DNA of 33,783 nucleotides from a virus. Both the position numbers and the translations under genes were made by a program. The notes beneath the pieces are model-generated. The model searched no databases and had not been told where the DNA came from. It saw only the letters and a program-made list of their open reading frames with translations. The stretch is taken from positions 1-33,783 of the IMG/VR virus record IMGVR_UViG_3300008116_000506. The stretch is one strand, 5' to 3'. Positions 1 to 33,783 of the stretch are shown here, piece by piece; position 1 is the stretch's first letter, and each line of letters starts with the position of its first letter.

Positions 1-822
1 TGTAGCAGCAGCAACCGCAGGAAGATCACCCTGGAATGCATATGTTCCAACGTGTGTAGTCTTCATCCATGGACATAGCCAGATTTTATATCCAATCTTA
101 CGAGCATTCTGACAAAACATATAATCTTCTGAAAGATAACGATGCGAATCTGGATCAATGATCGTATCAAAGTAAGCATGAATATATCTAGAACCATCAA
201 AATGTGCTTGACCAACATGATCTGGCTTATAATGAAGTTCTGGATACTTTTCAGCATAAACTGGAAAGACTTCTTTCTTGACCATCATAAAACCAGTACC
301 AATCTCTAGCACCTCAACAGGTTCAGTGACTTTGAATGTAGTTGTGCCAGGCACAGGATTAAACACATAGTCTCCTGTAATCTGATCTAATTCATTGATA
401 TTGAAACCGTCTCGAATTTTGACAGTGCTGTTGTTTGTGTCTGTCTCACAATTTTTAACTACAGCCTTTGCAATGTTGCTCCAGTTAATAGATTTCTTAG
501 GATACGGGCCGCCGGCGATATCAAGATCAAGAGCCAGGAGTGCTAGAATGTCCTGAGGATTGAACTGGATGTCTGCGTCGATGAATAGAAGATGGGTGCA
601 CCCAGATCGAAGAAATTCATCAACAAGATAATTGCGGGCACGGGTGATTAGGGATTCATTGAAGATAAAAGAAAAGCGACACTCAATACCATATTGAATG
701 CATGTTGCTTGTAGGTCAAGAATAGACTTTGTATAAAGACCAAGACACTGACCACCGTAGCATGGTGTAGCAACAAATAACTTTTTCTTTCTCAATTCAT
801 CAGTAGAAACTTTAATTTCCAT
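1..822 (-). CDS. GT-A-type glycosyltransferase, 3' end outside window
   Basis: The frame stays open from the ATG at 822 to the window edge, giving 274 codons with no stop. The N-terminus reads LFVATPCYGGQCLGLYTKS, which looks like the first strand and nucleotide-binding loop of a family-2-like glycosyltransferase. About 70 residues in, FIDADIQFNP carries a DxD-type metal/nucleotide-sugar motif (Asp-Ala-Asp). A later segment, EVLEIGTGFMMVKKEVF, resembles the acceptor part of such enzymes. An ATG at 834 is in frame, but the GGAG that follows it sits where a ribosome binding site for 822 should be, so 822 is preferred. The donor sugar and target are unknown; modification of phage DNA or of a virion or host surface is possible. 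The class is fairly sure, the substrate is not. Confidence 0.75.
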   Translation of the reverse strand, partial: MEIKVSTDELRKKKLFVATPCYGGQCLGLYTKSILDLQATCIQYGIECRFSFIFNESLITRARNYLVDEFLRSGCTHLLFIDADIQFNPQDILALLALDLDIAGGPYPKKSINWSNIAKAVVKNCETDTNNSTVKIRDGFNINELDQITGDYVFNPVPGTTTFKVTEPVEVLEIGTGFMMVKKEVFPVYAEKYPELHYKPDHVGQAHFDGSRYIHAYFDTIIDPDSHRYLSEDYMFCQNARKIGYKIWLCPWMKTTHVGTYAFQGDLPAVAAAT

Positions 823-839
823 ATTATTCTCCATACACG

Positions 840-869
840 AAAAGCGTGGATGCATTTCTACACCCACGC
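840..869 (-). terminator. Hairpin plus T-run between winged-helix gene and glycosyltransferase
   Basis: On the minus strand a 9-bp stem (GCGTGGGTG with CATCCACGC, one G-U pair) closes an 8-nt loop and is followed by TTTT. It lies just after the stop of the winged-helix gene and just before the glycosyltransferase ribosome binding site. It fits a modest intrinsic terminator or attenuator. Confidence 0.55.
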
Positions 870-893
870 CTTATATAGTAAACTTTTTAGATA

Positions 894-1115
894 TTAACCT
901 GCAAAGCGATAGAAAGCGGTGCGCTTACCATTCACCATGCGATAGTTGGTATAGATATCATAATACTCACGAAGATCGGAAACACGCTTCGAAACATTCT
1001 CACGAGGAACACGAGCGAGTGAAGCAACCTTATCAGCAGTAACACCAGCACCGGTGTTATACTTGCGAAGGACGTTTTCAATCTTTTCAATCTGAGTCTT
1101 ACGAGCAGTAGCCAT
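894..1115 (-). CDS. Small winged-helix DNA-binding protein
   Basis: This is a 73-residue protein. Its middle has the spacing of a helix-turn-helix (AGVTADKVASLARVPRENVS, then KRVSDLREYY), and the C-terminus is a likely beta wing (YTNYRMVNGKRTAFYRF). Similar short winged-helix proteins are common in T4-like phages of non-enteric hosts. The start at 1115 is preferred over the in-frame ATG at 1133, because GGAG lies 8 nt before 1115. The leader carries two interlocked perfect inverted repeats (1140-1207), one of which covers a good -10 element, so autoregulation is a reasonable inference. The DNA target has not been seen directly. Confidence 0.7.
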   Translation of the reverse strand: MATARKTQIEKIENVLRKYNTGAGVTADKVASLARVPRENVSKRVSDLREYYDIYTNYRMVNGKRTAFYRFAG

Positions 1116-1139
1116 TATATATTCTCCATTCAAGGTTGT

Positions 1140-1207
1140 TGATGCTGGTGGTCGTGAAAGGAAAGGACCCGTGTATAACCACCAGCATCATTTTATTATA
1201 CACGGGT
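1140..1207 (-). promoter_or_regulatory. Interlocked inverted repeats and -10 element before the winged-helix gene
   Basis: Two perfect inverted repeats interlock. Repeat 1 pairs 1140-1152 with 1178-1190 (13 bp, TGATGCTGGTGGT). Repeat 2 pairs 1167-1178 with 1196-1207 (12 bp, ACCCGTGTATAA). The order A-B-A'-B' would give a pseudoknot in a single RNA. On the minus strand, TATAAT at 1195-1200 lies inside one arm of repeat 2, with no good -35 at the expected distance. Transcription from it would start inside repeat 1 and keep only that stem in the mRNA. This suggests an operator over a promoter and a 5' leader stem, perhaps bound by the downstream winged-helix protein. Confidence 0.6.
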
Positions 1208-1214
1208 ATTCTTG

Positions 1215-1370
1215 TTATGGGTTTTTGTTGAGGCACTCCGCATAGAGGAGATCCAATGCATTCAAATGCTTTGGTTGGTCCTTAAATCTTTTTCCCATTT
1301 CTAGAAGGAACATCAAGTCAGATTGATATCCACATTTCCACCAATGAGGATCAGGACCCTCTAGAAGAGA
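1215..1370 (-). other. Protein-like reading frame directly after the MoxR stop
   Basis: After the TGA of the MoxR-like gene the same frame stays open to a TAA at 1215-1217 and reads like a real protein (HWWKCGYQSDLMFLLEMGKR, ending YAECLNKNP). The only in-frame ATG is at 1313 and would give 32 residues; it has no ribosome binding site and lies after the most protein-like part. It could be a small gene with an unusual start, a remnant that lost its 5' end, or a stop-codon readthrough extension. I do not recognise the family with certainty. Confidence 0.35.
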
Positions 1371-1373
1371 CCT

Positions 1374-2495
1374 TCAAAAAGCCACCTCTTCACCCACAGG
1401 GGTTGTCTCCGATTCCGAAACAGGAGCCGGATCGATGGTCTCATCGACTTTCTTATAGAGTTCCATAAACGCATTCTTAGTATCCACATCAAAGCGGTTC
1501 AAGCACAGTTCAAGTGCCTTAACACGGTTCTGTCCAAAGATAGAATAAGCCTCGCAGATATGGACGAGACGGCGAGTGGAGATGATTTCGGACAAAGCAC
1601 CTTCATAGAAGGACTTACGAATAACATCAGCCCAAGTCACCAGTTTATCAACAAACTCTTTTGCTTCAATACCAGAAGCACCAAGAACATTGTTGAGGAT
1701 CTTAGTCTCGGTTTTCTGAGCAGGATATTCCTGTTCCATAGTAATAGAGAAACGCTCAAGGAACGCTTCGTTCATAACGTTGGTGCCGATAAAGCGACCA
1801 TCGTCTGAACCCTTACCCTTGGTGTTTGCTGTAGCAACCACATTGAAACCATTTTCAGGATGAACAAGGCGGTTAATCTTTTTGAGAAACACAGACTTGC
1901 CTTCTAGCACAGGCTGAAGACACATCAGTTTATTAGAACCAAGGTCAACTTCGTCTAGAAGAAGAACAGCACCACGGGTCATAGCCGTGATAACAGGACC
2001 ATCCTGCCAAACAGTCTGACCATCGACAAGTCGGAAACCACCGATAAGGTCATCTTCGTCTGTTTCAATAGTGATATTGACACGGACACATTCACGCTTT
2101 TCCTGAGCGCAAACCTGCTCGACCATCATAGTCTTACCGTTGCCAGAAAGACCGGTGATATACGCAGGATAAAACTTGCGAGACTTGATAATGGCACGAA
2201 CGTCTGTAAAGTTACCGAACGGCACATAACCAGAAGCCTTTTCAGGCACCAGTGAAATTTCTGGATTGGTGCTAGTAGAAGGAGCAGACATAGAAACAGT
2301 AGGAGCCATAGCAATCATATTTTCGGTAACAGGGACAATAGACTGGATGTTAGCAGTCTTACGAGGAGTTTTGACTTTTGCAACAGGTGCGGGAGTCGCT
2401 GCCATAGCAACGGTAGCACCATGCTCAGGAAGAGCATAAACACCACGACCAATCTGACGATTAGCATCTTTACGAATCCAGGTAGGAAAAGCCAT
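1374..2495 (-). CDS. MoxR/CobS-like AAA+ ATPase
   Basis: This is a 373-residue AAA+ ATPase of the MoxR type, often labelled CobS-like in phages. After a linker rich in Pro, Ala and Ser comes Walker A (TGLSGNGKT, about residue 115), then Walker B (AVLLLDEVD), then NVVATANTKGKG (sensor 1) and NEAFLERF (arginine finger region). MoxR ATPases remodel a partner that carries a VWA domain, and that partner is encoded just upstream (2572-4782). The cobalamin label should not be taken as function, as no cobalt chelatase genes are present. The ATG at 2495 has a weak ribosome binding site. Sequence typical of this family's N-terminus (EYGAIREITRSQVKSICEKY) continues upstream in frame to 2571 without ATG, GTG or TTG, so the true start may be a rare codon or may have been lost. 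Confidence 0.85.
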   Translation of the reverse strand: MAFPTWIRKDANRQIGRGVYALPEHGATVAMAATPAPVAKVKTPRKTANIQSIVPVTENMIAMAPTVSMSAPSTSTNPEISLVPEKASGYVPFGNFTDVRAIIKSRKFYPAYITGLSGNGKTMMVEQVCAQEKRECVRVNITIETDEDDLIGGFRLVDGQTVWQDGPVITAMTRGAVLLLDEVDLGSNKLMCLQPVLEGKSVFLKKINRLVHPENGFNVVATANTKGKGSDDGRFIGTNVMNEAFLERFSITMEQEYPAQKTETKILNNVLGASGIEAKEFVDKLVTWADVIRKSFYEGALSEIISTRRLVHICEAYSIFGQNRVKALELCLNRFDVDTKNAFMELYKKVDETIDPAPVSESETTPVGEEVAF

Positions 2496-2571
2496 ATCAT
2501 ACTTTTCACAAATAGACTTAACCTGGGAACGAGTAATTTCACGAATAGCACCATACTCAAAACGAACCTTA

Positions 2572-4782
2572 TCAAGGAACTGCTACCTTCTTAGCCTGAC
2601 CAGTTACATGGTCAATAAAGTTCCGGAGAAGAACACGATTTACAGACTTCTTAGCGGCAAACTTGGAGAATGCCTTAGCCATTTGTTTCGTGGTCTTGCT
2701 GTTGTCGATAGCAAGTTCCTCATCGACTTCCTTAAGAGCAGCAGCATTGACCACATAATAGTCATCATAACCAGCACTCTTGACAGGATAGAACTTGTTA
2801 TCTTTCCAGAACTTTTGGATCTTCTGACGATATTCATAAGTCGAACCATAGAAGAAACGACTAATGAGTCTCGTAATCGTATCCGATGACAGAAAGAAAC
2901 CGATAAGATTACAACCAGTCTTTTCTTTCAGAAGACGGAGTAAAACGTTGGTGTCATCATTATGACCATACGGATTCAGTCTATAAGTTTTACCAGTCGC
3001 CTTGTCCGTGTAAAGGTATTCTTTTCTGCGAGTGATAGAAGGTTCTTCATTCTTTACACCATCGAACCCATTAGCCTCACCATCAGTGAGAACAATGCAG
3101 TTAACGATTTCGAGTTTATACTTTGCACGAAAATCGTTAATGATCTTAGGCGCAAGAATAAGAGCCTCGTTCAGTGGCGTGCCACCCATACCATCGACAT
3201 AAAGATGATTACCCTTACCAAGGAACCACAAGAATGTCATTGCCTCATTCATTTCTGAAATCGTCATTTTCGAGGAAAGAAACTGACGAAGGCAGATATG
3301 GTTGAGATGCAGAACATTAGTGGTGTTACCATACTCGAATGGCGGTGCATTCACATGGTCCTTGAAAGCATACACCTCAAAAGGCACCTGGATTTGCTTA
3401 CAAAACATAACCAGGGTGAACAACTGCTTTAGCGTATGCTGAAGACCGAACTGCATTGAACCAGACCAGTCAAGAAACATAACGAAGCCGTGGTTCTTGC
3501 CTTCAGGAATGACAGACAAACGACGGAAGATATCATCGTTATACTTGTAAGAATGGAGTTTGTTGGTATCAATCATACCAGTCTTAGCGATAGAGATACG
3601 AGAATAAATCTCGGCACTCTTGCGCTGTTCAAACTCTTTCACAAGAAACGAAATGGTATCTTTTTCTTTCGAACGCCACTCCATCATCTCACGGCGATTG
3701 TCTTCAAACGCTTTTTGCGTCAAAGGCTTATGCCAACTTGAATTAGTATTACCGATACAGGAACGCCAATCATCAAGGACTCTCTTATAGTCGTGAACAC
3801 AATTTGTCCAATTGATTTCAGGCATGTTCATATAGACATATTGAACACTGGAATCACGAACAAGTTCCTCACGCTTCTGTTCCCAGATGCTATCGGTGAT
3901 AGACTCGGGAGCCTTACCCTTGACAACACCATTAGAACCAGCACCCTTAGAAGGATTACCCGAACCAGTAGGTATTATATCACCCTGTCCCTGTTCGGCA
4001 TCACTCTTACCATTACCTTCTTCATCACCTTCGTCGGCATCATCGCCTTCGCCAGCATCGTTACCGTTATCCCAACGGTCAGCATGGTTGTTGAAATCAT
4101 ATTCGTCTCCTTCTTCGCCTTCACCAGGCTCACCAAGGCCAATTTGAAGGTCATTTTCCATTTGGTCTTCAATCTGGCCTTTGCAGAAACGATAGATTTC
4201 TTCGGTCAGAGTTACGGCTTCCGCAAAAGTCTCCACATCTTCAACACGCTTCAAAAGCGCCTTTTCTTCGGGAGTAAAATCAATCTTGTAATTGACGTTA
4301 CCACCCTTGAAATAGATGTTAAGACGGTCGATAAAGTTCATGCCATTGATATCACGGCCACTGGTGCCGAAGAAATCACGCTCGACAAGTTCTTTATAAC
4401 CAAGGAGATAGTTTTTGCGAAGACCAGGATAACGGCGCTTCTGCCGCTTATCGATACGGGCATCTTCAATAACATTCAAGAAGCCGCTAACGGTCTTGGT
4501 CAAACGAGCATCCAGTTCATCACCGAACACACGGCTGGCAATACCTTCGTATGCCTTCTTATAGTCTTCCGCATGGGGAGTATCGATGGCATGAGCCGTT
4601 TCATGACCAATAAGCAAATGCTCAAGGTCAACAGAGATATCTTTCCACACAGGAAGCATAAGAACACGGTTCTTAAGATCAAACATGGCAGTCTTAATAC
4701 CAGACTGATGCTGGACCGTAATATTTTCAGTGGCCAACAGTTTAGCCAGCATAGAATTGGAAGAGTTGGAGATAACAGTCAT
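2572..4782 (-). CDS. Zinc metallopeptidase-VWA domain protein, MoxR partner
   Basis: This 736-residue protein has an N-terminal HExxH motif (HETAH, residues 60-64) and a likely third zinc ligand (Glu106 in NVIEDARID), as in gluzincin-type peptidases. Residues about 217-290 form a very acidic, Gly-rich linker. The C-terminal VWA domain has a complete MIDAS metal site: DWSGS at 438-442, Thr535 in GGTPL and Asp567 in LTDGE. Peptidase-like/VWA proteins paired with MoxR ATPases are known in bacteria, and phage versions are often called CobT-like. The neighbour at 1374-2495 is the expected ATPase. The gene follows a near-consensus sigma70 promoter (4807-4835) with AAAGGA before the ATG, so early expression is likely. 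The substrate is unknown; head or tail maturation, or attack on a host protein, are both possible. Confidence 0.85.
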   Translation of the reverse strand: MTVISNSSNSMLAKLLATENITVQHQSGIKTAMFDLKNRVLMLPVWKDISVDLEHLLIGHETAHAIDTPHAEDYKKAYEGIASRVFGDELDARLTKTVSGFLNVIEDARIDKRQKRRYPGLRKNYLLGYKELVERDFFGTSGRDINGMNFIDRLNIYFKGGNVNYKIDFTPEEKALLKRVEDVETFAEAVTLTEEIYRFCKGQIEDQMENDLQIGLGEPGEGEEGDEYDFNNHADRWDNGNDAGEGDDADEGDEEGNGKSDAEQGQGDIIPTGSGNPSKGAGSNGVVKGKAPESITDSIWEQKREELVRDSSVQYVYMNMPEINWTNCVHDYKRVLDDWRSCIGNTNSSWHKPLTQKAFEDNRREMMEWRSKEKDTISFLVKEFEQRKSAEIYSRISIAKTGMIDTNKLHSYKYNDDIFRRLSVIPEGKNHGFVMFLDWSGSMQFGLQHTLKQLFTLVMFCKQIQVPFEVYAFKDHVNAPPFEYGNTTNVLHLNHICLRQFLSSKMTISEMNEAMTFLWFLGKGNHLYVDGMGGTPLNEALILAPKIINDFRAKYKLEIVNCIVLTDGEANGFDGVKNEEPSITRRKEYLYTDKATGKTYRLNPYGHNDDTNVLLRLLKEKTGCNLIGFFLSSDTITRLISRFFYGSTYEYRQKIQKFWKDNKFYPVKSAGYDDYYVVNAAALKEVDEELAIDNSKTTKQMAKAFSKFAAKKSVNRVLLRNFIDHVTGQAKKVAVP

Positions 4783-4806
4783 TGTTTTCCTTTCACGATT
4801 TTCACT

Positions 4807-4835
4807 ATCATAGCAAATTGCCCGTCACTTGTCAA
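4807..4835 (-). promoter_or_regulatory. Sigma70 promoter for the VWA/MoxR pair
   Basis: On the minus strand, TTGACA (4830-4835) and TATGAT (4807-4812) are separated by exactly 17 nt. The start of transcription would fall about 20 nt before the ATG at 4782. This suggests expression by unmodified host polymerase. Confidence 0.85.
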
Positions 4836-4855
4836 GGGCTAAAGAAATCAATGAC

Positions 4856-4996
4856 TTAGCTGGTCATTGCCTTAAACAGTTTGTAAACAGCATAACAGAG
4901 GAATGGAAAAAGAACCCAATGAACGGTTCTTTCCAAGGATGATTGTAGATAATAGAAATCAAAATAGTGTGCCCAGGGCGTAAACGAAAAACTCAT
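4856..4996 (-). CDS. Small hydrophobic protein at the 3' end of the modification operon
   Basis: This 46-codon reading frame starts at an ATG preceded by GAGG and lies 6 nt after the CmoA-like stop, so it is probably co-translated with the operon. The middle (HWVLFPFLCYAVYKLF) could form one membrane segment. I do not recognise a family. The ribosome binding site and tight spacing support it as a real gene, but it is short. Confidence 0.5.
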   Translation of the reverse strand: MSFSFTPWAHYFDFYYLQSSLERTVHWVLFPFLCYAVYKLFKAMTS

Positions 4997-5002
4997 TCTT
5001 CC

Positions 5003-5704
5003 TCACTTGGTTGCAATTGCGCCGACGAAAAGAAAGTTACGCCAGAAAGGTTGAACATTTCTGAAACCCGCATGTCGCAACATATATTCTAACTCACCCC
5101 ATGTATTTGGTTTGAGCATGTTTCTTAACGTGACTTCTTTATCCATGATGTCTTTCTCGGTGAAAGACTTGCGCTTATGATCATAAAACATAAACGTGAA
5201 CATATCTTGAAAACGTCCTGTGTCCGCTGTAGTCTTTTCAGCAAAGATAAATGCGCCGCCTTCATTCAATCCATTATAGATATTCTTAATAACATCTTTA
5301 CGATCTTTTGGTGGCATAAACTGTAAAGTGAATAGACTTGTTACAAGTGAACAATTTTCAAACTCATATGTTCTAATGTCACGAAACTGAAAATCAAAAA
5401 TGTTATTAGGAAAACGTTGATCAAGCATCCGAACACGATTGGTCATATCATCATAAAATCCTTTAGCAACCTCAACACCAACATAATATGCATGTGGTGC
5501 AATGCTTTCATTCTGAATGGCCATGGTTTCAATAGTCTTACCTGTTGAACAACCGATATCGACTATGTTTGTGTAATCCTCAACATAATACCGTGACAAA
5601 TTTACAACATCATCATGTAGATTGTTGTAACCACGAATAGACTTTTCTATGTGATTGTCAAATCCTTCTTCACGGTGTGCAAACGTAAAATCATAATCAC
5701 TCAT
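5003..5704 (-). CDS. CmoA-family carboxy-SAM synthase-like enzyme
   Basis: This 233-residue class I SAM enzyme matches CmoA more closely than a generic methyltransferase. The matches are the glycine loop VDIGCSTGKT (48-57), DIRTYEFENCSLVTSLFTLQF (CmoA: [21 protein letters not shown]), IYNGLNEGGAFIFAEK and the C-terminal LRHAGF. CmoA converts SAM and prephenate to carboxy-SAM, which CmoB uses on tRNA. No CmoB is seen here; the neighbour is a DNA cytosine methyltransferase. In E. coli CmoA, Arg199 helps hold the carboxylate. In an ungapped alignment this position is Glu190 and Arg occurs one helical turn later (Arg194, at CmoA Glu203), so the binding site may be rearranged. The start overlaps the methyltransferase stop as ATGA, with GAGG upstream. 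Family is fairly sure; the product is inferred. Confidence 0.82.
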   Translation of the reverse strand: MSDYDFTFAHREEGFDNHIEKSIRGYNNLHDDVVNLSRYYVEDYTNIVDIGCSTGKTIETMAIQNESIAPHAYYVGVEVAKGFYDDMTNRVRMLDQRFPNNIFDFQFRDIRTYEFENCSLVTSLFTLQFMPPKDRKDVIKNIYNGLNEGGAFIFAEKTTADTGRFQDMFTFMFYDHKRKSFTEKDIMDKEVTLRNMLKPNTWGELEYMLRHAGFRNVQPFWRNFLFVGAIATK

Positions 5705-6843
5705 TTCGAAACCTCATTGTATGGTTTTAATACATTTTCATATATTGACTTGGCCACTTCAGCCATCATCTTTGGTGCAACCATTCGTCCAATACGTTCT
5801 GCTTGTTGATCGAATGTTCCTGTTAGTTCATAGTCTTCTGGCAAAGACATAAGACGTTTTAATTCTTTGATTGTTAGTTTACGATTTTCAGCATAATGAA
5901 ACACTCCTGATAGACCTTTCTTTTGTCCTTGCTGTGTAAGCGTAGGAGAAGGCATAGTAGGACAAGGTCTAATCATATTGAAACAAGATGCTTTGGGATT
6001 CCAACTACGAAACTCTGGATCGCTAGGTTTCATATGTCTTGTTGGTCTGAATGGAATAGGATCAAGAAACTTTTTCTGAAATGATCCTTCATAGAAATCT
6101 CTAAGTTCTTTCACCTGCTCAGAGTCATTATCTATATTTTCAATAGCATCTTCCATTGATATCTGATACGGATATTCTTTAGGAAAGACACCAGATAGAT
6201 TTATAAACGGCAGTCCGATTGCGTCTGCTACATCTTCACGAACACAAATAAAGATTGTTCTTTCTCTTGCCTGAGGCACTCCATAGTCAGCAGCATTCAT
6301 TACTTTATATGTCACATAGTATCCAATGTTCTCAAACTCTTTAACAAACTCGTTAAGTTTCTTGATTGCTTCACCAAAGGTAATGCCCTTGACGTTCTCA
6401 GCAACAATGACCTTAGGTTGAATATCTTTTGCAATGCGAATAAACTCTAGAAACAAATCTTCGATGTTCTCTACAGTCTTTCCATCAGAATACGACTTTG
6501 TTTTGTCCCAACCCTTTTCACGTTTACCTGCAACAGAGAAAGCGGAACATGGAGGCGAACCATCAAGAATGTCTAACTCTCCAGAGTTGATCTTTGCCAT
6601 CTTTAGAAAGTCTGCGCCTTTGTATTTCTTGATATCATCAACAAGCACAGGAGTGTCTGGATAGTTCTTTTTATAAGATGCAATTGCTTCTTCAACAAAC
6701 TCATTGATCAAAAGTATCTTACCGCCTGCTAGACGATAACCTGTTGAACTGCCACCACCGCCGGCAAAACAACTAACGACGGTAAACTTATTTTGTGCAG
6801 ATGCCTTCTTAACATCTTCTACAGTGTATGGTTCATATTTCAA
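5701..6843 (-). CDS. C5-cytosine DNA methyltransferase with Arg in motif X, probable carboxymethyltransferase
   Basis: This 380-residue Dcm-family enzyme has all main motifs in order: motif I FAGGGGSSTG (26-35), motif IV GSPPCS with catalytic Cys99, motif VI AENV (148-151), motif VIII QARERT (191-196), a variable target-recognition region (about 205-315), motif IX RKLTIKELKRLMSLPEDY, and motif X ERIGRMVAP. Motif X normally has Gly-Asn; here it is Gly-Arg (Arg353, codon 5785-5787). In M.MpeI I recall that changing this Asn (N374) to a basic residue allows carboxy-SAM use. With a CmoA-like gene overlapping its 3' end by 4 nt, transfer of a carboxymethyl rather than a methyl group to cytosine is likely. 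The start is TTG with GGGAG upstream, inside the end of the PP-loop gene. The target sequence is unknown. Confidence 0.9.
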   Translation of the reverse strand: MKYEPYTVEDVKKASAQNKFTVVSCFAGGGGSSTGYRLAGGKILLINEFVEEAIASYKKNYPDTPVLVDDIKKYKGADFLKMAKINSGELDILDGSPPCSAFSVAGKREKGWDKTKSYSDGKTVENIEDLFLEFIRIAKDIQPKVIVAENVKGITFGEAIKKLNEFVKEFENIGYYVTYKVMNAADYGVPQARERTIFICVREDVADAIGLPFINLSGVFPKEYPYQISMEDAIENIDNDSEQVKELRDFYEGSFQKKFLDPIPFRPTRHMKPSDPEFRSWNPKASCFNMIRPCPTMPSPTLTQQGQKKGLSGVFHYAENRKLTIKELKRLMSLPEDYELTGTFDQQAERIGRMVAPKMMAEVAKSIYENVLKPYNEVSK

Positions 6844-7639
6844 ATAATGTATCTCCCACGTTGCTCCAATCTCTTACAAGATCGATGACACGAGTTCTAT
6901 TATAGAGATTAATCTCAGGATTGTCAAGAAGTTTCTCAAATTTGTCAGGAACCTTTGCTGCCAGTTGTAAATTCTCGTGGCGTCTTACCTTTGTTCTTTT
7001 AAACTCAGGAAACGCATTTACAACCTTAACTTTTTGGATTGGTCTATTCATTTCATACCAATCAAATTGCATCATATAATCTTCCACACGTTTATCAAAG
7101 TATGGAGCAATAAACTTTATGCCATACTCTTTGCATAACTGTTCCTGTTGTCTTACACCGACTGGATTAGGCGCACTAAAGTATGACATGCGAAACTCAT
7201 CAAACTTTTCTTTAGGTTCTTTGAAATGCATACATGCTCTTTTAGAAACACCATACCAACCATCAGCACCCCATCCAGTCAGTAACTCTTTCTGTTTAAT
7301 GTTAGGATAGACATAGAGAAATGGCCATGTGCATTCTAACTGTGTTTTCTTGCGACAGTTAAAATGTTTTACCAAATGTTTGAAGTCATTTGCTATATTG
7401 TCAGTAGGAACATCAATAACAGTTATGTTCCATCCAAACTCTTTTGCAGTATTGATAGCGTTTTGTGCATCTTTAGATACAACACCATCAACATACATTG
7501 TATAACAGTGTAATGTTTTACCTAACCTATGAGCGGCAAAGGCGACAGAGATTGAATCTATGCCGCCCGATAATAATACTGCTAGGTCTTGTTCATTGGA
7601 CTGTTCTTCAACAATCTCCATTAAAATTTGATCTATCAT
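6833..7639 (-). CDS. Asparagine-synthetase-like PP-loop amidoligase without glutaminase domain
   Basis: This 268-residue protein has the ATP pyrophosphatase loop SGGIDS (24-29) near its start and the second asparagine-synthetase signature TGWGADGWYG (121-130), followed by IAPYFDKRVEDYM, which matches the AsnB region VPFLDKRFLDVAM. It matches the synthetase domain of AsnB and lacks the N-terminal glutaminase domain. Such enzymes adenylate a carboxylate and join it to ammonia or another amine. Its gene overlaps the cytosine methyltransferase gene by 11 nt, and AGGA lies upstream of the ATG. In this setting the carboxylate could be a 5-carboxymethyl group on DNA cytosine (inference). Another PP-loop role, such as nucleobase or tRNA modification, is possible. 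Confidence 0.8.
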   Translation of the reverse strand: MIDQILMEIVEEQSNEQDLAVLLSGGIDSISVAFAAHRLGKTLHCYTMYVDGVVSKDAQNAINTAKEFGWNITVIDVPTDNIANDFKHLVKHFNCRKKTQLECTWPFLYVYPNIKQKELLTGWGADGWYGVSKRACMHFKEPKEKFDEFRMSYFSAPNPVGVRQQEQLCKEYGIKFIAPYFDKRVEDYMMQFDWYEMNRPIQKVKVVNAFPEFKRTKVRRHENLQLAAKVPDKFEKLLDNPEINLYNRTRVIDLVRDWSNVGDTLFEI

Positions 7640-7832
7640 TCACTATCCTAAATGCATCTTCTGGAAATGTCTTGTTCTTGGGAAATCCTTTGAGAGTCAC
7701 GATGCCCGCATCCGAAAACATTTGGTCTATAGTATATATTTCATCACATAAAAGACTTTGATCTACATATTTGAAATCACGATTGATCATTACAACATCA
7801 CCTGATTTGAATGGTGAAAAGTTAGTTCTCAC
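7608..7832 (-). CDS. Small SH3-like hypothetical protein
   Basis: Starting at GTG (7832), this 74-residue protein overlaps the preceding stop as GTGA, with AAGGA about 9 nt upstream. A TTG at 7838 is possible but sits too close to that site. The sequence is short, beta-rich and has the pattern of small SH3-like barrels (FKSGDVVMINRDFKYVD, then EIYTIDQMFSDAGIVTLKG). No catalytic motif is visible. Its 3' end overlaps the PP-loop gene by 32 nt, so it belongs to the modification operon. Function unknown. Confidence 0.6.
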   Translation of the reverse strand: MRTNFSPFKSGDVVMINRDFKYVDQSLLCDEIYTIDQMFSDAGIVTLKGFPKNKTFPEDAFRIVNDRSNFNGDC

Positions 7833-8008
7833 TTCCAACGTTCCTTAATCTCTTTTAGACGATCTTTAAGATAGGATTCAATGATTGCCATTTCATTTGT
7901 TCTCTCACAATTGACGGCGATATGATTGCGTAACTCAAAGTCAAATGCTGTCATAAGCATGTAGTCGTGTGAATACGAATGTGTTTTGTGTGGATCAGTT
8001 TTTTCCAT
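7829..8008 (-). CDS. Small hypothetical protein, 59 aa
   Basis: The ATG at 8008 has GGAG 8 nt upstream and the frame runs to a TGA that overlaps the next gene start by 4 nt. The protein begins MEKTDPHKTHSYSHDYMLMT and ends in a basic/acidic helix (IIESYLKDRLKEIKERWK). I do not recognise a family. Translational coupling on both sides supports a real gene. Confidence 0.55.
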   Translation of the reverse strand: MEKTDPHKTHSYSHDYMLMTAFDFELRNHIAVNCERTNEMAIIESYLKDRLKEIKERWK

Positions 8009-8102
8009 ATTGCTTACTCCAGAGATAGTTGTTTAGATAGACAATAAATCCTGCCATTCTATTCATAAACCAACTATTCCAGAACCAATGATTGTATCTC
8101 AT
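7995..8102 (-). CDS. Very small Trp-rich protein, 35 aa
   Basis: The frame starts at an ATG that overlaps the stop of the membrane-protein gene as ATGA and ends at a TGA inside the start of the 59-aa gene. The sequence is rich in aromatic residues (NHWFWNSWFMNRMAGFIVYL). Stop-start overlaps at each end fit the style of this operon. No homology is recognised and the size makes it tentative. Confidence 0.4.
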   Translation of the reverse strand: MRYNHWFWNSWFMNRMAGFIVYLNNYLWSKQYGKN

Positions 8103-8362
8103 ACGAATTGCCCTTTCGTTAAGAAACCTACCAAGTAGATTATACTAATGATTGTTTGTATGGTCATGAGCGACCATTTGCGCCACATATATCCAACAAT
8201 AAACCATCCAACGTTGCCGACGAACTGAACAGCAAGATTTAGAGGATATATGTTCCAAGCAGTTAAAACGGCGCCGAGAATAACCAGCGCCGTTGATGTC
8301 CATTCCAAAAAGAACTCACTATCGAATTTCATTCCCATCCCATCTGATAGAGACCTGTCCAT
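8099..8362 (-). CDS. Small integral membrane protein
   Basis: The 87-residue protein has about three hydrophobic segments: WTSTALVILGAVLTAW, NLAVQFVGNVGWFIVGYMW and WSLMTIQTIISIIYLVGFL. The layout resembles small phage and proteobacterial membrane proteins without known function. The start is not settled: ATGs at 8362, 8338 and 8332 are in frame, and only the last has a purine-rich (GGGATGGGA) stretch before it. It is the first clearly membrane-bound product of the operon. A holin-like role cannot be excluded, but no lysis genes are nearby. Confidence 0.55.
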   Translation of the reverse strand: MDRSLSDGMGMKFDSEFFLEWTSTALVILGAVLTAWNIYPLNLAVQFVGNVGWFIVGYMWRKWSLMTIQTIISIIYLVGFLTKGQFV

Positions 8363-8417
8363 AGATTATCAATGTTGTATTGGTGATAACCGTATCGCAA
8401 ATCATATACATAATATA

Positions 8418-8711
8418 TCACATCATGCTCCTAAAGTCAAAGTCATCTTTAAGTTCTCTATCTTCTATTTCTTGAGCAAACTTTTCAAGTTTCTTGCCAA
8501 GATTTTGTAGATTGGAAATCAGAATAGCATCTCGAATCATAGTGTTAACACTCTGACCAGTGACCAGATCCAAATCTTCCATAACTTCTTCCGAGACTGC
8601 CATTCTTTCTGAAATACCCTGGGGCCCAGGTGCCCACACCCACGGAATCTTTCCTTCATCCATCATACGTTCGGCCTTTGCCATGGCACGAATTAAATCT
8701 TTGTCCAACAT
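8418..8711 (-). CDS. Hypothetical protein, first gene of the modification operon
   Basis: Starting at the ATG at 8711, which has AAAGGA 6 nt upstream, this is a 97-residue protein; an ATG at 8717 is in frame but overlaps the spacer. It is helical and charged, with a WVWAPGPQG turn near residue 25 and a likely coiled region at the C-terminus (LGKKLEKFAQEIEDRELKDD). No family is recognised. It is the first gene after a sigma70-like promoter at 8737-8765. Confidence 0.6.
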   Translation of the reverse strand: MLDKDLIRAMAKAERMMDEGKIPWVWAPGPQGISERMAVSEEVMEDLDLVTGQSVNTMIRDAILISNLQNLGKKLEKFAQEIEDRELKDDFDFRSMM

Positions 8712-8736
8712 ATCCATTCCTTTCAGTTAGACTCAT

Positions 8737-8765
8737 ATACTATATGATTTTTACTCGTTTGTCAA
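8737..8765 (-). promoter_or_regulatory. Sigma70-like promoter for the modification operon
   Basis: On the minus strand, TTGACA (8760-8765) is followed after 17 nt by TAGTAT (8737-8742). The -35 is perfect and the -10 is weaker. It overlaps the 3' end of gp46, so genes 8711-4856 probably have their own early transcription start. Confidence 0.65.
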
Positions 8766-10469
8766 GACCGAAAAGTTCTTTACCTTTTCAAACTTCAAGG
8801 TTCTTTGGAATTTATCAATCATGATGTCCTTATGTGAGATAACAAAGATGTTGGTACCTTCATGACTCATATCCCACATGATTCTTATAAACTCGTCAAT
8901 ACCAGTAGCGTCCATAGCACGATCCAGAATTTCATCAAAGACAAGAATATTAACATTGACGGAGTTTTTCAACTTTGCAATCTGACGCCATGTTAGGAGG
9001 ATCGCCAAATCGATTCGGAGTTTTTCTCCTTCTGAGAAATTGTTATACGAGAACTCGTCTCGGTGTCTTGACTTGATTGTTTCTTCAAAGGATTCATTGA
9101 TGTTAAAGTTAACAAAGAAACCCAGTTTAGATAGATATTTGTTGATATGCTTATTGATGATAGGTAGATATTGCTTAATGATTCGAGTCTTGATGCCTCC
9201 ATCCTTAAGCAAAGTTGTCGCCATGTCGATATATTGTCTATCATCTAAAAGGGCCTTCTTCTCTTCTTCGAGGGAGGAAATATCATGTTGAACGACTTGG
9301 AGTTGTCGTTCTGACTCTTGGGTAGTTTTGTCCGATGTGGAAAAGGATTCAATCTGTTCCACAATTTGACGAAGATTATTAGCAGTATTGTTATAGGTAG
9401 CCTTAGCAGATGAAAGATCCAACTTAATCTTGTTGATGTTCTGTAAGACTTCATCTATATGTTCAATCTCTGCTAGAACAGAATCAATTTGTTCCTCAAT
9501 CTTATTTAGTGCATTGTCAATCTCTGCAATCTTATTGTTATTATGGACAATGGTTTCTTTTTTAAAGTATTCATCAATATTTTGATGACAAGTAGGACAT
9601 GTGTCGTTCGTCTCAAAGAAAGTATTATCCTTCTTAAAACGTTCAACATTGTTTTCCATTTTGGCCTTGAAACCAATCAACTTGGAATGCTTTGACTTTA
9701 GTGGTGATAAATCAAGATCACGCTCTAGTGCTTTGTCTAACATTGCCTGTCGATTTGCAACACCTTGCTTTTCAGTAGCAAGTCTTTCCTCAAGTTCTAC
9801 TTTCTTGATGTTAAGATCATCCAACTTTTCTTCGTTGTTAGCACGAAGAGAAGCAAGAGTCTTTTCAATATAAGACTTGTTCTCATTCTTGCTTGTCAAT
9901 AGAACACGGTTCTTTTCTAGACCTTCTTTGTTCATTTGTAGTCTATTCTTCACCACGGTAGACATGGATGTGAAGATTTGAATGTCTAAAAGGTCTTCGA
10001 TAACGGAACGACGATCATTGGCAGACAACTGCATGAAAGGAACAAATGATGCTGAACCTAGAATAACAACCTGCGTAAACGACTTGAAGTTCATGCGTAG
10101 AATATGCTTCTCTAGGTATTCTTGATAGTCTCTAGATGCGGCGTCTTGATTGACCATCTTACCTTCACAGTAGATTTCAAACAGATTAGGCTTAGCGCCA
10201 CGAACGACCTTATATCGCTTGTTGCTAACCGTAAACTCGATTTCAACCACACAGTTCTTATTGTTGATTGAATTTACTACATTACCTTTGTTCACTTTAC
10301 GAAATGGCTTACCAAACAAAGAAAAGGTGAGGGCGTCTAGAAAGGTAGACTTGCCCGCACCATTATGTCCAATGATTAGAGTATTCTTGTTTGTATCCAG
10401 ATCGATTTCAGTGAACACATTACCAGAAGAAAGAAAGTTCTTCCAGCGGATCACATTGAAAACAATCAT
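8751..10469 (-). CDS. 46: gp46-like recombination endonuclease subunit (Rad50/SbcC type)
   Basis: At 572 residues this matches T4 gp46 (560). It shows Walker A GHNGAGKST (34-42), two long coiled-coil arms, a zinc hook CPTC (291-294), the ABC signature NFSEGEKLRIDLAILLTWR, Walker B ILVFDEILDRAMD, and the switch FVISHKD. With gp47 it forms the Mre11/Rad50-type complex that resects DNA ends for recombination-dependent replication. In T4, genes 46 and 47 are close together; here an ftsH gene lies between them. The stop of the ftsH remnant (10471) is one base from the gp46 ATG. Confidence 0.93.
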   Translation of the reverse strand: MIVFNVIRWKNFLSSGNVFTEIDLDTNKNTLIIGHNGAGKSTFLDALTFSLFGKPFRKVNKGNVVNSINNKNCVVEIEFTVSNKRYKVVRGAKPNLFEIYCEGKMVNQDAASRDYQEYLEKHILRMNFKSFTQVVILGSASFVPFMQLSANDRRSVIEDLLDIQIFTSMSTVVKNRLQMNKEGLEKNRVLLTSKNENKSYIEKTLASLRANNEEKLDDLNIKKVELEERLATEKQGVANRQAMLDKALERDLDLSPLKSKHSKLIGFKAKMENNVERFKKDNTFFETNDTCPTCHQNIDEYFKKETIVHNNNKIAEIDNALNKIEEQIDSVLAEIEHIDEVLQNINKIKLDLSSAKATYNNTANNLRQIVEQIESFSTSDKTTQESERQLQVVQHDISSLEEEKKALLDDRQYIDMATTLLKDGGIKTRIIKQYLPIINKHINKYLSKLGFFVNFNINESFEETIKSRHRDEFSYNNFSEGEKLRIDLAILLTWRQIAKLKNSVNVNILVFDEILDRAMDATGIDEFIRIMWDMSHEGTNIFVISHKDIMIDKFQRTLKFEKVKNFSVLTNE

Positions 10470-10470
10470 A

Positions 10471-10641
10471 TCAAAACTCTCTTGTTGGTCTCTTTCCTTC
10501 TAGCAGATCCTTGATTTCAGAACCCGACAGAGTTTCAAATTCTAGCAGGCCATGTGCCAGTGTGTCAAGTTCTTTTCTGTATTCTGTAAGGATTTTCTTT
10601 GCAGTCTGGTATCCGTCCTCAACCAATCTCTTGATTTCTAC
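10471..10641 (-). pseudogene. ftsH: Out-of-frame 3' end of ftsH
   Basis: In a different frame from the main ftsH reading frame, 56 residues read as a clear FtsH C-terminus ([17 protein letters not shown], then LLEFETLSGSEIKDLLEGK). The frame runs without error to a TGA just before gp46. Residues that normally join it to the protease core (about 35-40 in E. coli FtsH) are absent. So the gene has lost an internal stretch whose length is not a multiple of three. It is not clear whether this part is translated. Confidence 0.8.
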
Positions 10642-12181
10642 CAAGAATAGGAGAGAAACCTAACTGTGTGACCATTGCTCTTGCTAGTCTAGTAGCCTGC
10701 TGAATATCGCCAGAAGCACCAGATGTAATGTTCTTTTCACCAAACACTAGTTCCTCTGCTACACGACCACCCATGGCCATTGCTAGTTGAGCAACCATCT
10801 CTTCATATGACTGTGAGATTTGATCACGTTCTGGTAGAGACTGAACCATACCAAGGGCACGACCACGAGGAATGATTGTTGCCTTGTGAATAGGAACAGA
10901 CCCAGGCATCTTTAGTGACACGAGAGCATGTCCACCTTCATGATAGGCAGTCATCTTCTTTTCAGCATCGGTCATCAATAGTGTTCTATGCTCAGCACCC
11001 ATTAGGATCTTGTCACGAGCATCTTCAAACTCTTGTGAGGTAACAATACGCTTTGAACGACGAGCGGCCAATAGTGCTGCCTCATTGACAAGATTAGCAA
11101 GGTCAGCACCAGAGAAACCAGGTGTTCCTCTTGATACAACCTTTAGATCAACATCAGGACCAATCGGAACTTTGCGGCAGTGAACTTTCAAAATCTTTTC
11201 ACGACCAATAAAGTCTGGATTAGGAACCTGAATCTGTCTATCAAAACGACCAGGACGAGTTAGTGCTTTGTCTAGAACATCGACACGATTGGTAGCAGCA
11301 ATAACAATAACACCTTGATTGTCATTGAAACCATCCATCTCAACAAGCATGGCATTCAATGTCTGGTCACGTTCATCGTTACCACTCATACCATTAGCAC
11401 GGGAACGGCCAACAGCATCGATTTCGTCAATGAAGATAATGCAAGGAGCATTCTTCTTTGCTTGTTCAAACATATCACGGACACGACTTGCACCGACGCC
11501 CACGAACATTTCAACAAAGTCTGAACCAGAAATGCTAAAGAACGGTACACCTGCTTCACCAGCAACCGCTCTTGCTAGTAATGTCTTACCTGTGCCAGGA
11601 GGACCAACAAGTAGAACACCCTTTGGAATCTTACCACCAAGTCTTTCAAACTTTTGCGGATCTTGTAGAAACTCTACAACTTCCTGTAAGTCTTCTTTTG
11701 CTTGATCCACACCAGCAACATCTTCAAATGTCTTTGTTCCGTTTGCTTCTGTTAGTAGTTTTGCCTTTGACTTACCAAAGGACATTGGACCACCCATACC
11801 GGAGCCTTGACGGCGTGATAGAAAGATCCAAAGACCAAAGAAGAATACAACTGGAAGTAGATTTAGAAACACATTCATCCAGAAGGACGACTCGTTACTA
11901 TCTGACCTTACTGTAATGTGAACTTTGTGTTCCTCTAACTTTGGCATTAGATTTGTTAGAGATGCTACATGGGTGACGAATGTTCTATTATCTGTCTGAT
12001 AATGTCCACTCAGTTCATTACCACTGATAGTAACATCATGAATGTTATTGCGTTCGACTTGCGTCATAAAGTCTGTGTAGGAGATTTCATTCATGGTGTT
12101 GCGGCCTCTTGATTCCATCATGAAAGCAAAAAGAATAGCACCAATCAAAAGAAATGCTAACCAAGGTATAAGTTTTTTCAT
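10619..12181 (-). CDS. ftsH: FtsH-like membrane AAA protease, C-terminally truncated
   Basis: The 520-residue product has two membrane segments (about 4-22 and 104-121), Walker A GPPGTGKT (193-200), Walker [10 protein letters not shown] (247-255), the second region of homology around [20 protein letters not shown], the zinc motif HEGGH (414-418) and the third zinc ligand Asp492 (SGASGD). It is strongly similar to bacterial FtsH, which degrades membrane and regulatory proteins. The frame is lost after LGFSP (about 511), so the helical end of the protease domain is missing from this product and is found out of frame downstream (10471-10641). It may be inactive or partly active. A complete FtsH could act on host factors or on lysis timing; this is inference. 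It lies between gp47 and gp46, 9 nt from gp47. Confidence 0.9.
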
Positions 12182-12190
12182 ATCATATTC

Positions 12191-13267
12191 CTATACTGTT
12201 TCAACCTGTAAGGCTTCATTGTAAATATCAATCATAAAACTTTTCATTCTGTTGTTATTTATTGGAAGTGTAAGACCGTCAATATACTTTCTAAGTATAG
12301 TTACTGTATCTTCTGCTTCATCAATTTCGTCAGCATCCTCATTCTCTAATAGAACTGTAGGATCTTCAATTACTTGAATATCTAGTGGACCCACCTTATA
12401 GATGGAATCAAATAGCAAGTCGAAAGCATATGGGTTACTCTTATTCACCACAACGAGTTTTACATATGTGTCTTTATACTTACTGAAATCTGTTCGCTGA
12501 ATTTTTTCTACTATGTCAGGATTAGCAACGTCATCATACTTTGCAATACGAAACATCTTATAAGGATTCTGTATAAAGTCTAGAACTTTAGATTCAGTAT
12601 CCAGGACTGAAAATCCTCTAGGGTCCGAGTAATCATGCCAAGTATATTCACCAAAGGCACCAATATAAGTAATATTGCCAATAGTGCTACGGTGGTGATA
12701 ATGACCAGAGTAGACCGCATCAAAGTTTTCAAATAGTTTTCTGTCAAGTCCATGATCCGATATTTGTCCTTTATGCATTGTGAAACCGTTCAACTCAAGG
12801 TGGCCCATGAGTATAGATGCTTTTGGATGTTCGATTGCTTCGATAGCCTCTGCACGGTTAGAGTCCGTGATCCAAGGCATCAATTGAATATCGAGGCCAT
12901 CGATAGATATAACGCTAGGAGTAGAATGAGTCCTAATACAACGATATCGTCCAGATACAACTTCATCGAGGGCATTGACCTCGTGTGTATCCTTGTAATA
13001 AGAGTCATGATTGCCTTGTATAATGTGAGTTTCAATGCCTCTCTCCTCTAATGGTTCAAAGAAGTCCTCACGCAGACGCTTAGCAGACATAAAGTTAATA
13101 TATCGGCGGCGATCATAGATATCACCAAGATGGATAACATGCTTGATATTGTTAGCATCAATATAGTCAAAGAACCACTGCCAACATTTCTTCTGATACA
13201 ACTGGAACGCCGGATTGTCATTACGAACACCAGCATGTGTATCAGTAGGCATAGCAATCAACGCCAT
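12191..13267 (-). CDS. 47: gp47-like recombination nuclease (Mre11/SbcD type)
   Basis: The 358-residue protein matches T4 gp47 (339). Phosphoesterase motifs are in order: TDTHAG near the start, LGDIYDRR (about 47-54), QGNHDSYY, MGHLELNG, and the paired SGHYHH. These bind two metal ions in Mre11-type nucleases. It partners with gp46 to process DNA ends. The first motif has Thr where Gly is usual (TDTH for GDxH), which is minor. AAAGGA precedes the ATG, and a sigma70-like promoter lies at 13306-13334. Confidence 0.92.
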   Translation of the reverse strand: MALIAMPTDTHAGVRNDNPAFQLYQKKCWQWFFDYIDANNIKHVIHLGDIYDRRRYINFMSAKRLREDFFEPLEERGIETHIIQGNHDSYYKDTHEVNALDEVVSGRYRCIRTHSTPSVISIDGLDIQLMPWITDSNRAEAIEAIEHPKASILMGHLELNGFTMHKGQISDHGLDRKLFENFDAVYSGHYHHRSTIGNITYIGAFGEYTWHDYSDPRGFSVLDTESKVLDFIQNPYKMFRIAKYDDVANPDIVEKIQRTDFSKYKDTYVKLVVVNKSNPYAFDLLFDSIYKVGPLDIQVIEDPTVLLENEDADEIDEAEDTVTILRKYIDGLTLPINNNRMKSFMIDIYNEALQVETV

Positions 13268-13305
13268 ATCTTTTCCTTTATCTCAATTATCACATTCAAA
13301 GATAC

Positions 13306-13334
13306 AGTATATACCAAAAAGATGATTTCGTCAA
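13306..13334 (-). promoter_or_regulatory. Sigma70-like promoter for gp47
   Basis: On the minus strand, TTGACG (13329-13334) and TATACT (13306-13311) are 17 nt apart, ending about 40 nt before the gp47 ATG. It overlaps the end of the 60-aa gene upstream, so gp47 and the genes after it may be transcribed separately from gp55. Confidence 0.65.
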
Positions 13335-13513
13335 TCCTCTCGGGTAGCCACTTTATACGTCTCAAGTTCCGACTCCCGTAGCCATCCTAATTGTATCATT
13401 CGTCGCATTATCTTTTCTTTGTCTTGTTTTGTCAGTGGCACCGGTTCGACAACTTTATCACAGAACCATTCTATATTCTGATCTATCTCGGCGACGAAAT
13501 CATCTATATCCAT
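13331..13513 (-). CDS. Hypothetical protein, 60 aa
   Basis: This acidic 60-residue protein (MDIDDFVAEIDQNIEWFCDK at its start) sits between a small conserved gene and gp47. The ATG shares one base with the previous stop (TAATG), and AAAGGA lies upstream. It is predicted to be helical; no family is recognised. Tight coupling supports it as real. Confidence 0.55.
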   Translation of the reverse strand: MDIDDFVAEIDQNIEWFCDKVVEPVPLTKQDKEKIMRRMIQLGWLRESELETYKVATRED

Positions 13514-13731
13514 TATCTTTGTCCTTTACCATATCTCGGTGGTTTCATTGTCCCCATCTCAATATCATAATCGATAATGGCCTTCTCACATGCTCGTCTA
13601 ATAGATTCTAGTCGCATACGATAGTTACCACGGACATGCACCCGTTCTTTCTTATCAGATAAGGTAGCAATCAGATTTTGCACCTGAAATGGCACCTCAA
13701 ACTGTTCCGTCTCTTCCTTCTTCATACTCAT
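13513..13731 (-). CDS. Small conserved phage protein, 72 aa
   Basis: The ATG at 13731 is chosen because GGAG lies 6 nt upstream; in-frame ATGs at 13737 and 13725 are less well placed. The segment YRMRLESIRRACEKAIIDYD resembles short helical proteins found near genes 46/47 and 55 in other T4-like phages. The C-terminus is basic. Function unknown. Its start lies within the end of the gp55 gene. Confidence 0.6.
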   Translation of the reverse strand: MSMKKEETEQFEVPFQVQNLIATLSDKKERVHVRGNYRMRLESIRRACEKAIIDYDIEMGTMKPPRYGKGQR

Positions 13732-14281
13732 TGTCATCTCCTACAAATTTCTCCAATCCTTCCTTGGCAAGTTTTCTCTTTTCTTTTTTGACCTTTTCCC
13801 TTGCCTCAAAGTTCTTTATGAACTCGTTTAGATTATCATACATTGTTGCAGAAATCAAGTGATTATCATCACCATCTACCATCAATGATGCATCAGGAGT
13901 GTCCAACACAGATTCCTGAAACTTTTTATACATTATATATCTATTCTTTTCTTCTTTGGAAATACGTCTATGGAAAGCATAGTATATGATTTGTGTGAAG
14001 TATGCGAAAGGATTCTGACTAATCTCAGGATTGAAATTGTCGAAGTATAAAAAGCAGTTTTCCAAAGCATCGGATTTCATTTCATCAATAAAAGAATAGT
14101 TCATAAAGCGAGGTTTACGAGCAAGACCTTCAGTGATCAACCAGATACATTTACCACAGTATTCGGAAACACGAGGTTTCTCTAATCCGTTTTCGGATGC
14201 ATACTGTACCCTTTTCTTATACTCCATAATATCTTCTAAAAACTTTTGATTATCTACATAGTGATTTTTCTTTTTAGTCAT
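13697..14281 (-). CDS. 55: gp55-like late transcription sigma factor
   Basis: At 194 residues this matches T4 gp55 (185). Shared features are the N-terminal pattern HYVDNQKFLEDIMEYK, a middle with WLITEGLARK and SFIDEMKSDALENCFLYFDNF (T4: [21 protein letters not shown]), and NPFAYFTQIIYYAFHRRI (T4: NPHAYITQACFNAFVQRI). gp55 replaces sigma70 on host polymerase and recognises an octamer like TATAAATA at late promoters. Octamers of that kind are found before several virion genes here. GAGG precedes the ATG, and a sigma70-like promoter lies at 14308-14335. Confidence 0.9.
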   Translation of the reverse strand: MTKKKNHYVDNQKFLEDIMEYKKRVQYASENGLEKPRVSEYCGKCIWLITEGLARKPRFMNYSFIDEMKSDALENCFLYFDNFNPEISQNPFAYFTQIIYYAFHRRISKEEKNRYIMYKKFQESVLDTPDASLMVDGDDNHLISATMYDNLNEFIKNFEAREKVKKEKRKLAKEGLEKFVGDDNEYEEGRDGTV

Positions 14282-14307
14282 TGATATACCTCAGTTAAAC
14301 TTCACAT

Positions 14308-14335
14308 ATTATACACTATTAAATTAATTTGTCAA
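14308..14335 (-). promoter_or_regulatory. Sigma70 promoter for gp55
   Basis: On the minus strand, TTGACA (14330-14335) and TATAAT (14308-14313) are both perfect, with a 16-nt spacer. The start would fall about 20 nt before the gp55 ATG. It lies back to back with a promoter on the plus strand (14352-14380). Confidence 0.82.
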
Positions 14336-14351
14336 ATATGCATTTAGGCCC

Positions 14352-14380
14352 TTGACACTGTTTTCATACTTTGGTATAAT
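14352..14380 (+). promoter_or_regulatory. Perfect sigma70 promoter facing right, against the genes
   Basis: TTGACA (14352-14357) and TATAAT (14375-14380) are perfect with 17 nt between. It points right, opposite to every gene in the window. No reading frame with a good ribosome binding site follows. The transcript would begin near 14387, contain a 7-bp hairpin (14436-14452), and continue antisense to the genes at 14463-15187 and uvsW. Confidence 0.75.
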
Positions 14381-14462
14381 CTCTATAGAAACAAACCACC
14401 ATTATAACAAATTGCTGCTTACGAGCGAAGCGAGTGTGTTGCGAAGCAACACTACTTAACTG
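14381..14462 (+). other. Non-coding segment with hairpin and mirror repeat
   Basis: This gap holds a perfect 7-bp hairpin (GTGTTGC, GAA loop, GCAACAC at 14436-14452), a mirror repeat GAGCGAAGCGAG just before it, and a short tandem copy of CTACTTAAC. No T-run follows the hairpin in either direction, so it is not a clear terminator. It could be the body of a small RNA made from the plus-strand promoter. Confidence 0.45.
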
Positions 14463-14759
14463 CTACTTAACGAAACCAGGTTCTGTTAACATCGTTAGTT
14501 TATCCATTTGCTTCTTAAGCACAGGTCCACGATCTGGCCACTTGATAATAGGTTGATCGGAATTCTTTGCTAGATTCTGTAGTAGAGGCATGTATATCTT
14601 TCGAATTGCCTCCAGTCTCTTCTTCAAATCAGTAATCTCGTCTGAAACTGGTGATAGAGCTTCGGCTACTATGTCATCCTCGTTGCCGAAGGTGAATCCG
14701 AAATCATCTGTCAAATCTTTATCTTCAAATGTTAAGTATGGATTAGTTTCCGTTGCCAT
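14463..14759 (-). CDS. Conserved phage protein, 98 aa
   Basis: The acidic N-terminus is followed by a likely helical region (SDEITDLKKRLEAIRKIY) and a conserved-looking segment MPLLQNLAKNSDQPIIKWP. Short proteins with a similar end are found near uvsW in T4-like phages of non-enteric hosts. Its ATG shares one base with the stop of the gene before it (TAATG). Function unknown. Confidence 0.65.
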   Translation of the reverse strand: MATETNPYLTFEDKDLTDDFGFTFGNEDDIVAEALSPVSDEITDLKKRLEAIRKIYMPLLQNLAKNSDQPIIKWPDRGPVLKKQMDKLTMLTEPGFVK

Positions 14760-15187
14760 TAGTGCATAGTCCTTTTGCTACCTAATTTTTCCATTATTTT
14801 CGTGTAAAGTTCAAACTCTTCTTCTTCAGTCATTTCAATTTCTTCTTGAGGTTCAGATTCTGAATTTGAAACTTCACTCTTTTCTGTGTATGTTCTAACA
14901 CTATCCCAGTAGTATATATTCATCTTCTCAGACACGTCAGTCATGAGTAGAACATCCTCAGCATGTATAGTAAAAATCTGTTCGTCACAAATTTTAGGAA
15001 ACACCCAAGGCATAAACATAACAGAAAGATATCCTGTTGTCTCTGTTGGCATGTAAACAACTTTAAGAGGATGACAGAGAGTATAAACAATACCATCTTC
15101 ATCCTCCATCTCTATTGTTTCAGCAATCACATCATCACCATTTTGCAAACGTAGAAACTTTGCAATTGGTTTATCATCATCTGACAT
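14759..15187 (-). CDS. LSm-like conserved phage protein
   Basis: This 142-residue protein starts with a beta-rich region of about 95 residues (AKFLRLQNGDDVIAET, then YTLCHPLKVVYMP) that has the pattern of LSm-like barrels often annotated in T4-like cyanophages next to uvsW. The C-terminus is acidic and helical (EEIEMTEEEEFELYTKIMEK). An RNA-binding role is possible but not shown. AAGGA lies 7 nt before the ATG, and the gene starts 3 nt after the uvsW stop. Confidence 0.65.
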   Translation of the reverse strand: MSDDDKPIAKFLRLQNGDDVIAETIEMEDEDGIVYTLCHPLKVVYMPTETTGYLSVMFMPWVFPKICDEQIFTIHAEDVLLMTDVSEKMNIYYWDSVRTYTEKSEVSNSESEPQEEIEMTEEEEFELYTKIMEKLGSKRTMH

Positions 15188-15190
15188 AGA

Positions 15191-16499
15191 TCATTCCTTC
15201 ATTGAGATTTTGTAGATTTTGAACTTGAACTGTTCTTCACTATAGGTCTTAAGTCTTTCAAAGAAATGTTTGAGGGTAAAGTTTTCTCTGGCTTTCCACT
15301 TAAAGTCGTCGGCAATGTCATAGAGGGTGGCGGATTTCTTTGTGTCACTAACCCTAAGACCTCTACCGATTGATTGTAAGTTACGAATCTTGGACTTGGA
15401 AGGAGATGCAAAGACCACATTATCGAGGGCCACGATGTTAGTACCAGTGCTAAGAACACCAACGGACCCAACAATAATAGCATTGGGCTCTTTTTCGACA
15501 ATTCTTCGGATCTCTTCTCTTGATTCAACGTCAGTTCCTCCATGAATAAAAAACACCTTTCTATCTTTTGCTCGCTTATTTAGCATGTCGTATAAAATCT
15601 GACCGTGAGACTCTACATAGTTAAAGAGTAGTAAGGTATTTCCTTCAAGAGACAGAGCAAGATTGACTATAAATTTATTCCTTGCAGGATTTGCAACAAT
15701 GTATTTAATTTCATCTTGATAACTTGCAGATTTCATATACTGACATTCTTCCTCACTATACTTTAGCAATAGGCATTTGATTGTCAGGTCTGCTAACTGC
15801 TTCTTTGCCATAAGTTCAGCAGACGTAGTGGCCTTATATACTTGACCGAACAATCCCATCAACTGCCATTCATGTGACTTAGCACCAGATAATGTTCCTG
15901 TTACACCTAAACGATACTCCGCTTTGGTGCATTTAGATACAATATCAGTTAGTGCCTTTGCTTGTGCTTGATGCACCTCGTCGAAAGTCTGAAAACATTT
16001 GTTCAACAAGAGCGGATCTAGGAACGATTAAGAGTCCTCGTTTTCCTTGCTTGAGGAGGTAGTTGCATACAAGATATAGCAGCAAAGACTTGCCAGAGCC
16101 AGTGGGAGATAATACAATCCTTCTCCTAGATCGAATAGCATGAACGAATGCATCCAACTGATAGTCTCGGGGATAATGTTTTGGATTAAGTGCATCAACA
16201 AATTCTTTTGCCTCTTCTATTGAAAATGATGTATCAAGGTCTTCATCTGCATATTCATAGGTATAACCTCTGTCAGTAATCCATTGTGTGACCTGTGGTG
16301 CAAGACCTCGATAGATTACACGAGTTGCAGGATTGAATAGTCGTAGATAACCATCCCAGAGTTTCTGCTTGTAAGAAGGAACAAACTGAAACCCTGGTGG
16401 ACGAAACGAGAATGCATCTCTAAGTTCCCATGCAATACTTTCATCGCATTGGACTTTAAGATATGTTTCGTCGTGATTATATAAGATCAAATGGTTCAT
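15191..16499 (-). pseudogene. uvsW: uvsW-like helicase gene broken by an internal deletion and frameshift
   Basis: Two overlapping frames encode the two ends of UvsW, a superfamily 2 helicase that unwinds branched DNA and R-loops. The N-terminal frame (15945-16499) gives 184 residues, with Walker A SPTGSGKS and IVPRSALVEQMFSDF, and then turns to noise. The C-terminal frame (15191-16009) begins usefully at FDEVHQAQAK (the DExH motif), followed by VTGTLSG and the helicase C domain through QSIGRGLR. Comparison with T4 UvsW (503 aa) shows roughly 50 residues missing between MFSDF and DEVH, with a change of frame at the join. A complete helicase is not made without a frameshift. It could be a real deletion or an assembly error. 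The start shares one base with the uvsY stop. Confidence 0.88.
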
Positions 16500-16945
16500 T
16501 ATTTACCTGAGGAGAGTTGAATATACTTGACGTAGTTTCCAAGGTCCCATGTTCTAGAGTGTAGAGATTTTAGAACATTCTCACAATAAGATACAATCTC
16601 TTCATGAGCAACCTTTTTGAGCAACAGTTTATTTAGTTCGGCGTCAGTTTCGAGTTTACGAGCAATCTGTGGATTAGATAGAACATGCTGCATAGGTTCC
16701 CAACCACGTTCTTCTAAGTCTTCTTGTGTAAGATGACCAAGATAATAATCTTCACGCAAACCTTTTAGCAGTTTGTAATCTGCTTCCATCTTACGAACAA
16801 GATGCCTATGGTAGGACATTACGTTTAGATATTTGCCATGTAGATGGGAAATTTTTAGCAGTTCTTTTTCCATCGATGTAGAATCGATAACGGAATCTTC
16901 TGCCCATGACGACATCAATATTTCAATTGTTACTGGTGGTTTCAT
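16499..16945 (-). CDS. uvsY: UvsY-like recombination mediator
   Basis: At 148 residues this is close to T4 UvsY (137). It matches in length, helical character and position beside uvsW; patterns such as VIDSTSMEKELLKISHLHGKY and LLKGLREDYYLGHL resemble T4 DSTKLQYEAANNVMLYSKW and ALKARLDYYSG. UvsY loads the UvsX recombinase onto single-stranded DNA coated with gp32. AAAGGA precedes the ATG, and a sigma70-like promoter (16969-16997) lies just upstream. Confidence 0.85.
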   Translation of the reverse strand: MKPPVTIEILMSSWAEDSVIDSTSMEKELLKISHLHGKYLNVMSYHRHLVRKMEADYKLLKGLREDYYLGHLTQEDLEERGWEPMQHVLSNPQIARKLETDAELNKLLLKKVAHEEIVSYCENVLKSLHSRTWDLGNYVKYIQLSSGK

Positions 16946-16968
16946 AATCTATCCTTTCCGAGACACTC

Positions 16969-16997
16969 ATTATAACATAATAAAAAGGAAAAGTCAA
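16969..16997 (-). promoter_or_regulatory. Sigma70-like promoter for uvsY-uvsW
   Basis: On the minus strand, TTGACT (16992-16997) and TATAAT (16969-16974) are 17 nt apart. It overlaps the last codons of the gp3-like remnant and lies about 24 nt before the uvsY ATG. Confidence 0.75.
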
Positions 16998-17353
16998 AGT
17001 CTTTCTATATCAAACCCATCGTAACGGAAAGTGAAATCAGCAGTAGGAATGGAATCAGCATCTACCTTAGTGTCGAAGTTTACCATTCCAATAGACGCAG
17101 GATGACAATTGCGAAACTTGATACGAAGATTTGGATTGTTAGCATTTGTATTGACGGTTAGGTAACCATCAAAATATAATGGTTTGTATATTTCTTTCTT
17201 TGACTGTCTTGGATATTCTGCAAAACTTGTGGGTCTAGTAAGTGACTTCAACCAATCATATGTCTCTTGCCATACTCTCAAGTCTTCGTCCATCATTGCT
17301 GTAATAGTTAGTGGATCGTATCTAAGTTTTTCACCATGTCTGTATGTTGCACT
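16994..17353 (-). pseudogene. 5'-truncated tail-tube-fold gene (gp3-like)
   Basis: From just after the capsid terminator, the frame reads SATYRHGEKLRYDPLTITA, then DEDLRVWQETYDWLKSL and, near the end, NCHPASIGMVNFDTKVDADS. This is the C-terminal part of a tail-tube-fold protein; T4-like phages of non-enteric hosts often have tail completion gene 3 after gene 23. The first good protein-like residues have no start codon; the first ATG is at 17296, inside the conserved part and without a ribosome binding site. About 119 residues remain. Most likely the 5' third of the gene is missing. Confidence 0.65.
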
Positions 17354-17380
17354 AAAAAAAAGGGGTGCCGAAGCACCCCT
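17354..17380 (-). terminator. Strong intrinsic terminator after the major capsid gene
   Basis: On the minus strand an 8-bp stem (AGGGGTGC with GCACCCCT) closed by a TTCG tetraloop runs straight into eight T residues. It lies 31 nt after the capsid stop and should end the late structural transcript. Confidence 0.92.
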
Positions 17381-17411
17381 CTTAGTTGCTGGCTTGCGCC
17401 ACGCATCTAAC

Positions 17412-18776
17412 TTAGGTTAGATTGCGAACACGGAAGATGCGGTAATAGATGTTTGCCTGTGTAGCAACATCACGGGTACCAACAACACCGTCACCTGCTG
17501 TAGTTGCGAATGGATTTGCAACCATGCCGTAACGAGTCTTGAATCCAATCTTTGGCTGGAAGGTATCCTGACCGATTGCACGAACCATCTGTAGTGGAAC
17601 GTATGGGCAGTAGAATAGACCAGCGTCGAATGGAGATGCACCACGATAACCAACTGTAACTAGTTCGTCACCGCTTGCTGAACCACCGAAGTAAGGATCG
17701 ATGTAAACCTTGATACGACCATGTAGCATACCAACGAAGGTGTTGCCTGTGTCGTCAACAGTTAGATCAGCAGATAGTTGTGGGGTGTAAGATAGAACAC
17801 CAGCCATTGCCATAGCAGAAGCAACGTCAGAAGAAACGATTAGGACGTTACCCTTACCACGACGAGTTGCCTTGGCGATAGCGTTACACTCACGCTCGAT
17901 GTGGAAAATTAGACCCTTGAACTTCTCAACTGACCAACGACCATTGGAGTCGGTGTCAAGATCGAATGTACCAGCAGTTGTAACACCATACTGAGCGCCA
18001 AGTGTAGCAGAACGATAGATTGTTCTGATAACTTCACGGTTGATTTCAGCAAGAATCTCTGTGGAGAGAATGTTTGCTAGTTCTGTCTCTGCGTCAAGAC
18101 CGTGGATTGCCTTTAGGTCCTGTGCGAGTTCAGTGGTGTATTCTGCCTTTAGGGCACGAGACTTGGCAGTAACAGTAACCTTGTCAATGTTGAATGCCAT
18201 TTCGTTGAACATGTTGGTTGAAGCGTCACCAAGTGCTTCTGCCTCAGCAGTTGACATACCTGTACCTGTTGGGAATGAATTACCAGCAAGTGTAGTATCA
18301 GAAAATGGATTGTTGTTGCCAGCAGGATGAATGCCGCTACCTAGACCGAATGCATTGTTCTCACCAGACCATGCTGTGTTTGCTTCGTTGAAGAATGCTT
18401 CGTTTGAACCAGCAACACCAGCATTGGTGCCGCTCATTGTGCGATAACGTGAACGCATAGCGAAGATAAGGCCTGTTGGACCTGTCATTGGCTGAACGCC
18501 GCAGACATCGTATGCGATTAGGTTAGGAAGCGCACGACGAACTAGAGAGATAAGAATTGGGTCGTATGATGCGACGTTTGTTCCTGTTCCTAGACCACCA
18601 CCAGAGTTAGTTGGTGCTGCTTCGTTTAGCTGGCGAGAATCCTCGGCCATTGCCTTTTCCTGATTCTCAAGAACAACGGCAGTAACTGCACGGCGATAAG
18701 AATCCTTAATTGGATTGAGACCAGCGTGGTCGAGAACTGGGGACCACTTCTGCTCTAGATTTTCTGTAAGATACAT
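17412..18776 (-). CDS. 23: gp23-like major capsid protein
   Basis: At 454 residues this is shorter than T4 gp23 (521) but matches in fold-defining segments: SYDPILISLVRRALPNLIAYDVCGVQPM, GLIFAMRSRY, and the C-terminal ANPFATTAGDG. It forms the hexamers of the phage head. The sequence QLNEAAPT contains a predicted gp21 cleavage site, L-N-E before A, after residue 52, so about 52 residues should be lost on maturation. GAAGGA precedes the ATG. No gp24-like vertex gene is seen in the window. A strong terminator follows. Confidence 0.95.
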   Translation of the reverse strand: MYLTENLEQKWSPVLDHAGLNPIKDSYRRAVTAVVLENQEKAMAEDSRQLNEAAPTNSGGGLGTGTNVASYDPILISLVRRALPNLIAYDVCGVQPMTGPTGLIFAMRSRYRTMSGTNAGVAGSNEAFFNEANTAWSGENNAFGLGSGIHPAGNNNPFSDTTLAGNSFPTGTGMSTAEAEALGDASTNMFNEMAFNIDKVTVTAKSRALKAEYTTELAQDLKAIHGLDAETELANILSTEILAEINREVIRTIYRSATLGAQYGVTTAGTFDLDTDSNGRWSVEKFKGLIFHIERECNAIAKATRRGKGNVLIVSSDVASAMAMAGVLSYTPQLSADLTVDDTGNTFVGMLHGRIKVYIDPYFGGSASGDELVTVGYRGASPFDAGLFYCPYVPLQMVRAIGQDTFQPKIGFKTRYGMVANPFATTAGDGVVGTRDVATQANIYYRIFRVRNLT

Positions 18777-18817
18777 TTTAGTTTCCTTCTTTCTGTTTAA
18801 CTAAAGTTAGTTTTAAA

Positions 18818-20239
18818 TTACTTTGGAAGACTTCTACCAAGTGCCTGGACGTAAAGACTCATTGGACCTTCGAGTGCTGATTCTGAAATCATCTTTGGAT
18901 CCTGTGATTCTGCACGGTCAAGAACTTCGTCTGTCTTGACAGCATTTGAGAAGTAATTCTCCCTTAGTGTTGAAATCTTTTCAATGAACTCATCTTCATC
19001 TGTGAAAGTAACGTTCTCTGCAAGAGACTTTAGTTTCTCTGCCTGAGTTGCTGTTAGACCTTCACAAACCTGGGACACTAGTTCATACTTAACTGACTCA
19101 TTAAGTGCTGCTGTTAGTTGAACATTGCGCTCAATCTCTTCATTAAGTTTTTCTTCTAGTTCCTCAACTGTTGAAGATAGTTCCTCAACGACATTTACTG
19201 AATCTTCTGGAACATCGATATAATGTTCTGCGAATAGGGCACGAAGACCTGAAATGAAATCTTCTGTTAGTTCGCTGCGTAGAGCAGACTCGATTGCAAC
19301 TTCGTTTTCCTCAACCCACTGCTCAACAACGTAGTTTAGATAGTTGTCAACGTCTGTGGATAGTTGTTCAACGATTTCTGCAACTCTCTCTTCTAGAGTC
19401 TCGGCATATGCCTGTTCTAGTAGAGCAACCTCTTCTTCTAGTTTTGACTTAACTGCTGCTTCGAAGATTGTGGTAGCCTTAGCATGGAAATCTTCTGATA
19501 GGTTCTCACCTGCTAGAAGAGCATCGACATGCTCGGACATATCAACTTCGTAGTTCTCTAGTTCCTCAGCAATTTCTTCTGACTCTTCTGAAACGAACTC
19601 AAAGTTATCATCAATGGCTTCCATGATTTCTTCTTCTGAAAGACCGGCTTCAATAGCCTCTTCGATGAAGGACTCCAGCTCTTCGGAAAGTTCAACGTCC
19701 TCGTCGCACTTTTCCATCTTGCCTTCATGCTTCTCTTCTTTTTCGTCTTCCTCTTCTTCTTTCTTTTCATACATCTTGCGGGCCTCTTTAATGGCCTTTA
19801 GACGCTCGGCTAGAGTTGGTGTAGCGTTTTCTTCTACTACATCACCTTCGACCTCATCATCCTCTTCAAGATGCTTTGCTGGTTCTGCATGTGATCCAGA
19901 ACCCTTTACAGATGTGTCTCTCTTGTTACCACCAGCAGCCTTGGCTCCTAGATTATCTTTTGCTGTAGATGTTGGTGTTGCACCACCTAGATCCTCTGGA
20001 CCTGGAAATGCTTCTGGCCCGGGTGCACCCTTGCCAGTCTGTGCCTGTCTCTGGTCAACTGACTTAGCACCAGGACGTAGTGTTTTTGCATTACCTGTGG
20101 ATGCTGTAGAAGGATCAACAGGATCTGGATTAGATACAGATCCGCCACCAACTGATGGATATGGATTTGATCCATAACCTTCGTCTAGTGTTCTTCCTTC
20201 TAGAACAGCCTTGGCTGCTTCTGTTAGAGATTTAGACAT
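18818..20239 (-). CDS. 22: gp22-like prohead scaffold protein
   Basis: The 473-residue product lies between protease gp21 and capsid gp23, where T4 has scaffold gp22 (269 aa). The first 120 residues are rich in Gly, Ser and Pro; from there the protein is highly acidic and likely coiled (long runs of Glu). The C-terminus, ENYFSNAVKTDEVLDRAESQ, resembles the end of T4-like scaffolds. It should form the core that shapes the prohead and is digested by gp21. The added N-terminal low-complexity region makes it much longer than the T4 protein. AAAAGGAG precedes the ATG. Confidence 0.88.
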   Translation of the reverse strand: MSKSLTEAAKAVLEGRTLDEGYGSNPYPSVGGGSVSNPDPVDPSTASTGNAKTLRPGAKSVDQRQAQTGKGAPGPEAFPGPEDLGGATPTSTAKDNLGAKAAGGNKRDTSVKGSGSHAEPAKHLEEDDEVEGDVVEENATPTLAERLKAIKEARKMYEKKEEEEDEKEEKHEGKMEKCDEDVELSEELESFIEEAIEAGLSEEEIMEAIDDNFEFVSEESEEIAEELENYEVDMSEHVDALLAGENLSEDFHAKATTIFEAAVKSKLEEEVALLEQAYAETLEERVAEIVEQLSTDVDNYLNYVVEQWVEENEVAIESALRSELTEDFISGLRALFAEHYIDVPEDSVNVVEELSSTVEELEEKLNEEIERNVQLTAALNESVKYELVSQVCEGLTATQAEKLKSLAENVTFTDEDEFIEKISTLRENYFSNAVKTDEVLDRAESQDPKMISESALEGPMSLYVQALGRSLPK

Positions 20240-20260
20240 ATTAGAAATACTCCTTTTCCT

Positions 20261-20268
20261 TATTTAGT
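20261..20268 (-). promoter_or_regulatory. Late-promoter-like octamer before gp22
   Basis: The minus strand reads ACTAAATA, one base from the T4 late octamer TATAAATA apart from its free first base. It lies about 22 nt before the scaffold ATG. Confidence 0.4.
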
Positions 20269-20272
20269 AATT

Positions 20273-20920
20273 TCAAAGTTTTGAAATATAGTTTTCAAAA
20301 ATCTTCAAGGCAACGTCTTCAATATCATGTCGAGATGCTTCACGAATTAGTTTCTTTGCTCTTTCGTTATGCATCTCTTTCCATTTACCATTTTCAAATA
20401 TCCACTCTTTACCTTCCATGATGCCTTGCACAAAAGCGTCTGGCGCACTTGGATCTGCTACAATGTCTGCCGCTGTAGCCAACTTAAAGTCGTCTTGTAC
20501 CTGCTGGTAACCATTATGTGGACGAAGAGACCCTACGCCTCTTGTAGACACACCAAGACTTGCACCGCCGTCTAGTAGACTCTTAACTATCTTTCCGTTA
20601 GGAGTATCTAATATCTTTGCTTTACCAATAAAGTTTGTTCTATCAGGATATAACTTAGTAATCATATGTGAAACACGATCTAGGTTAATTTGAGGATTCT
20701 CTGGATGACCTAGTTCACCAAATGCTCTGTTCTTTTGAACGTATTCACGGTTGTATCTGTCTGCTTCTTTAGAAAGCACGTTCATTGGATAGACACGACC
20801 GTTTCTGTTCTGCTTTTCGGCCTGCATAAAAATACCTTCAATAAAGTAATTTTTAGTGCCGTCTTTAGCAGTTTCTACAAGATACTGAACGTTTTGAATT
20901 TCTTCTCTAATAAGTTTCAT
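20273..20920 (-). CDS. 21: gp21-like prohead protease
   Basis: The 215-residue protein matches T4 gp21 (212) in YFIEGIFMQAEKQNRNGRVYP, GELGHPENP (catalytic His72), GVSTRGVGSL (catalytic Ser125) and DFKLATAADIVADPSAPDA, which holds a likely third catalytic Asp. It is a herpesvirus-type serine protease that cleaves head proteins after (I/L)-x-E. The substrates gp22 and gp23 are the next genes. GGAGG is 12 nt before the ATG, rather far; a GATAAATA octamer lies in the gap. Confidence 0.93.
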   Translation of the reverse strand: MKLIREEIQNVQYLVETAKDGTKNYFIEGIFMQAEKQNRNGRVYPMNVLSKEADRYNREYVQKNRAFGELGHPENPQINLDRVSHMITKLYPDRTNFIGKAKILDTPNGKIVKSLLDGGASLGVSTRGVGSLRPHNGYQQVQDDFKLATAADIVADPSAPDAFVQGIMEGKEWIFENGKWKEMHNERAKKLIREASRHDIEDVALKIFENYISKL

Positions 20921-20925
20921 ATTAG

Positions 20926-20933
20926 TATTTATC
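20926..20933 (-). promoter_or_regulatory. Late-promoter-like octamer before gp21
   Basis: The minus strand reads GATAAATA, 5 nt from the gp21 ATG. It is so close that the transcript would have almost no leader and would lack the GGAGG site, so it may be chance. Confidence 0.25.
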
Positions 20934-21693
20934 CTCCGGGATGTGATAAGATATCTCTAACAAGAGCAATACCTTTACCCTTTAGTGTCGTTGGTTCTTT
21001 TTTGCCCATCCAAACGTCATGACCACCTTTGATGGACTTGATTGGACTTGACTGTGTTCCATACTTAGCAATTCTGCCAATATTTTTTCCAATATTTTTT
21101 CCACGAACTAAATTTCCTATGGCTTGTTTTGCAATAGTATCGACACGACCTTGTTGTGCCATACGTCGTTTCTTATCTTCAATTCTTTTGAGATAAGGGC
21201 CTATTTTTGATTTCTGTTTTTTATCTGACCATGCTGATGATCTGATGGATGACATGTCTCTAGGAGTCTTTTCTTCCGGTTCAGACGGTCTTTCACCTGC
21301 TATCGCTTTCGCCGCGGCGGCCGCCTGTTTACCTAATCTTTCACCTGCTCCTGCTGCGGCAGACTCAATATCTTTCTCAGATTTTCCCATATATCTATAC
21401 TGTTCTTTCATATCTTTTTTTTTACTTTTTGGTTTTTCTTCTTTTTTTGCTTTAGCAGAAGTTTCCAAATCTTTTAACTTTTGCATTGCTTCATAATAAT
21501 CGGCGGCTTTAAAAAATCCTGCATCTTTTCTTTTTTGCAAATCTTCTTTAGACATACCGCCAAAAACTTCAGCCTGAATCATTCGTTTCATCTCATAGAG
21601 TTTCTTTTCTATAATCTGATTCAAACGAGATTCAAAAATTTTATGTGCTTCTACGTTATTGCCTGTTAAAATGTTTTCGACTAGTTCTCTCAT
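20929..21693 (-). CDS. Prohead core-like protein (gp68-type N-terminus) with basic extension
   Basis: The first 45 residues (RELVENILTGNNVEAHKIFE, then a helix ending EVFGG) resemble prohead core proteins gp67/gp68 of T4-like phages. The rest of the 254 residues is unlike T4 gp68 (much shorter): a charged Lys/Glu region, Ala repeats and a strongly basic C-terminus (KRIEDKKRRMAQQGRVD and beyond). This may be an internal head protein that binds DNA. It lies between the decoration-like gene and gp21, overlapping the former by 4 nt (ATGA). Confidence 0.65.
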   Translation of the reverse strand: MRELVENILTGNNVEAHKIFESRLNQIIEKKLYEMKRMIQAEVFGGMSKEDLQKRKDAGFFKAADYYEAMQKLKDLETSAKAKKEEKPKSKKKDMKEQYRYMGKSEKDIESAAAGAGERLGKQAAAAAKAIAGERPSEPEEKTPRDMSSIRSSAWSDKKQKSKIGPYLKRIEDKKRRMAQQGRVDTIAKQAIGNLVRGKNIGKNIGRIAKYGTQSSPIKSIKGGHDVWMGKKEPTTLKGKGIALVRDILSHPGG

Positions 21694-22184
21694 GAGGTAT
21701 ATGCCCTTGAGTTAAATGCTGCTGGATCTCTGGTCTGACCTTGATCATAGTCACGACCATCTTTCTTTAGATCAATAAACAATGTCCAGGTATCTGTTGC
21801 TCCTGCTGTGCTAGAAAACACAATATCACCTGTGCAATTTGCTTGATCAGGAATCTCGATTGTGCCTGGTGTGCTACCAGAATCAAAGTTATAATCGAAC
21901 CAACCACTACCAAATGTCACGATAGAACTATTGGAGTTACCGCCCCATTTCAATGTAACTGATCCTGTCGATAGTTGACCCTGACCCCAAATTCTTTTGA
22001 TAGCAACTCTGTTTAGACGTTTTGGATTCAGTGTGCTGACAGATCCAGTTGCATTAATAGCATATGCAAGAGAAGATGCTACAACTAGTGAAGCATTTGA
22101 ATCGGTGCCTCCAGAACCAACAATCTTAATAACAGAATGTCTGTTGGTATCTACTAAAGTTTGTTTATTTAATGTTGTTGCCAT
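21690..22184 (-). CDS. Probable virion structural or head decoration protein
   Basis: The 164-residue protein is beta-rich and contains many Ser, Thr and Gly residues (SVIKIVGSGGTDSNASLVV, then NRVAIKRIWGQGQLSTGSV). Related proteins in the head gene cluster of T4-like phages of marine or soil bacteria are annotated as structural, but I cannot name a T4 equivalent. AGGA lies 7 nt before the ATG. Its position among head genes suggests a late virion protein. Confidence 0.55.
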   Translation of the reverse strand: MATTLNKQTLVDTNRHSVIKIVGSGGTDSNASLVVASSLAYAINATGSVSTLNPKRLNRVAIKRIWGQGQLSTGSVTLKWGGNSNSSIVTFGSGWFDYNFDSGSTPGTIEIPDQANCTGDIVFSSTAGATDTWTLFIDLKKDGRDYDQGQTRDPAAFNSRAYTS

Positions 22185-22186
22185 TG

Positions 22187-23134
22187 TTATTTCCTAATTG
22201 AGAAATTTAATAACTTCTTGAAGGACTCAAGGTCTTCATTTAACATACCTTCAACAATCTTTTTGTTCTTGGTATTTACCGAGTCATAAACTTCAAGTAT
22301 TCTTTTTGCCATACCCATATTTATGTTAACTTGTCTTCCATTAATTTCTAATGTCTTTAACTCTATACCTTCGTTGATCATGTCACGGAGATCGGACATT
22401 TTGTTTTCACGCAATCCACCGCTTAGTGTGTTTCTTGCTTGTGCAATATCTGCCGATCTAATCTGAGATTTTCTGGTTTCTAGTGCCTTGTTTGAACCAA
22501 TATCCCAAGATGATTTTCTAACAACATCCGACTGTGGTCTAATTTCAGATTTCATGACAGAACTTTTTATTTGATCGGATGCTGATGGTTGTTTTTCCTT
22601 TTCATCACCAGATATTGCACTTTTAAGAGCATTCTTGGCAACTTGTTTACCAAGGGCCTTAACACCACGTTTTAGGTAACCTCCTGCGACTTTACGAATG
22701 CCGAGTTTACCAACCTGTCTTGCAGCAGTTCGAGCGCCTGCCATTGCTAATCCTCTAGCAGCAGCACCTGTTACTGCTGCTCCACCTGCTTCTATTGCAC
22801 CAGCGATAGCCGGGGCAAATTGTAGAAATTCATCCAGTTGTTCTTCATCTAGAATTACAGACTCACTTAGATTTAGATTACCTTCTGGTCCAAAAGGAAT
22901 AGAAAGATACTTATTGACCATACTAGAATAGTATAGAGCAACAACTTGTCTATCAGGAAATATTCTATATTGCAATCTACGAAATACCAACATAACTGGC
23001 ATTTGCTTTGCTGACGGCACTTTAATTGATTTACTTGAATCACGACCTTCAAGCATAAGTTCATCAGGAGCAGAATCAAATCTGTCCAAAAATTTAGCAT
23101 CATATTCTTCACGAATTTGCTTTAGGGTCTTCAT
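22187..23134 (-). CDS. Conserved head-cluster protein of unknown function
   Basis: This 315-residue product has three parts. Residues 1-95 contain QMPVMLVFRRLQYRIFPDRQ and VALYYSSMVNKYLSIPFGP, a pattern I associate with a conserved gene near the portal and protease in T4-like phages. Residues about 105-175 are rich in Ala, Gly, Arg and Lys. The end (INMGMAKRILEVYDSVNTKN, then GMLNEDLESFKKLLNFSIRK) is a conserved helical block. No enzyme motif is visible. The basic middle suggests DNA or membrane contact inside the head. Confidence 0.6.
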   Translation of the reverse strand: MKTLKQIREEYDAKFLDRFDSAPDELMLEGRDSSKSIKVPSAKQMPVMLVFRRLQYRIFPDRQVVALYYSSMVNKYLSIPFGPEGNLNLSESVILDEEQLDEFLQFAPAIAGAIEAGGAAVTGAAARGLAMAGARTAARQVGKLGIRKVAGGYLKRGVKALGKQVAKNALKSAISGDEKEKQPSASDQIKSSVMKSEIRPQSDVVRKSSWDIGSNKALETRKSQIRSADIAQARNTLSGGLRENKMSDLRDMINEGIELKTLEINGRQVNINMGMAKRILEVYDSVNTKNKKIVEGMLNEDLESFKKLLNFSIRK

Positions 23135-23147
23135 TCTTTATTACCTC

Positions 23148-25385
23148 TTACTGTGCAAAATAGTTAGATGCGATTTCTTTTTTCTTTTCTTCAAGTTTTT
23201 CAATTGCTTTTTCTTGAATAGCAGTAAGAAGATTTTCTTTCATATCAACTAGATTGTTGCTAAGGATGTTATCAATTGCTTCATTGATAATGTCTTTGGT
23301 ATCCATTTTGGTTTCCTCTTTAATACTTGTTTGCTTTAGTTGTGATTCGGGTTTATACTTTTCACCTGAAACGTTTGTCTGATATGTTTTATTATCATAA
23401 GAAAACTTACCTTCACCACCACCAGCTTCACCACGAGCAGCCTGAAATGCTTGACCACGACTAAAATAATCTGGTCTTTTTGGTGGTGTAGGAGCATCTG
23501 TCTTAGGTGCTGCTGCTTTTGGTGTATCATACTTCTGAGGTGTTAGTGCTTGCTTTTCGTAATCAGAAACAGAACGACCTTGTGCTTTATATGGATTATA
23601 ACTCTTTAAGGTTTCTTGTCTCTTCTTTTCATTTTCACCCGCATTAGCAGCGGTAGGAGACATTACAGCGGCCGCGGCAGTAGCAGCTGGTCCACCAGCA
23701 ATTCTTAGTGCAGCACCAGCAACTCTTGATGCCATAGGTGCTGCTTTGGATACTACAGCAGCGGCTTCACGTCCAGCAGAAGTCATACCTTTTACAACTG
23801 AACTGGTTTGCTTTGATGCTGCCATCTTTCCACCAACATTTGTGCCACCTTGTGAGAATGACATTGAAGTCTTTGTTGGTGATGCTGACATAGAACCACG
23901 CTGACCAGAAGGCATAGAATAAGTTGGCGCTCTTGGTGGTGCGGCTCTTTGAACTTGAACCTGACCAGTCATTGAACCACCTTGTCCAGATAATCTACCG
24001 GATGCTCTACCAGATACAGATGTTGGTTTAGAAACCTGTCTCTGAATTCCAGCACGTTGCGAACCATGAATAGCAGGTGGCTGAATTTGCGGTGGCATTG
24101 CCATTACTGCTTCTTTTACTTCTTTTTCTATTTTACCTTTACCTTTATCTTTTTTACCAGATTCAACAAACTTTTTATTGATTGCACGGGTTAGCACCTT
24201 GCTTGGTACTTCACCACGAAAGAAACGAGCATTAGAAACCTTGCCGACTAGTTCGGCAGAAATTTCGTGAATCTGTGTTTCTTCTTCACAGTTCCATCTG
24301 CGTAGTGCTTTATTGATACGTGAATCCGGATCTCTTGCAGTCTTAGCAGATGTTAATCTCTTTTTCATACCAGACATACGAGAACAGAATGATTTACGAC
24401 GTGCAGCACGTTTTCCCGATGGATTCTTTTCTGTTACGGCTGTCTGTAGTTTGGAACCTGGATTCTCACGACGATATGCATTAACAGCGGCTTGAGATAG
24501 TCCATCTGTTTTATCTTTACGATTTACAGATTGCCAATCTTCACTAATCTGTGTTTCTTCCCATGCTCTACAAGACCAATATCTTGCTTTTGTCTTAGGA
24601 CCTGGATTGTCGCAATTATGTCTTGCTCTAAAACTCTTACGACGAGCAGGATTAGACTTTTTAATTGTCATGTTAGGATCGCCGAAGTTTACTTTTTGCG
24701 CCTTACCATCACCATCAGGATCAACGAATACTTTTGATTTCTTAACATCACCCTTCATTGGTTTGTTAAGAGGAACCTTTTTTCCCTGAAATGTGGCTTC
24801 TTCCATTTTCTTCCCTATCTTCGATCTTAGATGTTCTCTTGCTTTATCATAACCTTTGACAGTGTAGTTTAGACCCATAGCACCATAACCAACAGGACCT
24901 GGTAATGTAGAAACTGCAGCCAACATACCTCTCTTAGGATCAGCACCTTTACGTCCTTCAGCAGCATCGCCAGCAACTTGACCTAATGTTGCTATATTTG
25001 CTAGTGTCATGCCAACCTTAGCGGCCTTTTTGACTTTTGGTGAGACTTTAGGCATTTTAATTTCATCAATTTTAGTAGAACCTTTTGCTATGGTTCTCGG
25101 TGCACCAGTTAGATCACCAACTACAGGAATCTCTCTTTCTGGTACAGTTGAGATGCCTTCTTTCATAGAAATCTTTGTCTTTTCCATTTTACGAAGTTTC
25201 TTATAGTAATCGGGTCTTTCAGATATATGGTCTCTAGCAATTTCTCTTGCATTCTTCATGTTTTTGTCATGTTCGTGTTCAATCTTAGCACCATCATCAA
25301 TAAGACTATTAACTTTGTTAATGTCTAATTTCCATTTCTTTGCAATGTCTGATGCTGTTAATGTTTTAACACTCTTAAGTGACAA
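23148..25385 (-). CDS. Large multidomain head-cluster protein with prohead-core-like C-terminus
   Basis: This 745-residue protein is a mosaic. Residues 1-68 match a DUF5661-like pattern (EHEHDKNMKNAREIARDHIS, then ERPDYYKKL). Residues about 219-276 carry RRKSFRARHNCDNPGPKTKA and YWSCRAW, with paired Cys. Residues about 284-368 match the DUF6321-like pattern (RRKSFCSRMSGM, INKALRRWNC). Then come a Gly/Ser/Gln-rich stretch, an Ala-rich stretch and a C-terminal 50 residues (DIINEAIDNILSNNLVDMKE, ending EIASNYFAQ) resembling gp67/gp68 core proteins. The start is TTG, with AAGGA 8 nt upstream. It sits between portal and head-core genes. I infer an internal head protein carried by its core-like tail. 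Confidence 0.6.
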   Translation of the reverse strand: MSLKSVKTLTASDIAKKWKLDINKVNSLIDDGAKIEHEHDKNMKNAREIARDHISERPDYYKKLRKMEKTKISMKEGISTVPEREIPVVGDLTGAPRTIAKGSTKIDEIKMPKVSPKVKKAAKVGMTLANIATLGQVAGDAAEGRKGADPKRGMLAAVSTLPGPVGYGAMGLNYTVKGYDKAREHLRSKIGKKMEEATFQGKKVPLNKPMKGDVKKSKVFVDPDGDGKAQKVNFGDPNMTIKKSNPARRKSFRARHNCDNPGPKTKARYWSCRAWEETQISEDWQSVNRKDKTDGLSQAAVNAYRRENPGSKLQTAVTEKNPSGKRAARRKSFCSRMSGMKKRLTSAKTARDPDSRINKALRRWNCEEETQIHEISAELVGKVSNARFFRGEVPSKVLTRAINKKFVESGKKDKGKGKIEKEVKEAVMAMPPQIQPPAIHGSQRAGIQRQVSKPTSVSGRASGRLSGQGGSMTGQVQVQRAAPPRAPTYSMPSGQRGSMSASPTKTSMSFSQGGTNVGGKMAASKQTSSVVKGMTSAGREAAAVVSKAAPMASRVAGAALRIAGGPAATAAAAVMSPTAANAGENEKKRQETLKSYNPYKAQGRSVSDYEKQALTPQKYDTPKAAAPKTDAPTPPKRPDYFSRGQAFQAARGEAGGGEGKFSYDNKTYQTNVSGEKYKPESQLKQTSIKEETKMDTKDIINEAIDNILSNNLVDMKENLLTAIQEKAIEKLEEKKKEIASNYFAQ

Positions 25386-25397
25386 TGATCTGATCCT

Positions 25398-25405
25398 TAT
25401 TTATA
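25398..25405 (-). promoter_or_regulatory. Late-promoter-like octamer TATAAATA at portal stop
   Basis: The minus strand holds an exact T4 late octamer, TATAAATA. It includes the portal stop TAA and ends 12 nt before the TTG start of the next gene, so its ribosome binding site would lie at or upstream of the start of transcription. The match is perfect but the spacing is tight. Confidence 0.4.
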
Positions 25406-27272
25406 CTGGCAATAGTTTGCCGTTTTCATTAATATGTGTAACAACATTACCATCATCTGCATACTTGCCGCCGCCAACATATGTCAGACGCAAATCTCTT
25501 GCTTGTTCTGCTACTGTCTTTTTCTTTGCAGGAGCGGATGATTTCTTTGATTGAATCTGTGCAAGTTTGATCTTTTTATCCATCATCTTGGACTCATGAT
25601 CTTGTCCTGTTTTTTCAGATTTACTTGGTCCAGAATCTGGTCCAGTAATCTTTTCAACTTCTTTATTCACTTCGGCCTGAGCAATCTGTGATTGTGCATT
25701 AAATGCAATTTGATTTTGCATATCTTGTTGCTGTTGTGCTTGTTGATCAATGGCCATCTGCTGTTGCTGTTGTGCTTGCTGCTGTGCCATGATAGCATTA
25801 TCTTGCTCCATTTGAGCATTCATTTCTTCAATGTCTTCGTCAGATTGCTGCAATAGATTTTTACGAACCCAAAGAGCAGAGTAATACTTACCAACAAAAG
25901 GATCAATCTTTTGTAGTGTATCAAGTCTAAGATTTAGTAGTTCTGCCTCTTTGATTTCGTCAAAGTTATTGTCTTTCTTGAAATCATACCAAATGTCTTC
26001 TTTGATTTCTTTCCATTCTTCTTCGGTACATATATTTTTAAGAACTAACTGAACACGAAGAAGATCGTCAAATAGTGTGGAAAACTTGTTACGAAGTCTC
26101 ATAACAAACTTCATAAACTTAAGTTCATCTCTTGTGATTTCTGTGGTACGACCTAATGAGAAACCTTGATTTTGTTCTAGACGAGAAATTGGAACACCAA
26201 GGGCCTTGTATAGTTTTGTTTGGAAATATTTAACATCTTCCAGTTCACCAAGATTTCTTGCACCTTCTAGTGTGCTAATCTCGGTACCTTTAGAACCTTC
26301 ACGACGAGGTAACCAAAAGTCTTCTAGCATTGATAGATGCTTGCGGTCGTCTTTGATTTCACCTGTAGATGAGTCATAAACCAACTTGTTACGATACTTG
26401 ACCATGATATCACGGACATATTGTTCTGCTTTGACTGTTGGCATATTACCAACGTCAATATAGAAAACTCTACGCTCGGGAGCACGACTTAGACGATAGA
26501 TAACAGTTGCGTCCTCGACCATGCGTAGATTGTTAAACGGTTTAATTGCTTTGTGTAGATAAGAAAGCACCATAGTCTGCTTTGGATCCATAAGACCAGA
26601 ATTGACGTTGACAATAGAATCAACAGCGATCTTGGAACCTAGATTAGTACCTGCACCAATCATACCTTTTTCATTATAAAGATAATATTCAATTTGCTTT
26701 TTGATTAGTTCGATGCCTGTAGCAGGATCACGCATCTTTTGGATTTCACGAATTTTACGAATGCGTCTTGGATCGATGTAACGTATTTCTTGAATACCAA
26801 ACTCGGGTGTTGCTTCGTCTATGACAAGATGATAAAACAATCTACCATCGATATACCAACGACGAAAGATTTCATGTCCCATGTTACCAAAGTTAAGCAT
26901 CTTTAAAATATGATTAAATTCATCCTCAATAAGTTTTTTAACTCTTGAAGGAACTTTAACATCATCCATGTTAATCTGAACAATTTCGCCACCGTCTTCG
27001 TGAACGATTGCTTCATTGACAATTTCATCTAATGCTGTTTCAGTTTCAGGTTGTATAGCAAGTTCTCTATACTTTGTAATAAGTTGAGTTTCATTTCTAA
27101 ACGTACCGTCTAGATCAACATATGTTCCATAGTAACCAGCACCAGCAACAGTAACCGCTCCGTCCTCGTTTTGAGGCAGAGCAAAAGTTTTAGCCTGAGG
27201 TGTATCAGGTCCGATCTTAGCAATAGTTTGTTGCTTTTCAGGTGAACCTAGTTCAAAACCAAATAATTTCAA
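25401..27272 (-). CDS. 20: gp20-like portal protein
   Basis: At 623 residues this matches T4 gp20 (524) with extra sequence at the end. Characteristic segments are QPETETALDEIVNEAIV, FHLVID-like FYHLVIDEATPEFGIQE, YIDPRRIRKIREI, RAPERRVFYIDVGNMPTVKA, and LEDFWLPRREGSKGTEI. It forms the ring through which DNA enters the head. Residues about 495-545 are a Gln-rich stretch, and the end is charged. The start is TTG, with AAGGA 7 nt upstream, in a leader that carries a 10-bp hairpin. Confidence 0.95.
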   Translation of the reverse strand: MKLFGFELGSPEKQQTIAKIGPDTPQAKTFALPQNEDGAVTVAGAGYYGTYVDLDGTFRNETQLITKYRELAIQPETETALDEIVNEAIVHEDGGEIVQINMDDVKVPSRVKKLIEDEFNHILKMLNFGNMGHEIFRRWYIDGRLFYHLVIDEATPEFGIQEIRYIDPRRIRKIREIQKMRDPATGIELIKKQIEYYLYNEKGMIGAGTNLGSKIAVDSIVNVNSGLMDPKQTMVLSYLHKAIKPFNNLRMVEDATVIYRLSRAPERRVFYIDVGNMPTVKAEQYVRDIMVKYRNKLVYDSSTGEIKDDRKHLSMLEDFWLPRREGSKGTEISTLEGARNLGELEDVKYFQTKLYKALGVPISRLEQNQGFSLGRTTEITRDELKFMKFVMRLRNKFSTLFDDLLRVQLVLKNICTEEEWKEIKEDIWYDFKKDNNFDEIKEAELLNLRLDTLQKIDPFVGKYYSALWVRKNLLQQSDEDIEEMNAQMEQDNAIMAQQQAQQQQQMAIDQQAQQQQDMQNQIAFNAQSQIAQAEVNKEVEKITGPDSGPSKSEKTGQDHESKMMDKKIKLAQIQSKKSSAPAKKKTVAEQARDLRLTYVGGGKYADDGNVVTHINENGKLLPV

Positions 27273-27291
27273 CTTTATATCCTTTTATATA

Positions 27292-27316
27292 ATGGTCGGG
27301 GATTGACCCCGACCAT
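27292..27316 (-). other. Perfect hairpin between gp19 and gp20
   Basis: A perfect 10-bp stem (ATGGTCGGGG with CCCCGACCAT) closes a 5-nt loop 20 nt before the portal TTG. No T-run follows on the minus strand (TATATAAAAGG does), so it is a weak terminator candidate. It may be an mRNA 5' stabilising stem or limit readthrough from gp19 to gp20. Confidence 0.6.
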
Positions 27317-27323
27317 ATCTTAT

Positions 27324-27331
27324 TATTTAGA
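27324..27331 (-). promoter_or_regulatory. Late-promoter-like octamer before gp20
   Basis: The minus strand reads TCTAAATA, with a single change from NATAAATA. Transcription from here would begin just before the hairpin at 27292-27316 and put it at the 5' end of the portal mRNA. Confidence 0.35.
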
Positions 27332-27926
27332 AGGTCTGAATTAGAGAAGCAGATGAAGAAGCATCCGTAGTTTCTACAGACTCCCACCACTGGTAGGCGA
27401 ATGTAATAGCAAACTCTTCAATGTTATCAGCACCCCAATCAAGGTCGATAGCAGAAACGTCAGTTGGAAAACAACCGACTAGTTTATAAACCTTGATAAC
27501 ATCACCAGCTTTACCATACTGAGTGACATAAGCGTCTTGCTGATAACCACCATCACCGGATAGCAACGCAGGTGTGCGTAGATTGCTAACGTGTGAATTG
27601 ATACCAGACATCCATCTTTCGAATGCATTTCTTAGATTAAAGTCTTCGTCGTTAATAACTGTGAAAGACCAATCTGTGAATGATCTATTGCCTGCTACCT
27701 TAATCTCACGACCAAAGTAGTTTAGACCGATAGAGGAGATGGAATCACCTGGTAGTGATGTTGATCTTGCTCTAAATGTAACCTGCTGTTGGGCAGTACC
27801 GAAGGCACCTGGGGCGGTGCCTCCAGTTGCTACCACAACTGGGAATGTTAGCTGAACATCGAACAGACTTGCACGAGCGCCGTCTGATACTAATGATGCT
27901 CTAAATTCTTGAACGTTAAAAGGCAT
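27327..27926 (-). CDS. 19: gp19-like tail tube protein
   Basis: The 199-residue protein matches T4 gp19 (163). Shared patterns are RASLFDVQLTFP, QVTFRARSTSLPGDSI, FGREIKVAGNRSFTDWSFTV (T4: INVAGDRTFDDWTVTV), VGCFPTDVSAIDLDW (T4: KGLWPTNVGELQLDW) and FAITFAYQWWE. It forms the inner tube of the contractile tail. AAAGGAG precedes the ATG. Confidence 0.95.
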   Translation of the reverse strand: MPFNVQEFRASLVSDGARASLFDVQLTFPVVVATGGTAPGAFGTAQQQVTFRARSTSLPGDSISSIGLNYFGREIKVAGNRSFTDWSFTVINDEDFNLRNAFERWMSGINSHVSNLRTPALLSGDGGYQQDAYVTQYGKAGDVIKVYKLVGCFPTDVSAIDLDWGADNIEEFAITFAYQWWESVETTDASSSASLIQTF

Positions 27927-27948
27927 TTTTAGTTTTCTCCTTTGCTAT

Positions 27949-27956
27949 TATTTATT
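27949..27956 (-). promoter_or_regulatory. Late-promoter-like octamer before gp19
   Basis: The minus strand reads AATAAATA, ending 23 nt before the tail tube ATG and overlapping the sheath stop. It fits the NATAAATA late motif of T4-like phages of non-enteric hosts. Confidence 0.45.
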
Positions 27957-29697
27957 AGAACTTACCGATAACTTCGGAGAAAGCAACACCCGTTCTAACT
28001 GCAATAAAGTTAAGATGGATGAAGTTAATGCTTCTTGCTGGCTTGATATAAATGTCTCCGATGAACTCATTTCTATCAATAACCTCTGGTGTATTGTTTG
28101 TTTCGTCGCAAACAACACGGAAGTCGTAGATACCACGACGACCCTTTACGTCTCTTAGGTATGGCTCTACTAGTGCAACGAACTGCGCTCTGGTGAACTC
28201 ATCGTTGAACTCGAATAGAGAATACTTTGATGCCTTGGTAATTGCCTTTTCAAGAACAATGAATAGACGACGAACGTTGATGCGATCAAATGCTGATGGC
28301 TTGGTCAACATGGTCTTATCACCATATAGAACAACGCCTTCACCCTTGAACTGAACAACTGGATTGACACCATTCTTATAAAGAGTGTCACGATCATCCT
28401 TACCAGGATTCCAAGCAAGACGAGTAACATTCTTGATGTGACCACGATTGAAACCTGCTGGTGAGAACCATGGATCTCTTTCGAAGTCTGTTCTGGCGCA
28501 TAGACCAGCAATGTCACCGTTTAGTGGAATCCAACGATAAACATTGTTATACTTGTCGAACTGCTTCTTCCAGTTAGAGTCCATAACAGCAAATGATGTT
28601 GAATTGAAATCATTTCTCTTTGCAACAATATCTGTTGCTTCTGAACCTGCGTTATCAACAACATCTTCCATGTCTGGTGAAATGAATACAACGCAGTCAC
28701 GACGACCAGTATCTGGTGCTCCTGTTGTACCACCAGCAATGTTCTCAACAACATATTCTGCTACAGTCTGAGAATGACCACCAGTCATGATTAGTGAAAT
28801 ATCCCAGGTTTCAGAATCTTTGAATAGATCATAACCTAGTTCAATTTGAGCAGTTGTAGCCATTGTAGTACCAAGTGTACCATTTGCCAATGTGCTTGTA
28901 TAAGACACATTACCCTGAGCAAATGAAATACCTTCTGCCAGACTTCCCCAAGTTGAAGTATCTGCTGCAAATGTAGAAACATTTAATGCTGGATTCAATG
29001 GATAGATAAATTCAGAACGATCATTAAGAACATTTACCCAGTAATTTGAAGAACCATCATCATTCTTAGCGTCTCTTGCCTTAGAAACATAAGAGAACTT
29101 TTCTAGAATTGTATTTGCAACGCCAGCAAACTTACCTTGTGTATCAACAACAATAACGTGCATTTCGTCGTTGGCGCCACCACGGGCACTAACGTATGCA
29201 GATGTTCCAGGAACTCGGTCAAACTCTTCTCCATATTCCCATGCATTAAATGCTGCCGGATTATTTGAACCTGCAAATACAGAAACTTTTAGACCATTAC
29301 CCAAATCGCCTGCATAACGAGCGGCAAACATACCATGTTGACCTGGTGCTGATAAGTCTAGATAATCGTTTTCATATTGATCTCTATTCTTAATTAGAAT
29401 AGCGGTATTACCTGAAGTTGAATTTAGTGCGGATGTTGTATTAGCAACACGAACTAGTTTTAGTGCCTCTGCGTATCCTAGAAAGTTTGCTGCTGTGAAC
29501 CATGATGTGAAGTTATTTGCATCTGGCTTGTGGAACCAACGAACTAGTTCTAATTCGTTGCCAATAGATACAACTTCTTCAATAGGACCCCACGCAAAAT
29601 CTCCGACAAATGCACCTTCTGTAGTAGAAACGGAGGGAACAATGGTCGTAAGATCAATTTCGGACCATGTTACTCCTGGTGATAAAGCATATGCCAT
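27955..29697 (-). CDS. 18: gp18-like contractile tail sheath protein
   Basis: At 580 residues this is somewhat shorter than T4 gp18 (659). The start SPGVTWSEIDLTTIVPSVST and GAFVGDFAWGPIEEVVSIGN is typical, as is the end: RRLFIVLEKAITKASKYSLF, EFNDEFTRAQFVALVEPYLR and NFIHLNFIAVRTGVAF. These C-terminal parts form the mesh that holds the sheath rings together. AAAAAGGAG precedes the ATG, and a late-type octamer lies upstream. Confidence 0.95.
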   Translation of the reverse strand: MAYALSPGVTWSEIDLTTIVPSVSTTEGAFVGDFAWGPIEEVVSIGNELELVRWFHKPDANNFTSWFTAANFLGYAEALKLVRVANTTSALNSTSGNTAILIKNRDQYENDYLDLSAPGQHGMFAARYAGDLGNGLKVSVFAGSNNPAAFNAWEYGEEFDRVPGTSAYVSARGGANDEMHVIVVDTQGKFAGVANTILEKFSYVSKARDAKNDDGSSNYWVNVLNDRSEFIYPLNPALNVSTFAADTSTWGSLAEGISFAQGNVSYTSTLANGTLGTTMATTAQIELGYDLFKDSETWDISLIMTGGHSQTVAEYVVENIAGGTTGAPDTGRRDCVVFISPDMEDVVDNAGSEATDIVAKRNDFNSTSFAVMDSNWKKQFDKYNNVYRWIPLNGDIAGLCARTDFERDPWFSPAGFNRGHIKNVTRLAWNPGKDDRDTLYKNGVNPVVQFKGEGVVLYGDKTMLTKPSAFDRINVRRLFIVLEKAITKASKYSLFEFNDEFTRAQFVALVEPYLRDVKGRRGIYDFRVVCDETNNTPEVIDRNEFIGDIYIKPARSINFIHLNFIAVRTGVAFSEVIGKF

Positions 29698-29743
29698 CTT
29701 TTACTCCTTTTTAAGGTTAGAATGGTTTAATCCATCTTTACCT

Positions 29744-29751
29744 TATTTATT
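29744..29751 (-). promoter_or_regulatory. Late-promoter-like octamer before gp18
   Basis: The minus strand reads AATAAATA in a 74-nt gap between the terminase and sheath genes. It ends about 46 nt before the sheath ATG, leaving room for a leader and the AAAAAGGAG site. This is the best-placed late promoter candidate of the window. Confidence 0.55.
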
Positions 29752-29771
29752 GTTTTCGATGTTTTGAGAAC

Positions 29772-31448
29772 TCACAGTCTGGTATCCCATTTATAATTTA
29801 GATCATCAAATGGATATAACTGTTCTCTTTCACGACGCCATATATCACCACTTGCATCTTGTTCCACAACATCATCTAAACCGTTGTCAATGAATCCAAA
29901 TGGCACGTTTTCTACATCTTGAAGATATGATAGTTCTTTCTGGAGAACATATCGGATATCATTTGAAACTGTTTCTTTAAATAATTTCTGTGCTGTTAAC
30001 CATCCAAAATGTACCAAAGTCATTGCTAAGTCGTCATTAGCACCTTCTTCGGCCATGAATGTTTTTTTGTTTGCAGAAAATGAAAACAACTCTGTGATTG
30101 TATCTTCATCATTAAGTATTAGTTTATCATTCTCAACAAGTGTTTTAAGATTGGCACATCCAATCATTTTAGACTGTGCTGTAATCTTTAGACCAAAGGC
30201 GAGTTTGTTCTTACCAGCAGCAAATCCACCTGAGGCCTGCATACCTTGCTTGCCCTTTAATTGAAATTTCAAAAGATTCTCGTATGCCAATTCATAATGT
30301 AGAATGTCTGCGACCTGTAGACCAATAGAATTAATTTCAATTAGAACAAATGCTTCATTGTATTGTCTTGCCGCAGAATAGATCACAGCAGGCAAAAGCA
30401 TAGGACTAATCTCGTTATTACGATATTTAGCAACCTGTTTATATGGAATTTGAGTTACATCGAAAATGGAAAATGATGAATAGTCTAGTCCTTGACCTTC
30501 CGATACATCAGCACACAAAACATATGTATGCTTGTGAATAGGTTCTTCAAATATGTCCAGATGCTCTATTTTACGAATAGGTTCTTTCCAATGTAATGTT
30601 GCTAGTTTAGAACCACTAATTAGTGTATTAGTTGATCCTAAGAACTCACACTCAAACTCTTGATCGAACTGTCTTTGACTGGTGTTACGAATAGTTTCTT
30701 CTTTCCATGCCAAGTCTCTACCAGGTACCATCGACCAATGAATTTCAATAGGCACATAGGTGCTAGTCTTTTCAATTGCTTTGGTCCACATCTTATAGAA
30801 TAGATTCATTCCGTTTGGTGTAGAAACGATAACAACCTTAGACGTTTTACCAGATGAAATTGTAGGATATGTTGAATTGAAAAACTCTTCGGCAATATTA
30901 TTAGGCACGAATGCAAACTCGTCCAGAAAGATTAGATTGAACGAGAAACCACGAACAGATGAACCTGATGTGGAATCTGCTAGAACTCTTGAACCATTAG
31001 CAAGATAGATAGAACCTTTGTTCCATTCTTTGATGCCTTGCTTGAGAAACATAGGCAAATACTCGAATGCTAGTTTTAGTTTACCCAATAGTTCTCTTGC
31101 CGTTGGAGCACGGTTAGCAAGAATAGCAACCACAAAGTTTTCATTGAACAATATTTGATGCAGAATATATGCAACACTGGTTGTTGATTTACCAACCTGA
31201 CGAGGTAGTTTGCAGATAGAGAAACGATTCTCATGAAATGTGGACATCATTCTTTCTTGAAAGTCCCACATTCTAAATGGAATCAAACCTTCATCAACGT
31301 TGATAATCTTGATATATTTTTTGGCAAAGTAAACAGGATCGTCAGCACACTTGATATATTCATCCAGTTCAATCTGAGTGAATGAATGCCTATACTGCTC
31401 GTTAGGTAGATTGGGGTTATTCTGATAACTAAACGGTGTTCTGGCCAT
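29772..31448 (-). CDS. 17: gp17-like large terminase
   Basis: The 558-residue protein matches T4 gp17 (610). The ATPase half has Walker A LPRQVGKST (81-89), Walker B LIFLDE (172-177) and coupling motif STPNG. The nuclease half has acidic residues in YVLCADVSEGQGLDYSSFSI and in GANDDLAMTLVHFGW, as expected for an RNase H-like headful nuclease. It pumps DNA into the head through the gp20 portal and cuts it. The start lies 20 nt inside the small terminase gene, so the two are coupled. Confidence 0.96.
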   Translation of the reverse strand: MARTPFSYQNNPNLPNEQYRHSFTQIELDEYIKCADDPVYFAKKYIKIINVDEGLIPFRMWDFQERMMSTFHENRFSICKLPRQVGKSTTSVAYILHQILFNENFVVAILANRAPTARELLGKLKLAFEYLPMFLKQGIKEWNKGSIYLANGSRVLADSTSGSSVRGFSFNLIFLDEFAFVPNNIAEEFFNSTYPTISSGKTSKVVIVSTPNGMNLFYKMWTKAIEKTSTYVPIEIHWSMVPGRDLAWKEETIRNTSQRQFDQEFECEFLGSTNTLISGSKLATLHWKEPIRKIEHLDIFEEPIHKHTYVLCADVSEGQGLDYSSFSIFDVTQIPYKQVAKYRNNEISPMLLPAVIYSAARQYNEAFVLIEINSIGLQVADILHYELAYENLLKFQLKGKQGMQASGGFAAGKNKLAFGLKITAQSKMIGCANLKTLVENDKLILNDEDTITELFSFSANKKTFMAEEGANDDLAMTLVHFGWLTAQKLFKETVSNDIRYVLQKELSYLQDVENVPFGFIDNGLDDVVEQDASGDIWRREREQLYPFDDLNYKWDTRL

Positions 31449-31884
31449 TGTCTTCTTTTTGTTTCTTTAATGCAGACAATAATTCTGCTGCCGATCCAAC
31501 AAATACCGCTTGTTCAACATTAATTGATTCTGCACTCTTTTTACGAGGATCAGAAGCAGGATCTGGTTCTCTTAAATCTTTTTTCTGTTTTTGTAAGGCG
31601 TATAGGTCTTTCGACGTTTCGCCAATAGTTTTGATGAGATTAGAAACAACCTCAAAACCTCTTGCGCTTTCGTTTTGTTTAGCGATTGTGACGATTTCAT
31701 CTAGTGCGTCGTTACCTTTCGTTATAAGATTACGTAGTGTGTGTCTAACTAATCTATAATCTTCATCTTCGTCCGGTAGTTCTAAAACTTCTGGCGGATC
31801 ATACTCTACCAATTCTTCTTTTTTAATCACCACAGGTTCATGTGCGATACCTAAAGCATCCGACAAGTTTTTTTCAACACCCAT
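31429..31884 (-). CDS. 16: gp16-like small terminase
   Basis: At 151 residues this is near T4 gp16 (164). The central helical pair (EDYRLVRHTLRNLITKGNDA, then FEVVSNLIKTIGETSKDLYA) matches the gp16 oligomerisation region. It selects DNA for packaging and stimulates gp17 ATPase. The N-terminus is acidic. It starts one base after the gp15 stop. Confidence 0.9.
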   Translation of the reverse strand: MGVEKNLSDALGIAHEPVVIKKEELVEYDPPEVLELPDEDEDYRLVRHTLRNLITKGNDALDEIVTIAKQNESARGFEVVSNLIKTIGETSKDLYALQKQKKDLREPDPASDPRKKSAESINVEQAVFVGSAAELLSALKKQKEDNGQNTV

Positions 31885-31885
31885 A

Positions 31886-32893
31886 TCATAACTCCGTTTC
31901 AGGCCACTCTGTCACATCAACTGTATATCCGTAGTCATCATCTGGTTCTGCCGTTACAGGATCAGGAGTAATCTTAATTTCAGCCAGTTTCATTGGATTA
32001 ACTTCAAATGAACTAATAGTTGCCGCTCCATTTGTAGAGACCGCATGAATAGCACTATTAACAGTAAACTGGCCTTGCGTAGCACCTAATGTTAATTTGT
32101 ATGTATTTGGATTATAATTTACAACAACTCCATATGCTGTAGCAGTTTTATACGAATCGCCTTGATAAACTAGGTCTTCTGACTTAAAGATACCATTAGC
32201 AGAAGAAAGATTCATTCTAGTTATATATCCGGACTGCAAAGTAGGATCGTTGTAGATATTTGTATATACTGTGCGAATGATCTTTGGATAAGAGATTGGA
32301 CCATAGTAATATGTTTTCATGGTAAAGTTTAGTGTCCAATAAACATATCTTACAGAGTCGTAATCACCTTCATATTCAATCTGATTTGAAACACTGTTCA
32401 AAATGATTGGTATGTCTTTAAGCATACCTAGATCAGGAATCATGTTGGTTGTAACAGTAAAGTCTGGATTAAAGAATGGCAAAATCTGTTCAACAATATG
32501 TGTTCCGTCATCTATGTTTCTTGCATAGATGTTTAATGAAAATGTTATATCATATGGAACACCCATATAAGAAGATGTAACATGGGTTGTGGTGTTTGAC
32601 TTTGCTGCCTTAAGTAATGAGTTTTGTTTTCTCTGTGAATCATATGAAATGCCTGTAATCTCAAAACTCATTCTAGGAAGAATGCTACCGAGTTGTCTTA
32701 GCAAATCAGGATCGGATAGTATTCTTGTAACCATCTTCTCTTTTGGTGCATATACGATAGGCACACGAAATCGACTGACCTCTTTGGAAGTCTGATCATT
32801 TTTTCTAACAATTATAACATCATCAAACATTCTACCAAATAGAACTACTGCTTTTCTGGTAAGTTGATGATAGTAATGTGGATTATTGAGCAT
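31886..32893 (-). CDS. 15: gp15-like tail terminator protein
   Basis: The 335-residue protein matches T4 gp15 (272): LFGRMFDDVIIVRKND, RVPIVYAPKEKMVTRI (T4: RVPITYASKEHFMMKL), SILPRMSFEITGISYD (T4: TILPRINLHLVDFSYN), and HIVEQILPFFNPDFTVT. It caps the tail tube and sheath and joins the tail to the head. The C-terminal 80 residues are extra and beta-rich. The start shares one base with the gp14 stop (TAATG). Confidence 0.93.
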   Translation of the reverse strand: MLNNPHYYHQLTRKAVVLFGRMFDDVIIVRKNDQTSKEVSRFRVPIVYAPKEKMVTRILSDPDLLRQLGSILPRMSFEITGISYDSQRKQNSLLKAAKSNTTTHVTSSYMGVPYDITFSLNIYARNIDDGTHIVEQILPFFNPDFTVTTNMIPDLGMLKDIPIILNSVSNQIEYEGDYDSVRYVYWTLNFTMKTYYYGPISYPKIIRTVYTNIYNDPTLQSGYITRMNLSSANGIFKSEDLVYQGDSYKTATAYGVVVNYNPNTYKLTLGATQGQFTVNSAIHAVSTNGAATISSFEVNPMKLAEIKITPDPVTAEPDDDYGYTVDVTEWPETEL

Positions 32894-33780
32894 TATGGTG
32901 CACCGAATACGTTAACTTCCGATAGATCGAGAATCAAGTCTGCACCTGTATCTAAATCTTTATTATCAAATATATCATAGATTACATAGTCTGTCATATC
33001 GTCTTTAGATGCCATTCTATATATGGCATTAGTTGAATTAGCATATACGTTGGCATTTGCTGTGAACGATCCAGTTACATCATATATGAATAGTGCGCCG
33101 TTTGCTTTGAACCAGTCTTTTACTGTGGCATGTGCTGTAGAATTAGCAAATGTTCCGTCTGGACTTTGAAACACTACATCTTCTTCGTAAATCAGTCCTG
33201 TTCCATTTGTATTCAGAACAAGTTTTTCTGTGTAAGCATTTTCAGCAGCAACTTGATCGATTTCATCAATACCGGTGTCAATTTCATCTTGTGAGAAGCG
33301 GAAGGCCTCACAACGCATTTCATAAACGAATGGTAGTCTTTTACCAAGTGAGTGAAACATAAGTTCCTGTTCAACAAACTTAATTTCAAACATCTTATGT
33401 AATAGAGGAACGTAAACTAGATCACCTTCTTGTGGTCTAAATCTGGAGTATGTTGGAATATACTTAGCAAAAGCACGGCGAGAAACTATGAAATTTGATG
33501 TGTCTCTAATCTCTAGACCAAACTTGGAGAAGAAGTCGGACTGACCCTCAAATCCTTCAACGTTGGCAAGATATAGTTCAACCATATATGCTTTGTTGAA
33601 TTTAGATTTGCTATACTCACCAAATACCATATCGCCATTATCAAACGACTCTCTTGGTATATAATAACAGTTATGACCCATGATTTGTATAGACTCATTG
33701 ATTAAGTCTTCCAAAAGCATGGACTCATTATTAAATCTATTTTGTCCTGGAAACTGATTGAAGTATCTATTGACTGCCAT
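32893..33780 (-). CDS. 14: gp14-like neck protein
   Basis: The 295-residue protein matches T4 gp14 (256) in ESIQIMGHNCYYIPRESFDN (T4: [20 protein letters not shown]), FGEYSKSKFNKAYMVELYL, VEGFEGQSDFFSKFGL and PQEGDLVYVPLLHKMFEI. It forms the neck with gp13 and connects head and tail. The gene begins 3 nt from the window edge, so its ribosome binding site and a possible gp13 lie outside. Confidence 0.93.
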   Translation of the reverse strand: MAVNRYFNQFPGQNRFNNESMLLEDLINESIQIMGHNCYYIPRESFDNGDMVFGEYSKSKFNKAYMVELYLANVEGFEGQSDFFSKFGLEIRDTSNFIVSRRAFAKYIPTYSRFRPQEGDLVYVPLLHKMFEIKFVEQELMFHSLGKRLPFVYEMRCEAFRFSQDEIDTGIDEIDQVAAENAYTEKLVLNTNGTGLIYEEDVVFQSPDGTFANSTAHATVKDWFKANGALFIYDVTGSFTANANVYANSTNAIYRMASKDDMTDYVIYDIFDNKDLDTGADLILDLSEVNVFGAP

Positions 33781-33783
33781 TAT

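Follow-up and report, generated by a model that had tools for sequence, protein, structure and literature searches.

What does a gene pair that usually bears the label CobT/CobS do in a T4-like phage? The question was raised by IMG/VR virus record IMGVR_UViG_3300008116_000506, a 33.8-kb record of which positions 1 to 33,783 (33,783 nucleotides, hereafter the window) were analyzed. The window is a fragment of a T4-like myovirus: portal, terminase, gp46, and gp47 were recognized by PHROG matches, and sheath, tube, gp23, UvsW, and gp55 were assigned by position and homology. The UvsW of the contig is spread over two frames. For pairs of this kind, two conflicting readings have been published. In one, the viral pair is the cobaltochelatase CobST and the label "peptidase" was called a mistake (PMC8651126); in the other, a MoxR ATPase and a metallopeptidase-vWA protein of group 2.2 jumbo phages were proposed to act in virion assembly (PMC7824862). 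T4-like cyanophages have cobS among their core genes (PMC3037559), and this gene has been listed as "cobalamin synthetase" with its function in the infected host called unknown (PMC9983427). Ocean surveys count it as a B12 auxiliary metabolic gene.

Architecture of the large protein and its AAA+ partner

The larger gene (2572–4782, minus strand) encodes a 736-residue zincin-linker-VWA protein that matched PHROG_459 "peptidase" (E 9.7e-188), and its reading frame is intact in the contig, unlike the 5' region of the AAA+ gene, FtsH, and UvsW. The N-terminal zincin-like domain (approximately residues 1–210; 4153–4782, minus strand), delimited from an AlphaFold2 model and PDB fold matches, contains the HExxH zinc motif HETAH at residues 60–64 (4591–4605, minus strand) and the segment N-V-I-E-D-A-R at residues 103–109 (4456–4476, minus strand), with the putative third zinc ligand Glu106 and the conserved Asp107. 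It is followed by an acidic disordered linker (residues about 208–290; 3913–4161, minus strand), in which 23 of 83 residues are Asp or Glu and pLDDT is below 50 over residues 213–286. The VWA domain (about residues 430–690; 2713–3495, minus strand) was identified by PDB fold matches to VWA domains. Its MIDAS motif D-W-S-G-S is located at residues 438–442 (D438-x-S440-x-S442; 3457–3471, minus strand), and T535 (3178–3180) and D567 (3082–3084), on the same strand, are further MIDAS residues.

For conservation, 232 near-full-length T4-like homologues were collected from 80 IMG/VR loci, 12 genome-collection loci, and scans with syn9 and Pelagibacter-phage proteins. As the genome-collection matches resemble phage contigs within MAGs, none was treated as a cellular homologue. 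The HExxH motif was invariant wherever it could be read (H60 and E61 in 228/228, H64 in 229/229), as were E106, D107, and R109 (231/231 each) and N103 (every readable homologue). The same was true of the MIDAS residues (D438, S440, S442, and T535 in 232/232; D567 in 231/231). Since the readable ligand residues are invariant while columns of the family alignment are on average only 41% identical and its sequences go down to about 34% identity, the conservation of the architecture and its ligands is, as judged from the alignment, far above chance. An HExxH site, an acidic linker, and a complete MIDAS site in one protein, as claimed in the sequence-only reading, were thus confirmed. The protein was found in 463 phage records, mostly of cyanomyoviruses; a DLP6 query against viral contigs gave no matches.

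When the 736-residue protein and its profile were searched against Pfam and PDB sequences, only low-complexity acidic or chance matches were obtained. The full-length structure model matched mostly VWA domains in the PDB, including NorD in NorQD complexes, and the N-terminal domain was therefore modelled alone. The AlphaFold2 model of the N-terminal 213 residues had a pLDDT of 87.9 and a pTM of 0.83, and both HETAH and Glu106 were placed in confidently predicted helices (residues 51–67 and 92–117, pLDDT about 90–97). The top 12 PDB folds were all zincins (probability 0.44–1.00), with weak E-values of 0.06–0.36; they were the minigluzincins projannalysin, proabylysin, and selecase, together with IrrE/PprI and ArdC. 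No member of this group is known to be fused to VWA and to have a MoxR ATPase as partner. In BFVD, the best matches of the domain included viral VWA- or CobT-labelled proteins, among them those of haloarchaeal tailed viruses, and SprT and IrrE domains ranked lower. The motif, the conservation of the third ligand, and the predicted fold support the assignment of the N-terminal domain as a zincin, which would bind zinc.

The second gene encodes a CobS/MoxR-type AAA+ ATPase of 373 residues from the first ATG (1374–2495, minus strand; Pfam AAA_5, E 1.2e-18), which also matched PHROG_249 "porphyrin biosynthesis" (E 1.4e-119). Walker A (GLSGNGKT; 2130–2153, minus strand) and Walker B (LLLDEVD; 1944–1964, minus strand) are present, and their residues G115, G118, G120, and K121, and D181 and E182, respectively, are conserved in at least 97% of 247 alignment rows. 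The homologous frame runs upstream to about 2582 with no recognized start, and the gene lacks about 120 nt that in the nearest relatives (L002–L006) comprise a TTGACA-17-TATAAT promoter, the RBS, and the ATG. As the contig copy has no start codon, RBS, or promoter of its own, its true 5' end is uncertain. A same-strand AAA+ homologue was located downstream of the zincin-VWA gene in 196/197 related loci with enough flank, so the AAA+ partner is indeed next in line, as had been noticed. An AAA_5/MoxR-type ATPase beside a VWA protein with a complete MIDAS is the arrangement of a two-component MoxR-VWA gene pair. NorQD, CbbQO, and RavA-ViaA are likewise AAA+ and VWA partners working on a protein complex, but no HExxH peptidase domain is reported for them in the sources consulted.

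Promoter, gene neighbourhood, and FtsH

Upstream of the large gene, a sigma70-type promoter was found (TTGACA-N17-TATGAT, score 11/12, extended −10 with TTTGC before it; 4807–4835, minus strand). Scores of 11–12 of 12 within 110 nt upstream of the gene were obtained for 23/24 of the closest relatives, against a background of 18/1,115 random 110-nt windows, and the near-consensus promoter proposed earlier therefore stands. In distant cyanophages the promoter is mostly not kept (score of at least 11 in 10/199).

Among loci with at least 5.5 kb of flank, gp46 was upstream of the pair in 138/145 and gp45 downstream in 115/117, and a structural gene of the window type was upstream in 1/145. In independent lineages (DLP6, SSU5, Rhizobium, ICP2, nickie, E. 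coli PhiR41_1, Acinetobacter, and ANB28), the pair adjoins DNA polymerase, primase, helicase, or ligase genes; no annotated replication genes were seen beside it in the Gordonia (Damp) and CRP-810 loci. The position in the replication block of T4-like phages may reflect inherited synteny. Genes for hsp20, deformylase, or oxygenase are also near the pair in Mosig and some cyanophages.

Between gp47 and gp46, the window contains a phage FtsH with AAA+ and M41 HEGGH (10619–12181, minus strand; NCBIfam FtsH_fam, 755 bits), a system separate from the zincin-VWA/AAA+ pair. By C-terminal comparison, the contig copy is frameshifted close to its C-terminus, and its relatives are intact at about 598 residues. 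At least 17 loci have FtsH on the upstream side of the pair. Two ATP-linked metalloprotease systems in one phage region, as had been claimed, are thus a property of the lineage, but not strictly of this contig.

Relationship to CobT and CobS

The viral pair is similar to cobaltochelatase CobT/CobS in being a gene pair, in combining VWA-MIDAS with AAA+, and in profile homology through SSU5-type relatives. By hhalign, 594 columns of the T4-like proteins aligned to the SSU5-type (E 6.7e-41), 591 columns of the latter aligned to true CobT (E 3.9e-50), and the direct comparison of T4-like proteins with CobT gave E 2.5e-4 and a probability of 43%, these E-values being from single comparisons of small alignments. 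Full-length homology to CobT (PF06213) was thus reached indirectly, via the SSU5-type relatives. The window protein matched no Pfam family and stayed below the PF06213 cut-off, with one of 43 relatives at E 0.14. Its AAA+ partner missed the CobS equivalog (TIGR01650) with 98.4 bits against a cut-off of 558.55 (E 4.3e-28) and matched a solved CobS chain (E 3.7e-26). In the alignment of SSU5-type proteins with CobT, HEVAH is over DSVAL and E-D-V-F-I-E over E-Q-A-R-V-E; the viral E-D-x-x-I-E helix thus corresponds to the latter. The sequence-only reading had suggested a domain search against MoxR-associated metallopeptidases. A generic family of this kind is not the closest match: DUF2201_N (PF13203), whose VWA-like proteins also combine HExxH with a VWA-like domain, gave hhalign probabilities of 4–19% against the HExxH domain (best 18.7%), a non-significant comparison with only four sequences. 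By profile comparison, the window protein is closest to the CobT family itself, in its phage branch.

HExxH is present in viral proteins that bear labels such as CobT or "porphyrin biosynthesis", namely those of SSU5 (HEVAH), a Rhizobium phage (HEVGH), ICP2 (HECYH), Gordonia (HEIGH), and Roseobacter CRP-810 (HEAGH). In Pelagibacter phage Mosig the motif is HECAH and the AAA+ protein is present, and the E. coli phage-plasmid PhiR41_1, with a K-12 host, carries a HEVAH relative. In gp79 of haloarchaeal HCTV-2, HEMEH is followed by NVLED, an instance of the N-x-x-E-D that viral CobT-labelled proteins have besides HExxH; this virus belongs to Saparoviridae, one of two families whose proteins were called CobT (PMC8651126). 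Most viral members of the CobT family keep HExxH with the third ligand, whereas cellular CobT does not. Among 31 PF06213 CobT proteins from Pseudomonadota genomes (L100–L129, L135), the MIDAS was DNSGS and no HExxH was found at the zincin site; a single HEPAH, seen at residue 32 in a reading frame that had not been trimmed, was a chance occurrence. HExxH is kept in two PF06213-matching proteins from bacterial genomes (HECGH in L130, HEAAH in L131). The degenerate HExxH-less site of CobT is not shared by the window protein.

In a quick tree, the HExxH label changed twice, once for CobT and once for a clade of nickie, Acinetobacter, and ANB28 phages; the branches are long and the exact position of CobT in the tree is unsure. 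As HExxH is widespread, the change is read as a loss. The nickie/Acinetobacter/ANB28 clade has kept the MIDAS/VWA and AAA+ parts, and the absence of HExxH there and in CobT suggests that remodelling can survive without catalysis. On these alignments, CobT is related along its length to the viral proteins and appears to be a degenerate zincin that lost its zinc site.

The homology over 591 columns and the CobS-like AAA+ protein are what can be said for the common reading of cobS as an auxiliary metabolic gene, in which the viral genes take the place of the cobaltochelatase AAA+ motor, hijack the host CobN, and raise cobalamin output (PMC8651126). It is possible in cyanophages, as a CobN-family gene was found in the cyanobacterial control genome; this family also covers the magnesium chelatase ChlH. 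True CobT, however, has no intact HExxH at the site where most viral proteins keep it, the CobS cut-off was missed by far, and relatives occur in hosts with no CobN: the E. coli control had no PF02514 (CobN) match, and SSU5-type relatives were found in 970 plasmid records, 229 of them of Escherichia. As 16/69 PF06213-positive Pseudomonadota genomes also gave no PF02514 match (a few of the 16 being prophage-like or divergent), absence of CobN is a weaker argument against a chelatase. Carriers infect hosts that have no CobN (E. coli) or no B12 synthesis (SAR11), which favours the peptidase. The chelatase idea is weakened for cyanophages, and for the pair as a whole we regard it as very improbable. 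The earlier view that CobT/CobS, taken as a functional name, misleads is supported.

Proposed function and its meaning

The reading that we prefer, with somewhat more confidence than doubt, is that the pair is a two-part ATP-driven protein-remodelling metalloprotease with zinc-dependent cutting. The CobS/MoxR-type AAA+ ring (1374–2495) would dock on the VWA/MIDAS domain of its partner (2572–4782), and ATP hydrolysis would pull on or open a target protein recruited by that partner. The gluzincin-like N-terminal domain (HExxH and Glu106) could then clip the exposed part. The pair would be made from its own host-sigma70-type promoter as a member of the replication/recombination gene block, and for these two reasons the likeliest target is a protein of host or phage that is dealt with in takeover and genome replication, and would be neither cobalamin nor the mature virion. 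We infer proteolysis, its coupling to ATP, its timing, and the type of substrate from architecture and gene position. An ATP-driven protease is the likely reading and not the sole one, since one phage clade has lost HExxH and keeps VWA and AAA+; as far as the sequences tell, proteolysis is not obligatory everywhere in the family.

The same clade, together with CobT, is the main argument for a MoxR-VWA chaperone whose zincin domain is only peptide-binding or structural, with catalysis dispensable. Against this, the four zincin residues are perfectly conserved in the T4-like clade down to about 34% identity, which would be difficult to account for if the domain neither bound metal nor acted as a catalyst, and we consider such a chaperone unlikely. 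An equally doubtful proposal is a chaperone or processing peptidase of virion assembly, as put forward for group 2.2 jumbo phages, in which the matching architecture was described, along with a MoxR-VWA pair that acts when the tail of the archaeal virus ATV forms (PMC7824862). Compared by description, the jumbo-phage and window pairs agree in an N-terminal metallopeptidase fused to VWA and an adjacent MoxR ATPase gene. The location of the pair between gp46 and gp45 or by DNA polymerase or primase genes, almost never by head or tail genes, and the conserved host-type promoter speak against virion assembly, and T4-like phages already possess the gp21 prohead protease (in the window, ORF 20273–20920, named by position only).

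The architecture has already been published (PMC7824862), and the reinterpretation is the new part. The pair also occurs outside jumbo phages, in many phages of other kinds, in phage-plasmids, and in viruses of archaea, and it was tied to CobT by profile homology. The results help to decide between the two published readings and favour a peptidase over CobST. The broader view, to which we give an even chance, is that viral "CobST" is a widespread ATP-driven metalloprotease of genome replication or host takeover, that CobT arose from such a protein by loss of the catalytic site, and that cyanophage cobS is not a B12 gene. Should the pair prove to be a protease machine, B12 metabolic inferences drawn from cobS would need revision and a function of abundant marine viruses would become testable. 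CobT, in turn, would gain an evolutionary origin as a retired metallopeptidase.

Start region and N-terminus of the AAA+ gene

In the closest relatives, the two genes of the pair are separated by a TTGACA-17-TATAAT promoter, a ribosome-binding site and an ATG. About 120 nt carrying these elements are missing from the window (2495-2582), so that in the AAA+ gene (1374-2495, minus strand) the 29 conserved residues at the N-terminus have no recognised start. In the related loci L002-L034, the AAA+ N-terminus contains the conserved segment FLDKVRFEYGAIREITR..V..I.EKY...WP.WL..D..RR.GRGVYAL, which had no match in Pfam. Judged by eye, the segment looks HTH-like and is possibly a DNA- or partner-binding domain.

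FtsH, UvsW and contig integrity

The phage FtsH gene (10619-12181) lies between gp47 and gp46, and is frameshifted close to its C-terminus in the window. FtsH is intact in the relatives (~598 aa), and in at least 17 related loci it is located upstream of the zincin-VWA/AAA+ pair. UvsW (15191-16499) is divided between two ORFs that overlap and are read in different frames. Together with the missing AAA+ start region, these disruptions suggest that the contig contains indel errors or has decayed. Elsewhere, an asparagine-synthase-like PP-loop protein is encoded at 6833-7639 (Pfam Asn_synthase, E 5.9e-14), adjoining a DNA methyltransferase gene.

Relatives without HExxH and cellular CobT without CobN

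HExxH was absent from three relatives of the zincin-VWA protein, being replaced by SEISK in nickie (L140), QEVAK in an Acinetobacter plasmid (L143) and REVST in Stenotrophomonas ANB28 (L145). The third-ligand Glu and the MIDAS were retained in all three, which are predicted from sequence to be natural catalytic-dead versions. Among the Pseudomonadota genomes with a PF06213 CobT, 16 of the 69 had no match to the cobaltochelatase partner CobN; the same applied to Caulobacter vibrioides from the control list. Cellular CobST may also have non-chelatase roles.
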